Shown: positions 1 through 64,000 of the stretch, piece after piece
Layout: each line of letters opens with the position of its first letter
How positions within the stretch are numbered: position 1 is the stretch's first letter
Origin: Rhodanobacter lindaniclasticus
GTDB lineage: Bacteria > Pseudomonadota > Gammaproteobacteria > Xanthomonadales > Rhodanobacteraceae
Assembly: GCF_004799035.1 (NCBI RefSeq)
Contig: NZ_MWIO01000017.1
Coordinates: 1 to 64,000, forward strand
Reading direction: 5' to 3'
DNA: 64,000 nucleotides
The notes under the pieces: generated by a model
The model's database searches: none
Told to the model about the DNA's origin: nothing
Seen by the model: only the letters and a program-made list of their open reading frames with translations
Made by a program: the position numbers and the translations under genes

Positions 1-48
1 CCGCCTTCGCGGGAATGGCGAGGCAGCGACGGCCGCCCGGGGTGCCGC

Positions 49-648
49 TTACGGTGCAGTCGTGGCGACTGCGCCGGCGCCGGTGGCGTCGACGGTGAGC
101 GAGACGCGGCGGTTGTCGCGGCCCTGGTCGCGCGTGGCGCCCTTGGCGACCTGGCGGTTGCTGTCCTCGCCGTAGCTGACCGCACGTACCTGGTCGGCGG
201 ACAAGCCGCTGCTGACCAGGAAATCGCGCACTGCCTCGGCACGCTGCATGCCCAGCTTCTTGTTGTAGGCACGCGAGCCGGCCGGGTCGGCGAAGCCTTC
301 CACCGTGATCAGCACGCCGGGGTGGTACTTGCCGATGGTCGCGGCAAAGTCCTGCAGCGCGGGCTTGTCCTGCTCGTCCAGGGTGGCGCTGTTGAACGCG
401 AAGTGCGCCACCGTGTCGATGCTGACGCGGCCCTGCATGGCGGTGATCTGGCTGTCGTACTTGGCGAACTGCGATTGCATCTGCTGCTTGATCGCGTCGA
501 TCTGCTGCTGCTGGTCGGTCTGCTTCTGCTGCAGCTGCTGGATGGCCGTGTTGAAATCGGATTGCTTGACGTACTGCGAGCAGCCAGTCAGGCCGATGGT
601 GAGCAATCCCGCCGTCAATGCGGCCGCGCGAGTGATCCTCGTGTTCAT
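49..648 (-). CDS. OmpA-family outer-membrane lipoprotein
   Basis: Predicted 199-residue lipoprotein anchored in the outer membrane and binding peptidoglycan through an OmpA-like C-terminal domain. The N-terminus has a hydrophobic signal ending in the lipobox LTGC, so the mature protein should start at that Cys. A Gln-rich, probably coiled-coil segment follows (about residues 30-65). The C-terminal domain shows the family pattern VEGFADPAGSRAYN, then the RAEAVRDFLVSSGL helix. The start at 648 was chosen because CAGGAGA lies just upstream and because it gives a proper signal peptide; an upstream in-frame ATG does not. It is a single-gene unit as far as visible. Family membership is secure; the specific role (cell-envelope integrity) is inference. 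Confidence 0.9.
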   Translation of the reverse strand: MNTRITRAAALTAGLLTIGLTGCSQYVKQSDFNTAIQQLQQKQTDQQQQIDAIKQQMQSQFAKYDSQITAMQGRVSIDTVAHFAFNSATLDEQDKPALQDFAATIGKYHPGVLITVEGFADPAGSRAYNKKLGMQRAEAVRDFLVSSGLSADQVRAVSYGEDSNRQVAKGATRDQGRDNRRVSLTVDATGAGAVATTAP

Positions 649-867
649 CCGGGTCTCCTGGTTTTGCGGGGTGGGGTGCATGCAGGCGCTGATGACAGCG
701 GCGCGCCTGCAGGGCGAACGAAACGGTGCCGCCACTGCTGTCCTCCCGGAACCTAACCCATCGAGGCGGCAAGGGTACGTAAATGCGGCACATTCCGCAT
801 CGCGCCGTTCAGGTCGGGTTGCATTGCGCGGCTCGCGCGAGATCGTGATGCGAACGGCTCGCGCGCA

Positions 868-1878
868 TCAGTCGTGTGCGGCGACGGCGCGCACCGCGCG
901 CGAGAAATCGGCGCCGGCCGGTGCGGCACGGGCGCGTTCGCTGATGCGTGCGCGCTCGCGCAGTGTTCCGATCGGCACGCGGCGATCGAGGGTGCCGATG
1001 CCTTGCAGATACTCCGGCAGATAGCCGGTCAGCAGCAGGCGCATGTCCCACGGCAGGCCCGGATCGATCTGCCGCGCCATGCGATAGACGAGGGTGGTGC
1101 AGTTGGAGGTGAAGGTGTTGTAGAACGCCGGCCGTGCGGCCAGCCGGTTGGCCGCGTGCACGTAGGAGAGCAGCAGCACGCGCAGCGTGGCCTGTCCGAT
1201 CTGCAGCGGATACAGATAGACGTCCTCGTCGCGCACGTTGGTGCGCACACGGATGATGTCGTCCTCCTCGGCGCCGACCAGGATCGTCTCGAACTGCTTG
1301 AAGAAGCCGCCCATCGAGGAATACTCCTGGTCGCGGCTCTTGCGCACCTCCACCGAGAACACCAGGTGGCGGCCGTCCTCGAAACCGAACGAGATCATGG
1401 CGTGGGCGATCGCCCGGCTGCCCCAGTGCGACAGCACCGCATCGGCGCTGGCCAGTTGCGCCAGGTCGTATTCGTGGCGCTCCCAGCGGATGTCGTAATC
1501 GTTGTCGCTGCGCCAGGCGAAGTGGCGCACGTTGTCGAGCACCACGCGATCTCCGTGCACGCTGCCGGTCAGCATGCGGGCAACGTCGTCGCGCCAGTCG
1601 CGCGCGCCGGAGGGCTTGATGGCGACCCACCACAGCAGGACGATCGCGTACAGCGCGGCATAGACGCCCAGTGGCAGCCAGCTGCGCCCGCCGATCGCGC
1701 AGGCGCACAGCATGCCGGTCGCGATCACCCAGAGCGCGCTGCCCAGCGCGCGCACGAGGTGGCCGCCGGGCAGCCGATACCACAGCGCCAGCGCGGCCCA
1801 CGCGCCGGAACAGAACACGATCGGCGTCATCGCGGCCACGAAGGTCACGCGGCCGATCATGCCGAGCTTGTCCGTCAT
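868..1878 (-). CDS. DUF4105 (Lnb N-terminal-domain-like) membrane protein
   Basis: Protein of about 336 residues. Its N-terminus has three hydrophobic stretches (roughly residues 5-30, 40-60 and 65-85). A large, presumably periplasmic region with the DUF4105/Lnb signature follows: the SNCTTLVYR motif containing the invariant Cys, then LPWDMRLLLTGYLPEYL. DUF4105 proteins are membrane-associated and mostly uncharacterised; the domain is related to the N-terminal part of lacto-N-biosidase-type proteins and has a Cys/His arrangement like NlpC/P60 enzymes. The start is not certain: ATG at 1878 is used, and ATG at 1902 is in frame with a similarly weak ribosome site. It is preceded by no co-directional partner. 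A role in envelope metabolism is inference. Confidence 0.8.
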   Translation of the reverse strand: MTDKLGMIGRVTFVAAMTPIVFCSGAWAALALWYRLPGGHLVRALGSALWVIATGMLCACAIGGRSWLPLGVYAALYAIVLLWWVAIKPSGARDWRDDVARMLTGSVHGDRVVLDNVRHFAWRSDNDYDIRWERHEYDLAQLASADAVLSHWGSRAIAHAMISFGFEDGRHLVFSVEVRKSRDQEYSSMGGFFKQFETILVGAEEDDIIRVRTNVRDEDVYLYPLQIGQATLRVLLLSYVHAANRLAARPAFYNTFTSNCTTLVYRMARQIDPGLPWDMRLLLTGYLPEYLQGIGTLDRRVPIGTLRERARISERARAAPAGADFSRAVRAVAAHD

Positions 1879-2001
1879 CCCGCCGATGCTGCCGCGATCC
1901 ATCCGCCCAGCGTGCCGATTCCGCGGTCGGAAAACAACGCGCGGCCCGAAACCGGCGCCGGGCGGGCGGCGAGTTGGCAAGCCTGTTGCATCACCTCGGG
2001 C

Positions 2002-2247
2002 ATGAACGACATCGCCTATGACATTTCCCATCTGCTCGACGTCGAACGCCAACAGGCCGATGTGCCTGCGCCGCGGGTCGTGCGGGCCGTCCCCACCGTC
2101 CCGGCACGGGTCGCCCGCTCCGGCGTGGCCGAGGCGCAAGAGGCGCTGGCCCGTGAACTGATCCAGTGCGCGCCGATCCACGACGCCATGGTCCAGCAAT
2201 ACCTGCGCATGAGCGGCGAAACCTTTCGCGAGGGCCGTGCCGGTTGA
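2002..2247 (+). CDS. Small conserved-looking hypothetical protein
   Basis: An 81-residue acidic protein starting MNDIAYDISHLLDVER and ending SGETFREGRAG. I do not recognise a family. It has no signal peptide or membrane segment. Predicted helices at both ends flank a Val/Pro/Arg-rich middle. Support for coding comes from the orderly codon use (mostly G/C in third positions) and from the perfect hairpin terminator that follows it; the ribosome site is weak. It is convergent with the acyl-CoA dehydrogenase gene and diverges from the DUF4105 gene. Confidence 0.55.
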   Translation: MNDIAYDISHLLDVERQQADVPAPRVVRAVPTVPARVARSGVAEAQEALARELIQCAPIHDAMVQQYLRMSGETFREGRAG

Positions 2248-2350
2248 GCATCCGCCCGGCCGCCGTTGCCACTTTTGAGCAAAAGCTGACCCGGCGGGAC
2301 ATGTGACGTGCCGCACATGGCCGCACTTCGGTCCATGACTGCCCTGCATA

Positions 2351-2381
2351 CGAAAGAGCCCGGCATCGCCGGGCTCTTTCG
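2351..2381. terminator. Bidirectional intrinsic terminator
   Basis: A perfect 14-bp inverted repeat (CGAAAGAGCCCGGC and its complement) around a 3-nt ATC loop. The stem ends in AAAG/CTTT on both sides. It lies between two convergent genes (stop codons at 2247 and 2400), so it can end transcription from either side. Confidence 0.85.
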
Positions 2382-2399
2382 TGCGGGGGTACCTGCGGC

Positions 2400-4190
2400 T
2401 CAGTCGATCGCCGGCACGCTGGCCACACCAGCCTCGATTGCCGCCTGGTGGGCCAGTGTGCGGGGCAGCAGGCGGCTGAAGTAGAACGCCGCGGTGTCGC
2501 GCTTGGCCTGCTTGAACGCAGCCGACTGCGTGCCGTTCTCTGCCGCCAGCACGCTGCGCGCCCACAGGTAGGCCAGGGTCACATAGCCGGAGTAGTACAG
2601 GTAATCGGTGGCCGCCGCGCCCAGTTCCTCGGGATTGCCCTGGATGCGCTGGGCCAGCGCCACGGTGAGATCGCTCCAGTTTCGCGTGGCCACGGCGAGC
2701 GGGCCGATGAACGCCTTCAGCGATGCGGTGTCGGCGTGCTGCTGGCAGAACGCGCTGATCTCCTCCAGGAAATGCTTGAAGCCCACACCCTGCAACTGGA
2801 GGATCTTGCGGCCTAGCAGGTCGGCGGCCTGGATGCCGGTGGTGCCTTCGTACAAGGTGATGATGCGCGCGTCGCGGACGAACTGTTCCATGCCGTTTTC
2901 GGCGATGTAGCCGTGACCACCGTAGATCTGCAGCGCTTCCTTGGTGCACTCCTGCGCCAGCTCGGTGGTCATGCCCTTGGCGATCGGGATCAGGAAGGCG
3001 ACCAGTTCGCCGGCCTTCTGGCGCGCCGCCTCGTCCGTGGCGCGATGCTCGATGTCGGTCTGCAGCGCGGTGCACAGCACCAGAGCGCGCGAACCTTCGA
3101 CGAAGGCGCGCTGGGTCAGCAGCATGCGCCGCACGTCCGGCTGCACCAGCAGGTTGTCGGCCGGCTTGTCGGGGAACTTCGGACCGGACAGCGAGCGTGA
3201 CTGCAACCGCTCGCGCGCGTAGTTGAGGCTGTTCTGCAACGCGCGCTCGGCCAGCGCCAGGCCCTGCACGCCGACCGACAGCCTCGCCGCATTCATCATG
3301 GTGAACATCGCGGCCAGGCCCTTGTGCGGCTTGCCGATCAGGTAGCCCTCGGCGCCGTCGAAGTTCATCACGCAGGTGGAGCAGGCGTGGATGCCCATCT
3401 TGTGCTCGATCGCTCCGGCGGCGACGCTGTTACGCTCGCCCGGCTTGCCGTCGGCGTCGAGCTTGAACTTCGGCACGATGAACATCGAGATGCCGCGGCT
3501 GCCTTCCGGCGCGTCGGGCAGGCGCGCCAGCACCAGGTGCACGATGTTCTCGGTGAGGTCGTGCTCGCCGGCGCTGATGAAGATCTTGGTGCCGCTGATC
3601 TTCCAGGTCGGACGGCCGTTGGCGTCGGCCTCGCCCGGTACCGCGCGCGTCTTCAGCAGACCCAGGTCCGAGCCTGCCTGCGGTTCGGTCAGGCACATGG
3701 TGCCGGTCCAGCGGCCGGCCACGATCGGCTTCATGTACAGCTCGCGCTGCCATTCCTCGCCATGCTGTTCCATCGCGTGGGTGGCGCCCTCGGATAGCAA
3801 TGGGTACAGGCTCCAGGCCAGGTTGCCGGACTGGAAGATCTCGGTGGTGGCGGTGCCGAGTACGCCGGGCAGGGCCTGGCCGCCGTACTGCTCGGGGTTG
3901 GTCAGCCCGGTCCAGCCGCCTTCGGCGAACTGCCGGAACGCCTCCTTGAACGAGGCCGGCGTGGTGACCTTGCCGGTGGCCTTGTCGAACTGGCAGCCCT
4001 CGGCGTCCGCCGGCGCATTGGTCGGCGCCAGCAGCTGCTCGCTCAGGCGGCCGGCTTCTTCGAGCACGGCGTCGAGCAGGTCGCGGCCGTGTGCCTCGCC
4101 GCCTTGCAGCGAGGTGAGTACCGGCTCGGCGCCCAGCACATCGAACAGGGCGAAGCGCAGGTCGTCGAGGGGGGCCTTGTAAGCGGTCAT
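2400..4190 (-). CDS. Acyl-CoA dehydrogenase, long form with C-terminal extension
   Basis: A 596-residue FAD enzyme oxidising an acyl-CoA thioester to the 2-enoyl-CoA. It belongs to the long (about 600 residues) subgroup that includes DmdC-like methylmercaptopropionyl-CoA dehydrogenases and many fatty-acid enzymes. Visible motifs are the acyl-CoA/FAD loop MCLTEPQAGSD (165-175), the FAD-binding QIYGGHGYI segment (421-429) and LYEGTTGIQ, whose Glu448 is the expected catalytic base. An extra C-terminal helical domain (about 470-596) is typical of this subgroup. The start is supported by AGGAG upstream. It lies 22 bp downstream of a lipoprotein gene on the same strand. The natural substrate cannot be read from sequence; beta-oxidation is the safest inference. 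Confidence 0.93.
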   Translation of the reverse strand: MTAYKAPLDDLRFALFDVLGAEPVLTSLQGGEAHGRDLLDAVLEEAGRLSEQLLAPTNAPADAEGCQFDKATGKVTTPASFKEAFRQFAEGGWTGLTNPEQYGGQALPGVLGTATTEIFQSGNLAWSLYPLLSEGATHAMEQHGEEWQRELYMKPIVAGRWTGTMCLTEPQAGSDLGLLKTRAVPGEADANGRPTWKISGTKIFISAGEHDLTENIVHLVLARLPDAPEGSRGISMFIVPKFKLDADGKPGERNSVAAGAIEHKMGIHACSTCVMNFDGAEGYLIGKPHKGLAAMFTMMNAARLSVGVQGLALAERALQNSLNYARERLQSRSLSGPKFPDKPADNLLVQPDVRRMLLTQRAFVEGSRALVLCTALQTDIEHRATDEAARQKAGELVAFLIPIAKGMTTELAQECTKEALQIYGGHGYIAENGMEQFVRDARIITLYEGTTGIQAADLLGRKILQLQGVGFKHFLEEISAFCQQHADTASLKAFIGPLAVATRNWSDLTVALAQRIQGNPEELGAAATDYLYYSGYVTLAYLWARSVLAAENGTQSAAFKQAKRDTAAFYFSRLLPRTLAHQAAIEAGVASVPAID

Positions 4191-4212
4191 GGGAACTCCT
4201 GAGGTAGGCGGT

Positions 4213-4704
4213 TTAGCGGAAGGTATGCGCGATGCCGGGCACGGCCGAGATCCAGTCCTTGCCGCTGAAGTCGAAGGCGCGCGCCTTGCTCTCCTGCTCG
4301 GGCTTGGCGGTCGCGCTGCCGCTGATCGAATAGGCCAGCGACGCGGCGCTGCCCTTGTCGGCGATGGCCTGCAGGGCGCGGGTCATGGCGTCGGTGGGCC
4401 ATACCTTGAGCCGGACCACGTCGCCGGCGAGCTGCGGGATGTCCAGTTCGAACGTGCCGTGCAGCCGCACCGGCGCCAGCGCGGCGATCTGCAACTGGCC
4501 GTCCAGTGACCGGAAGTCCATCCCGGCATAGCTGTTGTTCTGGATGCGCAAGGTCAATTCCCACTGTCCGTCGGGCAGCACCTGCAACTGCTGGATGCTC
4601 ACCGTGGGCGGGAACACGCTCTTCTTCGCCGGGCCGCAGGCGGCCAGGCCCAAGGCCAGCAGGGCGAGCAAAAGCGGGGCAACGACCCAACGCAACGGAC
4701 GCAT
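4213..4704 (-). CDS. LEA14-like (LEA type 2 family) lipoprotein
   Basis: A 163-residue predicted lipoprotein. The signal peptide ends in the lipobox LAAC (Cys at about position 23). The rest looks like the LEA type 2/WHy beta-sandwich domain (VSIQQLQVLPDGQWELTLRIQNNS, where the Asn-rich strand is characteristic). Such domains are found in desiccation-related proteins; in bacteria the function is undefined. GGAG lies 8-10 nt before the chosen ATG. It is followed after 22 bp by the acyl-CoA dehydrogenase gene, so the two are probably cotranscribed. The domain call is by pattern only. Confidence 0.78.
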   Translation of the reverse strand: MRPLRWVVAPLLLALLALGLAACGPAKKSVFPPTVSIQQLQVLPDGQWELTLRIQNNSYAGMDFRSLDGQLQIAALAPVRLHGTFELDIPQLAGDVVRLKVWPTDAMTRALQAIADKGSAASLAYSISGSATAKPEQESKARAFDFSGKDWISAVPGIAHTFR

Positions 4705-4886
4705 CGCGGTTCTCCAAACGATCGTTTGAATCCTGACTCTAACCGCGATCGGGGTGTCGGCGCCAGTCGACCGCGCAGGTTGCGGTCGCGGCCCGCACCG
4801 GGGGGATCGCGTGGCGCGCCGAGGTTTCGCGGTGGCGCGCAAACAGGCATTATCGACGGCTTGCCTACCAGTCCGGGTCCTGCCGC

Positions 4887-5354
4887 ATGTCACGACGTTT
4901 TGTTGCCCGCCGCTCTCCCATCCACGGCAACGGCGTGTTTGCCACCGCCCCGATCGCCCGCGGCGAGGAGATCATCGAATACAAGGGCAAGCTGCTGACG
5001 CCGGACGAGGCCGATGCGCTGTACGGCGATGGCGGCGAAACCGGGCACACCTTTTTGTTCACCCTCAACGAGCAGTACGTGATCGACGCCAACCAGCGCG
5101 GCAATACCGCGCGCTGGATCAACCACAGCTGCGCGCCGAACTGCCGCGCCGTGGTCGAGGAAAGCGCCAGCGGCGACCCGCGCCGCGACAAGGTGAAGAT
5201 CGAGGCGATCCGCAACATCAAGCCCGGCGACGAGCTCACCTACGACTACGGCATCGTGCTCGAGGTGCCGCACACCGCGCGGCTGAAAAAGCTGTGGCAG
5301 TGCCTGTGCGGCTCGCCGAACTGCACCGGTACGCTGCTCAAGCCCAAGCGGTAG
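4887..5354 (+). CDS. SET-domain protein lysine methyltransferase-like
   Basis: A 155-residue protein that is essentially one SET domain with a post-SET zinc motif. The N-terminal RSPIHGNGVFA element, the pseudoknot motif NHSCAPNC (79-86), the YDYG motif with the catalytic Tyr (119-122) and the post-SET CLCGSPNC cysteines (139-146) are all intact. This predicts an active S-adenosylmethionine-dependent lysine methyltransferase in the cytoplasm. Bacterial SET proteins of this size are common in Xanthomonadales; the target protein is unknown. The start has no strong ribosome site, but no better in-frame choice exists. Confidence 0.92.
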   Translation: MSRRFVARRSPIHGNGVFATAPIARGEEIIEYKGKLLTPDEADALYGDGGETGHTFLFTLNEQYVIDANQRGNTARWINHSCAPNCRAVVEESASGDPRRDKVKIEAIRNIKPGDELTYDYGIVLEVPHTARLKKLWQCLCGSPNCTGTLLKPKR

Positions 5355-5375
5355 CCGCACTTCGAATATCGCTTC

Positions 5376-5381
5376 TATACT
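5376..5381 (+). promoter_or_regulatory. Possible -10 element for the RDD/MoxR operon
   Basis: TATACT lies 55 bp before the first RDD gene in the gap after the SET gene. No good -35 hexamer is visible at the right spacing, so this is a weak call. Confidence 0.3.
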
Positions 5382-5435
5382 CGCTGCAGTTGCCGTCGAG
5401 GGGGACGGCAACATGGACAGTGACGGGGGAACGCG

Positions 5436-5954
5436 ATGGAAACCAATCCTTATGCCGCGCCCGAGGCGACGGTCGACGACGTGCGCGCGTGGGACGCGCA
5501 GGGCCTGGAGGAACGCAAGGCCAGCCGTGGCAAACGCCTGGGGGCGGCGCTGCTCGACGGGGCGATCAACCTGGTCTGGGCCGTCCCGGTTTTCTGGGGC
5601 GCCGTGATGGCAGCCGACGTCGGCAAGGGGATCAAGCCTGCCGCGCCGACGGGCGGCGTGATGCTGCTGGGTTTCGCCCTGCTGGCGGCGATCTTCGTGG
5701 TCAACTGCGTCCTGTTGCACCGGAGCGGCCAGACCCTCGGCAAGCGCATGCTCGACATCGCCATCGTGCGCACCGACGGCAGCCGCATGGGCCTGTTGCG
5801 CTACATCTTCATCCGCGTGCTGCCGGTGGGCCTGCTCGGCGCCATTCCCTACATCGGCTGGCTGGCGTCGCTGGTCGATCCGCTGCTGATCTTCGGCAAT
5901 GAACGCCGCTGCCTGCACGACCTGATCGCCGACACCATCGTCGTCGACGTGTAG
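5436..5954 (+). CDS. RDD family membrane protein (first of two)
   Basis: A 172-residue membrane protein. After a hydrophilic N-terminus beginning METNPYAAPEA it has the RDD core: hydrophobic segments near residues 40-60, 75-95 and 125-145, the Arg in LGAALLDGAINL and the loop GQTLGKRMLDIAIV. RDD proteins are small integral inner-membrane proteins; some members affect ion homeostasis, but the role here is unknown. It is the first gene of a seven-gene run; its stop codon (5952-5954) directly abuts the next start at 5955. Confidence 0.9.
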   Translation: METNPYAAPEATVDDVRAWDAQGLEERKASRGKRLGAALLDGAINLVWAVPVFWGAVMAADVGKGIKPAAPTGGVMLLGFALLAAIFVVNCVLLHRSGQTLGKRMLDIAIVRTDGSRMGLLRYIFIRVLPVGLLGAIPYIGWLASLVDPLLIFGNERRCLHDLIADTIVVDV

Positions 5955-6635
5955 ATGATCGACACCGTCCGCGAGATCGAGACCGCCGAAGGCATCTCGC
6001 TGCGCCTGCGCGCCGCCGGGGCACTGCCGCGGGCGCAGGCGTGGGTGCTCGACCTGCTGCTGCGCGGCGTGTTCTTCATCGTGGCGATGATTCCGCTGTC
6101 GATCTTCGGCGTGGCCGGCAACGGCCTGGCCATGCTGCTGCTGTTCGCGCTGATGTGGGCGTATGCGGTGATCTGCGAGGTGTGGATGGACGGCCAGACG
6201 CCCGGCAAGCGCGCGCTCGGCCTGCGCGTGGTGCATGCTGACGGTACGCCGGTGACCTGGTTGCCGTCGGTGGTGCGCAACCTGCTGCGCGCGGTGGACA
6301 TCCTGCCCGGCGTCTATGGCGTGGGTCTGGTCAGCACCCTGGTCGATCCGCACGCGCGCCGGCTCGGCGACATCGTGGCCGGCACCATGGTCATCCATGC
6401 GCGCGAGCTGCCGGCCGGCCAGCAGGTGCCGGCGATGCCCGCGCTGCCGCTGCCGCTGGTGCTGTCCGCCGACGAACAGGCCGCGCTGGTCGACTATGCC
6501 GAGCGCGCCGGCCAGCTCACCGTGCAGCGCCAGGAGGAGCTGGCCAACCTGCTGACCCCGCTGACCGGCCTGCGCGACACCGCGGCGATCCGGCAGCTGG
6601 TGGCCTACGTGAACTGGCTGCTGGGGCGCGCATGA
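5955..6635 (+). CDS. RDD family membrane protein (second of two)
   Basis: A 226-residue RDD protein. The transmembrane core (about residues 25-140) contains the RAQAWVLDLLLRG element and the family loop GQTPGKRALGLRVV, followed by a cytoplasmic helical tail of about 75 residues. It is distinct from the preceding RDD protein in having no Asn/Pro-rich N-terminal lead. It starts immediately after the previous stop and overlaps the next gene by ATGA at 6632-6635, suggesting translational coupling. A role with the MoxR/DUF58 module is inferred from the context only. Confidence 0.9.
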   Translation: MIDTVREIETAEGISLRLRAAGALPRAQAWVLDLLLRGVFFIVAMIPLSIFGVAGNGLAMLLLFALMWAYAVICEVWMDGQTPGKRALGLRVVHADGTPVTWLPSVVRNLLRAVDILPGVYGVGLVSTLVDPHARRLGDIVAGTMVIHARELPAGQQVPAMPALPLPLVLSADEQAALVDYAERAGQLTVQRQEELANLLTPLTGLRDTAAIRQLVAYVNWLLGRA

Positions 6636-7609
6636 AACAGGAACGCTTCGTGGCCCTGCACGGCAAGACCTGGGATCGCCTGCAATCCTGGCTGCATGCG
6701 CTGGACCGCCAGCCGCGGCGCACGCTGCGGCAGGAGCAGGCGCTGGATTTCCCCGCCGAATACCGGCGCGTCTGCCACCACCTGGCACTGGCCCGCGGAC
6801 GTGGCTACAGCCATGAAGTGACCGACCGGTTGCAGCAACTGGTGCAGCACGGCCATCGCGTGCTGTACCGGCCGCCGCCGCCACGCTGGCATCGGGTGGC
6901 GACCTTCCTGCTCGCCGGCTTTCCGCGCCTGGTGCGTGCGCAGTGGCGCTGCATGGCGCTGGCGGCGGTGCTGTTCTACGTGCCGGCGCTGGCGATCCTG
7001 CTGCTGCTGCAGTTGCGGCCGGAGTTGGCGCACACGTTCTTCAGCAGCGCCCAGCTGGCCCAGTTCGAGAAGATGTACGACCCGGCCAATCCGCACATCG
7101 GCCGCAGCAGCGGCACCGACCTGCAGATGTTCGGCTTCTACGTGATGAACAACGTCGGCATCGCGTTCCGCACGTTTGCCTCCGGGCTGGTGTTCGGCGT
7201 CGGCGCGGTCTATGTGCTGGGTGCCAACGGCGTGCTGATCGGCGGCATCGCCGGCCACCTCACCGCGATCGGCTACGGCGGTCCGTTCTGGCGTTTCGTC
7301 GCGGGGCATTCGCCGTTCGAGCTCACCGCGCTGGTGATCGCCGGTGGCGCCGGCCTGCACCTGGGCCTGACCTTGCTGGCGCCGGGCCGGCGGCGGCGCG
7401 GCCCGGCGCTGGTGGCGGCCGGCTGGGTCGGCGCGCAGCTGGCGCTGGGCGCGTTCGCGATGCTGCTGGTGGCGGCGTTCATCGAGGCGTACTGGTCGTC
7501 CATCGCCAGCCTGCCCGACCCGCTGCGTTTCGGCGTGGCCGGCGTGCTGTGGCTGCTGGTGCTGGGCTGGCTGTGGCGCGGCGGCAGGGCGGTGCGGCAT
7601 GGAGCTTGA
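6632..7609 (+). CDS. SpoIIM-like stage II sporulation protein M family membrane protein
   Basis: A 325-residue protein. A soluble N-terminal helical part (about 1-95) is followed by at least five hydrophobic segments. The SpoIIM-family signature is seen in the middle (FGFYVMNNVGIAFRTFASG and the GHSPFELTAL loop). In Bacillus SpoIIM belongs to the DMP engulfment complex; in non-sporulating proteobacteria homologues sit beside MoxR/DUF58 genes with unknown function. It overlaps the upstream RDD gene by 4 nt and the downstream DUF4129 gene by 11 nt. Confidence 0.9.
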   Translation: MKQERFVALHGKTWDRLQSWLHALDRQPRRTLRQEQALDFPAEYRRVCHHLALARGRGYSHEVTDRLQQLVQHGHRVLYRPPPPRWHRVATFLLAGFPRLVRAQWRCMALAAVLFYVPALAILLLLQLRPELAHTFFSSAQLAQFEKMYDPANPHIGRSSGTDLQMFGFYVMNNVGIAFRTFASGLVFGVGAVYVLGANGVLIGGIAGHLTAIGYGGPFWRFVAGHSPFELTALVIAGGAGLHLGLTLLAPGRRRRGPALVAAGWVGAQLALGAFAMLLVAAFIEAYWSSIASLPDPLRFGVAGVLWLLVLGWLWRGGRAVRHGA

Positions 7610-9131
7610 ACGCATCGGCGTGGTGTTGCGCCCGCGGGTGACTCGCGAAGCGCTGGATCTCGGCGCGGCGATGCTGCGCGCGCATGCGCGGCCGGTGTGG
7701 TCGGCCTGGTTCGCCTTCACCCTGCCGCTGTTCGTGCTGTGCAACGGCCTCGGTGTCGCGCTCGGCTGGCCGTGGCTGGGCTGGGTGCTGATGTGGTGGT
7801 TGAAGCCGCTGTTCGACCGGCTGCCGCTGTACGTGCTGTCGCGCGCGGTGTTCGACCAGGCGCCGGGCTGGCGCCAGACCCTGCGCGGCCAGGCGCGCTG
7901 GCCGTGGCGACGGACGCTGGCCGCGCTGACCTGGCTGCGCGTCGACAGCAACCGCGCGCTGCGGTTGCCGCTGGATCTGCTCGAAGGCAGCACGCGGGCG
8001 CAGCGTTCGGCGCGCTGGAAAGTGCTGCGTCGGCGGCTGGTGGGTGAAACCAGCCTGCTCACCTATTTCTGCCTGCTGTTCGAATTGGTGTTGTTCCTCA
8101 GCGTGTGGCTGTTCGCGCTGCTGTTGATTCCGCACGAGTGGCGGCCGCAATCGCTGATCGAACTGGTGCGCGGCGACACGCAGGTGATCCCGACCGCGTG
8201 GGTACTGGCCGGCGCCGGCGTGGCCTATCTGGCGATGAGCGTGATCGAGCCGCTGTACGTGGCCTGCGGTTTCGCGCTGTATCTCAACCGGCGCACGCAG
8301 CTGGAGGCGTGGGACATCGACCTGGCCTTCCGGCGCCTGCGCGCGCGGCTGCAAGGTGTCGCGCTGCTGGCAGGCGCGCTGCTTTGCTTCGGCGCATGGA
8401 CGCCAGCAGCGCAGGCGCAGGCGACGGCCGAGGTGCACACCGCGGCCGTCGCCAAGCCGGCCAGCGTGTCGCTGGACGCGGTGTTCGGTGCCCGCGCGGA
8501 GGCGCCCGATCCGCGCCTGGCGCAAGCAGCCGCGCAGGCTTATCGCGACCCGCGCTTCGGCGGCGAACACACGGTGCGGCGCTGGGAATTCAAGTACACG
8601 CCGAAGCCGGCCACGGCGACGGTCAATCCGCTGTTTCCCTGGCTGGGACGCCTGCTGGGCGGATTCTTCCAGCTGCTGTTGTGGCTGCTGCTGATCGGCG
8701 TGCTCGGCGGCCTGATCTGGCTGGGCTGGCGCTGGCGCGGGCGCTGGCTGGTGCGCGAGGAGGAGGCCGCGCCGGCACTGTCGCCGCCGATATCGTCGAT
8801 GGTCGACGCGCCCGCCGCGCTGCCCGCCGACCTCGCCGGCGCGGCGCGCGCACTGTGGCAGGCGCAGCACCGGCGTGAGGCACTGGCGCTGCTCTATCGT
8901 GGCTGCGTCGAGCAGACCGCGCGCGAGTTGCGGCAACCGCCCGCGGCAGATGCGACCGAGGCGCACTGGCTGCGCCAGGCGCAAGCCATCGACGATCCGC
9001 AGCGCAGCCGCCGCGTGATCGAGATCGTGCGCACCTGGCAATTCGCCGCCTACGCCGGACGCTATCCGGACGACGCCACCGTCGAGCAACTGCTGGCCGG
9101 CTGGCCGGCGCAGCCCGGGGCCTCGACATGA
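7599..9131 (+). CDS. DUF4129 domain membrane protein
   Basis: A 510-residue protein with several hydrophobic segments in the first 280 residues (about 35-65, 165-190, 205-225, 255-275). A presumed periplasmic segment follows, then another transmembrane helix near 350-375 and a cytoplasmic C-terminal DUF4129 region (about 420-500, with ALALLYRGCVEQTARELR and TWQFAAYAGRYPDDA). DUF4129 resembles transglutaminase-associated C-termini and is typical of MoxR/DUF58 clusters. The start overlaps the SpoIIM-like gene by 11 nt; the end overlaps DUF4350 by ATGA. Function is not established. Confidence 0.88.
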   Translation: MELERIGVVLRPRVTREALDLGAAMLRAHARPVWSAWFAFTLPLFVLCNGLGVALGWPWLGWVLMWWLKPLFDRLPLYVLSRAVFDQAPGWRQTLRGQARWPWRRTLAALTWLRVDSNRALRLPLDLLEGSTRAQRSARWKVLRRRLVGETSLLTYFCLLFELVLFLSVWLFALLLIPHEWRPQSLIELVRGDTQVIPTAWVLAGAGVAYLAMSVIEPLYVACGFALYLNRRTQLEAWDIDLAFRRLRARLQGVALLAGALLCFGAWTPAAQAQATAEVHTAAVAKPASVSLDAVFGARAEAPDPRLAQAAAQAYRDPRFGGEHTVRRWEFKYTPKPATATVNPLFPWLGRLLGGFFQLLLWLLLIGVLGGLIWLGWRWRGRWLVREEEAAPALSPPISSMVDAPAALPADLAGAARALWQAQHRREALALLYRGCVEQTARELRQPPAADATEAHWLRQAQAIDDPQRSRRVIEIVRTWQFAAYAGRYPDDATVEQLLAGWPAQPGAST

Positions 9132-10239
9132 ATCGCAAGTCGCTGCTGATCGCCGCCCTGATCGGGGCCGCGCTGGCGCTGCTGGTCGCCGTTTTCTTTG
9201 CCACGTTCGAACGCAAGGACGTCACCGAGGCGATTCCGCCGCATGGCGCGGCGCGCAGCAACCGTTTCCTCGCGCTGGAACTGATGCTGCACGAGCTGCA
9301 GTTGCCGGCGCAGTCGCTGACCACGCTGAGTGCGGCGCGATTGCCGCTGCGCCCTGGCGATACCGTGCTGCTGGGCGAAAATGCCGGTCGCGTCGATGCC
9401 GCCGCTGCAGCACGGCTGGTGGCGTGGGTGCGTGGCGGCGGTCACCTGCTGCTGTCGCCGGGATCGGCCAGCGTGGCGCGCACGCCGTTGTTCGATGCGC
9501 TCGGCCTGCTCGATCCGCGCTCGGCGTCGTTCGAGTGCGTGGCCTTGCACGGCGCAACTGGGAGTAAACGCGATGATGTCGCCCTGTGCGGTTCGCGCTT
9601 CCGGTTGCGGCCCGACGCGGCGGCGAAACTTGGCGTCGCAATCGGCACGCCACACGACGGCTATCTGTACGCGCGCCTGCCGCTGGGGCAGGGCACGGTC
9701 AGCGTGCTGTCCAGTTTTGCGCCGCTGGCGCGCAGCGCGCTGAAGCAGGCCGCGGCGCAGGAATTTGCCTGGCGCCTGCTGCAACCCAATCGCGGCCGCG
9801 GCACGGTCTACCTGGTGTATGCGCTGGACGGTCCGCCGTTCCTGAAGTTCCTCGCGATCCAGGGCTGGCCCGCGCTGCTCGCGCTGGCGCTGCTGCTGGC
9901 CGCATGGATGGCGATGCGCAGCGCCCGGCTCGGTCCGTTGCTGCCGGCGCCGCCGGCGCATCGCCGCGCCTTGCTCGAACACGTGCAGGCCGCCGGCGAA
10001 TTCCTCTATCGCCGCGACAGCGGCCGCAGCCTGCACGCGCTCGCCTGCCAGGCGGTGCTGGCGCGCCTGCGTCGGCGCGATCCGGCCTGCGTGATGCTGC
10101 ATGGCGAGGCGCTGTACGCGCGCCTGGCCGAGCGCAGCGCGCTGGATGAGACGCGCGTCGCGCAAGCCTTCCAGTCACCGGCGAACGCGCAGGCGTTTCG
10201 CACTTCCATCCTCACCCTGGCCCGACTCAGGAACCGTCC

Positions 10240-10243
<4 letters not shown>
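9128..10243 (+). CDS. DUF4350 domain protein
   Basis: A 371-residue protein with one N-terminal transmembrane segment (about 5-25), a long presumably periplasmic domain with the DUF4350-type pattern (RSNRFLALELMLHELQL, then LVAWVRGGGHLLLSPG) and a second membrane segment near residue 245-265. A cytoplasmic tail follows. DUF4350 resembles GATase-like/ThuA-like folds without obvious catalytic residues. It overlaps the genes on both sides by 4 nt (ATGA), a pattern of translational coupling within the MoxR cluster. Confidence 0.88.
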
Positions 10244-11234
<991 letters not shown>

Positions 11235-11238
<4 letters not shown>

Positions 11239-12545
11239 TGCGGCCGGCGCCCGCGCTGCTGTGGCTGCTGCTCGGCTGGACCGTGCTCGGCGTGCTGGCC
11301 AGCCTCGGCTGGCTGCCGCTGGCGGCGTGGCTGGCCGGCGGCGGCGCGATCGCGCTGCTGGCGTTCGTCGACGGCTGGCGTCTGCGCCGGATGCCGTCGC
11401 CCGAGCTGTCGCGCGAACTGGCGCCGGTGCTGCCGCTGGGGCCGGAGGCGCGGGTCGGCCTGCGTGTGTGCGGTACCGCGCGCCGCGCGCAGAAGCTGCG
11501 CCTGCACGATCTGCATCCGGGCGGCTGGGCAGTGCGAGGCATGCCGCACACGCTGCGGCTGCCCGCGGGCGGCGACGTGCGGATCGAGTACGCGATCACG
11601 CCCGACGCGCGCGGCCAGTTCACCTTCGACGGCTGCCACGCGCAACTGCATTCGCCGTGGCGTTGCTGGTCGGCACGCCGCGTGCTCGGCGCGGCATCGA
11701 CGGTGCGCGTGTATCCGAATTTCGCCGCGCTGGTCGAGCTGGCGGGCTTGAGCGTGGAGTTGGCCTCGCGCAGCGTCGGCGCGCGGTTGCAGCGGCGCCG
11801 CGGCGAAGGCACCGAATTCCAGGAACTGCGCGACTACCGCGTCGGCGACAGCCTGCGCAAGATCGACTGGAAGGCCACCGCGCGCAGCAGCCGGCTGATC
11901 TCGCGCGAGTACCGTGACGAGCGCAACCAGCAGGTGGTGCTGATGCTCGACTGCGGCCGCCGCCTGCTGGCGCAGGACGATCGCCGCGTGCATTTCGACC
12001 ACGTACTGAACGCCTCGCTGGGCCTGGCCAGCATCGCGCTGCGCCAGGGCGACGCAGTCGGCCTCTTGGCCTGTACCGGCCAGCAACAGCGCTGGTTGCC
12101 GCCGCAGCAGGGCAACGGCGGCATGGACATGCTGCTCGGCGCCGGCTACGACCTGCATGCGATGCCGCTGGCCACCGACTACCTCGCCGCCGCCAGCGCC
12201 CTGCAGGCATACCAGCAACGCCGCGCGCTGGTGGTGCTGATCACCAACGTGCGCGACGAGGACGACGCCGAACTGCGCGCCGCGGTGACCATGCTGTCCA
12301 GGCGTCACCTGGTGATGCTGGTCAGCCTGCGCGAACTGGCGCTGGACCACGCCGCCGCCGAACCCGGCGACGAACTGGAAGGGAGCATCCGCAGCGCCGC
12401 CGCCATGCATTACCTGGCCGACCGCGAGCGCACCCACGAGGCACTGCGCCGCGAAGGCATCAACACGCTGGACGTGAGCTGCGGCGAACTGTCCGGTGCG
12501 CTGATCGAGCGCTACCTGGCGATCAAGCGGGGCAATCGGCTGTAG
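11235..12545 (+). CDS. DUF58 (vWA-like) membrane protein
   Basis: A 436-residue protein. Two N-terminal transmembrane segments (about 8-25 and 28-50) are followed by a beta-rich region, then the DUF58 signature RDYRVGDSLRKIDWKATARS and a vWA-like fold with the metal-site-like LMLDCGRR. DUF58 proteins are typical MoxR partners. The start is read as ATG at 11235, overlapping the MoxR stop; ATG at 11238 is equally possible. It is the last gene of the cluster; no hairpin terminator was seen before the next gene. Confidence 0.93.
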
Positions 12546-12614
12546 GGGGAAAGGCAGGCGCGCTTCGCGCTTGTCTTCAGGTAAACGCCGTTCAAATCCG
12601 ATCAGGGGGAAATC

Positions 12615-12992
12615 ATGGAAAATCCGTATCAGAGTCCCGGCGCCGTGCTGGAGGTTCACGAAAAGCGCAGCGCGTCGCTGGACGATGTCGCTTCCGGCCA
12701 GAAGCTGGTGATCTACGCCATCCTGCTCTACTTTCTCGCCGCCGCACTGCGTGCAGCGGTAGGCCCGATCGCCTTGCTCGCCCTGCTGGTCTGCCTCGGG
12801 ATGTCCTGGACCGGCATCTACAAGATCGCCCGCGGTCTGGACTATCCCGTCTGGGGACGCATCGTGCTGCTGGTGCTGATGCTGGTCCCGCTGGTCGGCC
12901 TGCTCGTGCTGGTCATGCTGAGCTCCCGGGCCACCTCGCGGCTGCGCCAGGCCGGCTATTCGGTGGGACTGCTGGGAGCCAGGGATTACTAG
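12615..12992 (+). CDS. Small hypothetical inner-membrane protein
   Basis: A 125-residue protein beginning MENPYQSPGAVLEVHEK, with three or four hydrophobic helices between residues 28 and 105. I do not recognise a named domain. The Asn-Pro-Tyr start resembles the N-terminus of the first RDD protein and is common in small Xanthomonadales membrane proteins. A good ribosome site (GGGGGAA) sits 4-10 nt before ATG. It follows the DUF58 gene after about 70 bp, so it could be its own unit. It is convergent with the EF-G paralogue. Confidence 0.75.
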   Translation: MENPYQSPGAVLEVHEKRSASLDDVASGQKLVIYAILLYFLAAALRAAVGPIALLALLVCLGMSWTGIYKIARGLDYPVWGRIVLLVLMLVPLVGLLVLVMLSSRATSRLRQAGYSVGLLGARDY

Positions 12993-13016
12993 CGCCCGCT
13001 TCGCTTTTCGTCCGCC

Positions 13017-15056
13017 TCACTCCTCCTCCACCTTTGGCCTCCACGCCTCCCCCAGCTGCTTCTGCACGGTGGCGGGGGCCGCTTCGTAGTGGCTGAGGTC
13101 GAGGCTGTAGCGGCCGCGGCCGCCGGTCATGGATTTCAGTTCGGTGGGGTAGTCGATCAGTTCGGCGAGCGGCGCCTGCGCCTTGATCACCAGCTCGCCG
13201 CCGCGCTGCGTGTCGGTGCCCAGGATGCGCGCGCGCTTGCCGGCGAGGCTGCCGGTGACGTCGCCGACGTCGCGCTCGGGGATCGCCACCTCGACGTTGA
13301 CGATCGGCTCCAGCAGCACCGGGCGCGCCTTGGCCACGGCATCGAGGAAGGCCTTCTTGCCGGCGCTGACGAAGGCCACTTCCTTGGAATCGACCGAGTG
13401 GTACTTGCCGTCGTAGACGGTCACCCGCAGGTCCTGCAGCGGGTAGCCGGCCACCACGCCGCGCTCCATCGCCTGGCGCACGCCTTTCTCGATCGCCGGC
13501 AGGAACTGGCCGGGGATCACGCCGCCCTTGATCGCGTCGACGAACTCGAAGCCCGCGCCGCGATCGAGCGGTTCGATGCGCAGGAACACCTCGCCGAACT
13601 GGCCGGCGCCGCCGGTCTGCTTCTTGTGCCGGTGGTGGCCTTCGGCGTGAGCGGCGATGGTCTCGCGATAGGCGATGCGCGGCGGGCGGGTTTCCACTTC
13701 CACGCCGTAGCGTTCGCGCATGCGTTCGAGCATCACCTTCAGGTGCAGCTCGGAGAGCCCGCGCACCACGGTCTCGTTCAGTTCCTTGTGGTGCTCGACG
13801 CGAAAGCAGGGATCCTCCTCGGCCAGCCGTGCCAGCGCGTTGGACAGCTTCTGTTCCTGGCCCTTGTGGCGCGGCTCCAGGGCCAGGCCGACCATCGGCG
13901 TGGGGAAGCGCGGCGGCGCCAGCGCGATGCGGTCGTCGTCGTGCGAATCGTGCAGCACCGCGTCGTAGTGGATCTCCTCGACCTTGGCCACCGCGGCGAG
14001 ATCGCCGGGAATCGCCGCCTCGATTTCCACGTGGTTCTTGCCCTGCAGGCGGAACAGGTGGCCGACCTTGAACGGCTTGCGGCCGTCGTCGACCAGCAGC
14101 TGGCTGTCGCGCCGCACGGTGCCCTGCCACACGCGGAACACGCCCAGCTTGCCCACGAACGGGTCGTTGATGATCTTGAACACGTCGGCGATCACCGGCG
14201 CCTGCGCATCGCCGCTCACGCGCAGCGGCATGCCGTCGCCGCGCACGAAGGGCGGCGGGTTGCCCTCGGCCGGATTCGGCAACAGTCGCGCGGCGACGTC
14301 GAGCAGTTCCTTCACGCCCGCACCGGTGCGCGCGCTGGCGAAGCAGATCGGCACCAGGTGGCCTTCGCGCAGGCATTGCTCGAAGGCGTCGTGCAGTTGC
14401 TGCGCGCCCAGCGCCTGCTCGCCCTCGTCCAGGTAGCGGCCCATCAGCGCCTCGTTGATTTCCACCACCTGGTCGATGATCTGCTGGTGCGCCGCCGCCA
14501 GCGAGGAGAAGTCGGTGGCGCCGTCGTCGTGGAAGAAGCAATCCAGCACGCGGTTGCCGCGCTGCGCCGGCAGGTTCACCGGCAGGCACTGGCTGCCGAA
14601 CTCCTCGCGCAGCGCATCGACCAGGGCGGCGAGGTCGGCGCCGTCGAAGTCGATCTTGTTGACCACCAGCATGCGCGCCAGGCCGCGCTCTTGGGCGTGC
14701 ATCATCATGCGTCGCGTGCCGTGCTCGATCCCGTTGATCGCGTTGACCACGATCGCCACGCTCTCCACCGCGGCCAGCGCGGACAGCGTGCCGCCGCGGA
14801 AATCGGCGTAACCGGCGGTGTCGATCAGGTTGATGCGGCAGTCGCCGTGCTCGACCTGGGCGATGCTGCTGTCGATGGAATGGGCGCGCGATTGTTCCTG
14901 CGCGTCGGTGTCCGACACGGTATTGCCGCGCTCGACGGTGCCGATGGACTGGATCGCGCCGCCGGCATGCAGCAAGGCCTCGAACAGCGTGGTCTTGCCG
15001 ACGCCGGCGTGACCGGCGAGCGCGATGTTGCGGATGCTTTCCGTGGTGTAGGACAC
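13017..15056 (-). CDS. Elongation factor G paralogue (EF-G2-like GTPase)
   Basis: A 679-residue translational GTPase with the five-domain EF-G layout. G1 is GHAGVGKT (15-22) and G4 is NKID (132-135). The G3 motif is DTAGYADF (79-86) instead of the canonical DTPGHVDF, so the catalytic His is replaced by Tyr. The switch-1 RGITI motif is not recognisable (RAHSIDSSI, 57-65). Domains II-V are present (for example KGGVIPGQFLPAIEKGV and the C-terminal LAELIDYPTELKSMTGGRG). It is shorter than canonical EF-G (about 700) and is isolated from rpsL/rpsG/tuf, consistent with the second EF-G class, whose members are often poor GTPases. Its cellular role is unknown. Confidence 0.92.
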   Translation of the reverse strand: MSYTTESIRNIALAGHAGVGKTTLFEALLHAGGAIQSIGTVERGNTVSDTDAQEQSRAHSIDSSIAQVEHGDCRINLIDTAGYADFRGGTLSALAAVESVAIVVNAINGIEHGTRRMMMHAQERGLARMLVVNKIDFDGADLAALVDALREEFGSQCLPVNLPAQRGNRVLDCFFHDDGATDFSSLAAAHQQIIDQVVEINEALMGRYLDEGEQALGAQQLHDAFEQCLREGHLVPICFASARTGAGVKELLDVAARLLPNPAEGNPPPFVRGDGMPLRVSGDAQAPVIADVFKIINDPFVGKLGVFRVWQGTVRRDSQLLVDDGRKPFKVGHLFRLQGKNHVEIEAAIPGDLAAVAKVEEIHYDAVLHDSHDDDRIALAPPRFPTPMVGLALEPRHKGQEQKLSNALARLAEEDPCFRVEHHKELNETVVRGLSELHLKVMLERMRERYGVEVETRPPRIAYRETIAAHAEGHHRHKKQTGGAGQFGEVFLRIEPLDRGAGFEFVDAIKGGVIPGQFLPAIEKGVRQAMERGVVAGYPLQDLRVTVYDGKYHSVDSKEVAFVSAGKKAFLDAVAKARPVLLEPIVNVEVAIPERDVGDVTGSLAGKRARILGTDTQRGGELVIKAQAPLAELIDYPTELKSMTGGRGRYSLDLSHYEAAPATVQKQLGEAWRPKVEEE

Positions 15057-15392
15057 GATGCGACCCTCCTCATGCTAAGGGCGCAGCCTCGTGGCATGAA
15101 CGGCACCGCCCGAGGCCGCGCGGGGCGGCTGGAAAAGCGGGCCGTCATGGTCGTCCTGCGCGATGTGGCAGCGAGGGCGGTCATGGCGGGGGATCGGCGC
15201 GGGGCGTCGATCGGCCTAGCCTTGTGCCATGCGCAGGCGGGGTCAAGCTGCACTGCGGGGAACCGCTTGGCGCCGGGTGCTGTCTGCCGTAGGTGGTCGC
15301 GCCGCGGCGACGCGATCGTCGCGCCGGTCGAGCGGGATTCAATCGCGCCGCGCCATGCTGCGACCGCCCACCGCTTTCCACGAGGCTCCACC

Positions 15393-16340
15393 ATCGCCCT
15401 TGCGCCGCAACCCCAGCCAGCCACGTCCGCGCCGCCCGAGCCTGCGCGGCTCGAACTCGTGCCTGCGGCCGGCGACTGGCGGGCGCGGGCCGCGCGGCAG
15501 CGACATCGCTGGCGCGAGCCGCCGGTCGAGCGGGCCACGCATCGCTGGACGTTGGCCGCGGTACTGCTGCTGCATGCGTTGTTCGCGCTGGTGGCCTGGT
15601 ACGGCACGCGCCCGCCGGCGCCGCGCGCCGAGGCGGCGGTTCCCGAGCAGTTCCTGCAGATCCGGCTGATCGAGGACACGCCGGCAAGTCATGCGCCGCC
15701 GCCGCTGACCCTGCCGCCCGCACCGCCTCCGCCGTCCGCGGTGCCGCCACCGGTGCGGGCGCGGCCGGAACCGCCGGCCAAGGGCGCGATGGTGGTGCAG
15801 AGCCCGCCGCGCTTGTACGACGAGCATGGCCAGCCGCTGCTGCCACCGGCGCCTGCTTCCAGTGCGCCAGCGCCCGATTACGTGCAGCGCATGCCGCAGG
15901 GCGATACGCAGGTCATGCGCCACGACAGCCCGATCAAGTACAAGCCCACCCGCTTCGCGGACGACTGGGAGAAGGGCGGCAGTTCCGTCGACAGCGCGCT
16001 GCAGAAGCTGGTGGACAAGACCACGAAGAAAACGACCATCCACCTGCCCGGTGGCATCCGCATCCACTGCGCGGTGTCGCTGGCGATGCTCGCCGGCGGT
16101 TGCGGTGGCGACCCACCGCCGCCGCCGTCGGCGAAAAGCGGCGACATGCGCCTCAACATGGCGCCGGCCAGCACGCCCGACGGTCGCACGCACGGCTTCG
16201 TTCCGCCCAGCGTGGAGGCCTGCATCGCGATGTATCGCGACGGCAAGCCGCTGGCGCAGGGCTGCCCGGTGGACACGCCGGACCGCGCCGTGGACGAGGA
16301 GTTGCGCGAGCGCAAGGCCGCGCGCGGCACCGGCCACTGA
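15393..16340 (+). CDS. Proline-rich TonB-like membrane-anchored protein (paralogue 1)
   Basis: A protein of about 315 residues with TonB-like topology: a basic cytoplasmic N-terminus, one transmembrane helix (WTLAAVLLLHALFALVAWYG), then QIRLIED, a Pro/Ala-rich linker and a C-terminal domain. The C-terminal domain (YKPTRFADDW, SSVDSALQKLVDKTTKKT, HLPGGIRIHCAV) is shared with the next gene, so the two form a tandem duplication. The start is unresolved. Coding-type codon bias and homology to the neighbour begin near 15393, where an ATC codon follows GAGG by 7 nt. Conventional in-frame starts are ATG 15183 (would include atypical sequence) and GTG 15459 (would cut conserved residues). TonB-type function is inference. 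Confidence 0.8.
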   Translation: MALAPQPQPATSAPPEPARLELVPAAGDWRARAARQRHRWREPPVERATHRWTLAAVLLLHALFALVAWYGTRPPAPRAEAAVPEQFLQIRLIEDTPASHAPPPLTLPPAPPPPSAVPPPVRARPEPPAKGAMVVQSPPRLYDEHGQPLLPPAPASSAPAPDYVQRMPQGDTQVMRHDSPIKYKPTRFADDWEKGGSSVDSALQKLVDKTTKKTTIHLPGGIRIHCAVSLAMLAGGCGGDPPPPPSAKSGDMRLNMAPASTPDGRTHGFVPPSVEACIAMYRDGKPLAQGCPVDTPDRAVDEELRERKAARGTGH

Positions 16341-16362
16341 TGGCGCCCGCTACACTGGCCGC

Positions 16363-18210
16363 ATGCCCGCGCCGTCCCCGGATTCCGTCCCCACCGGTCG
16401 TGCCGTCAACCCCGCGCGGGTCCTGCTGGATTCGCCGCTGGCGGCAGCCACACGCGGCCGCGTCTATCATCTGCGTCGGCGCCCGCCACCGCCGTCGCGG
16501 GGCCGTCGCGCGCTGGCCTTCCTCGGCACCTTGCTGGTGCATCTGTTGTGCCTGTTCGCCTTCGTGCTTGGCCCGGCCTACGAGCCGACCGTGCTGCCGG
16601 ACAACGCGCGCGAACCGCTGCTGCAGGTGCGCCTGATCGAACCACCCGAGCCGCCGCCCCCGCCGCCGGTGCATGGCACGCCGCCGAAACAGCGCGGGCC
16701 GCGCCAGCAGGGTCGGCAGCATCCCGCGCCGCGTGTCGAACCGAACGCCAACGCCATCCCGCTGACGGCCGCCGTCACTCCCGCAAAGCCGGCGAAGCCC
16801 ATGCCAGCCGCCGCGCCGCAACCGCCGGTGAGCCTGCCGGCGCCGACGCCGTTGCCGCTGCCCAAACCGGCGGCACCGGCCGTGCCGGCGCCACCGCTGG
16901 CGCTGACCCTGCCTGCGCCGGTGGCTCCCGCGCTGCCGGCGCCCCAGCCGGAACCGCAGCGTCCGCCGCAGGCCGAAGGCAACCGCCCGATCCTGCCACC
17001 CACCGCGCTGGCCCTGCCGCAGGCGACTGTGCCTGCCGCCGCCGCACCGCCGACGATCACGCTGCAGGTCACGGCACCGACCACGCTGGCGCCGCTCAGC
17101 GAAGCGCCGGAACCGGAGCCCGCGCCACCGCAGGTGCCGCACCCGCAGCCGCAAGCCTTGGTACCCGCCGCGCCGATCGCGCCGCCTGGTCCTCGCCTGG
17201 TGCCGGATCTCGCCAAACCCGCGCAGGTGGCCGAAGCCATGCCGGCCGAACCTGCCGCGCCACCGGCGCCACCCAATCCGCTGGCGCCGACCCGGGTGGA
17301 ATTGCAGCAACCCGCGCCGGCACCGGTGCCGCCACCGGCAGCCCTGCGCCCGGCGGCACAGGCCCCGACGACGGTGGCCGCGATTACGCCTGCGCCCGAA
17401 TCCACTCCCGAACCCACACCGGCGCCCGCCGCCTCGGCGCCAGCGCAGCCGGCGACCGCCGAGGTCAGTCGCGCACCGGAGGCAAGCCCGCAAGGCAGCG
17501 ACACCGCCACGGTGGGCGAGCCGGCCGGCGCGGCCAGTATCACCCCGCCGCCGACGCCTGCACCCACGCCTGCGGCAAGTCCCGCGGCCGGCACCGCGAA
17601 GCGGACCGCATCGTCACTGGCGGCGGGCAAGCTCGGCGGCGATCGGCCCGGGGCAGCGCAAGGCGCCGAGCACGGCGCGGCGGGGGACTACGTGCAGCTG
17701 AAGCCGAGCGGCGACACCGAAATCATGCGTCATCGCGCTCCCGACGTCGGCTACCGACCCACCCGCTTCGAGCAGGACTGGGCACCCGAGGACGAAAGCT
17801 CGGTCGACGCCGCGCTGCGCCGCGCGGTGGAAAAGACCACGGTCAAGCACACCTTCCACCTGCCGCGCGGCGTGCGGGTGGAGTGCGCGGTGAAACCGCT
17901 GCTGCCGATCGCGCTGTTCGGCTGCCGCAACCCCGACCCGCCGCCGGCACCGGTCGCCGCCAGCGCATATGCGCCGCTGCACCTGGCACCCGCCGCGCCG
18001 CTGGCGCCGACCGTGGCGACCAGCGCGCCGGCACCGGCGGCCTCCACGCCGATGGTGAAGTACGACAACGCCGCCGAGTGCGCCGCCGCCCGCGTCGCCG
18101 GTGGTCCGCTGCCCCCGGGCTGTGCGTCGGACCTGCCGCCTGCCGCACCGATCCACGTTCCCGCTGCTGCCTCCAGTTCGTGGTTGCCGGCAGGCGATCA
18201 GTTTCATTGA
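16363..18210 (+). CDS. Long proline-rich TonB-like membrane-anchored protein (paralogue 2)
   Basis: A 615-residue paralogue of the preceding gene, 22 bp downstream. A short cytoplasmic N-terminus with an Arg cluster (HLRRRPPPPSRGRR) leads to one transmembrane helix (about residues 48-68), then QVRLIEPPEPPPPPP and a Pro/Ala-rich linker of roughly 340 residues. The C-terminal domain has YRPTRFEQDW, SSVDAALRRAVEKTTVKHT and HLPRGVRVECAV, matching paralogue 1. A second conserved patch (CAAARVAGGPLPPGCASD) follows. The linker is long enough to span the periplasm. No canonical TonB C-terminal YP motif was seen, so it is TonB-like in layout only. The partner is unknown. Confidence 0.85.
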   Translation: MPAPSPDSVPTGRAVNPARVLLDSPLAAATRGRVYHLRRRPPPPSRGRRALAFLGTLLVHLLCLFAFVLGPAYEPTVLPDNAREPLLQVRLIEPPEPPPPPPVHGTPPKQRGPRQQGRQHPAPRVEPNANAIPLTAAVTPAKPAKPMPAAAPQPPVSLPAPTPLPLPKPAAPAVPAPPLALTLPAPVAPALPAPQPEPQRPPQAEGNRPILPPTALALPQATVPAAAAPPTITLQVTAPTTLAPLSEAPEPEPAPPQVPHPQPQALVPAAPIAPPGPRLVPDLAKPAQVAEAMPAEPAAPPAPPNPLAPTRVELQQPAPAPVPPPAALRPAAQAPTTVAAITPAPESTPEPTPAPAASAPAQPATAEVSRAPEASPQGSDTATVGEPAGAASITPPPTPAPTPAASPAAGTAKRTASSLAAGKLGGDRPGAAQGAEHGAAGDYVQLKPSGDTEIMRHRAPDVGYRPTRFEQDWAPEDESSVDAALRRAVEKTTVKHTFHLPRGVRVECAVKPLLPIALFGCRNPDPPPAPVAASAYAPLHLAPAAPLAPTVATSAPAPAASTPMVKYDNAAECAAARVAGGPLPPGCASDLPPAAPIHVPAAASSSWLPAGDQFH

Positions 18211-18233
18211 GGGCGGGAATGGCGGGAAAGTTC

Positions 18234-18320
18234 GCAGGAGCCCGCTGGCGGGCGATGCTCTTGCTTTTGCGGATCCCGAATCCCCGCCTTTCAAAGCATC
18301 GCCCGCCAGCGGGCTCCTGC
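18234..18320. repeat. Palindromic repeat unit (REP/BIME-like), copy 1
   Basis: Two perfectly complementary 26-nt arms (18234-18259 and 18295-18320), beginning GCAGGAGCCCGCTGGCGGGC on the left, flank a 35-nt spacer. A diverged copy with the same core arms lies at 46191-46277. It sits between two convergent genes and could form a cruciform or act as a transcription end. Confidence 0.9.
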
Positions 18321-18340
18321 GCGAGTCACGTGAGCGGCGC

Positions 18341-19804
18341 TTACTCCCCGCGCGGTTCGCGCAGCGTGTCCATCGTCAACGTCGCCAGCTGCCGCAGGCG
18401 CGTGCTGCCGGCGTCGGCGAGCAAGGTCTTCAGGCGCGCGTCGGCGTCGTCCTGGTCCAGTGTTTGCCGCTCGGCCAGCGAGGCGGCCAGGGCGCGGCCC
18501 ATCGAGTCGAAGATCAGCGCGTAGGCAAACGCGTGCAGCACGCCGCCGCCCAGCGTGCCCAGGCCGGGGAACGCCTTCAGCGCATTGCCGGCGACCGCCA
18601 GCACGATCGAGCTGCCGGTGCGCAGGGTCAGCCGGGCCTGACGCACGAAGTCCTCGATCTGCACCTCGCTGAGCTTGACGCCGTACAACTCGGCCAGCGC
18701 GCGCGTGAGACCGGTCGCCAGCACGCCCTGGATCACCAGGTCGCTGCCCGGCGCCACCGCCGCCATCGCACCGACGATCGCGCGGCGGGCGTACTGGCGC
18801 ACGATGCGTTCGGCGGTCTCGGCGCGGGTCTGCGCCTCCAGCGTGCCGGTGCGCTGGTGCAGGCCGGCGAGCACCGCCTGCTCGCGGCGCGGTTCCAGCC
18901 CTTCGGCGCCGGCAGCGGTGAGTCGGGCGAGTGCGCGCAGCAGCGGTTCGATCGCCGGCTTGCGCTGGCGCTCGACCGATTCGGTGCTGCCGTCGGCGAG
19001 CCGGCGCTGGTAGCGCTCGCCGCCGCCGGCACTGATCGCCACCACCGCGCTGGCGATGCCGCGCGATTGCGCGCGCAGCTTGTCCAGCAGTTGCGCCAGC
19101 TCCGCCTCGCCCCACTGGTCGGCCTTGTTCAACACCAGCAGCAGCGGCTTGCCGAAATCGGCGAGCCAGCGCAACTCGTCGACCTGGCCGCGGGTGAGGT
19201 CGCCGGCGCACAGATAGATCACCGCGTGGGCGCGCAGGGCTTCCTGGCGCGCCTCGCGTTCGCGCACTTCGCCGCCGCCCTCGCGGCTGCCGGGCACGTC
19301 GGCGAGTACCAAGGGGCGGCCGTCGGGCAGGATGCTGTCGTAGTGGCCGACCGTGCGGGTGGTGCCGCCGCGCGCATCGCTGGCCAGCGTCGCGTCCGGC
19401 GCGAGCGCACGGATCAGGCTGGACTTGCCGGTGGAGATTTCGCCGAACAGTGCCACGTACAGGCGCGCGCCGAGCCGGCGCTGGTCGAGGTCGCCCAGTT
19501 CGGCAGCGAGCGCGCCGGTGTCGGCGCCGTGTTCGCGCAACTTGTCGATGCGCTGCTCCAGGCTGGCACGGTCGGGCACCGGCAACGGCCGGCGCCGGCG
19601 GCGCGGACGCAGCAGCCACCACAGCACGGCGAGACCGGCGGCGGCGAAGGTCGCCAGCACCAGGCCCAGCGTCCACTGCAACGGTGCGGGCAGGGCGAGG
19701 AAGCGCTGGGCCAGCGCGAGGAAACGTTCCGCCGCGGCAAACAGCAGCCACAGCAGTGCGGCGATGGCCAGGGCGGCGAACAGCAGGCGCAGGCGTCGGG
19801 ACAT
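18341..19804 (-). CDS. Membrane-associated dynamin-like/Era-like GTPase
   Basis: A 487-residue protein with two N-terminal hydrophobic helices (about 5-25 and 43-66) followed by a basic patch. The GTPase domain has G1 GEISTGKS (121-128), G3 DVPG (169-172) and G4 NKAD (226-229). The C-terminal 200 residues contain small-residue-rich hydrophobic segments (APGSDLVIQGVLATGLTRAL, GSSIVLAVAGNAL) like the DUF697/YcjF-type membrane domain. Such proteins are uncharacterised inner-membrane GTPases. The start at 19804 places the first helix properly. It is convergent with the TonB-like pair across the palindromic repeat. Confidence 0.85.
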   Translation of the reverse strand: MSRRLRLLFAALAIAALLWLLFAAAERFLALAQRFLALPAPLQWTLGLVLATFAAAGLAVLWWLLRPRRRRRPLPVPDRASLEQRIDKLREHGADTGALAAELGDLDQRRLGARLYVALFGEISTGKSSLIRALAPDATLASDARGGTTRTVGHYDSILPDGRPLVLADVPGSREGGGEVREREARQEALRAHAVIYLCAGDLTRGQVDELRWLADFGKPLLLVLNKADQWGEAELAQLLDKLRAQSRGIASAVVAISAGGGERYQRRLADGSTESVERQRKPAIEPLLRALARLTAAGAEGLEPRREQAVLAGLHQRTGTLEAQTRAETAERIVRQYARRAIVGAMAAVAPGSDLVIQGVLATGLTRALAELYGVKLSEVQIEDFVRQARLTLRTGSSIVLAVAGNALKAFPGLGTLGGGVLHAFAYALIFDSMGRALAASLAERQTLDQDDADARLKTLLADAGSTRLRQLATLTMDTLREPRGE

Positions 19805-19928
19805 CCGGCGATTGTAGGGGTTCGTGCGCCGCGCACGCCCATGGCCGATGGCCCTTCGCCGCACCACGGCATGCGCGGTACGATCCGCGCATGCCGTGCG
19901 GCAAGCCCTTTCCCCAGGACGATGCGAC

Positions 19929-20477
19929 ATGAGCAAGGCCGACACCACCTCCCGCTTCAAGGCGAAAGTGCTGCGCCCGGCGACACCGGACGATGCGGCG
20001 TGGGCCTTCGTGGTGCTGCCGCGGCCGGCGAGCGAGAAACTGCCGCGGCGCGGGCGCACCACGGTCGACGCCAGCATCAACGGCCACCGCTTCCAGGCCA
20101 CCCTGGAACCGGATGGCCAGTTGAGCCACTGGCTGAAGCTGGACCGCCGCCTGCTCGAGACCGCCCGCGTGCAGGCGGGCGACACCGTCGCGCTGCAGGT
20201 TGCACCGGTGAAGCGCGAGCCGGAGCCGGCGTTGCCGGCCGACCTGCGCAAGGCGCTGGACGCCATCCCTGTCGCCCGCGCCGGTTGGGATGCCACCACC
20301 ACGATCGCCCGTGTCGACTGGATCCACTGGATCGTTTCGGCCAAACAGGCGAAGACCCGTACGCAACGCGTCGTCGCCGCCTGCGACATGCTCGCCGCCG
20401 GCAAACGCCGCGTGTGCTGTTTCGATCCGTCGGGGTATTACAGCAAGGCGCTGGCCGCACCCGAAGCGGCGGAATAG
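19929..20477 (+). CDS. DUF1905/YdeI (OmpD-associated) family protein
   Basis: A 182-residue soluble protein. The N-terminal half is a DUF1905-like beta-barrel (RFKAKVLRPA, AWAFVVLP, VDASINGHRFQATLEPDG). The C-terminal half matches the YdeI/OmpD-associated helical region (LRKALDAIPVARAGWD, IHWIVSAKQAKTRTQRV). The family is widespread and without defined function. The start at ATG 19929 gives the expected family N-terminus; an upstream in-frame ATG would add a poor Arg-rich leader. It is divergent from the GTPase gene and is followed by a repeat-rich non-coding stretch. Confidence 0.85.
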   Translation: MSKADTTSRFKAKVLRPATPDDAAWAFVVLPRPASEKLPRRGRTTVDASINGHRFQATLEPDGQLSHWLKLDRRLLETARVQAGDTVALQVAPVKREPEPALPADLRKALDAIPVARAGWDATTTIARVDWIHWIVSAKQAKTRTQRVVAACDMLAAGKRRVCCFDPSGYYSKALAAPEAAE

Positions 20478-20508
20478 GGATCTCGACTGAATGGCACTTA
20501 CTTAAGCT

Positions 20509-20640
20509 CCGTTCGCCCTGAGCGCAGGCCGAAGGCCGAAGTCGAAGGCCGAAGTCGAAGGGCATGCCATCGATGAGATGATCCTCGCCTGGCGGCGCTT
20601 CGACTCCGCCCGCTGCGCGGGCTACGCTCAGCGAGAACGG
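20509..20640. repeat. Imperfect inverted repeat with a 13-bp tandem duplication
   Basis: The left end CCGTTCGCCCTGAGC and the right end GCTCAGCGAGAACGG (20626-20640) are complementary at 13 of 15 positions. Inner segments (GAAGTCGAAG against CTTCGACTCC) also pair. Within the left half GGCCGAAGTCGAA is duplicated in tandem at 20534-20546 and 20547-20559. It looks like a dispersed intergenic repeat of the kind common in GC-rich proteobacteria. Confidence 0.75.
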
Positions 20641-20709
20641 GGTAGGACGTCGGCCGGGCGACGTCAAGAAAGTGCCACGGATCTCGACCAGTTGCTCGCA
20701 ACTACCCAT

Positions 20710-20852
20710 GTCGTCACTCCGGCGAAGGCCGGAATCGCACTTCAACAGTGCAGCGAAGCATCGCGTGGGTCATGGTTGCCGGTTTCGCGATCCACGCGTG
20801 ACAGGACTCCTCATGGTTCAAGTGCGATTCCGGCCTTCGCCGGAATGACGAC
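20710..20852. repeat. 33-bp inverted repeat of the GGCGAAGGCCGGAAT type
   Basis: The arms at 20710-20742 and 20820-20852 are complementary at 32 of 33 positions around a 77-nt spacer. The arm core (CCGGCGAAGGCCGGAAT) is itself palindromic and resembles the widespread GTCATTCC...GGAATGAC repeats of proteobacteria. No transposase is nearby. Apart from this and the preceding repeat I see no gene in 20478-20956. Confidence 0.88.
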
Positions 20853-20956
20853 CAAGAGCGTCGCGGAGCGTGCGACGCGTCACCATTTGGCCGGTGCAAT
20901 GCTCGCCGCCTCGTACTCGATTTGGCATGATGGGGCAGATCGGGGGGAATCTGCGC

Positions 20957-21052
20957 ATGCTTGCATCGCTCATGTTGAGTGCGGTTCTGGCGGTGGCTGC
21001 GCCAGGATCGGTTGAATCATTGCAGGTGTTCATCGCGCCATTCATTCCCTGA
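20957..21052 (+). CDS. Putative 31-residue peptide with signal-like N-terminus
   Basis: A short open frame with a G-rich ribosome-site-like run (GGGGGG) 9-14 nt before the ATG. The product starts MLASLMLSAVLAVAAPGSV, which looks like a cleavable signal peptide, and ends in a short hydrophobic tail (LQVFIAPFIP). No homologue is recognised. It could equally be chance or a decayed gene: the region just upstream is repeat-derived. It lies 21 bp before the strong promoter of the micro-operon. Confidence 0.3.
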   Translation: MLASLMLSAVLAVAAPGSVESLQVFIAPFIP

Positions 21053-21073
21053 TTGATGGCGTTCCGCGGTCTG

Positions 21074-21103
21074 TTGACAGTGAGCTCGTTCTTGAGTTTT
21101 AAT
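21074..21103 (+). promoter_or_regulatory. Sigma-70-type promoter of the mini-ORF unit
   Basis: A perfect TTGACA -35 box (21074-21079), an 18-bp spacer and a TTTAAT -10 box (21098-21103; five of six matches). A start of transcription near 21110 would place the first ribosome site (GGAGAGG) almost at the 5' end of the RNA. It is one of the best promoter matches seen in this window. Confidence 0.7.
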
Positions 21104-21126
21104 GCTTTGAGGAGAGGCGACAAGTC

Positions 21127-21183
21127 ATGGAAGATAATGGGGGCTTTGTAATCAAAGTCAGTATTCAATTTAAGGAGGGATAG
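21127..21183 (+). CDS. 18-residue mini-ORF, first of a coupled pair
   Basis: Encodes MEDNGGFVIKVSIQFKEG. A GGAGAGG ribosome site lies about 9 nt upstream of the ATG, directly downstream of a near-consensus promoter. The last codons (AAG GAG GGA) form the ribosome site of the next mini-ORF, so translation of the two is probably coupled. Base composition is far richer in A/T than in the surrounding genes. No family is recognised. It may be a leader peptide whose translation controls the second peptide. Confidence 0.5.
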   Translation: MEDNGGFVIKVSIQFKEG

Positions 21184-21186
21184 ACT

Positions 21187-21255
21187 ATGTGGGACGCACT
21201 GCTTGGTCTTTTTGGCATTACTCCGAACAAAGTAGTTGACGGTCAGAAGGGATAA
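21187..21255 (+). CDS. 22-residue mini-ORF with amphipathic, hydrophobic N-terminus
   Basis: Encodes a peptide starting MWDALLGLFGI and ending NKVVDGQKG. A near-perfect ribosome site (AAGGAGGG) sits about 7 nt before the ATG and overlaps the end of the preceding mini-ORF. The stop codon TAA merges into the A-run of a strong intrinsic terminator. The N-terminal half could form a membrane-binding helix. There is no signal peptide and no recognised family. Candidate functions are a membrane-active or signalling peptide, or a regulatory small RNA that happens to be translated; none is established. Confidence 0.6.
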   Translation: MWDALLGLFGITPNKVVDGQKG

Positions 21256-21287
21256 AAAAACAGCCGCCATATTGGCGGCTGTTTTTT
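21255..21287 (+). terminator. Intrinsic terminator of the mini-ORF unit
   Basis: A perfect 15-bp stem (AAAAAACAGCCGCCA with its complement) around a TAT loop, the 3' arm ending in six T residues. It starts at the stop codon of the 22-residue peptide and would give an RNA of roughly 180 nt from the predicted promoter. It also isolates the downstream kinase gene from this transcript. Confidence 0.92.
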
Positions 21288-21383
21288 ATTGTCGATTTGT
21301 TTCTGCTATTGCATCCTAATTTTTAATTTATATTACCGTTTTGGCGGGTGACGCTTTACCTCGATGCCCGCAAGGAATTCGGC

Positions 21384-24300
21384 ATGTTGCCTGCAGTCTT
21401 GCTGGGCGTTGCTTGCGCGCTGTCTGCGATGTTTTCGGCGACGGCCGCGAGTACTGCAGCCATTCCGCCGTCATTGCGGGCCAGCGCGACCAACCCGCTG
21501 CCTACGCCGCAGTTTCGGCGTTACGACGTCGGCGACGGTCTGCCCGGTAGCACGGTCTACGCCGTAACCCAGGACAAGCAGGGCATCATGTGGTTTAGCG
21601 CCGGCGTCGATCTGGCGCGCTATGACGGCGTCGATTTCCAGATATTCAGGCATCATTCGAATGACCCGGCCTCATTGCCCGAGGGGCAGGTCTACAGCTT
21701 GTGCGTGGATCGGGATAATCGCTTGTGGGTGGGCGGATTCGGGTCCGGGCTCAGCCGTCGTGAATCCGGCGTCGAGGGGTTCTTGCATTGGCGTCATGAT
21801 CCGGCGGATTCAAAAAGCCTGTCCAGCGACAACGTTTGGTCGATTGCGCAGACGCCGGACGGTGATTTGTGGGTAGCCACGGATGCCGGACTCGATCGCC
21901 TCTTGCCTGACGGCCGGCATTTCGAGCACGTGAGCAATCCGCTCGGCTCCAACCCGGCCGCGGGTTTTGGCGCCGTGCGCGCATTGCTGGCCGAACCAGG
22001 CGGGAGATTGTGGATCGGTTCCAGCCAGGGTGTATTCGTACGCGAAGCGGACGGCAGTGTGCACGCGGTGACCATCGATCCGCGCGTACATGCCCTGAAA
22101 GTATGGCGAATCCAGGGTGGCGGCGACGATGTTCGAATCGCCGTGCGCGGCGGCCTGTTGCGGGTGGGCGCTGATCGCGTGGCGCGGCTGTATGCACCCG
22201 CGCAGATTCCCTCCATCGATGTGTACAGCAGTACCGTGGACCAGGCCGGTCATTTGTGGATCGCCACCCGCAACGGCCTGTATCTGGACGATGGCGGTCC
22301 CCATATCCACGTGATTGCAGGTCAGCCGCTCCTGCTGGGCAGCCTGCCGGGTCAGCAGGTTTGGCAATCGTTTTGTGACAGCGAGGGCGGGTTGTGGTTC
22401 GTCATGGGCGATGGCGGCATCGCCTATCTCGCACCCGGCTGGAACCAGTTCACCCGCTTCACGCATGTTCCCGACGATCCCCACAGCTTGCGCGGCAATG
22501 CCACGACCTCCGTGTTGGCTGCTTCCGATGGTTGGTTGTGGGTCGGCGAGCATGGTCTCGTCGACAAACTTGACCCCACCACCGGGGAAGTACGGCATCT
22601 GATCTCGGGCTTGCACGGGGACGTGCTGGACATGGCGGAGGACGGGCGGCAGCGTTTGTGGATTGCCAGCGAGGCAGGTGTCTATCGGTACGCCGACGGG
22701 AAATTGGCCGAAGTGGACCTGGCCGCGATCGGGGCTGCTCATCCTCGCCGGGTGAGTTTGGGACCGGATGGGCGGATGTATCTGGTGTCGATCCACGACG
22801 GCCTGTTTCGCATCGACCCCGACACGCTCACGGTGGACCCCAAGCCGCTGGCGTCGGCTGACGACACGGGTTTCGTAGGCAATCGTCTGACGCCTTACAA
22901 CAGCCTGGACTGGTACGCCGATCAGGAGCGACTGATGCGGTGGAATGCCGTGCAAGGGAAGCCCGAAGCGATAGATGGCCTGTCGGACGAAGGCTACATC
23001 TACGCACTCGAATTCACGGCGGACGGATTCTGGGCAGCGCGCGGCAAGATGTTCGAGCACTATCGGACGGAAAGTGGCAAGGTGATACGCGATCAGTTGG
23101 TGAAGATCCCGCCGAACTGGCCGTCGATGGTGCTGATCGCATTTCATGTCGATCGGCTGGGGAGGTTCTGGTTGTTCTGCAAGAACGGCCTGTGGATGTT
23201 CGATCCCCACCAGGGCGAGCTGAAATCCTTCGGCTTGCGCAATGGTCTGGTCAATGGAGAGGTTCGAGGTGATTCCCCGACCATCACGGCCGATGGCACG
23301 ATTTACGTCGCCAGCCTGGGCGGTGTGTTTGGTTTCCAACCCGATCGCATGGCGATCAAACCTCGGCCAACTCAGGTGGTCATTACCGGCGCAACCGTGC
23401 GCCATCATGGTGTCATCCAGGAGCTGACGATTGGGACGGAACCGATCCGGTTGGCGTGGAATGATCGCGAATTGCGGGTCGAGGCTCGTTTGAGTTCCTA
23501 TGTGGATCCGACCGCCAATCGTTACCGTTTCCGCCTGCTCGGATTCGACACCGACTGGGTAAATACTGGAAATCATGGTGAACGTGAGTTTGCCGGACTG
23601 GGCGCTGGCACCTACCGGCTGGAGGTGATGGCTGCGGGTGCGGATGGTGACTGGAGCACGCTGGTGACGCCATTGCAGCTTCATGTCGACGCCCCGCCGT
23701 GGGCGCGCTGGTGGGCGTGGCTCGGCTACGTGCTGCTGGTGGCGGCGGTGGTCGGGCTGGCGTTGCGCAGCTGGCGGCGGCGACTGGCGCAGCGCCACCA
23801 GATCCAGCTGGCCGAGCAGCAGCGGCAGATGGCCGAGGCCGCCAGCGCGGCCAAGACCCAGTTCCTGGCCACGCTGAGCCACGAGATCCGCACGCCGATG
23901 ACCGGCGTGATGGGCATGGCCGAGCTGCTGCTGAGCACGCCGCTCGACCCGCTGCAGCACGACTACACCCGCGCCATGCAACGCTCCGGCACGATGCTGC
24001 TGAAGCTGCTCAACGATGCGCTCGACTTGGCCCGCATCGAGGCCGGCAAGCTGGAGCTGGAGCCGGCGCCGTTCAGCCCGCGCCAGTTGCTGGAGGACGT
24101 GGCGCAGCTGGAGCAGGGCCTGGCGCACGCGCGCGGCATCCGCTTCGTGCTGGAGGTGGCCGACGACCTCCCCGCGCAGGTCGTCGGCGACGCCGTGCGC
24201 ATCAAGCAGGTGCTGCTGAACCTGGCCAACAACGCGCTCAAGTTCACCGAGCGCGGCCACGTGACCTTGCGCGGCGAACGCATCGCCGACGGCCTGCTGT

Positions 24301-24947
24301 TCGGCGTCAGCGACACCGGGCCGGGCATACCCGAGGCGAGCCAGGCGCGCTTGTTCCAGCGCTTCGAGCAGGCCGACGGTCCGCAGCGCCAGGCCGGCAG
24401 CGGCCTGGGCCTGGCGATCTGCCGCGAACTGGTGGACATGATGGGCGGCAGCATCGAGCTGGAATCGCGCGTGGGCCACGGCAGCACCTTCCGCGTGCGC
24501 CTGCCGCTGGTCGAACCGGCCAAGCCGGCGCCGCTGCCGGCGCCGGCCGCCGACGGCCGCCGCTACCACCTGCTGCTGGTGGAGGACGACACCATCGTGG
24601 CCGCGGTCATCCGCGGCCTGCTCGAACGCGAAGGCCACCAGGTGGTGCACGTAATCAACGGATTGGCCGCGCTGGCCGAGCTGGCGCATGCCAGCTTCGA
24701 CGCGGTGCTGCTGGACCTGGACCTGCCCGGCGTGGACGGCTTCCAGATCGCGCGGCTGATCCGCCAGCGCGAACCCGATGGCCGCCACCTGCCGATCATC
24801 GCGGTCACCGCCCGCTCCGGCGGCCGCGACGAGGCGCGCGCGCGCGAGGCCGGCATGGACGGCTTCCTGCGCAAGCCGGTCAGCGGCGAGCAACTGGCCG
24901 GTGCGCTGGCCCGGGTCCTCACCTCGGCGAGCGATGCCACGGCCTGA
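21384..24947 (+). CDS. Propeller-type hybrid sensor histidine kinase (paralogue 1)
   Basis: A hybrid two-component kinase of 1187 residues. It begins with a signal peptide ([19 protein letters not shown]). A periplasmic two-propeller sensor of Reg_prop-type repeats follows ([15 protein letters not shown] and related WxG/WIG repeats, about 45-680), then a Y_Y_Y domain (about 690-760), a transmembrane helix (about 775-795), HisKA with phospho-accepting His833 in LSHEIRTPM, HATPase ([28 protein letters not shown]) and a C-terminal receiver domain with Asp1111. There is no DNA-binding or HPt output domain. GTG at 21348 is an alternative start; 21384 has AAGGAA upstream and gives the signal peptide. 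The sensor half has clearly lower third-position GC than the kinase half. Confidence 0.95.
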
Positions 24948-25082
24948 GTCGCGGGCGGCGCCTGTGCTCGCGCTGGCAAGGAGGCTTTGGCATCATGGCC
25001 GGGACGGGGCAGGCCGCCGTGGCGCATCGCTCGCATGCAGCGCGGTGCAGGCCGGCAAGGAAACCCGAAGGGGACAACCTGA

Positions 25083-28000
25083 ATGTTTTCGGCAGCCTTG
25101 CTGACCCTGGCCCTCGGGCTGGTTACGCCCGCATCCGGCGTGCCGGCAACTCCGGTTGCCGTGACGCAAGCCGATCCGCTGCCGACGCCGCAGTTCCGGC
25201 GCTACGACACCTCGGACGGCTTGCCCAGCACCAATGTCTACGCCGTGGCGCAGGATCGCAAAGGCGCGATCTGGTTCGGCACCAAGGGCGGCCTGGCGCG
25301 CTTCGACGGCGTCGGTTTCACGGTGTTCCGGCATGCCGAGAACGATCCGGGCTCGCTGTACGCCAACGGCATTGCCACGCTGATGGTCGATCGCCGGGGA
25401 CGCCTGTGGGCCGCCGGCCTGAATGCAGGCCTGAACCGCTACGACGAGGCCAGCGGCAGCTTCCGGCACTGGGGGCACCACCCGACTGACCCAGCCAGTC
25501 TGTCCAGCGACCGGGTCTGGGCGGTCGCGCAAACCGCCGACGGCAGCCTGTGGGTGGGTAGTGCCGGCGGACTCGACCGCATGCACCCGGACGAGCGCGG
25601 CTTCGAGCACGTGGCCGACCCGCAGCTCGGCGCCACGCCCGCCGCGGTCGGCACCGTTGCCGCGCTGTATGTGGACGGACGCGGACGGCTGTGGATCGGC
25701 AGCAGCCACGGCGTGTTCGTGCGCGAGACGGACGGCGCGATCCGCCGCGTGCCGTCGACCGAGCCGCAGCGAACCATCGACGCGTGGCGGATCGACGGCA
25801 GCGGCGACGAAGTGCGCATCGCCGCCACCGACGGCCTGTGGATCGTCGACGCGGATGGCGTGGCGCGCCGCTTCGGCACTGGCGTGATTCCCCGCACCAA
25901 CGTGATGGGCAGCGTGCGCGACAGCGCCGGTCGCCTGTGGGTCGGCACGCAGAAGGGACTGTTCCTGCAGGCACGCACCGATGGGCCGGTGACGGCGGTG
26001 ACCAACCAGCCGGTGCTCTACGGCAATCTGCCGGGCGCCTGGGTGTGGCAGCTGATGGTGGATCGCGAAGGCGGCCTGTGGGCCGCGTTGTTCGATGGCG
26101 GCGTGGCCTATCTGGCGCCGGGCTGGAACCACTTCAGCCGCTTCACTCATTTGCCGGACGATCCGTCCAGCCTGCGCGACGCGATCGCCACCACGATGGC
26201 GCGCGGCAAGGACGGTCGCCACGTGTGGGTGGGCCAGCGCGGCGGCCGGGTCGACCGGCTCGATCCGGTGACCGGCACGGTCGAACACGTGCTGTCGGGT
26301 CTGCGCGGCGACGTGGTGGGCCTGACCGAGGACGCGAAGCAGCGCCTGTGGGTGGTCGTGCAGGGCGCGCTGTACCGCGACACCGACGGGCGGCTCGACC
26401 GGGTCGACCCGGCGGGCGCGCTGCTGCAGCGGCCGCTGGAGGTCGAGTCCGGGCCGGACGGCCAGATGTATGCGCGCACCTTCGGCCAGGGCCTGTTCCG
26501 CATCGACCCGGAGACGCTGGCGGTCCAGCCGGTGCCGATGGACGGCTCCAGCGACAAGGTGCGCTGGGGCAGCCAGATGACGCTGCACGACGGCGCCTTC
26601 TGGTACGCCAGCGACGGCGGCATGATGTGGCTGGACACCACGCGGGGCCGTTTCGTGATGGTGCCGGGCGGGCCGACCGGGCAGTCCGTCGATGCCTTCG
26701 ATTTCACCGCCGACGGCCTGTGGATGGCCAATGCCGACGGACTGGTCCACTACCGCCGCGGCGGCGACGGCATCGTGGCCGATCGCCGGGTCGACGCCGC
26801 GCATGGCTGGCCCTCGGTCAACGTCACCGACCTGCGCGTCGATGCCGCCGGCCGGGTCTGGGTATTCGGCCACGATGGTCTGTGGCGGTTCGAACCGGAC
26901 ACCGGCGCATTCCGTTCGTTCGGTCTGCAGGACGGCCTGACCAACGGCGAGTTCTTCCGCGGCTACGCGCGGATGCCCAGCGGCTACATCTACGCCGCCA
27001 CCCTGGGCGGCGTGGTGGCGTTCAACCCGGACCGCAGCAACCGGCAGACCAGCGTGCCGCAGATGGCGCTCACCCAGGCCCGGGTGCGTCATCGCGGCGC
27101 CACCCAGGTACTGCCGATCGGCACGCCGCCCCTGCACATGGACTGGCACGACAGCCAGCTCGCGATCGAGGCGCGGGTGTTTTCCTACATTGCGCCGTCC
27201 GCCAACCGCTACCGCTTCCGGCTGCACGGCTTCGACAGCGACTGGGTGGACACCGGCAACCGCGGCGAGCGTGATTTCAGCGGGCTGGGTGCCGGCGACT
27301 ACACGCTCGACGTGAAGGCCGCCGGCGCCGACGGCCTGTGGGTGCAACTGGCCACGCCACTGCGCATCCACGTCGAGGCACCACCGTGGCTGCGCTGGTG
27401 GGCGTGGGCCGTCTACGTGCTGCTGGGTACGGCGCTGGCGGCTCTGATCCTGCATGCCTGGCGCCGACGCCTGGCGCAGCGCCACCAGATCCAGCTGGCC
27501 GAACAACAGCGGCAGATGGCGGAAGCGGCCAGCGCGGCGAAGACGCAGTTCCTGGCCACCTTGAGCCACGAGATCCGCACCCCGATGACCGGCGTGATGG
27601 GCATGGCCGAGCTGCTGTTGAGCACGCCGCTGAACCCGCAGCAGCACGACTACACGCAGGCGATGCAGCGCTCCGGCGGCATGCTGCTGAAACTGCTCAA
27701 CGATGCGCTGGACCTGGCGCGGATCGAGGCTGGCCGGCTGGAGCTGGAGCCGGCGCCGTTCAGTCCGCGCCAGCTGCTGGAGGACGTGGCGCAGCTGGAG
27801 CAGGGTCTGGCCCACGCCAGGGGCATCCGCTTCGAGCTGGCGCTGGGCGACGACCTGCCGGCACAACTGCTCGGCGACGCGGTGCGGATCAAGCAGATCC
27901 TGCTGAACCTGGCCAACAATGCCCTGAAATTCACCGAGCACGGCAGCGTCAAGCTGAGCGCGCAGCGCACCGCCGACGGTTTGCGGTTCGTCGTCAGCGA

Positions 28001-28631
28001 CACCGGGCCGGGCATCCCCGAGGCCAGCCAGGCGCGCTTGTTCCAACGCTTCGAGCAGGCCGATGGCCCGCAGCGTTCGGCCGGCAGCGGCCTGGGCCTG
28101 GCGATCTGCCGCGAGCTGGTGGACATGATGGGCGGCAGCATCGAGCTGGAATCGCGCGTAGGCCACGGCAGCACCTTCCGCGTGCACCTGCCGCTGGCCG
28201 AACCGCCGGCCGACGCGCCGCCGCCGACCGGCGCCGCCCGCAGCTACCGCTTGCTGCTGGTGGAGGACGACACCATCGTGGCGGTGGTGATCCGGGGCCT
28301 GCTGGAGCGCGAAGGCCACGCGGTGGTGCACGTGATCAACGGGTTGGCCGCGCTGGCCGAGCTGGCGCACGTAAGTTTCGACGCCGTGCTGCTGGACCTG
28401 GACCTGCCCGGTGTCGACGGCTTCCAGATCGCACGGCTGATCCGCCAGCGCGAACCCGACGGCAGCCGCCTGCCGATCATCGCGGTCACCGCCCGTTCCG
28501 GCGGTCGCGACGAGACACTGGCCCGCGAGGCCGGCATGGACGGCTTCCTGCGCAAACCGGTCAGCGGTGAGCAATTGGTGGCGGCCCTGGCGCGCGTCCT
28601 GGCGACGCCGGAGGCGGTGCTGCCGGAATGA
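25083..28631 (+). CDS. Propeller-type hybrid sensor histidine kinase (paralogue 2)
   Basis: An 1182-residue paralogue of the preceding gene, 135 bp downstream. It has the same order: signal peptide (MFSAALLTLALGLV), Reg_prop propellers, Y_Y_Y domain, transmembrane helix, HisKA with His829, HATPase and receiver domain with Asp1105. From the transmembrane segment onward the two proteins are close to 90 percent identical by eye; their sensors are much more divergent. Unlike paralogue 1 it is uniformly GC-rich. Reg_prop/Y_Y_Y sensors in other bacteria detect polysaccharide breakdown products, which is only a possible analogy here. The terminal receiver must pass phosphate to a partner not encoded in this window. 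Confidence 0.95.
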   Translation: MFSAALLTLALGLVTPASGVPATPVAVTQADPLPTPQFRRYDTSDGLPSTNVYAVAQDRKGAIWFGTKGGLARFDGVGFTVFRHAENDPGSLYANGIATLMVDRRGRLWAAGLNAGLNRYDEASGSFRHWGHHPTDPASLSSDRVWAVAQTADGSLWVGSAGGLDRMHPDERGFEHVADPQLGATPAAVGTVAALYVDGRGRLWIGSSHGVFVRETDGAIRRVPSTEPQRTIDAWRIDGSGDEVRIAATDGLWIVDADGVARRFGTGVIPRTNVMGSVRDSAGRLWVGTQKGLFLQARTDGPVTAVTNQPVLYGNLPGAWVWQLMVDREGGLWAALFDGGVAYLAPGWNHFSRFTHLPDDPSSLRDAIATTMARGKDGRHVWVGQRGGRVDRLDPVTGTVEHVLSGLRGDVVGLTEDAKQRLWVVVQGALYRDTDGRLDRVDPAGALLQRPLEVESGPDGQMYARTFGQGLFRIDPETLAVQPVPMDGSSDKVRWGSQMTLHDGAFWYASDGGMMWLDTTRGRFVMVPGGPTGQSVDAFDFTADGLWMANADGLVHYRRGGDGIVADRRVDAAHGWPSVNVTDLRVDAAGRVWVFGHDGLWRFEPDTGAFRSFGLQDGLTNGEFFRGYARMPSGYIYAATLGGVVAFNPDRSNRQTSVPQMALTQARVRHRGATQVLPIGTPPLHMDWHDSQLAIEARVFSYIAPSANRYRFRLHGFDSDWVDTGNRGERDFSGLGAGDYTLDVKAAGADGLWVQLATPLRIHVEAPPWLRWWAWAVYVLLGTALAALILHAWRRRLAQRHQIQLAEQQRQMAEAASAAKTQFLATLSHEIRTPMTGVMGMAELLLSTPLNPQQHDYTQAMQRSGGMLLKLLNDALDLARIEAGRLELEPAPFSPRQLLEDVAQLEQGLAHARGIRFELALGDDLPAQLLGDAVRIKQILLNLANNALKFTEHGSVKLSAQRTADGLRFVVSDTGPGIPEASQARLFQRFEQADGPQRSAGSGLGLAICRELVDMMGGSIELESRVGHGSTFRVHLPLAEPPADAPPPTGAARSYRLLLVEDDTIVAVVIRGLLEREGHAVVHVINGLAALAELAHVSFDAVLLDLDLPGVDGFQIARLIRQREPDGSRLPIIAVTARSGGRDETLAREAGMDGFLRKPVSGEQLVAALARVLATPEAVLPE

Positions 28632-28688
28632 CATGGCGCGCATCGGGATGCCGTTGCCGCGGGGAGCCCGGACAACCGCGAGCCGCGG

Positions 28689-29111
28689 TTACATGTCGAA
28701 CTTGTTCACCTCGAAGCCGCGGCGCTGATATTCGCGCCAGCGTTCGCGCGAGCCGTCGCGGGCGTCGGGGTCGGCACTCACCACTTCGAGCACGCGCTCG
28801 CAGAGTTGGTCCGGGCAGCGGTCGCGCAGGTTGATCAGCAGCGGGCGGTCGGGTGTGTCGACGTCCGGCGGCACGATCAGCACGGCGGTGTATTCGTCGT
28901 CGTCGTCGCCGGCCAGCTGGTGCGGGATCATCGCGTCGTCGTCGAACGCCCACAGCAATTCGTCGATCGCGTGTGCCTGTTCGTGGTCGCGCGCCAGGAT
29001 CAGCGTCGGCTGCTGCGCCGCATACGCGCGCTTTGCCAACTCGCAGACGAGCAGCAGCGGCTGCTCGATGAAGCGCGGCTTGTTGGCGATCAGGTAGAAG
29101 TCGGCGCGCAT
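28689..29111 (-). CDS. holC: DNA polymerase III chi subunit
   Basis: A 140-residue HolC, the clamp-loader accessory subunit that links polymerase III holoenzyme to single-strand-binding protein. The family pattern is clear: FYLIANKPRF near the start, LACEL-like VCELAKRAYA, DELLWAFDDDAMIPHQLAG and the LLINLRDRCPD segment. The ATG at 29111 gives the usual N-terminus (MRADFYL). It lies downstream of pepA on the same strand, the conserved gammaproteobacterial order pepA-holC, with a repeat-like 93-bp gap. Confidence 0.92.
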   Translation of the reverse strand: MRADFYLIANKPRFIEQPLLLVCELAKRAYAAQQPTLILARDHEQAHAIDELLWAFDDDAMIPHQLAGDDDDEYTAVLIVPPDVDTPDRPLLINLRDRCPDQLCERVLEVVSADPDARDGSRERWREYQRRGFEVNKFDM

Positions 29112-29204
29112 TAGGCAGGAGTGAGTGAAGAGGAGTAAGAAACGAGAGAAAGACAAGGGCATGATGCCTCAAACCGCCACCTCTCACTCCTCACTTCTCT
29201 TCAC
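29112..29204. repeat. CT-rich dispersed repeat, inverted pair
   Basis: The holC-pepA gap has a GAGTGAGTGAAGAGGAGTAA run and, about 50 nt later, a roughly complementary CTCACTTCTCTTCACTCACT run. A similar CT-rich run (CTCCTCTCCACTCACTCCTC) precedes the DMT transporter gene near 47278-47297. It looks like a dispersed intergenic element; its right edge reaches the pepA stop codon. Confidence 0.55.
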
Positions 29205-30695
29205 TCACTTCTCGCTCTGGCTCAACAGCCACTGCGCCAGCAGCGCCACCGGGCGGCCGGTGGCCATGCCCTTGCGGCCGTCTTCCCAGGCGGTGCCGGC
29301 GATGTCGAGGTGGGCCCAGCGCTGGCCGTCGGTGAAGCGCGACAGGAAGCAGCCGGCGGTGATCGCGCCGGCGGTCTTGCCGCCGATGTTGGCGACGTCG
29401 GCGAAGCCCGATTCCAGTTGCGCCTGGTAGTCGTCCCACAGCGGCAGGCGCCAGGCGCGGTCGAGGGTTTCCTCGCCGGCGGCGAGCAGTTCGGCGGCGA
29501 GGTCGTCGTGCTTGCTCATCAGGCCGCTGGCATGCTTGCCCAGGGCCACCACGCAGGCGCCGGTGAGGGTGGCCGCGTCGACGATGGTGTGCGGCTGGTA
29601 GGTCTTCGCCGTCCAGGTCAGCGCGTCGCACAGGATCAGGCGGCCTTCGGCATCGGTGTTGAGCACCTCGATGGTGAGGCCGGAGAGGCTGGTGAGCACG
29701 TCGCTGGGGCGGTAGCTGTCGCCGCCGGGCATGTTCTCCACGCTCGGTACCACGCACACCAGGTTGCGCTTCAGGCCCATCTTCACCGCGGCCACGAACG
29801 CGCCCATCACGCCGGCCGCGCCGCCCATGTCGAACTTCATGTCCTCCATGCCGGGGCCGGGCTTGAGGCTGATGCCGCCGGAGTCGAAAGTGACGCCCTT
29901 GCCGACGAAGGCATACGGCTTGTCGCCGGGCTCGCCGCCCTTGTATTCCAGCGCGATCAGCCGCGGCTTGTTGGCCGAGCCGCGCGCCACCGCGAGCAGC
30001 GAGCCGAAGCCCAGCTCGGCCATCTGCGTTTCATCGAGCACCTGGCAGCTGACCTTGTCGTGCAGGTCGGCAAAGGCCTGGGCCTGGGCGGCGATGTAGG
30101 CGGGGTTGCAGATGTTCGGCGGCAGGTTGGCCAGCTCGCGCGCGAAGCGCACGCCTTCGGCGATGGCGGTGGCCTGTTCCAGCGCGGCCTGCGCCTCGTC
30201 GCCCGCGGCGAAGGCGAGCGTCGCCAGTTCCGCCGGCTTGGGCTTGTCGCGCGGCTTGAAGGTGGCGGTGTAGCGATAGGCGGCGAAATCGCTGGCCAGT
30301 GCCGCCACGCGCACGCGCCAGGCGGCGTCGCGGCCGGGTACGTCCACGTCGGTGAGATAGGACACCGCCGCGCTCAACGGCAACCGGCCGAGCGCGCGCG
30401 CGGCTTCGATGTTGATCTTCTGGAAGCGCGCGCCATCGAACGATTTCTGCGCGCCCAGGCCGACCACCAGCACGCGCCTGGCGGCGATGCCGGGCGGGGC
30501 GAACAGCACGCTGGTGCTGCCCGCCTTGCCGCTGATGTCGCCGCTTTCCAGTTGCTGGCGGATCAACCCGCCGGTGGCGCGATCCACCGCTTCGGCAGCG
30601 CTGCCCAGCACCGCCTGCTCGTACACGCCGACCACGATGCACGGGCTGTCGACGTCGGTGGCGGCGGTGTTGGTCAGGCTGAACTGGAGAGTCAT
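29205..30695 (-). CDS. pepA: Leucyl aminopeptidase (M17)
   Basis: A 496-residue cytosolic M17 aminopeptidase that removes N-terminal residues from peptides using two metal ions. The diagnostic NTDAEGRL motif and the metal/active-site segment [16 protein letters not shown] are intact, as is [10 protein letters not shown]. In Escherichia coli PepA also acts as a DNA-binding regulator and Xer-recombination cofactor. Length matches the family (about 500). It is divergent from lptF, with a shared promoter region of about 100 bp. Confidence 0.96.
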
Positions 30696-30799
30696 CGGAT
30701 GCGTTCCCGTGTGGGCCCGGTCGTGACCGGACAGGCTAGACTTGCGGTTCGCCGCCCACGCTCCTGGGGCGTCACCGCACAAGCCATCAAGTTTATCGC

Positions 30800-31909
30800 A
30801 TGCTGAGCATCCTCGACCGCTATTTCCTGCGTGAGCTGGCGCAGACCGTCGCCGCCACCGTGGTGGTCCTGCTGGTGGTCGTGGCCGGCAGCGCGTTTGC
30901 CAAGGTGCTGCAGCAGGTGGCCAGCGGCAGCTTCCCGGCCAGCGTGATGTTCCAGGTGCTGGGGCTGCGCACGCTCGACGGCCTGACCAACCTGATGCCG
31001 CTGGCGAGCTTCATCGGCGTGTTGATGGGGCTGGGCCGCATGTACCGCGAGAGCGAGATACACGTGCTCTCGTCCTCCGGCATGGGGCCGGCCGGCTTGC
31101 TGCGTCCGGTCGCGGTGCTGGGTGCGGTGCTGGTGGCGATCACGCTGCTGGTGGCGTTGTGGCTGGGCCCGTGGGCGGTACGCACCAGCGATGCGCTGGT
31201 GGCCGCGGCCAACCGTTCGGTGATCGCCGCCGGCCTCGACGCGGGACGCTTCACCAGCCTGCCGGGCCAGGGCGGCATCATCTTCGTCGACAGCCTCAGC
31301 CGCGACGGCACGCAACTGGGCCGCACCTTCGTCGCCACCCAGCGCAACAGCAAGGAGGGCGGCGCCCACCTCAAAGTGGTCAGCGCGGCCAGCGGCCAGC
31401 TGTACCAGGAAAGCGACGGCGAGGGCCGCTTCATCGCGTTCAAGGACGGCTGGCAATATGACATCCCGTTGGGCGCCGACAACTGGCGCCAGATGCAGTA
31501 CCGGCAGAACGACACCTCGCTGTCCAGCGTGCAGGCCGACGAGGACGAAGACCCTGCGCATTCCAAGACCAGCTGGGCGCTGTTCCAGTCCGACAACCCG
31601 GAGGATCGCGCCGAGTTTGCCTGGCGCAGCAACGCGGCGCCGCTGACCCTGGTGCTGGTGCTGCTGGCGTTGCCGCTGGCGCGGCAGAGTCCGCGCGAGC
31701 CGAAGTACGGCCGATTGCTGCTGGCAGTGCTGGCGTTTTACCTCTACTACCTGCTGCTGGCACTGGGGCGTGCGCAGATCGGCAAGGATCACTGGCACAG
31801 CCAGGCGCCGCTGTGGGGTCTGCACCTGCTCGCGCTGGGGCTGGCCGGCTGGTTGCTGTGGAAACAGTATTCCCCGCGGCGCGCGCACACGGCGACGAGT
31901 GCCGCGTGA
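30800..31909 (+). CDS. lptF: LPS export ABC transporter permease LptF
   Basis: A 369-residue inner-membrane permease. It forms the LptB2FG complex that extracts lipopolysaccharide from the inner membrane. It has the family layout: three N-terminal transmembrane helices, a periplasmic beta-jellyroll (about 125-270) and three C-terminal helices. The N-terminus [20 protein letters not shown] and the coupling-helix region [11 protein letters not shown] are typical. Its stop overlaps the lptG start (TGATG), so the two are translationally coupled. Confidence 0.95.
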
Positions 31910-33009
31910 TGGGCGTGTTCAACATCAAGCGGGTGGACCGGCTGGTCGCGCTCAGCGTGCTGGGCTCGCTGCTGACGGTATGGCTGGTGCTCACCGGCTT
32001 CGACGCGGTGACCCAGTTCCTGCGCCAGCTGGGCAACGTGGGCAAGCACGGCTACACGGTGACCGATGCGACGGTCTACGTGCTGGTGACATTCCCGCGC
32101 CGCGCCTACGAGATGTTCGGCAACGCCGCACTGATCGGCGGCCTGCTCGGCCTGGGCGGGCTGGCCGGCAGTGGCGAACTCACCGCGCTGCGCGCGGCGG
32201 GCCTGTCGCGCCTGCGCATCGCCGGCTCGGCTGCAGGTGTGGTGGCGGTGTTGATCGCGGGGGTGGTGATCCTGGGCGAAACCGTCGCGCCGTGGGGCGA
32301 CCAGCAGGCGCAGGCGATGCAGTTGCGCGTGCGCTCGGGCAACCTGGGCCTGGGTGACGGCAGCGGGTTGTGGGCGCGCGACGGCAACGACATCATCAAT
32401 GCGCGCGGCACCTCGCTCAAGGAGCACGACGGGGTGAGCGAGGTGCAACTGAGCGACGTGCGCGTGTTCACCTTCACGCCCGACGGTCGGCTCAAGCGCT
32501 TCCGCCTGGCGCAGGGCGCCACGCACGACGGCCGCCAATGGATCCTGCACGGCGTGCGCAGCACCACGCTGGATGCGCAGGGCACGCATTCCACCACCGC
32601 CGCCAACGAGTCGTGGCCGTCGAGCCTCAACCCGCAGGTGCTGGCGCAATCCGTGGTGCAGCCGCAATACCTGTCGATGCGCGACCTGCGCCGCAACATG
32701 AGTTATCTGGAGAGCAACGGCGAGAGCCCGGGCAGCTACGCGGTGGCGTTCTGGGGTCGTGCGCTGTATCCGCTCAACGTGCTGGTGCTGGTGCTGTGCG
32801 CGATGCCGTTCGCGTTCGGCACCCTGCGCTCGGGCGGGATGGGCAAGCGCCTGTTCATCGGCATGCTGCTGGCGATCGGCTGGTATTTCATGCAGCAGGC
32901 GATGGTGAATTTCGGCACGGTGTACGGGTTGCCGCCCTTGCTGGCCAACCTGCTGCCGGCCGTGCTGCTCGCGTGCCTGGCGTGGACGTATTTCCGGCGG
33001 CGGGTGTGA
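31909..33009 (+). CDS. lptG: LPS export ABC transporter permease LptG
   Basis: A 366-residue partner of LptF with the same six-helix plus periplasmic jellyroll layout (RVDRLVALSVLGSLLTVWLV at the start; GELTALRAAGLSRLRI coupling region; final helices ending LACLAWTYFRRRV). ATG at 31909 overlaps the lptF stop; this start matches the normal family N-terminus. It acts in LPS transport with LptF, LptB and LptC, the last two not in this window. Confidence 0.95.
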   Translation: MGVFNIKRVDRLVALSVLGSLLTVWLVLTGFDAVTQFLRQLGNVGKHGYTVTDATVYVLVTFPRRAYEMFGNAALIGGLLGLGGLAGSGELTALRAAGLSRLRIAGSAAGVVAVLIAGVVILGETVAPWGDQQAQAMQLRVRSGNLGLGDGSGLWARDGNDIINARGTSLKEHDGVSEVQLSDVRVFTFTPDGRLKRFRLAQGATHDGRQWILHGVRSTTLDAQGTHSTTAANESWPSSLNPQVLAQSVVQPQYLSMRDLRRNMSYLESNGESPGSYAVAFWGRALYPLNVLVLVLCAMPFAFGTLRSGGMGKRLFIGMLLAIGWYFMQQAMVNFGTVYGLPPLLANLLPAVLLACLAWTYFRRRV

Positions 33010-33069
33010 GCGTCGGGCAACCGGCAACGGCAGGGTGATGGCCGCGACAACGAGAGCGAGGGCGGGGTG

Positions 33070-34098
33070 ATGGCGATGGATGTGGTGGATCTGCGCAGCG
33101 ATACGGTGACGCGGCCGACGGCGGCGATGCGCGAGGCGATGCTGTCGGCGGCGGTGGGTGACGACGTCTATGGCGAGGACCCCACGGTCAACGCGCTGCA
33201 GCAGCGGCTGGCCGATGATCTGGGTTTCGACGCGGGACTGTTCGTGCCCAGCGGCACGCAGTCCAATCTGCTTGCGCTGTTGAGTCATTGCGAGCGCGGC
33301 GACGAGTACCTGGTCGGCATGGATGCGCACACCTACAAGTTCGAGGGCGGCGGCGCGGCGGTGCTGGGTTCGATCCAGCCGCAGCCGATCGTGCAGGACG
33401 AGGACGGCAGCCTGCCGCTGGCGCGGATCGAGGCGGCGATCAAGCCGGTCGACCCGCACTTTGCGCGTACCCGGCTGCTCGCGCTGGAGAACACCTGGCA
33501 TGGCCGGCCGCTGCCGCTGGATTACCTGCGCGCGGCGCACGACACGGCGCGTGCGCACTCGCTGGGCCTGCACCTGGACGGCGCGCGGTTGTTCAATGCC
33601 GCGGTGGCCTGCGCGGTGCCGGCGCGCGACATCGCGCGGCACTTCGACACCGTCTCGATCTGCCTGTCCAAGGGCCTGGGCGCGCCGGTGGGCTCGGTGC
33701 TGCTCGGCTCGCATGCGCTGATCGACAAGGCGCGCCGCTGGCGCAAGGTCTGCGGCGGCGGCTGGCGCCAGGCTGGCATGCTGGCGGCGGCGGGCATGCA
33801 CGCGCTCGATCATCACGTGGCGCGGCTGGCCGATGACCATCGGCGCGCGGCCTACCTCGCCGGTCGCCTGCGCGAAATCGCCGGCGTGCAACTGCTCGGC
33901 CAGTACACCAACATGGTCTTCGTCGACGTGCCGGCTGAACGCCTGCGCGAACTGGACGTCCATCTGCGCGAGGCCGGCATCCGCATCAGCATCGGCTACC
34001 TGTCGACCTTGCGGCTGGTGACGCATCTGGACGTCGACGACGACGGCATCGAGCGCACGGCGGCGGCGTTCCATGCGTTTTTCGCGCGGCGCGGCTGA
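33070..34098 (+). CDS. ltaE: Low-specificity L-threonine aldolase
   Basis: A 342-residue PLP enzyme of fold type I that cleaves L-threonine/L-allo-threonine to glycine and acetaldehyde. The opening DLRSDTVTRPT and the GDDVYGEDPTVN segment are diagnostic; the PLP lysine is Lys201 in SICLSKGLGAPVGS, with Asp170 in HLDGAR binding the pyridine nitrogen. The start could be GTG 33067, ATG 33070 or ATG 33076; a GAGGG element precedes all three. It is 60 bp downstream of lptG on the same strand. Confidence 0.93.
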   Translation: MAMDVVDLRSDTVTRPTAAMREAMLSAAVGDDVYGEDPTVNALQQRLADDLGFDAGLFVPSGTQSNLLALLSHCERGDEYLVGMDAHTYKFEGGGAAVLGSIQPQPIVQDEDGSLPLARIEAAIKPVDPHFARTRLLALENTWHGRPLPLDYLRAAHDTARAHSLGLHLDGARLFNAAVACAVPARDIARHFDTVSICLSKGLGAPVGSVLLGSHALIDKARRWRKVCGGGWRQAGMLAAAGMHALDHHVARLADDHRRAAYLAGRLREIAGVQLLGQYTNMVFVDVPAERLRELDVHLREAGIRISIGYLSTLRLVTHLDVDDDGIERTAAAFHAFFARRG

Positions 34099-34182
34099 CG
34101 GCGTCGCCCGGCGTGGAGTGGTGGTGTTGGTCGACGCGTGGCACGGTCGTCGCCGACAGCCGCGCCGGGGCGGTTTGCTAGC

Positions 34183-36006
34183 ATGTCGGCGATGAAAGCC
34201 ACCGCCCTCGACCTGCTGCAAAGCGTTTTCGGTTACGCCACCTTCCGCGGCCAGCAACAGGCCATCGTCGAACACCTGGCCGAGGGCGGCGACGCGCTGG
34301 TGCTGATGCCTACCGGCGGCGGCAAGTCGCTGTGCTACCAGATTCCGGCCTTGTTGCGGCAGGGCACGGCGATCGTGGTGTCGCCGCTGATCGCGCTGAT
34401 GCAGGACCAGGTCGACGCGCTGCGCGAGGCGGGCGTGGCAGCGGCCTACCTCAACTCCAGCCTGGCCGCCGACGCGCAGCGCGAGGTCGAGCGGCAACTG
34501 CTGGCCGGCGAACTGAATCTGCTCTACGTAGCGCCGGAGCGGCTGCTGACGGCGCGCTTCCTCGATCTGCTCGAACGCACCGAGGTGGCGCTGTTCGCCA
34601 TCGACGAGGCGCACTGCGTGTCGCAGTGGGGCCACGATTTCCGCCCCGAATATCGTGAGCTGGCGATCCTGCCGCAGCGCTTTCCCGCCGTGCCGCGCAT
34701 CGCGCTCACCGCCACCGCCGACCCGCGCACGCGCGAGGAGATCGTCGAGCGGCTGGCGCTGCAGGATGCGCGGCAGTTCATCTCCAGCTTCGATCGCCCC
34801 AACATCGGCTACCGCGTCGGCCTGCGCCACAACGCGAAGCGCCAGCTGGGCGAGTTCCTGCTCGGCCACGAGGGCGAGTCCGGCATCGTCTATTGCCTGA
34901 GCCGCCGCAAGGTGGACGACACCGCGCAGTGGCTGGCCGAATCGGGCATCGAGGCGTTGCCGTATCACGCCGGTCTCGACGCGGCCACGCGCTCGAAGAA
35001 CCAGCAGCGCTTCCTGCGCGAGGACGGCGTGGTGATGGTGGCCACGGTGGCCTTCGGCATGGGCATCGACAAACCCGACGTGCGCTTCGTGGCGCACCTG
35101 GATCTGCCGCGCAGCATCGAGGGTTACTACCAGGAGACCGGCCGCGCCGGCCGCGACGGCTTGCCGGCCGAGGCGTGGATGATCTACGGGCTGTCCGACG
35201 TGGTGACCATGAGCCAGATGATCGCGCAGTCCGAATCGGCCGACGAGCGCAAGCGCGTCGAGCGGCAGAAGCTGGAATCGCTGCTGGCCTACGCCGAGGC
35301 CACCGACTGCCGCCGCCAGCTGCTGCTGGGCGCGTTCGGCGAAACCTATCCCGGCCCCTGCGGCCACTGCGACAACTGCGTGTCGCCGCCGAAGACCTGG
35401 GACGCCACCGTGCCGGCGCAGAAGGCGTTGTCGGCGGTGTACCGCACCGGCCAGCGCTTCGGCTCCGGCCACGTCATCGACGTGCTGCGCGGCGAGGAGA
35501 CCGAGCGCGTGCTCAGCCTCGACCACCATCGCCTGAGCACCTTCGGCGTCGGTGCCGAGATGGACGAGAAGCAGTGGCGCTCGGTGTTCCGCCAGCTGCT
35601 CGCCGCCGGCCTGCTGGAGGCCGACGCCGAAGGCTACGGCACCTTGCGGCTGACCACCGCCAGCCGTGCCGTGCTCGGCGGCGAGCGGCAGGTGAAACTG
35701 CGCGAGGACGCCCGCCCCGAACGCGCCAGCCGGCGCAAGCGCGAAGCCAGGCGGGTGGCCAGCGGCAGCCTGGGCATCGAGGCTTACGAGCAATCTACCT
35801 GGGACGCGCTGCGCGCCCTGCGCACGCAGCTGGCGAAGCAGCAGGGCGTGCCGCCCTACGTGGTGTTCCACGACGCCACCTTGCTGGCGATGCTGCGCGC
35901 GATGCCCGCCAACGAGGACGAACTGGCCACCATCAGCGGCGTGGGCGAATCCAAGCTCAAGCGCTACGGCCGCGATTTCCTCGCGGTGATCAACGCTTCC
36001 CAGTGA
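34183..36006 (+). CDS. recQ: ATP-dependent DNA helicase RecQ
   Basis: A 607-residue 3'-5' helicase for recombination and fork repair. Walker A is PTGGGKS (43-49), the DEAH box [11 protein letters not shown] (140-150) and motif [14 protein letters not shown]. The four zinc-binding cysteines lie in the C...CGHCDNC region. A winged-helix domain and an HRDC domain close the protein ([21 protein letters not shown]). Length fits RecQ (about 600-610). Starts at 34183 and 34192 are both plausible. Confidence 0.95.
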
Positions 36007-36100
36007 TCCGGCCCTGTTGCGGGCGGTGGTCCGGTACACGCGACGAAGGTCATCCCGGGTGGTTCCACGGGTGAAACGGCCAGGTTATGCTGAGCTTGTT

Positions 36101-36114
36101 TGACAGCGCTGTCA
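36101..36114. promoter_or_regulatory. LacI-type palindromic operator 1 (with overlapping -35)
   Basis: TGACAGCGCTGTCA is a perfect 14-bp palindrome with the central CG typical of LacI-family operators. A consensus TTGACA (36100-36105) overlaps its left half, so binding should occlude RNA polymerase. It lies about 154 bp before the sugar transporter and the LacI-family regulator gene follows that transporter; the match between regulator and site is inference. Confidence 0.65.
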
Positions 36115-36135
36115 TATCGTAATCATGAATCGGCT

Positions 36136-36147
36136 GTAATCGTTTAC
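36136..36147. promoter_or_regulatory. Possible second LacI-type operator
   Basis: GTAATCGTTTAC is a 10-of-12 palindrome, also centred on CG. Its centre is 34 bp from that of the first site, close to three helical turns, which would suit cooperative binding. This is a weaker site and may be chance. Confidence 0.35.
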
Positions 36148-36267
36148 CGGCCCGCGGGGCAAGGCGATGGCGGGCTGGCGGCGCTGCATACGTATTCAAC
36201 CGGACAGCACGCTGCGTGCACCGCAGAATCGGGCGCACGGCGACCTGTCATGACCTGGGGGAAGGCA

Positions 36268-37689
36268 ATGAGTTCGACGAGCGCGACAGATGGGCTGGGC
36301 CAGCACGCCACGCTGCGGGTGATCCTGATCTCCGCCGCCGCCGCCCTGGGCGGCTTCCTGTTCGGTTTCGACACGGCGGTGATCAACGGCGCGGTCGATG
36401 CGATCCGCGCCCATTTCGGGCTGAACGCGGGCGAGATCGGCATCACCGTGTCCTGTGCGCTGCTCGGTTCGGCGGTGGGCGCGTGGTACGCCGGCATGCT
36501 GGCCAACCGCTTCGGCCGCGTGCGCACGATGCAGGTGGCCGCGGTGCTGCTGGTGGCCGCCGCCGCCGGTTCGGGCTTGGCGATGGCGGTGTGGGATCTG
36601 GTCCTGTGGCGGCTGGTCGGCGGCATCGGCGTGGGCGTGGCTTCGGTGATCGCGCCGACCTACATCGCGGAAGTGGCGCCGGCACGGATCCGCGGCCGGC
36701 TCGGCTCGATGCAGCAACTGGCGATCGTGCTGGGCATCTTCGCGGCATTGCTCAGCGACGCCTGGCTGGCCGGCGCGGCCGGCGGCGCGGCCGAGGTGCT
36801 GTGGCTGGGCCTGCCGGCGTGGCGCTGGATGTTCCTCGCTGCGGTCACCCCCGCGCTGATCTACGGCCTGCTGGTGCTGGGCGTGCCCGAATCGCCGCGC
36901 CACCTGGTGGCCAAGGGCCGCATGGCCGACGCGCGGGTGGTGCTGCAGAAGGTGCTGTCGATGCACAGCGCCGCGGCGCTGGACAAGAAGCTCGGCGACA
37001 TCGAGGCCAGCCTGCGCTCGGAACACAAGCCGCGCCTGCGCGACCTGTGCAGCAAGGGCACGGGATTGTTGCCGGTGGTGTGGATCGGCATCGCGTTGTC
37101 GGTGTTCCAGCAGTTCGTGGGCATCAACGTGATCTTTTACTACTCGGCCACGTTGTGGCACTCGGTGGGCTTCAGCGAGGCCGATTCGTTCACCATCACC
37201 GTGGTCACCTCGATCGTCAACGTGCTGGTCACCCTGGTGGCGATCGCCCTGGTCGACAAGATCGGGCGCAAGCCGCTGCTGGTGATCGGCTCGGCCGGCA
37301 TGGCGATCACCCTGGGCGTGATGGCGTGGTGCTTCTCGCAGGCCGTCGGCAGCGGCGCCGAGCTGAGCCTGCCCGGCGCGGTCGGCATGGTGGCGTTGGT
37401 CGCGGCGAACGCCTACGTGGTGTTCTTCGGCGTGAGCTGGGGCCCGGTGGTGTGGGTATTGCTCGGCGAAATGTTCCCCAACCGCATCCGCGCCACCGCG
37501 CTGGCGGTGGCCGCCTCCGCGCAGTGGCTGGCCAACTTCGCCATCACCAGCACCTTCCCGGCACTGGCCGAAATGGGCCTGACCTTCGCCTACGGCCTGT
37601 ACGCGGCATTCGCCGTGCTGTCGCTGGTGTTCGTGCTGCGCGCGGTACGCGAAACCAAGGGAGTCGAACTGGAGGACATGCACGCATGA
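36268..37689 (+). CDS. Sugar porter family MFS sugar:H+ symporter
   Basis: A 473-residue, 12-helix inner-membrane transporter of the sugar porter family. The signatures GFLFGFDTAVINGA (helix 1), the cytoplasmic RFGR motif, PESPRHLVAKGR at the end of the N-half, and GVSWGPVVWVLLGEMFPNRIR (helix 10 region) are intact. It is most like bacterial glucose/galactose/xylose:proton symporters; the exact sugar is not readable. GGGGGAAGG precedes ATG 36268. A LacI-type operator upstream and a LacI-type regulator downstream suggest sugar-induced expression. Confidence 0.93.
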   Translation: MSSTSATDGLGQHATLRVILISAAAALGGFLFGFDTAVINGAVDAIRAHFGLNAGEIGITVSCALLGSAVGAWYAGMLANRFGRVRTMQVAAVLLVAAAAGSGLAMAVWDLVLWRLVGGIGVGVASVIAPTYIAEVAPARIRGRLGSMQQLAIVLGIFAALLSDAWLAGAAGGAAEVLWLGLPAWRWMFLAAVTPALIYGLLVLGVPESPRHLVAKGRMADARVVLQKVLSMHSAAALDKKLGDIEASLRSEHKPRLRDLCSKGTGLLPVVWIGIALSVFQQFVGINVIFYYSATLWHSVGFSEADSFTITVVTSIVNVLVTLVAIALVDKIGRKPLLVIGSAGMAITLGVMAWCFSQAVGSGAELSLPGAVGMVALVAANAYVVFFGVSWGPVVWVLLGEMFPNRIRATALAVAASAQWLANFAITSTFPALAEMGLTFAYGLYAAFAVLSLVFVLRAVRETKGVELEDMHA

Positions 37690-37878
37690 GAATCCTGGAG
37701 CACGGCTTCACCACCGGTGCGCCCGAGCGGCTGCCGGCCAGCGTCTGTCCCGGCATCGAGGCGCGCCGGGGGGTCTACGACGCGCGGCGCGCAAAGCGGT
37801 TACGATGCGGCAACGGCGATGGCCCGGTCACGGTTCACCGCGCGCGATTGAACGAGATGCTGACGGACCGGGTCGCGG
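37686..37878 (+). other. Stretch between transporter and regulator with a possible gene remnant
   Basis: An ATG at 37686 overlaps the transporter stop (ATGA) and opens a frame beginning MRILEHGFTTGAPERLPASV that reads on to 37976, into the regulator gene. The first 40 residues have coding-like composition, but the later part is an out-of-frame reading of the regulator. I cannot identify it. It may be the remnant of a third gene lost by deletion, or simply a leader for the regulator. Confidence 0.3.
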
Positions 37879-38901
37879 ATGAAGGGCAAGGCCACATCGA
37901 TCGACATTGCACACCTGGCCGGAGTGTCCCAGGCCACGGTATCGCGCGCCCTGTGCGGCAGCCCGCTGGTCAATGAGGAAACCCGGCGGCGCGTGCAGGC
38001 CGCCGCCGAGCAACTCAACTACAAGCTCGACAAGAACGCCTCCAACCTGCGCCGGATGCATACCGGCACGCTGGCGCTGCTGTTCTTCGAGGACCCGACC
38101 GCCGACGAGTCGCACATCAACCCGTTCTTCCTGTCGATGCTCGGCTCGATCACCCGCGCCTGCGCGTTGCAGGGCCACGACCTGCTGATCTCGTTCCAGC
38201 AGCTGTCCGACGACTGGCACGCCGACTTCGCCGACAGCAAGAAGGCCGATGGCCTGATCCTGCTCGGCTACGGCGACTACCTCGCCTACCGCGACAAGCT
38301 GGAAAAGCTCGTCGCGCAGGGCACCCGCTTCGTGCGTTGGGGTGCGGTGCTGCCGGACCAGCCCGGCGTGTCGTTCGGCAGCGACAACGTCTGCGGCGGC
38401 CGGGAAGTGGCCGAACACCTGCTCGAACGCGGCTGCCGGCGCATCGCCTTCCTCGGCGACGCCTCCAGCCATTACCCGGAGTTCTTCGGGCGCTACAACG
38501 GCTATGTCGAGGCGCTCAATGCCGCCGGCGTCGAGGTCGACCCCGCGCTGCAGGAAAACGCCGAGAGCACCGAACACTCCGGCTACGAAGCCATGCGCCG
38601 GCTGATCATGCGGGAGGTCGGTTTCGACGCGGTGTTCGCCGCCAGCGACCTGATCGCGATCGGCGCCATGCGCGCGCTCAGCGACCACGGCCTGCGCGTG
38701 CCGCAGGACGTCGCCCTGGCCGGCTTCGACGACATCGCCACCGCCAGCTTCGTCAACCCGCCGCTGACCACCGTGCTGCAGGACACCGGCCAGGCCGGCG
38801 CCGTGCTGGTCGACAGCCTGCTCGGCCTGATCCGCGGCGAATCGGTGGAGAGCGAGGTGCTGCCGGTGAAGCTGATGGTGAGGAAGTCGAGTTTGCGGTG
38901 A
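37879..38901 (+). CDS. LacI family transcriptional regulator
   Basis: A 340-residue repressor-type protein. The N-terminal HTH (SIDIAHLAGVSQATVSRAL, about 7-25) and hinge helix (KNASNLRR, with the lever Leu expected to insert at a central CpG) are intact. The periplasmic-binding-protein-like effector domain follows (GLILLGYGDYL, FGSDNVCGGREVAEHLL, AASDLIAIGAMRAL, LAGFDDIATASF). It probably controls the sugar symporter upstream; the palindromic operator at 36101 has the CG centre this family uses. Confidence 0.93.
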   Translation: MKGKATSIDIAHLAGVSQATVSRALCGSPLVNEETRRRVQAAAEQLNYKLDKNASNLRRMHTGTLALLFFEDPTADESHINPFFLSMLGSITRACALQGHDLLISFQQLSDDWHADFADSKKADGLILLGYGDYLAYRDKLEKLVAQGTRFVRWGAVLPDQPGVSFGSDNVCGGREVAEHLLERGCRRIAFLGDASSHYPEFFGRYNGYVEALNAAGVEVDPALQENAESTEHSGYEAMRRLIMREVGFDAVFAASDLIAIGAMRALSDHGLRVPQDVALAGFDDIATASFVNPPLTTVLQDTGQAGAVLVDSLLGLIRGESVESEVLPVKLMVRKSSLR

Positions 38902-39033
38902 AGGGCGACGTAGCTACGCGTGGCCAGTGCCGAAACTCGCCATGGGGTCATGAGTAGAACAAGACCTCGCATTTGTATCGCTCTGAGTCATCGCCTCGCA
39001 CAAAATGATTGTTAATCGAAAAAGGGGAATATC

Positions 39034-39468
39034 GTGACGGCGTTTCGTACGCTATGCACCGTTGTTGTCCTGATGGCTCTCGCGAATATCACGATGGCAC
39101 AGCAGCGTGCCAAGTTGCCAGAGATGGATATGGCCTACACGTTAAAATCTTTCACAGCCCGCTGCTCGCTTGCACGCATACCAGTACGCATTGAGGGGCG
39201 AACTTCAGCACAGATATCGCGTGACCTCATTCTTTCCGGTGATGCCATGCAGGCTTGCATCGACAAGGCCAAGGTGGATGGTCGCGAGGTGTACCGGAAG
39301 ACTGTCCTTGTCGCGCCGGCGTCGCGAGCCATGTTGCAGCATGTATATGCACTTTGGCTCGGGTATGCCAACTCAATGATTGCCCACATGGAGCCTCAAG
39401 AGTCCGTTGCTCAAGATCGTTTAGAGGCTGCGATCAACGACATGCAAGCGCGTTTGGATACACCGTAG
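39034..39468 (+). CDS. Small secreted hypothetical protein
   Basis: A 144-residue protein starting at GTG with an AAAGGGGA ribosome site. A signal peptide (MTAFRTLCTVVVLMALANIT) is followed by a mature part with two Cys residues (ARCSLARI, QACIDKAK) and a helical C-terminus (QDRLEAAINDMQARLD). No family is recognised. The gene and its flanks are distinctly less GC-rich than the neighbourhood, suggesting acquisition from elsewhere. It may be periplasmic with one disulphide bond. Confidence 0.75.
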   Translation: MTAFRTLCTVVVLMALANITMAQQRAKLPEMDMAYTLKSFTARCSLARIPVRIEGRTSAQISRDLILSGDAMQACIDKAKVDGREVYRKTVLVAPASRAMLQHVYALWLGYANSMIAHMEPQESVAQDRLEAAINDMQARLDTP

Positions 39469-39537
39469 CCGTAAACGGGCGGCTTTCCTTTCGCTGGTCG
39501 TATCAGCAGCGTATGAGGACCCCAACAAGTCGGGCTG

Positions 39538-39918
39538 TTACTCCCACTCGTTCGCATGCGCTCCGATCTCCCCGCGTTGCGGCCGCACCACGCAGAAGCG
39601 GTGGCCGGTGGGGGCTTCCATCACCACCCAGGTGCGGATCGCTTCGATCCTCTTGGCACCCAAGGCTTCCAGGCGGCGTACCTCGGCCTCGATGTCGTCG
39701 CTTTCGATGTCCAGGTGCACGCGGCTGGGGTGGGGCACTTGCTGCAGTTCGATCACCGGCTCGTCGTCGTGAGTGACCAGGCCGACGTATTTCTCCTGCG
39801 CGGGGTCGGCGCCCTCCTTGATGGGGCGCCCCAGCGCCTGCGACCAGAAGCGGGCGGCTTCGCCGAGGTCATCGGCGTGACAGTCGATCATGAGGCTGCA
39901 CAGGCGGCTGCGGTGCAT
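39538..39918 (-). CDS. VOC (glyoxalase/bleomycin-resistance fold) family protein
   Basis: A 126-residue single-unit VOC protein. The pattern LCSLMIDCHADDLGEAARFWSQALG, a central VHLDIESDDIEAEVRRLEALGAKR and the closing APTGHRFCVVRPQRG are typical of the Glyoxalase-like subgroup. The metal ligands and substrate are not known. AAGGAG precedes ATG 39918. It is divergent from apt. Confidence 0.88.
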   Translation of the reverse strand: MHRSRLCSLMIDCHADDLGEAARFWSQALGRPIKEGADPAQEKYVGLVTHDDEPVIELQQVPHPSRVHLDIESDDIEAEVRRLEALGAKRIEAIRTWVVMEAPTGHRFCVVRPQRGEIGAHANEWE

Positions 39919-40051
39919 GGGGAACTCCTTGGGGAGTCGGGAGTGGGGAACAGGGAATCGCAAAAGCAGGAACGAATGCAACAGCATGGCACGCATCGCA
40001 TGCGATGCTGTGGTGAATCCCGAATCCCCTGATCACACCCCGAGACCGCGC

Positions 40052-40570
40052 ATGCATGCCCTTGCCGAACTGATCCGCGACGTGCCCGACTTTCCCCGCT
40101 CGGGAGTGATGTTTCGCGACGTCAGCCCGCTGCTGGCCAGCGCCGAAGGGTTCGCGCGTTGCATCGAGGCGCTGGCCGCGCCGTGGCGGGACAGCGGCGT
40201 GCAGGTGGTCGGCGGGGTGGAGGCGCGCGGTTTCATCTTCGGTGCGGCGCTGGCGTTGCACTTGGGCGCGGGCTTCGTGCCGCTGCGCAAGCCCGGCAAG
40301 TTGCCGCCGCCGGTGCAGGCGGTGGATTACCAGCTCGAATACGGCAAGGACCGGCTCGAACTGCGTCGTGACGTCCTCGCGCCGGCGCGGCGCGTGCTGC
40401 TGGTGGACGACGTGCTGGCCACCGGCGGCACGCTGTGCGCGGCGGCGGAACTGGTTGCGGGGGCGGGCGCCACGCTGCTCGGGGCTGCGGTGGTGATCGA
40501 GCTGGATGCCCTCGGCGGGCGTTCGCGCTGGGCGGAACGTGGCCCGCTGCACAGTTTGCTGCGTTACTGA
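40052..40570 (+). CDS. apt: Adenine phosphoribosyltransferase
   Basis: A 172-residue purine-salvage enzyme that makes AMP from adenine and PRPP. The PRPP-binding motif VLLVDDVLATGGT (115-127) and the N-terminal IRDVPDFPRSGVMFRDVSPLL block are diagnostic; GVEARGFIFG is the family flexible-loop region. Length fits (170-180). The start at 40052 gives the normal N-terminus; it has no strong ribosome site. Confidence 0.95.
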   Translation: MHALAELIRDVPDFPRSGVMFRDVSPLLASAEGFARCIEALAAPWRDSGVQVVGGVEARGFIFGAALALHLGAGFVPLRKPGKLPPPVQAVDYQLEYGKDRLELRRDVLAPARRVLLVDDVLATGGTLCAAAELVAGAGATLLGAAVVIELDALGGRSRWAERGPLHSLLRY

Positions 40571-40608
40571 ACCGCTGCGCGCCGTTTCGTCGCAGATGGC
40601 GCAGCGGT
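40571..40608 (+). terminator. Possible hairpin after apt
   Basis: A perfect 10-bp inverted repeat (ACCGCTGCGC/GCGCAGCGGT) with an 18-nt loop begins right after the apt stop codon. It lacks a T-run, so it may be a transcript-stabilising or Rho-dependent end rather than an intrinsic terminator. Confidence 0.35.
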
Positions 40609-40682
40609 ACCGGCGCCCCATGCGAGAATGGCGCGCTGCCGCGCGCGTCCCGCCTGCGGCGCGCAATGCATTGAGGCTGGCG

Positions 40683-41453
40683 ATGTTGAAGAAGCTGCTG
40701 TTGCTGGGAGGGCTGGCATGGGCTGGTCAGGCGCTGGCCGCCGCGCCGGCGAACGCGCCGGTGGTCGGCCCCACGATCACGCCTGCGGCGGTGCAGATGG
40801 TGCAGCAGGCCATCGCCAAGCTGTCGTCCAAGGTGGTGGTCGACTCGATCCAGCCGGCGCCGCTGCCCGGCTTCTACCAGGTGATCGCGTCGGGTCAGAT
40901 GGTCTACATCAGCACCGACGGCAAGTACCTGATGCACGGCGACGTGGTTGACCTCAGCCGGCGCGAGAACCTCAGCGACGACGCCTGGGCGAAGTTCCGC
41001 GTGGCCGCGCTGGCCAAGGTGCCGGCGTCGCAGCGCGTGGTGTTCGCGCCGGCGCAGCCGAAGTACACGGTGACCGTGTTCACCGACGTCAACTGCGGTT
41101 TCTGCCGCGCGCTGCACGGGCACATCGAGGCGTTCAACAAGGCCGGCATCGCGGTGGAGTACCTGGCCTGGCCGCGCGAGGGCGTGACCACCACCGCCGG
41201 CAACCTCACCCCGACCTACAAGGAAATGGTCTCGGTGTGGTGCGCGAAAGACCCCAAGGCTGCACTCACCGCGGCCACCAAGGGCCATGCGCCGGCGGCG
41301 ACGACCTGCACCAACCCGGTGAAGCAGCAGTTCGACCTGGGCGTGAAGCTGGGCGTGAACGGCACGCCCACGATCATCGGGCCGGACGGCAGCGTGCTGG
41401 GCGGCTACGTGACGCCGGAGCAGCTGCTGCAGGCGCTGCAAGCGGGCGGCTGA
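40683..41453 (+). CDS. dsbC: DsbC-like periplasmic thiol:disulfide isomerase
   Basis: A 256-residue secreted protein. The signal peptide is MLKKLLLLGGLAWAGQALA. An N-terminal dimerisation domain of DsbC type (ISTDGKYLMHGDVVDL) precedes a thioredoxin-fold domain with active site CGFC (Cys138, Cys141) and the cis-Pro loop VNGTPTII. The family shuffles wrong disulfides in the periplasm and is kept reduced by DsbD. The CGFC rather than CGYC dipeptide is an ordinary variant in Xanthomonadales-type proteins. Confidence 0.9.
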   Translation: MLKKLLLLGGLAWAGQALAAAPANAPVVGPTITPAAVQMVQQAIAKLSSKVVVDSIQPAPLPGFYQVIASGQMVYISTDGKYLMHGDVVDLSRRENLSDDAWAKFRVAALAKVPASQRVVFAPAQPKYTVTVFTDVNCGFCRALHGHIEAFNKAGIAVEYLAWPREGVTTTAGNLTPTYKEMVSVWCAKDPKAALTAATKGHAPAATTCTNPVKQQFDLGVKLGVNGTPTIIGPDGSVLGGYVTPEQLLQALQAGG

Positions 41454-41492
41454 CCCCGCGCCGGCGGCTTATGCCGTATTGCAGCATTGGGG

Positions 41493-41498
41493 TAGAAT
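41493..41498 (+). promoter_or_regulatory. Possible -10 element for purL
   Basis: TAGAAT preceded by TGGGG lies 34 bp before the purL start. The -35 region is not convincing. No PurR-type site was recognised. Confidence 0.35.
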
Positions 41499-41531
41499 GG
41501 GCGTTTCCTCCGCACAGCGCCCCCTTCCCGC

Positions 41532-44500
41532 ATGATCGCATTTGACGGGCAAAGCGCCCTCTCGCCGTTCCGCCTCGAACGACTCAACGCACGCCTCGAC
41601 GCCGTGCACCGGGGCGTGCGCGTGCAATCCGCCTGGCATGTATTCGTGCTCGACATGGACGCGGCGCCCGAAGGCGCGCTGCGCGAGCGCCTGCTGGCCG
41701 TGCTGGAGGCCAAGGACGCCGCTCCGCAGCCGGCCACGATCTGGGTGGTGCCGCGGCTGGGCACGATCTCGCCGTGGTCGAGCAAGGCCACCGACATCCT
41801 GCATGGCGCCGGTTTCGACGTGCGCCGCGTCGAGCGCGGGCTGGCCTGGCAGATCAGCGGCCTGCCCGAAGCCGGCGCGCCGGACCACGCGGCGATCATG
41901 GGCGTGCTGCACGACGCGATGACGCAATCGGTGCTGAGTCGGCTGGAGGACGCCCAGGGCCTGTTCCTGGCCGGCACGCCCGGCGACCTGGTGCACGTGG
42001 CGCTGGGCGCCGATCCGCAGGCGGCGCTCGCCGCGGCGAACCAGCGCCTGGGCCTGGCGCTGGCCGAGGACGAGATCGAATACCTGGTCGAACGCTATGC
42101 CGAGCTGGGCCGCGACCCCACCGACGCCGAACTTTTCATGTTCGCCCAGGCCAACTCCGAGCATTGCCGGCACAAGGTGTTCAACGCCAGCTGGACGGTG
42201 GACGGCGAGGAACAGGACAAGACCCTGTTCGGCATGATCAAGCACACCCACCAGCAGTCGCCCGCGCATACCCTGTCGGCGTACAGCGACAACGCCGCAG
42301 TGATCGAGGGCAGCACGGGCAAGCGCTTCTTCGCCGACCCCGCGGATCGCGTGTGGCGCGGGCACGGGGAGCGCATCGACTACGCGATCAAGGTGGAAAC
42401 GCACAACCATCCCACCGCGATCGCGCCCTGGCCCGGCGCGGCCACCGGCGCCGGCGGCGAGATCCGCGACGAGGGTGCCACCGGCCGCGGCGGCAAGCCC
42501 AAGGCCGGGCTCACCGGTTTCTCGGTGTCCGACCTGCGCATCCCGGGCGCGCCGCAGCCGTGGGAAGTGGCACGCCCGCTGCCGCCGCGGATGGCCAGCG
42601 CGTTCGAGATCATGCGCGACGGCCCGCTGGGCGCGGCGGCGTTCAACAACGAATTCGGCCGGCCTTGCCTGGGCGGCTATTTTCGCGCCTGGGAAAGCGA
42701 AGTGCCGGGCCAGGCCGGGGTCCGCCGCGGCTACGACAAGCCGATCATGCTCGCCGGCGGCCTCGCCAACTTGCGTCCCGACCACGTGTTGAAGCGCGCG
42801 GTGCAGCCAGGCCACGCGGTGATCGTGCTGGGCGGCCCGGCGATGCTGATCGGACTGGGCGGCGGCGCGGCCTCGTCGGTCGCCGGCGGTGCTTCCAGTG
42901 CCGAACTGGACTTCGCCTCGGTGCAGCGCGACAACGCCGAGATGGAGCGGCGCTGCCAGGAAGTGATCGACGCCTGCTGGGCGCGCGGCGAGCACAACCC
43001 GATCGTCAGCGTGCACGACGTCGGCGCCGGCGGCCTCTCCAACGCGATCCCCGAACTGCTCAACGACGCCGGCGTCGGCGGCGTGATCGACCTGTCGAAA
43101 ATCCCCTGCGACGACCCCTCGCTGTCGCCGATGCAGGTGTGGAGCAACGAATCGCAGGAGCGCTACGTGCTGGCCGTCGCGCAGGAGAACCTCGCCGAAT
43201 TCGAGGCCATGTGCATCCGCGAACGCTGCCCGTACGCCGTGGTGGGCGAGGCCACGCTCGAACGCCGCCTGCTGCTGGCCGATCCACGCCGCGAGCTGAC
43301 CGTCATCGACCTGCCGATGGACGTGCTGTTCGGCAAGCCGCCGCGCATGCATCGCGACGCCACGCGAGTCCAGCCGCGGATGGACCTGCTGCCCGACCTC
43401 ACCGCCATCGACCTGGACGAGGCGTTGCTGCGTGTGCTGCGCCTGCCCACGGTGGGCAGCAAGAGCTTCCTGATCACCATCGGCGACCGCACCGTGGGCG
43501 GCCTCAACCATCGCGACCCGATGGTCGGCCCGTGGCAGGTGCCGGTGGCCGATTGCGCGGTGACGCTGGCCGATTTCGATGGCTACTCCGGCGAGGCGAT
43601 GGCGATGGCCGAGCGCGCGCCGGTGGCCGTGCTCGACAGCGCCGACGCGGCGCGTCTGGCGGTGGGCGAGGCGATCACCAACCTGGCCGCGGCCCCGATC
43701 GCATCGCTGGGCGAGGTGCGCCTGTCGGCCAACTGGATGGCCGCGGTGAATCACCCGGGCGAGGATGCCGCCTTGTTCGACGCGGTGAAGGCGGTGGGCA
43801 TGGAGCTGTGCCCGCAATTGCAGATCTCGATCCCCGTCGGCAAGGATTCGCTGTCGATGCAGGCGGTGTGGACCGACGAGGGGCAGGAGCAGCGCACGGT
43901 GTCGCCGGTGTCGCTGGTGATCACCGGCTTCGCCCGCGTCGGTGACGTGCGCCGCACGCTGACGCCGCAACTCAAGCTCGACCGTGGCGCCACCGACCTG
44001 TGGCTGATCGACCTGGGCGCCGGGCGCGATCGCCTCGGCTGCTCGGCGCTGACCCAGGTGTTCAACCGCTCCGGCGGCATCCCGCCCAACCTGGACGACG
44101 CCAAGCGGCTCAAGGCGCTGTTCGAGCTGATCCAGCAGGCCAACGCGAACGGCCTGCTGCTGGCCTACCACGACCGCTCCGACGGCGGCGTCATCACTAC
44201 CTTGCTGGAGATGGCCTTCGCCGGCCACTGCGGCCTGGAGCTGCATCTCGACGGTTGGGCCGAAGCCACCTTGCGCGCGCTGTTCAACGAGGAACTGGGC
44301 GCGGTGGTACAGGTGGCCGAGGCCAATCGCGAGGCGTTCGAATCGCTGCTGGTGAAGTTCGGCCTGGCCGGCATCAGCCACCGCATCGGCCGGCCGAAGG
44401 AGAAGCTCGGCATCAAGCTGTTCCTCGGCGACGAAATTTTCGTCAAGTGGAACTGGAGCAAGCTGTACAAGGCGTGGAACGAAACCAGTCACGCCATGCA

Positions 44501-45398
44501 GCGCCTGCGCGACAACCCGCAGAGCGCCGATGCCGAGCTGGAGTGGCGGCTGGATGACGCCGATCCCGGCATCACGCCCAAGCTGGGCTTCGATCCGGCG
44601 GAGGACATCGCCGCGCCGTTCATCGCCAGGGGCCCGCGGCCGCGCGTGGCGATCCTGCGCGAGCAGGGCGTCAACGGCCAGGTGGAGATGGCCGCGGCGT
44701 TCACGCGTGCCGGTTTCGAGGCGGTGGACGTGCACATGTCCGACCTCGCCGGCGGCCGGGTGCAGTTGGCGGACTTCCGCGGCTTCGCTGCCTGCGGTGG
44801 CTTCTCCTATGGCGACGTGCTCGGCGCGGGCCGCGGCTGGGCCACCTCGATCCTCTACAACGAGATGCTGCGCGCGCAGTTCGAGGCGTTCTTCGCCGAC
44901 CCGACGAAGTTCGCGCTGGGTGTGTGCAACGGCTGCCAGATGCTGTCGCAGCTGAAGGAAATCATCCCCGGCGCGCAGCACTGGCCGAAGTTCCTGCGCA
45001 ACGCCTCGGAGCAGTACGAGTCGCGCGTGGCCACGCTGGAGGTGCTCGATTCGCCCAGCATCTTCTTCCAGGGCATGGCCGGCTCGCGCATCCCGGTGGC
45101 GGTGGCGCATGGCGAGGGGCGGGTGAGTTTTCCGCAGGTGTGCAGCCCGTCGAAATCGCACGGCGCGGTGCGCTTCGTCGACAACCGCGGCAGGCCGACC
45201 GAGAACTTCCCGCTCAACACCAACGGTTCGCCCGGCGGCCTGGCCGGCTTCACCGCCGCCGACGGCCGCGTGACGATCATGATGCCGCACCCGGAGCGGG
45301 TGTTCCGCAGCGTGCAGATGAGCTGGCATCCGGAATCGTGGGGTGAGGATTCGCCGTGGATGCGGATGTTCCGCAACGCACGCGTGTGGTGCGGCTGA
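41532..45398 (+). CDS. purL: Phosphoribosylformylglycinamidine synthase
   Basis: A 1288-residue large-form (single chain) PurL. It converts FGAR, ATP and glutamine to FGAM in de novo purine synthesis. The N-terminal PurS-like part, the first AIRS-type domain with [15 protein letters not shown] (about 210), the second AIRS-like half ([16 protein letters not shown]) and the C-terminal glutaminase are all present. The glutaminase nucleophile is Cys1132 in GVCNGCQ, with His/Glu in MMPHPERVF. Length fits the gammaproteobacterial enzyme (about 1290). Confidence 0.97.
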
Positions 45399-45427
45399 TC
45401 GACGGCGCGTGGCGGCGGTGCTGAGCG

Positions 45428-46192
45428 ATGGCCCGGCGTCGCCCCGCGTGGATGTTCGTCGGCTACGCCGCGTTGTGGGTGTTGCTGCTGGCGCTGCTGC
45501 CGTGGTGGCTGGGCCTGCCGGTCCTGCTGGCGCTCGCCGCCGCGGTCCTGCTCTTGCAGCAACGGCTTTCCGCGCCGCATGCCGGGCTGATCCGCCACGC
45601 GCTGCGCTGGGGCCTGCCGGGTTGGCTGTTTGCCCTGCAGCGCGCGCTCGGTAGCGACGCCTTCGCCTGGGGCGCGGCCCTGCTGGGAGCGCTGGTCGGC
45701 TACACCTTGCTGGCCGGGCTGGAAGCCTGGCTCGACCGCGACCTGCGCCGTGCGCCCCCCGGTCCACCCGCCGCGGAATGGCCCGAACTCGCCCATGCAC
45801 CGATCGGCCCGCCGGCCGAAATCATCGAACTGCTGCCGCCGCAGTGGCATGAAGCGCGTGGCGAACTGCCCGATCCGCTGGGCGGCGCCGTGCACTGTGA
45901 GCCGGGCGGCTGCCGTTTCGACGACGGCACGCGCGTCGATGCGCGGGACGGCGTCATCCGCATCGCCTTCAGCCCCGGGGGACGCTGGTTTGCCGCATGC
46001 AGCGGCAAGCGCGGCGTGCTGCTGTGGGATCGCCAGCGCGACCGGCGGCACCGGCTGCGCAACTGGCAACTGTGCGGCTGGTACCGCGAGCAACCCTGGC
46101 TCACCCGCCGCGAAGGCACCGTGCCGCTGGCGCTGGCCGCCGTGCTGGGCCAGGACGCCGACGAGCCTCCGCGAACGCGCCCCCGCACGTAG
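45428..46192 (+). CDS. Hypothetical inner-membrane protein
   Basis: A 254-residue protein with hydrophobic helices at about 8-40 and 70-105 and a soluble C-terminal part of 140 residues (EIIELLPPQWHEARGELPD ... RIAFSPGGRWFAACSGKRG). No known family is recognised. It begins 30 bp after purL on the same strand and may be cotranscribed. A palindromic repeat directly follows its stop codon. Confidence 0.75.
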   Translation: MARRRPAWMFVGYAALWVLLLALLPWWLGLPVLLALAAAVLLLQQRLSAPHAGLIRHALRWGLPGWLFALQRALGSDAFAWGAALLGALVGYTLLAGLEAWLDRDLRRAPPGPPAAEWPELAHAPIGPPAEIIELLPPQWHEARGELPDPLGGAVHCEPGGCRFDDGTRVDARDGVIRIAFSPGGRWFAACSGKRGVLLWDRQRDRRHRLRNWQLCGWYREQPWLTRREGTVPLALAAVLGQDADEPPRTRPRT

Positions 46193-46277
46193 GAGCCCGC
46201 TCTCGGGCGATGCTTTTGCCTTCCCGATTCCCGCTTCCCGATTACGACTCAAAGGCATCGCCCGCGAGCGGGCTCCT
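46191..46277. repeat. Palindromic repeat unit (REP/BIME-like), copy 2
   Basis: The arms at 46191-46213 and 46255-46277 (starting AGGAGCCCGCTCTCGGGCGA) pair at 22 of 23 positions around a 41-nt spacer. The arms share the core AGGAGCCCGCT...GGGCGATGC with the copy at 18234-18320, and both spacers contain TTTTGC and CCCGAATCCCC/CCCGATTCCC-like strings. It overlaps the last 2 nt of the upstream gene. Confidence 0.88.
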
Positions 46278-46337
46278 GCAAGTGCGGCGGAGTGGTTCAC
46301 GTGTCGCGCGTCTCCGCGCATACTTCGCGCGGTGAAC

Positions 46338-47222
46338 ATGCCTGCCTTCCCTTCGTCTCCATCCGGGCCGACGCTCAGCGTGATCGTGGTGGCGGCCGAC
46401 AGCGGCCCGGATCTGCGCGATTGCGTGCGCCAGGTGCTTGCCTGCCGGCTGCCGCTGGAATTGATCCTGGTCGACAACGCTTCGCGCGATGGCGTGCCGC
46501 CCGCGATCGCGCGTGCGTACGAGCACGATGAGCGGCTCAAGCTGATCTACAGCCATCGCAACATCGGCTTCGGCCCGGCGGTGAACCTGGGCGCGAGGCA
46601 GGCCGGCGGCCGTGCGCTGCTGATCCTCAACCCCGATTGCCTGATCGGCGAGGACGACCTCAAGCGGTTGCTGGCGGTGCAGGCCGCGCATCCGAAGGCC
46701 GGCCTGATCGGCGCGGTAGTGTGCGACGCCGAGGGCCGGCCCGACCCTGCCTCACGACGGCGCGATCCGCTGTTGCGTCGGTCGCTCAACACGCTGCTCG
46801 GCCGGCCGGGCGAAACGGTGGAAGTCGGCGGCGAGATTCCCGCCGAACTGATCGAGTGCGAGGCGGTTTCCGGTGCGCTGATGCTGCTGACCCGCGAGAT
46901 GTTCGAGCGCCTCGGCGGCTTCGACGAGAAATACTTCCTGCATTGCGAGGATCTGGACCTGTGCCGCCGCGTGCGCGACATCGGCTACCAGGTGTTGCTC
47001 GCCGGCGACGTGCGCGTGGCCCACGGCAAGGGCAGCTCCAGCCGCCATCGCCCGGTGTTCGTCAGCCGGCACAAGCACCGCGGCATGTGGCGCTGGTTTC
47101 GCCAGCACGATCCCGCCGCGCGCAACCCGTTCGTGTCGGCAGCGGTGTGGCTGGGCATCTGGACGCACTTCGTGCTGCAGATCCCCGGCCAGTGGTGGCG
47201 GCTGAAAACGAGAAGCAAGTGA
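46338..47222 (+). CDS. Family 2 glycosyltransferase (WbbL/rhamnosyltransferase-like)
   Basis: A 294-residue cytoplasmic or membrane-peripheral glycosyltransferase with the GT-A fold. The N-terminal LSVIVVAADSG and LILVDNASRDG strands, LLILNPDCLI (metal/nucleotide-sugar site) and the acceptor-loop HCEDLDLCRR motif (expected catalytic Asp/Glu) are present. This subgroup often adds rhamnose or other sugars in cell-surface polysaccharides. ATG 46338 is the best start; GTG 46332 is possible. It follows the repeat element. Confidence 0.9.
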   Translation: MPAFPSSPSGPTLSVIVVAADSGPDLRDCVRQVLACRLPLELILVDNASRDGVPPAIARAYEHDERLKLIYSHRNIGFGPAVNLGARQAGGRALLILNPDCLIGEDDLKRLLAVQAAHPKAGLIGAVVCDAEGRPDPASRRRDPLLRRSLNTLLGRPGETVEVGGEIPAELIECEAVSGALMLLTREMFERLGGFDEKYFLHCEDLDLCRRVRDIGYQVLLAGDVRVAHGKGSSSRHRPVFVSRHKHRGMWRWFRQHDPAARNPFVSAAVWLGIWTHFVLQIPGQWWRLKTRSK

Positions 47223-47301
47223 GGGAGGCCAGAGGCAATATCGTCTCTGCGCGCCGTTGCCGTCTTCTCACTCCAAACTCCTCTCCACTCACTCCTCGCC
47301 C

Positions 47302-48195
47302 ATGACTTCCCGCACTCTTGCCACCCTGGCCACCCTCGGCCTGATCGCGATGACGGCGGTGTGGGGCTCGACCTTCGTGCTGATCAAGAACGTGCTCGGC
47401 CGCATGCCGGTGGCGGATTTCCTGGCCGTGCGTTTCGTCGTGGCGGCGCTGGCGATGCTGGTCCTGTTCGGGGGGCATGTGTGGCGACTCGGTGCGGTGC
47501 AGATCCGGCGCGGCCTGCTGCTCGGCCTGATCTACGGCATCGGCCAGCTGGTGCAGACCTGGGGGCTGGCGCTGATCTCGCCCAGCGTCAGCGGATTCGC
47601 CACCGGCATGTACGTGGTGTTCACTCCGATCCTGGCGCTGCTGGTGTTGCGCCAGCGCGTCGCAGCCAGCGTGTGGCTGGCCATCGCCGTGGCTACTGCA
47701 GGCCTGGCCTTGCTCACCCTCGACGGTGTCGAGATCAACCTGGGCGTGTGGCTGACCCTGGCGTCGGCGGCGTGCTACGCGCTGCACATCGTGCTGCTGG
47801 GCCAGTGGTCGCACCACGGCGAGGCGTTCGGTCTGTCGGCCGTGCAGATGGTGGCGATCGCCGTGGTCTGCTCGCTGGCCACCTTGCCGCACGGTCCGAT
47901 GTTGCCGCCCGATCCCGGCGCGTGGTTCGTCGTGCTGTACATGGCGCTGATCGCCGGCGCCGGCGCGATGGTGATGCAGACCTGGGCGCAATCGCACCTG
48001 CCTGCCGCGCGCGCGGCCATCGTGATGACGACCGAGCCGGTGTTCGCCGCTGCCTTCGCGGTGCTGCTCGGCGTCGATGCGCTGACCTGGCGCATGCTCG
48101 CCGGCGGCGGCCTCGTGCTGGCGGCGATGTACCTGGTCGAACTGATCCCGCGGCGCGGCGAGTTGCCGGCTGAGGCGGTGCATCACGAGGTGTGA
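47302..48195 (+). CDS. DMT superfamily (EamA) transporter
   Basis: A 297-residue, ten-helix inner-membrane protein with two EamA repeats. The first has the VWGSTFVLIKNVL motif (about residues 18-30); the second covers about 145-285 with TTEPVFAAAFAVLLG. The family exports or exchanges small metabolites; the substrate is unknown. The start at 47302 gives the first helix at the N-terminus. A CT-rich repeat-like sequence lies directly upstream. Confidence 0.9.
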   Translation: MTSRTLATLATLGLIAMTAVWGSTFVLIKNVLGRMPVADFLAVRFVVAALAMLVLFGGHVWRLGAVQIRRGLLLGLIYGIGQLVQTWGLALISPSVSGFATGMYVVFTPILALLVLRQRVAASVWLAIAVATAGLALLTLDGVEINLGVWLTLASAACYALHIVLLGQWSHHGEAFGLSAVQMVAIAVVCSLATLPHGPMLPPDPGAWFVVLYMALIAGAGAMVMQTWAQSHLPAARAAIVMTTEPVFAAAFAVLLGVDALTWRMLAGGGLVLAAMYLVELIPRRGELPAEAVHHEV

Positions 48196-48731
48196 TGACG
48201 CTCCCTGGCGGGCGGAACGACGCGCGGCTGCAGCGCGATACGCACCAGGTAGACGATGATGGCCACGTTGCCGATAGCGGTGGCCAGCTTGATCCAGCCG
48301 AAGTGGTACAGCGTCTCGTAGAGTTCCAGCGGGATCAGCGAGCCGGTGGCGATCACGGTGAACCATTCCGCCCAGTGCTTGCCCAGCCACAGGCCGACGC
48401 CCTCGATGCCGAACAGCACCGCATAGCCGAGGGCCACCAGTCCCACCGCCTCGAACTTGCCGGGGCCGAGCTGGTGCAGCAGCTCCACCAGCTTCCAGCG
48501 CAGGCCGTTGCTGTCGGCCAGCGACAGATGCTCCAGCCAGTGCACCAGTTGCTCGAAATTCTGCTGCCGGTAGAAGTGGAACGCCGCCAGCGCCACCAGC
48601 AACAGGCAGCTGGTCTTGATGATCTCGTAGATCGCGATGACGCGCAGGCCGGGATGGTGCTGGCCAGGCATGGTCGCCGCGGGAGGGGCTGCGTCGGCGG
48701 ATTCGGAGTTGGGCATGGGCGGAGAGGACAT
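48183..48731 (-). CDS. DUF2127 domain membrane protein
   Basis: A 182-residue protein with four hydrophobic segments between residues 30 and 165 and the DUF2127 pattern (LRVIAIYEIIKTSCLLLVAL, GVGLWLGKHWAEWFTVIATG, PLELYETLYH). The family is of unknown function. The gene overlaps the convergent DMT transporter gene by 13 bp. The start is uncertain between 48731 and 48716; neither has a strong ribosome site. Confidence 0.85.
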   Translation of the reverse strand: MSSPPMPNSESADAAPPAATMPGQHHPGLRVIAIYEIIKTSCLLLVALAAFHFYRQQNFEQLVHWLEHLSLADSNGLRWKLVELLHQLGPGKFEAVGLVALGYAVLFGIEGVGLWLGKHWAEWFTVIATGSLIPLELYETLYHFGWIKLATAIGNVAIIVYLVRIALQPRVVPPARERHHTS

Positions 48732-49162
48732 GGGAAGCGGCCATTTTCGCCGATCAGGCGTGGTGCCGCCTGTGCGTGATGGCACGAGTTCGCGGAAATG
48801 GAGCTTTGTGCGATCTTGACAGCTGACCAGGATCATCCAAACCTGTAGCGGTTGCCCACCCCGAATGGGGGTCGGTCACTTGCCGAGGTCATGCGGCGTC
48901 GCGGGTCGGCCTGTCGTTTTTTCTGGTCGGGCTTGGCATGTGCTGCAGTGAGAGGGCGCAAGTCGGTGTGGGTCGTGAATGGTGGGCGGCGGTCGTGGAT
49001 GGCTGCCGCATCGGGGAAACATGGCGGCCCCGACTCCGCACGACGCGAACGGGCAAATGGCCAGGTGCTCCGGGGGCCACGCCGCTCTGACCCGAGCAGT
49101 CCATGCGAATTCCGGAGCTGGCTTGCCGGCGCCGATCAGAACGACAAAAGGGAGACAAACGG
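48732..49162. other. Non-coding stretch upstream of the unrecognised gene
   Basis: About 430 bp without a supported gene. A consensus TTGACA is at 48816-48821 but no matching -10 hexamer lies at the right distance. Base composition is lower in GC than the surrounding genes. No repeat, tRNA or hairpin of note was seen. Confidence 0.5.
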
Positions 49163-50431
49163 ATGTTCGATCATCTTGCTATCGACGTGGACTACCTGGC
49201 CGACTGGAGCACCGGGCGCCGGCAACAGCACAGCCTGTACATTCCCGGTTCGACGCTGCTGGAGTGGGTGGATGCGGCCGCGCGTGCCGTGCAGGCCGGT
49301 GCCAGCGCGCCTCCGGGGAGCGGCTCCCAAGCTGATCCTTACGTCCTTGGTGGGTACGGCAGTTACGCCGGTGCTTGGCAAGCTGCGGCGAGCCGACGTT
49401 CGCAGGACCTGTATTTTTCCATCGCCGGTCGCCTGATCCGCAAGATCAAGGACGGAAGCCATGGCGGTTTCGCCGACGGGTGTTACATGTGCGACGTCGG
49501 CTATTCGGGTACCGACGCTCGCGCCGGCACCATCTGGAATCGGGCTGACGGCGCGAGCTATCGCGAGTTCGGCAAGTTCATACACGAAGGCAACACGGTT
49601 TCCGGCATGGAAGGCGTGGTCTGGTCGCAGCGGGTCGCAGCGTCCCTGCGGGGTGTGCTCAAGGGCACCGCTCCCAGAACCGGCGGTGGACTCCAGGCGA
49701 AGGGCACGCGCTGGACCGTCGACATGAACCCCGACGAGTCGAAACGCAAGGCTCCGCAGAAGGCCTCGGCCCCGCAGACGGCTGGTGCAGCTGACACCAT
49801 CTCGGCCTTGCCGCTGCTTTCTGCAGTCATGTTCATCGCCGAGCCGATGCGCAATGCCCGTGCCTGGATGATGGGACTGATGATGCTCGACCTGATGGGT
49901 ACGGAGTACCAGGCCCCGACGCCAACGGCACATGGCAAGCACTTCACTTTCCAGCGTGCGTTCGTCCATCCGTCCCGTCTGGACGACCCGGCCTGGAGAG
50001 GGGAGACGAACACCGCCAACGACACGGCGCCCGGCGCCTGGGTCAACCGGCAAGCCAGGGGCGACCGCCGAACTGCGACGAGCATGGCGCGCCCGGGGAG
50101 CGCCGCGGTCGAGGGGCTGTATCCGCCGTCGCCGAAATGGTCCGGGCGATCATCGGCGCGCATTGACGTCGCCAATGACTATATCCAGGCCAAGGAAACG
50201 GCGATCGTGTGCCGCTGGCTCGAGCAGGAGTTCAACGCGTATGTCGGAAGCGTCGTTGTGGCGAAAGCGCTGGCCGGTGGGCCAGGCACCCGTAGAAACG
50301 CCATGACCGCCTCCTTCGGCGGCGAAAGTGCCATGCGCGGGTTCGCGGACGACCTGGAACGGGTTATCAAGATGGAGTTGATCCAGCGCAGGGCGGCATC
50401 GTTCGATACGCCCGGAGTCCTGTTCCGCTGA
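49163..50431 (+). CDS. Unrecognised 422-residue protein
   Basis: Starts MFDHLAIDVDYLADWSTG with a GGGAG ribosome site. I recognise no family. Visible features are a Gly/Ser/Tyr-rich patch (YVLGGYGSYAGAW), a pair of cysteines in DGCYMCDVGY, a Met-rich hydrophobic stretch (about residues 233-258, AWMMGLMMLDLMG) and a positively charged, Ser/Arg-rich segment before a helical C-terminal domain (ETAIVCRWLEQEFNAYVG, FADDLERVIKMELIQRR). It has no signal peptide. Codon use is less biased to G/C than in neighbours, suggesting a recent arrival. A cytoplasmic or contact-delivered protein are both possible. Confidence 0.7.
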   Translation: MFDHLAIDVDYLADWSTGRRQQHSLYIPGSTLLEWVDAAARAVQAGASAPPGSGSQADPYVLGGYGSYAGAWQAAASRRSQDLYFSIAGRLIRKIKDGSHGGFADGCYMCDVGYSGTDARAGTIWNRADGASYREFGKFIHEGNTVSGMEGVVWSQRVAASLRGVLKGTAPRTGGGLQAKGTRWTVDMNPDESKRKAPQKASAPQTAGAADTISALPLLSAVMFIAEPMRNARAWMMGLMMLDLMGTEYQAPTPTAHGKHFTFQRAFVHPSRLDDPAWRGETNTANDTAPGAWVNRQARGDRRTATSMARPGSAAVEGLYPPSPKWSGRSSARIDVANDYIQAKETAIVCRWLEQEFNAYVGSVVVAKALAGGPGTRRNAMTASFGGESAMRGFADDLERVIKMELIQRRAASFDTPGVLFR

Positions 50432-50557
50432 CGCGAGTCGTAACAGGGGCCGGGACTGCGGTGCCAAACCTGCGCGGGTCGGCTGGCGCACCGGGATCTT
50501 TCGTGGAGGTCGGTGTGCGCGCCTCACTCTTCGTTTTACCCACTACCGAGGCCAGCC

Positions 50558-51355
50558 ATGTCCCTTCCCGTCGAGCATTCCGCTGCCGCGGACGAACCCG
50601 CACCGCATGGCCCGTCGGCTGTCGGCCTGCGCGACGCGAAACTCGGCGGCTGGTATCGAGAGGACAGCGGTGAGCTGTTTCGCGGCGTGCCGATCGGTCC
50701 CGGCGACGTGGTGGTGGATGTCGGCTGCGGCGCCGGCGTCAACAGCGTGTTCTGCGCGCGTCACGGCGCCCGTGTCTACGCCATCGACCGCGAGCCGCAG
50801 GTGATCCGCGAGGTGCGCGCCCGACTGAGCGTCGAGGGCCGCGGCACGCACACCACCCTGGTCAGCGATGCGAACCCGCTGCCGCTGGACGACGGCATCG
50901 CCACGCGGGTGATCTGCACCGAGGTGTTGCAGCACGTCGACGATCCGCGCCAGGTGCTGGCCGAGCTGTTCCGTGTCGGCGCGCCCGGCGCCATCTACCT
51001 GCTCAGCGTGCCCGGCGCGTTGCAGGAGACGTTGCAGGAAAAGGTGTTGCCGCCGGAGTACCGCGAGCTGCCCGGCGGCGCACTGCGGGTGATCGGACGC
51101 GACGAGTTCGCGCAATGGATCGGCGAGGCCGGCCTGGTGGTGGTGGAGCACACCCAGCACGGCTTTTTCTGGTCGATGTGGTGGGCGCTGTTCTGGGGTT
51201 GCCGGGTGGAGCTGCACGACCCCGCGCACCCGGTACTCGATCACTGGACCGCGGCCTGGCAGGCGCTGCTGGACATGCCGCAGGGTGGGCAGCTCAAGCA
51301 GCAACTGGACGAGTTCATGCCGATCAGCCAGATCGTCGTGGCGCGCAAACCCTGA
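50558..51355 (+). CDS. SAM-dependent methyltransferase (class I)
   Basis: A 265-residue Rossmann-fold methyltransferase. Motif I is VVVDVGCGAGVNSVFCARHG with the acidic post-I residue in VYAIDREP, and motif IV region is VICTEVLQHVDDP. The C-terminal third (RDEFAQWIGEAGLVVVEHTQHGFFWSMWW) is not shared by generic family members. The substrate is unknown. ATG 50558 follows a GAGG element; the upstream in-frame ATG at 50513 would add an unlikely leader. Confidence 0.9.
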   Translation: MSLPVEHSAAADEPAPHGPSAVGLRDAKLGGWYREDSGELFRGVPIGPGDVVVDVGCGAGVNSVFCARHGARVYAIDREPQVIREVRARLSVEGRGTHTTLVSDANPLPLDDGIATRVICTEVLQHVDDPRQVLAELFRVGAPGAIYLLSVPGALQETLQEKVLPPEYRELPGGALRVIGRDEFAQWIGEAGLVVVEHTQHGFFWSMWWALFWGCRVELHDPAHPVLDHWTAAWQALLDMPQGGQLKQQLDEFMPISQIVVARKP

Positions 51356-51382
51356 AGCTGGCACGCGGTGCGGCGTGGACGC

Positions 51383-51577
51383 TCAGCAGCAGCGCCCGCC
51401 GCCGCCCTTGTAGCGCGCTTCCTGGCGCTCGCGGAAGAACTCGCCGTAGCTCGGCACCTTGCGTTCGGGATGGTGTTCGCGCAGGTGCTTCACGTAACCG
51501 TCGTAGTCGGGAATGCCGCAGCACAGGCGGGCGGTCTGCACCGCCCACTTGCGCATGGACTGGAACGTCGCGTTCAT
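51383..51577 (-). CDS. YbdD/YjiX family small protein
   Basis: A 64-residue protein of the YbdD/YjiX (DUF466) family (AVQTARLCCGIPDYDGYVKHLREHHPE). The C-terminus has a short Gly run and two terminal Cys residues. In enterobacteria the gene always follows cstA or its paralogue; here too it starts 1 bp after the cstA stop codon on the same strand. It is thought to assist the transporter; the mechanism is unknown. Confidence 0.92.
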   Translation of the reverse strand: MNATFQSMRKWAVQTARLCCGIPDYDGYVKHLREHHPERKVPSYGEFFRERQEARYKGGGGRCC

Positions 51578-51578
51578 C

Positions 51579-53651
51579 TCAGCCGGCCACGCTGCTCAGC
51601 GCCACGTACGGCTCTTCGTGGGCGGTGGGATGGTTGGTACGCCAGGCCTTGACCAGCGAGCGCAGGCAGAACAGCACCATCACCACGACCAGCGCCATGA
51701 ACAGGCCGGTGAGGGCCATGTCGACGTAGTTGTTGGTGACGATCTGCTGCATGGCGGTGGTGGTCTTGGCCGGCGCCAGCAACCGGCCCTGCTGCATGGC
51801 GTCGGCGTACTTGTTGGCCGCGGCGGTGAAGCTGATCGGGCCGACCAGCTTCTGGTAGCCGGCGGTGAGCGTGCAGATGATCAGCCACAGCGCCGGGATG
51901 CCGGGCACCCAAACGTAGCGCTCGCGCTTGAGTTTCACCACCACCACGGTAGCCAGCATCAGCGCGATCGCGGCCAGCATCTGGTTGGCGATGCCGAACA
52001 GCGGCCACAAGGTGTTGATGCCGCCCAGCGGGTCGACCGCACCCTGGTACAGGAAGTAGCCCCAGATGAACACGCAGATCGCGGTCGCCAGCAGGTTGCC
52101 GGCCCACGAGTCGGTTTCCTGCAGCGGCTTGTGGATCAGGCCGGCGATCTCCTGGATCATGAAGCGGCCCACGCGCGTGCCGGCGTCCACCGTGGTGAGG
52201 ATGAACAGCGCCTCGAACAGGATCGCGTAGTGGTACCAGAACGCCGTCAGGCCGCCGGAGGGCATGATGTTGTGCAGCAGTTGTGCCATGCCCACGGCCA
52301 GCGTGGGGGCGCCGCCGGCACGGCTGAGAATGCTGTTCTCGCCAATGTCTTTCGCGGTCTGCAGCAATTGATCCGGCGTCACCACGAAGCCCCACTGGCT
52401 GATCGTGGTGGCCGCGTCCTGCACGGTACTGCCGATGATTGCGCTCGGCGAGTTCATCGCGAAGTACACGCCCGGGTGCAGGTAGGCGGCGGCGATCAGC
52501 GCCATGATCGCCACGAACGCCTCCATCAGCATGCCGCCGTAGCCGACCATGCGCGCCTGGCCCTCGTTGGCCAGCAGCTTGGGCGTGGTGCCCGAGGCGA
52601 TGATCGAGTGCCAGCCCGACACCGCGCCGCAGGCGATGGTGATGAACAGGAACGGGAACAGGTCGCCGGCGAACACCGGGCCGGTACCGTCGATGAAACG
52701 CGTCACCGCCGGCATCTGCAGGTCGGGCGCGGTGATCAGGATGGCCAGCGCCAGCAGCGCGATGGTGCCGATCTTGAGGAAGGTGGAAAGGTAATCGCGC
52801 GGCGCCAGCAGCAGCCACACCGGCAGTACCGAGGCGACGAAGCCGTAGCCGATCAGCCACCAGGCCAGCGTCTTGGCATCCATGTCGAACAGCGGCGCCA
52901 GCGTGGCCGAGTCGGCCACGAACTTGCCGGCCCAGATCGAGAGCAGCAGCAGGATCAGGCCGATGATCGACACTTCGAGAATGCGTCCCGGCCGGAACCA
53001 GCGCATGTAGCCGCCCATCAGGAACGCGATCGGGATGGTGCAGGCCACGGTGAACGTGCCCCACGGGCTGTGCGTCAGCGCCTTGACCACCACCAGCGCC
53101 AGCACCGCCAGCACGATCATCATCAGCACCAGCACGCCGATCATCGCCACCAGGCCGGGCATCGGGCCGAGCTCCTCGCGCAGCATGTGGCCGAGCGAGC
53201 GGGCGTCGCGGCGCAGCGACAGGCCGAGGATCATGAAATCCTGCACCGCGCCGGCAAACACCACGCCGAACAGGATCCACAGCGTGCCGGGCAGGTAGCC
53301 CATCTGCGCGGCCAGTACCGGGCCGACCAGCGGGCCGGCGCCGGCAATCGCGGCGAAGTGGTGGCCGAATACCACCCACTTGTCGGTGGGTACGTAGTCG
53401 AGCCCGTCGTTGCGCAGCACCGAGGGCGGTGCGCGGGTGGGATCCAGCCGCAATACCGAGTGCTCGACGAACTTGCCGTAGAAGCGGAAGCCGATCGAGA
53501 ACACCGCGATGGCCGCGGCCACCAGCCAGATCGCGTTGACCGGTTCGCCCCGTCTGAGCGCCACCACGCCGAGGCAGACTGCACCGATGATGGCGACGGC
53601 GATCCAGACCAGTTTGCTGGCGACACCGGGCTTGCGCATGGCCATTTGCAT
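51579..53651 (-). CDS. cstA: Carbon starvation protein A (peptide/pyruvate transporter)
   Basis: A 690-residue inner-membrane protein with about 16-18 hydrophobic helices. The family blocks FGHHFAAIAGAGPLVGPVLA, GVVFAGAVQDFMILGLSLRR and CGAVSGWHSIIASGTTPKLL are all present. The family takes up peptides or pyruvate during carbon limitation in Escherichia coli (CstA, BtsT). GAGGAG lies before ATG 53651. Cotranscribed with the following YbdD gene. Carbon-starvation control is inferred from the family; no CRP site was identified. Confidence 0.96.
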   Translation of the reverse strand: MQMAMRKPGVASKLVWIAVAIIGAVCLGVVALRRGEPVNAIWLVAAAIAVFSIGFRFYGKFVEHSVLRLDPTRAPPSVLRNDGLDYVPTDKWVVFGHHFAAIAGAGPLVGPVLAAQMGYLPGTLWILFGVVFAGAVQDFMILGLSLRRDARSLGHMLREELGPMPGLVAMIGVLVLMMIVLAVLALVVVKALTHSPWGTFTVACTIPIAFLMGGYMRWFRPGRILEVSIIGLILLLLSIWAGKFVADSATLAPLFDMDAKTLAWWLIGYGFVASVLPVWLLLAPRDYLSTFLKIGTIALLALAILITAPDLQMPAVTRFIDGTGPVFAGDLFPFLFITIACGAVSGWHSIIASGTTPKLLANEGQARMVGYGGMLMEAFVAIMALIAAAYLHPGVYFAMNSPSAIIGSTVQDAATTISQWGFVVTPDQLLQTAKDIGENSILSRAGGAPTLAVGMAQLLHNIMPSGGLTAFWYHYAILFEALFILTTVDAGTRVGRFMIQEIAGLIHKPLQETDSWAGNLLATAICVFIWGYFLYQGAVDPLGGINTLWPLFGIANQMLAAIALMLATVVVVKLKRERYVWVPGIPALWLIICTLTAGYQKLVGPISFTAAANKYADAMQQGRLLAPAKTTTAMQQIVTNNYVDMALTGLFMALVVVMVLFCLRSLVKAWRTNHPTAHEEPYVALSSVAG

Positions 53652-53822
53652 GACGGTTCTCCTCGGCAATAACGCAAGAATCGTCCCGCCGGCGGCGGGG
53701 GTCAATCCCGCATGGGGCCCGCAGGCACTAGCCTTTGGTCGAATGGCGCTGGCCGTCCGGACCGGCCAGGGGGTGCGTCGCGGCGCTACACTGGCTGCCC
53801 TGTCCACTGCACGGAGTTCGTC

Positions 53823-54605
53823 ATGCGCACCTGGGCCCATTGCGGTTTGCTGGCTGTCCTCGCGCTGGCCGTGAGCGTGCCGGCCAGTGCCACCGGCCAG
53901 TTCAAGGACCTGCTGAACAAGCTCAAGCAGTCCAGCCACGCCACCTCCTCCGACGCCAGCCAGCTGCCGAGCAGCGACATCGCCGCGGGACTCAAGGAGG
54001 CGCTGGCCAAGGGCACCACCAGCGCGATCAACAGCCTGGGCCGCGACGGCGGCTTCTGGAACAACCCCAAGGTGCGCATCCCGCTGCCGGGCAAGCTCGA
54101 ACAGGCCGGCAAGCTGGCGCGCCAGCTGGGCCAGGGGGCGAAGGTGGATGCGTTCGAGCAGAGCATGAACCGCGCCGCGGAGAAGGCGGTGCCGCAGGTG
54201 GCGGAGATCTTCGGCGACGCGATCCGCAAGATGACGCTGAGCGACGCGCGCGGCATCCTCACCGGCGGCGACCACGCGGCCACCGACTACTTTCGCCGCG
54301 TGGCCGGCGACGCGCTGACCGCGCGCATCCACCCGATCGTGGCCAACGCCACCGACAGCGTGGGCGTCACCCAGAAGTACAAGGCGTTCACCTCCGGCAG
54401 CAGCGGTGGCGCGCTGGGCGGCCTGCTGGGCGCGCTGGGCGAGGGCAAGTCGGCGCAAGGTGGCAGCGCGCTGGACCTGGACGACTACGTCACCGCCCGG
54501 ACCCTCGATGGCCTGTTCACCGAGATCGCCGCGCAGGAGCAGTCGATCCGCACCAACCCCGCCGCGCGCACCACCGATCTGCTGAAGAAGGTGTTCGGGC
54601 ACTGA
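53823..54605 (+). CDS. DUF4197 secreted protein
   Basis: A 260-residue protein with a signal peptide ([23 protein letters not shown]) followed by a helical DUF4197 domain ([21 protein letters not shown] ... [13 protein letters not shown] ... [13 protein letters not shown]). The family is periplasmic or outer-membrane associated and of unknown function. It is divergent from cstA and lies 80 bp before the deformylase gene. Confidence 0.88.
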
Positions 54606-54685
54606 CGGGAGAGGACTCCCGCTGGCACATGCCGCGTTCACGCGGACGCAGGCAGGATGGCCGGCATGGCGAGGACGAGGCAGGC

Positions 54686-55222
54686 ATGATCCACGAGATT
54701 CTCAAGATGGGCGACCCCCGGCTGCTGCGCATCGCGCCGCCGGTACCGGCGGCGATGTTCGGCAGCGAGGAGCTGGACACCCTGGTCGCCGACATGTTCG
54801 AAACGATGCACGCCGCCGATGGCGTGGGCCTGGCGGCACCGCAGATCGGCGTGAACCTGCAGCTGGTCATCTTCGGTTTCGATCATTCCGATCGCTATCC
54901 CGACGCCCCCGAGGTGCCGCGCACGGTCCTCCTCAACCCGGTGATCACGCCGCTGTCGCAGGACATGGAGGTCGGCTGGGAGGGTTGTTTGTCGGTGCCG
55001 GGCCTGAGCGGCGCGGTGAGCCGCTTCTCGCTGATCCGCTACGAGGGCGTCGACCCGAGTGGCGCCCGCATCGCGCGCACCGCCCAGGGCTTCCACGCGC
55101 GGGTGGTGCAGCACGAGTGCGACCACCTGATCGGCCGGCTGTACCCCTCGCGGATCACCGACTTCAGCAAGTTCGGCTACACCGAGGTGCTGTTTCCCGA
55201 CCGCCCGCCCGCGGAAGCCTGA
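54686..55222 (+). CDS. def: Peptide deformylase
   Basis: A 178-residue metalloenzyme that removes the formyl group from nascent proteins. All three motifs are intact: GVGLAAPQ (46-53), EGCLSVP (99-105, Cys is a metal ligand) and HECDH (143-147). This is a stand-alone copy, not beside fmt, so a second def next to fmt elsewhere in the genome is likely. A GAGG element precedes ATG 54686. Confidence 0.95.
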
Positions 55223-55356
55223 ACACGACGCTCAAGTGGCGGCCCGGCCTGCCGTTAAGAGGCCATGAGCCCACGCTTGCGCAACCCGTCTGGCGGCACC
55301 GATCGGCCGGGGAGCCTCGTCTCCCCGGCCGCCCCCGCGCATGGGGGGTGCCGTCC

Positions 55357-55725
55357 ATGAACCACCATCCCAAGCGTCCCTCGGGACACACGGTCGACTG
55401 GAACGACCCGCAGCTGCAATCGCTGCTGGACAAGACCGACGGCTGGAGTCTCGACAACCGCGGCGTGTTCTCCCCGGTACCGTGCGAACTGCACATCGGC
55501 TGGGGTGCCGGCGCGGTGCGCGGCGCCACCCTGGTGTTCGAGCGCGAGGGCGTGATGGTGATCGAGGCGAACTTCTCGATCCAGGTCGGCGAAAAGCTGC
55601 GCATCGACCGCATCGTGCTGGGCTCGCTGCGTTCCAATTGGGGCACGGTGGTGGAAGGCCGCGCAGGCCACCGCGCGGAGGATCGCGCCAACGGCACCCG
55701 GGTGTACTGGGTGCACGTGCGCTGA
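55357..55725 (+). CDS. Small hypothetical protein
   Basis: A 122-residue soluble protein starting MNHHPKRPSGHTVDWNDP. No firm family. The pattern FEREGVMVIEANFSIQVGEKLRID resembles small beta-barrel folds such as PilZ, but the c-di-GMP binding Arg motif is not seen. It follows def by about 135 bp on the same strand and is convergent with the FtrA-type regulator. Confidence 0.7.
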   Translation: MNHHPKRPSGHTVDWNDPQLQSLLDKTDGWSLDNRGVFSPVPCELHIGWGAGAVRGATLVFEREGVMVIEANFSIQVGEKLRIDRIVLGSLRSNWGTVVEGRAGHRAEDRANGTRVYWVHVR

Positions 55726-55753
55726 AGCCGCGCGGGGCGGTGCCCGCGACCGC

Positions 55754-56743
55754 TCAGCCGCGGCGTGTCTGCGCGAAGCGCGATCGATAAGCCGCCGGGC
55801 TGATCGCCAGCTTGCGCCGGAAATGATGGCGCAGCGTGATCGCGCTGCCGAAGCCGCACTGCCCGGCAATCGCGTCGATGGAGAGCGTCGAGCTTTCCAG
55901 CAATTCGCGCGCACGATCCACCCGCGCGCCGATCAGCCAATGCACCGGACTGGTGCCGGTGGCCTGCCTGAAGTGGCGCATGAAGCTGCGTTCGCTCATC
56001 GCCGCCAGCGCGGCCAGCTCGGCGATCGGCTGGGGGCGCGCCAGTCGTCGCAGCATGGTGTCCATCACCCTCGACAGGGGGTCGGCTTCGCGCTTCGCTA
56101 CCGGCCGTTCGACGAATTGCGCCTGGCCGCCGTCGCGATGTGGCGGGATCACCAGCCGCCGCGCGACCTGGTTGGCGATGTCCGGGCCGTGGTCGCGGCG
56201 CACCAGATGCAGGCACAGGTCCAGCCCGGCCGCGCTGCCGGCAGAGGTGAGCAACTGACCCTCGTCGACGTACAGCACCGCCGGGTCGACCGCGATGCGC
56301 GGATACTTGCGTTGCAGCGTCTCGGCGTAGCGCCAGTGGGTGGCGGCGCGCCGGCCATCGAGCAGGCCGGTGGCCGCCAGCACGAACGCACCGGAACAGA
56401 TCGACAGCAGCCGCGCGCCGCGCGCATGCGCTTCGCGCAGCGCGTCCAGCACCCGCGCGGGTACCGGTGCGTCGATGCCCTTCCAGCCGGGGATGATGAT
56501 GGTGCCGGCCTCGACCAAACGCTCCAGTCCGGCGTCAGCCACCATCCGCATGCCGTGCGCGCCGCGCAAGGGGCCGCGTTCGGCGGCGCAGGTTTCGAAG
56601 CGATACCAGGGTGACCTCAGCTCTGGTCGCGGCAGCCCGAACACCTCGGCGGCACAGGCGAATTCGAAGCCGCACAGGCCGTCGTAGACCAGCGCGGCGA
56701 CCAGCGGGTTGGGTGCTTTGCGGGTGGTGCGCCGTGTTGGCAT
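55754..56743 (-). CDS. ftrA: GlxA/FtrA-type AraC-family regulator
   Basis: A 329-residue regulator. The N-terminal DJ-1/PfpI-like domain (about 12-190) includes LLSICSGAFVLAATGLLDGRRAATHW, where the Cys sits at the nucleophile-elbow position. The C-terminal AraC-type HTH (about 220-320) has MSERSFMRHFRQATGTSP and IAGQCGFGSAITLRHHFRRKL. It is the FtrA subgroup, which is often beside a rhodanese gene, as here. The start is chosen at 56743; the upstream gap of 87 bp to the divergent rhodanese holds both promoters. Confidence 0.9.
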   Translation of the reverse strand: MPTRRTTRKAPNPLVAALVYDGLCGFEFACAAEVFGLPRPELRSPWYRFETCAAERGPLRGAHGMRMVADAGLERLVEAGTIIIPGWKGIDAPVPARVLDALREAHARGARLLSICSGAFVLAATGLLDGRRAATHWRYAETLQRKYPRIAVDPAVLYVDEGQLLTSAGSAAGLDLCLHLVRRDHGPDIANQVARRLVIPPHRDGGQAQFVERPVAKREADPLSRVMDTMLRRLARPQPIAELAALAAMSERSFMRHFRQATGTSPVHWLIGARVDRARELLESSTLSIDAIAGQCGFGSAITLRHHFRRKLAISPAAYRSRFAQTRRG

Positions 56744-56830
56744 GATTTGATCGAATCGTGTCGTTTCCGCCAATTGTGCGCGGCTCGCCGCGCTTCGACA
56801 ATGTGGCTCCCGTCCACCCCGGAAGCCGCC

Positions 56831-57238
56831 ATGTCGAACGCCGTCACCCAGATTCCCGCCGCGCCGTCCGCGCTGGCGCTGCAGCATTTCGAGGCCACGT
56901 TCGCTTTCGAGACCGACTGCTGGGACACGCACGATGCCCTGCAGCAGGAGAGTCCCGGTTTCGTGCTGATCGATGCGCGCAGCCCTGCGTTGTACGAGCG
57001 CGGACACGTTCCCGGCGCGGTGAACATCCCGCACGGAAAGCTCATCGAATCGCGCCTGGCGAAGTACCCGGCGTCGACCCTGTTCGTGGTGTATTGTGCC
57101 GGCCCGCATTGCAACGGCGCGGCACGCGCCGCGGTGCGTCTGGCGCGGCTGGGCCGGCCGGTGAAGCTGATGGCCGGTGGCATCACCGGCTGGATCGATG
57201 AAGGTTTCGAACTGGCCAGCGGGGCCGACAAGGGTTGA
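56831..57238 (+). CDS. Rhodanese-like domain protein
   Basis: A 135-residue single-domain rhodanese. The motif FVLIDARSPALYERGHVPGA and the active-site loop VYCAGPHCNGAARAA (Cys89 as the persulfide-carrying residue) are complete. It moves sulfane sulfur in the cytoplasm; the acceptor is unknown. It is divergent from the FtrA-type regulator, which probably controls it. Confidence 0.9.
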   Translation: MSNAVTQIPAAPSALALQHFEATFAFETDCWDTHDALQQESPGFVLIDARSPALYERGHVPGAVNIPHGKLIESRLAKYPASTLFVVYCAGPHCNGAARAAVRLARLGRPVKLMAGGITGWIDEGFELASGADKG

Positions 57239-57272
57239 GTCGCGGCATCGGTTCGGCCGGCATGGCACGCGA

Positions 57273-58511
57273 TCAATCACAGGCCCGCACGGGCTGGGGC
57301 GTGGCGGCGCGGGTTGCGTCACCACGCCGGTCGAGTGCGAGCGCCATCGATCCGCCGCAGATACCCACGGCGCACACGCCCGTCCAGCCGGCGTGCGCCC
57401 ACGCCACGCCGGCCACGGCCGAGCCGAGCGCGCCGCCGAGAAAAAATACGCCGGTGTACAAGCCGTTGATGCGACCGCGGGCCTCTCCCTGCAACAGGTT
57501 GACCGCGCGACGACCCAGCGCCTGGTCGGCGATGGTGCCGGCGTCGAGCAGGATCGCGGCGAGTCCCATCACGGCGATCAGCACGCCGCGCGGCAGCGCC
57601 GCGGTGGCCCACGCATTGTCGGCGACGCCGGCCAGCAGCATCGACGCGATCAGGGTGAGATGGGCGAGGCGCAGGGCGATCCGCGATTTGCCGGCGTCAC
57701 CGAGCCGGCCGGCGATCGGCGCGCTGATCGCGCCACTGACGCCGGCCAGCGCGAACACCGCGATGCCGACGGCGCCGAAGCCGAACGGCGATGCGGACAG
57801 CGGCAGCGCGACTAGGCTCCAGAACGCACTGAACGCGGCGAAGCTCGACGCCGCCGACAGCGCCCGACGACGCAACACCGGCTCCGCGCGCCACAGCATG
57901 GCCAGCGAGCCGACCAGGGCGCGATACGGCACCGTCGCCGGTGGCCGCCGACGCGGCAGCCGCCGCGCCAGCGCCGCGTCGAGCAGCACGATGGCGATGG
58001 CGAGCAGGGCATAGCCGGCGCGCCAGCCGAAGTGCTCGGCGACCAGGCTGGCCAGTGGGCGCGACAGCATCCCGCCCAGCAACAGCCCGCTCATGATGTT
58101 GCCGATCACGCGGCCGCGCTGCGCTTCCACCGTCATCGCTGCCGCCAGCGGCACCAGCATCTGGATCGAGCAGGTGGTCACGCCGATCACGAAACTGATG
58201 GCAAGGAACCCCGCCGGCGCGATCGGACAGGCTGCGATCGCGAGCGCCGCGGCGTTGGTCGCCAGCGTGGCCAGGATTAGCCGGCGGTTCTCGACCAGGT
58301 CGCACAGCGGTACCAGCAGGAACAGGCCCGCGGCATAACCGGCCAGGATCAGCGTGCTGACCAGACCGGCTTCGGCCGGCGTCAGGCTCAGCGAAGCGGC
58401 GATCAGCCCCACCAGCGGCTGCGGCAGGTACAGGCTGACCACGATCACCCCGGTGGCCAGCGCGAACAGGCGCACTGGCACCGGCGCGAGCGGGGCGTCC
58501 GCCGTGCTCAT
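57273..58511 (-). CDS. MFS transporter (YnfM/ArabJ-like exporter type)
   Basis: A 412-residue 12-helix MFS permease. The first helix pair (VIVVSLYLPQPLVGLIAASLSLTPAEAGLVSTLILAGYAAG) and the motif A loop LCDLVENRRL are typical of the drug or metabolite exporter groups. The substrate is unknown. Its start overlaps the end of the NTF2-like gene (ATGA), so the two are cotranscribed in the order NTF2-MFS; a LysR-type gene is divergent. Confidence 0.88.
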   Translation of the reverse strand: MSTADAPLAPVPVRLFALATGVIVVSLYLPQPLVGLIAASLSLTPAEAGLVSTLILAGYAAGLFLLVPLCDLVENRRLILATLATNAAALAIAACPIAPAGFLAISFVIGVTTCSIQMLVPLAAAMTVEAQRGRVIGNIMSGLLLGGMLSRPLASLVAEHFGWRAGYALLAIAIVLLDAALARRLPRRRPPATVPYRALVGSLAMLWRAEPVLRRRALSAASSFAAFSAFWSLVALPLSASPFGFGAVGIAVFALAGVSGAISAPIAGRLGDAGKSRIALRLAHLTLIASMLLAGVADNAWATAALPRGVLIAVMGLAAILLDAGTIADQALGRRAVNLLQGEARGRINGLYTGVFFLGGALGSAVAGVAWAHAGWTGVCAVGICGGSMALALDRRGDATRAATPQPVRACD

Positions 58512-58984
58512 TGCACAGCCTCCCGGTAGGCGGCGAGCTGGACCGGGTCGTCGAACGAGCCGTGGTGGTGCACCTGGCGCCAGGCGCCGCCGATGTGGCG
58601 AAACAGGCGGCTGGTGCGGATCGCCGGCTCCAGCCGCAGGCCCTCGCGTTCCAGCGTGCCGCGCTCGCGGCCCACGGCGTAGAACATGTCACCGGCGTCG
58701 CCCGGCCCGATCCGATGCAAGGTGTAGTCGTGGAACTTCACGCGCACCCGCGCCTTGCCTTCGAAAATGCGCTGGTACACCGCGCGGATCGCCGGCCAGC
58801 CGCGTGCGATGCCGCCGAGCGGATTGCTCATCGACACGTCGTCGCCGTGGTGCCAGCTGCGCGCCATCGCCTCGATGTCGCAGCTGTTGAAGGCGCGGTA
58901 GAAGGCGCTCAGGGCGGCCAGCGGCGAGTCGGGATCGAGGCCGGTTTCGTTGCCGTCGATCACGGTCGGGAGTTGCGTTGGCAT
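58508..58984 (-). CDS. Nuclear transport factor 2-like (SnoaL/DUF4440 type) protein
   Basis: A 158-residue protein with the NTF2-like cone fold (LAALSAFYRAFNSCDIEAMARSWH, GWPAIRAVYQRIFEG, VRVKFHDYTLHRIG, FRHIGGAWRQVHHHGSF). These small proteins bind or isomerise hydrophobic ligands, or serve as accessory domains. It is the first gene of a two-gene unit with the MFS transporter and diverges from the LysR gene. Confidence 0.88.
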   Translation of the reverse strand: MPTQLPTVIDGNETGLDPDSPLAALSAFYRAFNSCDIEAMARSWHHGDDVSMSNPLGGIARGWPAIRAVYQRIFEGKARVRVKFHDYTLHRIGPGDAGDMFYAVGRERGTLEREGLRLEPAIRTSRLFRHIGGAWRQVHHHGSFDDPVQLAAYREAVQ

Positions 58985-59093
58985 GGGGGCCTCCGGGTGG
59001 GCCGGGGAGTGGGGGCGTCATTCTTTGCCCCGGATCCGTCTGGGAGAATAGGCGTTAGCATGGAAGGACTATCACGCTGCAAGGGAGAATGTC

Positions 59094-59990
59094 ATGGCCA
59101 GCCTGGACGATTACCGGGTCTTCATCGCCGTGGTGGAGCAGGGCAACCTGAGCGCCGCCGCGCGCTACCTGCAGCGCTCGCTGCAGGCGGTGAGCCGGTC
59201 GCTGGCGGCGCTGGAGCATGAACTGGGCGTGGAGCTGATCCAGCGCACCACGCGGCGAGCGCAGCCCAGCGCGGCGGGGCTGGCGTTCCATGCGCGGCTG
59301 AAGACCGCGCTGGCCGACATCGAGTTGGCGCGCAGCGAGTTGGCCAGGCACGGCGCGCGCATCGACGGCACGCTGCGCATCGGCGGTTCCACCCAGTTCA
59401 GCGCGCCGCACCTGGTGCCGGTGGTGGCGGCCTTCATGGAGCGCTATCCGGACGTCGCCGTGGAGCTGGTGGTGGCCGACCATCGCGCCGACCTGCAGCG
59501 CGAGAAACTGGATGCGGCGGTGCGGATGGGCCCGTTGCCGGACAGCCGTCTGCACGCGCGCCAGCTTGGCATGTTGCGCGTGGTGACGGTGGGCGCGCCC
59601 GGCTATTTCGCCCGCCATGGCCGCCCGCAGACACCGGCAGACCTGCGTCGCCACCAGTGCATCGTGCGCCGCTCGGCCGAAGACGCGCGCCGCTGGAGCT
59701 ATCGGCGCGGCAACCGGCGGCAATCGGTGGAGGTGTGTGGCCGCTTCAGCGCCGACAACGCGGCTGCCTGCAATGCGGCCGTCGTGGCCGGGCTCGGCAT
59801 CGGCACCGCCGCACTGTGGCAGGTGCGCGGCCTGCTCGACCAGGGCCGGCTGGAAACCGTGCTCGATGACTGGCAATTGCCGGGCCAGGCGGTGCACATG
59901 GTCTGGTCGCCGACGCGACAACTGCCGGCACGCACGCGGGCCTTCATCGACTTCGTGGCGGCGCGCTGGACTCTCGAACCGCCAGGTTGA
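59094..59990 (+). CDS. LysR family transcriptional regulator
   Basis: A 298-residue LTTR. The winged HTH (about 5-65) contains VVEQGNLSAAARYLQRSLQAVSRSLAALE. The effector domain shows FSAPHLVPVVAAFMERYPDVAVELVV. GGGAGAATGTC precedes ATG. It is divergent from the NTF2-MFS unit, so it probably controls that pair from the 109-bp gap. The inducer is unknown. Confidence 0.93.
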   Translation: MASLDDYRVFIAVVEQGNLSAAARYLQRSLQAVSRSLAALEHELGVELIQRTTRRAQPSAAGLAFHARLKTALADIELARSELARHGARIDGTLRIGGSTQFSAPHLVPVVAAFMERYPDVAVELVVADHRADLQREKLDAAVRMGPLPDSRLHARQLGMLRVVTVGAPGYFARHGRPQTPADLRRHQCIVRRSAEDARRWSYRRGNRRQSVEVCGRFSADNAAACNAAVVAGLGIGTAALWQVRGLLDQGRLETVLDDWQLPGQAVHMVWSPTRQLPARTRAFIDFVAARWTLEPPG

Positions 59991-60192
59991 TCCAGCGGCG
60001 TGACGGGGCGGTCGTCACTGCTCTGGCTCGGCAAGGGGGAAGGCGGTGATGAAGCGCCGCGCATGCAAGACCATCGGTGAGCGACGCGACGGCGGGGCAG
60101 CCAACGGTCCCTGAATGCCCGGCGGCGCAAGGTGTCCGGGAGACGGCCATCCGTCCGGGAGAGGTTCGGTGAAGAAAGAAGACGAGACACAC

Positions 60193-60424
60193 ATGCAGAT
60201 CGTTTCCGCGGACATCAGTTCGGAATCGCTGACCGGCATGGTGATTTTCCGGCCGCACTGCGTGTCCCGTTCGGGGCGCAACGCGGGCGAGGCCGACAAG
60301 GGCGGCAACTGGTACGCACTGCGCCCCGCCGAAGTGCGCAGCTTCGCGCGCGCTGCTGGATGCGGCCGATGCGCTGGATCTGAAGGCGAAGATGTTGCAG
60401 GCGGAGAAGACGGCGGAGATCTGA
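60193..60424 (+). pseudogene. Frameshifted small hypothetical gene
   Basis: A frame starts at 60193 (MQIVSADISSESLTGMVIF...). Reading stays coding-like up to about 60350, where the sequence has a CG-dinucleotide run (TTCGCGCGCGCTG). After the run the coding-like sequence continues in another frame (LLDAADALDLKAKMLQAEKT) to a stop at 60422-60424. One additional CG unit would give a continuous 77-residue protein. It is either a real 2-bp deletion by slippage, a phase-variable run or a sequencing error. No family is recognised. A GAGAGG element lies about 30 nt before the ATG. Confidence 0.6.
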
Positions 60425-60451
60425 CTTGCGCGGGACCGGCGCGGCGCGAGT

Positions 60452-61270
60452 TCAGCCGCGCCGGTGCCGGTTGATCGTGTCGCGCAGTGCAAGCGTGGCG
60501 GCGCGCGCGGCGTCGGCGAAACTCTCGTCGTTGCCCGCGTAGAGGATCGCCCGCGAGGAGCTGATCATCAGGCCGGTGCCGTCGGCGGTGGCGCCATGTT
60601 GGAGCACGGCATGCACGTCGCCGCCCTGGGCGCCGATGCCGGGCACCAGCAAGGGCATGTCGCCGACCACGGCGCGCACCTTGCCCAGTTCGTCCGGCCA
60701 GGTGGCGCCGGTGACCAGCGCGCAGTTGCCGTTCGCGTTCCAGTCGCGGGTGATGGTTTCGGCCACGCGCAGGTACAGCGGCTGGCCGCCGCAATCCAGC
60801 GCCTGGAAGTCCGCGCCGCCGGGGTTGGATGTGCGGCAGAGCAGGATCACGCCCTTGTCGGCGCGGTCGAGGAACGGCTGGATCGAGTCGCGGCCGAGGT
60901 ACGGGTTCAGCGTCACCGCGTCGGCCCGGTAGCGCTCGAACGCTTCGCTGGCGTAGTGCTGCGCCGTGCTGCCGATGTCGCCGCGCTTGGCGTCGAGGAT
61001 CACCGGCACGCCGGGATGTTCCGCGTGGATGTGCGCGATCAGCCGTTCCAGCGTTTCCTCGGCGCGCAGCGCGGCGAAGTGCGCGATCTGCGGCTTGAAC
61101 GCGCAGACCAGGTCGGCGGTGGCGTCGACGATGGCGGCGCAGAACGCGAACACCGCGTCGGGCGCGTCGCGCAGCTGCACAGGGAATTTCGCCGGTTCCG
61201 GATCGAGGCCGACACAGACCAGCGAGTCGTGGCGAACCCAGGCCTGCTGCAAAGATTGCATGAAGTGCAT
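60452..61270 (-). CDS. pyrF: Orotidine 5'-phosphate decarboxylase (long form)
   Basis: A 272-residue OMP decarboxylase, last step of UMP synthesis. It is the type-2 bacterial form ([27 protein letters not shown] at 93-103 holds the catalytic Asp-Lys-Asp arrangement; [14 protein letters not shown]). Length fits the long form (about 270-280). It is separated from the downstream-oriented ettA by a repeat-rich 180-bp gap. Confidence 0.95.
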
Positions 61271-61289
61271 CGGAGTTCCCTCGTCGCCT

Positions 61290-61430
61290 CCTCACCCTCT
61301 CTCCCCTCCGGGGAGAGGGTTGGGGCGAGGGGACAATCTTGCGTGGTCGCTGGATGTTGGTGCTGTTCTTTTGGCAGATCGAAGCCAGCCGTGGCCCCTC
61401 ACCTCGATCCTCTCCCCGGAGGGGAGAGGA
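61290..61430. repeat. Two head-to-head hairpin repeats
   Basis: Hairpin one (CTCTCCCC/GGGGAGAG, 61299-61317) and hairpin two (CCTCTCCCC/GGGGAGAGG, 61409-61429) are related and face each other, with GGGGCGAGGGG and CCCCTCACCTCG as the inner flanks. It is a pair of dispersed repeat units of the CCCTCTCCCC type common in proteobacteria. It may also end transcription between ettA and pyrF. Confidence 0.75.
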
Positions 61431-61451
61431 GGCAAACGCAAAGAGCTGTAC

Positions 61452-63119
<1,668 letters not shown>

Positions 63120-63219
63120 GCAACCTCCGAAGGCGAGCGCCCCGCCGCCGGGAGCACCGGCACGGGGAGGGAATTCGACAAACCACGCATTATAGCGGCT
63201 TGCGCCGGCGTTACGCCGC

Positions 63220-63837
63220 TCAGCGCGCCGGCTTGCGCCGCCGTGGCGCGGCGGGTGCCGGGGCCAGGCCGGCCAGCAACAGGTCGAGCAGCTGCGAGAA
63301 CGCGGCATCCTCGCCGGGTTGGTCCCACAGGTGCGAGAAGCCCGGGTAGTGGAAGCGCGCCGTGGCGTCGAACAGGGCCCGTGCGGCGGCGGCCGGATCG
63401 AGCTGGCGGAAGTCGCCGCTGGCCACGCCGGCGGCAAGGATCGAGGCGATCTGCTGCTGCATGCGCCCCTTGTGCTCAGCGATGGCCTCGCCCGCTTCCG
63501 CCGCCAGCGCGCTGTAGGTGGCGAACAGCTCGGGATCGCCCAGCACGTTGTCGCGCTTGGTCTGGCGCAGGGCGGAGAACCACTGGCGCAGGCGCGCCGG
63601 CGGCGGCGTGCGGCTGGTGGCGATCGCCTGCAGCGGCGCCATCGACCGTGCCAGCCAGCCGCGCAGGACCGCGTCGCGCAGCGCCGCCTTGCTGGCGAAA
63701 TGCCGGTACACGCTGCCGTGGCTGACCCCGAGTGCCTGCGCCACGTCGACCACGGTGGCCTTGCCGGGACCATAGCGGCGCAGGACATCCTCGGCGGCGG
63801 CGAGGATGCGTTCGGGCGTGAGTACGGAGTCGTTCAT
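63220..63837 (-). CDS. TetR family transcriptional regulator
   Basis: A 205-residue repressor-type protein. The N-terminal HTH (VVDVAQALGVSHGSVYRHFASKAAL, about 25-49) is intact and the C-terminal ligand domain is all helical. Its start overlaps the stop codon of an upstream gene on the same strand (ATGA, 63834-63837), so it is probably cotranscribed with the oxidoreductase-like gene that runs off the window edge and may control it. Confidence 0.92.
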   Translation of the reverse strand: MNDSVLTPERILAAAEDVLRRYGPGKATVVDVAQALGVSHGSVYRHFASKAALRDAVLRGWLARSMAPLQAIATSRTPPPARLRQWFSALRQTKRDNVLGDPELFATYSALAAEAGEAIAEHKGRMQQQIASILAAGVASGDFRQLDPAAAARALFDATARFHYPGFSHLWDQPGEDAAFSQLLDLLLAGLAPAPAAPRRRKPAR

Positions 63838-64000
63838 GCCGCCGATTCAAGCACATCGAACGTGGCGCAGACGAGTTCGTCCGCCACGTAACCCAGCGGG
63901 ATGCGGCCGCACACGTGTTCCGTCGAGCGCTTCTCGAAACCGATCCAGCCGCTGTTGAAGCCGTCCAGCATGGCGATGCGCGGTGCGGTGCGATCGGCCG
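63834..64000 (-). CDS. C-terminal end of an NmrA/NAD(P)-binding-like protein (partial)
   Basis: Only the last 54 residues are in the window, including RIAMLDGFNSGWIGFEK and PLGYVADELVCATFDVL. The pattern resembles the C-terminus of NmrA-type NAD(P)-binding proteins, which is a tentative call. The gene overlaps the TetR gene by 4 nt. The start lies outside the window. Confidence 0.55.
   Translation of the reverse strand, partial: ADRTAPRIAMLDGFNSGWIGFEKRSTEHVCGRIPLGYVADELVCATFDVLESAA

Follow-up and report, generated by a model that had tools for sequence, protein, structure and literature searches.

A probable 22-residue small-protein gene with its own promoter and terminator beside hybrid histidine kinases in Rhodanobacter

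The stretch of DNA considered here, referred to as the window, comprises 64,000 nucleotides of Rhodanobacter lindaniclasticus (contig NZ_MWIO01000017.1). Between the remnant of one kinase gene and the likely start of another lies a small island, which holds a compact unit made of a promoter, two short open reading frames (ORF1 and ORF2) with their ribosome sites, and an intrinsic terminator. These elements are read directly from the sequence, at the positions given below together with their neighbours.

20889 to 21009, forward strand: kinase 5' remnant, with the TTTGGCATGATG motif, a ribosome site and the signal-peptide start MLASLMLSAVLAVAAPGS
21010 to 21383, no strand: island of GC 0.444 that runs from the kinase remnant to where kinA probably starts and holds the unit
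21074 to 21103, forward strand: promoter, TTGACA (21074-21079), 18-bp spacer, TTTAAT (21098-21103), an 11/12 match
21127 to 21183, forward strand: ORF1, 18 codons, MEDNGGFVIKVSIQFKEG
21172 to 21178, forward strand: ORF2 ribosome site (AAGGAGG), within the last codons of ORF1 and 8 nt ahead of the ATG
21187 to 21255, forward strand: ORF2, putative gene of a 22-residue small protein, MWDALLGLFGITPNKVVDGQKG, with homologues in genomes G030 and G018
21255 to 21287, forward strand: intrinsic terminator, perfect 15-bp stem with a 3-nt loop, the outer pairs formed by an A run and a T run
21384 to 24947, forward strand: kinA, first hybrid histidine kinase (Pfam), its start set by eye at the ATG before the signal peptide
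25083 to 28631, forward strand: kinB, second hybrid histidine kinase (Pfam), the intact neighbour of the unit in G018

Two relatives of the unit were found, in G030 and in G018 (Rhodanobacter MAG RXF3), and both belong to other species of the genus. Their promoters stand at the same place, reading TTGACA-18-TCCAAT in G030 and TTGACG-18-TTAAAT in G018, each with a poorer -10 element (4/6 of the consensus). The ribosome site of ORF2 is a shorter match in G030 and G018, lying 7 and 9 nt from the ATG. The single promoter would be expected to yield a transcript of about 180 nt. A joint scan of both strands of the 64 kb, which required a promoter of at least 11/12 and, no more than 250 bp further on, a T-tailed stem of 11 bp or longer, returned a single place, which is the unit. 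The same scan was negative in randomised sequence, both for the window (10 first-order Markov copies) and for the 870-bp gap (300 copies). A ready-made scan run over 20450-21400 listed neither a promoter nor a terminator, and it requires an A at position 2 of the -10 element, where the unit has a T. The unit has a GC content of 0.43, the window one of 0.69. An earlier note, made from the letters of this DNA, had described the promoter, both frames, their ribosome sites and the terminator, had placed the ORF2 ribosome site in the last ORF1 codons, and had called the unit AT-rich; all of this agrees with our reading.

The unit has a narrow distribution. With the window unit as a DNA query, 83 of 100 related genomes gave some match at E up to 10; G030 was the sole clear relative (E 1.6e-16), the next match (1.3e-5) covers the terminator only, and G018 was missed. 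A profile of ORF2 built from the window and G030 peptides gave some match at E up to 10 in 201 of 233 genomes of the family. Three matches lie below E 1e-13, of which the window and G030 match their own profile by construction, and the full-length G018 peptide scores 3.1e-14. The next best (E 0.004) is partial and lies inside a 687-codon frame that resembles the end of what we take to be a transketolase. Used as a DNA query at E up to 0.001, the G030 unit found matches in 3 of 45 genus genomes, and restricting the set to the 38 genomes of 90% completeness or more again gives 3. No match to the unit was seen in the other 42 of 45 (35 of 38), and the unit is therefore dispensable. A sequence-only model of the unit matched 45 of the 233 family genomes at E up to 0.1, end to end only in the three copies from which it was built and which match by construction; the remaining 42 matches are partial, at E 0.0015 or worse and mostly at the terminator end, and strict filters may lose weak matches.

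Among 398 genomes of the order, a sample in which G018 gives no match, there were 2 matches at E up to 0.001, and among 369 genomes of the class there were 3, two of them unrelated longer frames. The matches in G720 and G818 (E 4e-5 to 6e-4) lie inside frames of 152-153 codons and were judged unrelated. The genome_contigs collection, which may leave out the window's own genome, was scanned for VVDGQKG followed by a stop or TGG, a pattern blind to homologues with another end. Nine stretches were returned, of which only one, on a G018 contig (L069), shows the rest of the peptide and carries an identical unit; G030 is absent from the nine. DNA searches of plasmids and of phages gave two lists of 5 records, with 9 of the 10 matches at the terminator, and the peptide searches of plasmids and phages (the latter by tblastn) gave no match. 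Pattern scans of viral_contigs gave one unrelated stretch and 85 further stretches, none of which was confirmed; L148, one of 2 viral pattern stretches of another scan, lies inside a long protein and is unrelated. A phage gene was rejected as an identity for ORF2, with 0 matches in PHROGs, 0 by phage tblastn and no relative in two viral_contigs scans.

The two reading frames of the unit have changed in different ways. In ORF1, the three copies agree only at the start (ATGGA-GA). Compared without gaps over 18 codons, its synonymous to replacement codons number 1:13, 2:15 and 2:14 in the three pairs, the last being G030-G018. Its exit also differs from copy to copy: the window frame has 18 codons and stops 3 nt before ORF2, the G018 frame has 26 codons and overlaps ORF2, and the G030 frame has 94 codons, running through ORF2 and beyond the terminator. 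The two ATGs are 60, 59 and 61 apart in the three copies. The ribosome site of ORF1 (AGGAG) lies far from its ATG, at 12 nt in the window and 14 and 15 nt in the relatives. In favour of ORF1 stand its shared start and its ungapped amino-acid scores, which lie somewhat above those of random change, with P of 0.011, 0.045 and 0.027 for three pairs that are not independent. Judged on these comparisons, ORF1 appears to be under no purifying selection and not to be a conserved gene; it would be, at most, a non-conserved upstream reading frame over the ribosome site of ORF2. The earlier note had proposed that the unit encodes two coupled micro-peptides. The expression-ready unit and its second peptide stand, and the peptide pair was rejected as a conserved feature, with 13-15 replacements against 1-2 synonymous changes in ORF1 and an end that is not kept.

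ORF2 behaves otherwise. The three peptides are MWDALLGLFGITPNKVVDGQKG (window), MLDALAEFFGITAFKVVDGQKG and MLEALAEFFGITAFKVVDGQKG, and their last eight residues, KVVDGQKG, are identical in 3/3 copies. Between G030 and G018, the changes at codon positions 1, 2 and 3 number 1/0/7, with 7 synonymous to 1 replacement, which is the outcome of a check that the earlier note had suggested, namely conservation of the second peptide with third-position change. The window differs from G030 by 5/4/9 (6 synonymous to 6 replacement) and from G018 by 4/4/10 (7 to 7), and the replacements in these window pairs all fall in the first 14 residues. The amino-acid score of the G030-G018 pair was reached by 6e-5 of simulated stop-free copies carrying an equal number of random changes; the corresponding shares are 0.013 for window-G030 and 0.033 for window-G018. 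Counting against the gene are the equal numbers of replacement and synonymous codons in the window pairs, the poorer -10 elements of the relatives, and a base of three sequences from one genus. Evolution of the coding type, as expected of a small-protein gene (at most 50 aa), is seen in ORF2 and is lacking in ORF1. Because the changes in ORF2 follow codons and those in ORF1 do not, the unit is best read as holding one small-protein gene, not two coupled peptides, and ORF2 is very probably a genuine gene of this kind. As far as sequence can tell, the promoter, ribosome site and terminator are kept together with ORF2, and the ORF1 region and the flanking DNA differ. Annotation does not normally look for genes as small as this one of 22 residues, which carries a promoter and a terminator of its own, and its coding nature can be read here from comparison alone.

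The unit might instead work as a regulatory RNA in which ORF2 is incidental. The expected transcripts do fold better than their shuffles, with z of -2.96 in the window, -1.86 in G030 and -3.16 in G018, part of which the terminator contributes. This reading is nevertheless improbable: the change pattern of ORF2 follows codons, the interval from promoter to ORF2 is the least conserved part, and Rfam gives 0 matches at gathering score in the window. The three-row RNAalifold consensus, in which 16 of 76 pairs are changed on both sides in some row, also speaks against it, as it pairs promoter DNA outside the expected transcript. This consensus, which pairs promoter DNA with the ORF2 ribosome site, was not taken as an RNA structure, since it is built on three rows and its 5' arm lies before the expected transcript start.

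As a protein, ORF2 falls outside the families searched. It is without a match in Pfam, PHROGs or NCBIfam, as the earlier note had supposed in stating that no known family fits. Pfam gave 0 families for 3/3 members up to E 10, a setting in which the HMMER filters may drop so short a match, and the ORF2 profile, run against PDB sequences, found a single match, at E 0.88. In a literature search, the starts of the abstracts contained no account of the unit. The small-protein gene is very probably real; it is unnamed and narrow in its distribution.

The invariant end of ORF2 has a likeness elsewhere. KVVDGQKG (21229-21252; FKVVDGQKG in G030 and G018) recurs without a single difference in one cold-shock protein from each of the three genomes, the matching G030 protein carrying the Pfam CSD domain at E 1.9e-28, and many of the other weak matches of the ORF2 profile fall in cold-shock proteins. 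The local score between ORF2 and the cold-shock protein was reached by 2 of 5000 shuffles for the window peptide and by 0 for the other two. In 1.3 million residues, about 1e-4 chance matches are expected for any G018 9-mer and 0.012 for any window 8-mer, figures that are post hoc and use the rough composition of four window proteins. ORF2 itself was rejected as a cold-shock protein: at 22 aa it is without the rest of the fold, and none of its three members has a CSD match or any other in Pfam up to E 10. The shared octapeptide may reflect descent from a fragment of a cold-shock gene, mimicry, or chance. A reading that includes a free peptide acting a second time, in trans, as a mimic of cold-shock proteins has little probability in our estimation.

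The neighbourhood of the unit is that of membrane-bound kinases. The domains of kinA and kinB are Reg_prop, Y_Y_Y, HisKA, HATPase_c and Response_reg; the earlier note's pair of sensor kinases after the unit is present, and is refined to hybrid kinases. Of 45 genus genomes, 43 have such a kinase. All three copies of the unit lie in a locus running from a GTPase gene to hybrid kinases, with one copy inverted. The order in G030 is GTPase, unit, kinA, kinB, and the window has the same with an extra gene. In G018 the order is GTPase, kinase remnant (N-terminal and C-terminal pieces), inverted unit, kinB; this is a metagenome assembly, in which a misjoin is possible. The G018 kinase gene at L033 1141-1380 has a large internal deletion, has lost its 3' end and adjoins the inverted unit, which reflects a rearrangement or an assembly fault. 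Among 57 targets at the kinase locus (55 fetched, which is not every match, and the two known), only the two known hold the unit, and G012 has the kinA type without it. The GTPase and kinase genes are adjacent without the unit in 31 loci, 30 of them at 344-562 bp from match to match and one at 941 bp with an intervening gene. An OmdA/DUF1905 gene (19929-20477 in the window) lies between GTPase and kinase in the window and in G028, and the other 30 loci have no room for it.

The remnant in front of the unit, a promoter region with the beginning of a signal peptide, points to allele exchange in this tandem hybrid-kinase locus. Positions 20889-21009 match the beginning of the G028 gene for the first kinase at 108 of 121 bases (89%), a stretch that takes in the signal peptide, and the similarity ends at 21009. 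The identity of kinA is 80.3% to G030, 79.2% to G012 and 63.5% to G028, and that of kinB to G028 is 92.3%. From the 5' remnant and these identities, it follows that the resident kinase allele most likely gave way to a different one that carried the unit at its front. On sequence grounds, the unit and kinA most likely arrived together; separate arrivals of the island and of kinA are also possible. The unit could then be a decaying passenger of this allele exchange, without present function. Its occurrence is patchy, and broken kinase genes adjoin it in the window and in G018. We consider this improbable, however, as ORF2, the promoter and the terminator survive in all three copies and the neighbouring DNA does not.

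The position of the terminator raises the question of cis action. In the three copies, the first C of the stem comes just 5 (window), 6 and 12 nt after the ORF2 stop, within the reach of a ribosome, so near that translation of ORF2 could control the next gene. ORF2 would then be a leader peptide, in which a ribosome at the stop covers the foot of the hairpin and the polymerase reads on into kinA; translation, or a ligand-dependent stall at the KVVDGQKG-stop end, would set the level of the kinase. Passages of one study report that an E. coli terminator, when moved to 5 bp after a translated gene, dropped from about 90% to less than 10% efficiency, and that terminators in the first 100 bp of a coding region are efficient (PMC4824070). 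The former suits a leader; the latter, together with the shortness of ORF2, does not. The motif TTTGGCA(C/T)NA, which could be an extended -10 promoter or an operator, lies upstream of the first kinase in 30 of the 31 unit-free loci and also at 20920-20932 of the window; in the interval from the unit to kinA, the window has an altered form of it (TTTTGGCGGGTGA) and G030 has none, which again favours a leader, as does the C-terminal end being the most conserved part of the peptide. That TTTGGCA overlaps the ORF2 codons of FGIT was put down to chance. In leader-peptide attenuators of the pyrBI type, the leader frame ends within ribosome reach of a terminator that precedes a sense gene; here the spacing from stop to stem is 5, 6 and 12 nt in 3/3 copies, and a gene in the sense direction follows in 2/3, the window and G030 having kinA immediately after the unit and in its orientation. 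In G018, where the unit is inverted, read-through would only give antisense RNA of the kinase remnant, which argues against cis action on a kinase as the sole role. Furthermore, a simple coupling attenuator needs no conserved amino acids, and no antiterminator structure was identified. A leader peptide is on balance unlikely, though less so than the other rivals.

In having a short frame before a structural gene and a conserved end reaching the stop codon, ORF2 resembles the TnaC and pyrBI leaders; it differs from them in that the G018 unit has no sense gene after it. ORF2 carries NKVVD where TnaC (sequence from NC_000913) has NKIVD, a weak similarity whose score is reached by 1.8, 2.9 and 1.7% of shuffles for the three peptides. 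TnaC was rejected as an identity: with NK set on NK by eye, W12 faces F9, D16 faces P13 or A13, and P24 faces K21, so that Trp12, Asp16 and Pro24 have no counterpart, and the downstream gene is a kinase instead of the tna operon.

The composition of the peptide bears on its possible action. Over residues 1-17, the mean Eisenberg hydrophobicity is 0.46-0.54 and the hydrophobic moment a modest 0.23-0.24; a predicted helix would be short, carrying D3 or E3 and K15. The hydrophobic, short N-terminal half, in a small stand-alone unit of patchy distribution, recalls a membrane-active, type I-like toxic peptide, whose expression would be kept low by an antisense RNA or its own leader. For such a toxin, however, the hydrophobic stretch is short, the net charge is 0 or -1, and the invariant part is the polar end. 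There is no promoter on the opposite strand at the scan threshold of at least 11/12, and no second promoter at this level in the window from which the antisense RNA of a type I toxin-antitoxin pair could start. A toxin of this kind seems improbable.

The explanation that we find best is a free-standing small-protein gene whose product acts in trans, most likely on a neighbouring kinase; we regard it as about evenly balanced between right and wrong. Of its parts, action in trans by the ORF2 protein comes slightly short of an even chance, and the neighbouring kinase as its target is a tentative proposal that we hold to be possible but rather doubtful. Residues 1-17 would lie at the inner membrane as a hydrophobic helix, a short one, with the polar end that never varies (KVVDGQKG) serving as contact surface, and the protein would tune the membrane-bound hybrid kinase beside it, like the small kinase regulators. 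It is the place beside membrane hybrid kinases that suggests a kinase regulator, and the evidence for the link consists of this neighbourhood in three species and the hydrophobic N-terminal half. The inverted G018 unit beside a kinase remnant does not favour a fixed link to kinA. E. coli offers a likeness in MgrB (47 aa), which is described in part of a published account as inhibiting PhoQ (PMC8404706), a small protein being tied there to a membrane sensor kinase. ORF2 differs in having 22 aa instead of 47, and the kinases here are hybrid Reg_prop kinases; the likeness comes from neighbourhood, not from a comparison of sequences. With ORF2, Rhodanobacter provides a concrete, testable candidate for a small-protein gene beside hybrid kinases.

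In the gap 5' of the unit, inverted repeats around CCGGCGAAGGCCGGAATC were seen by eye at 20700-20850, probably representing a small repeat element.
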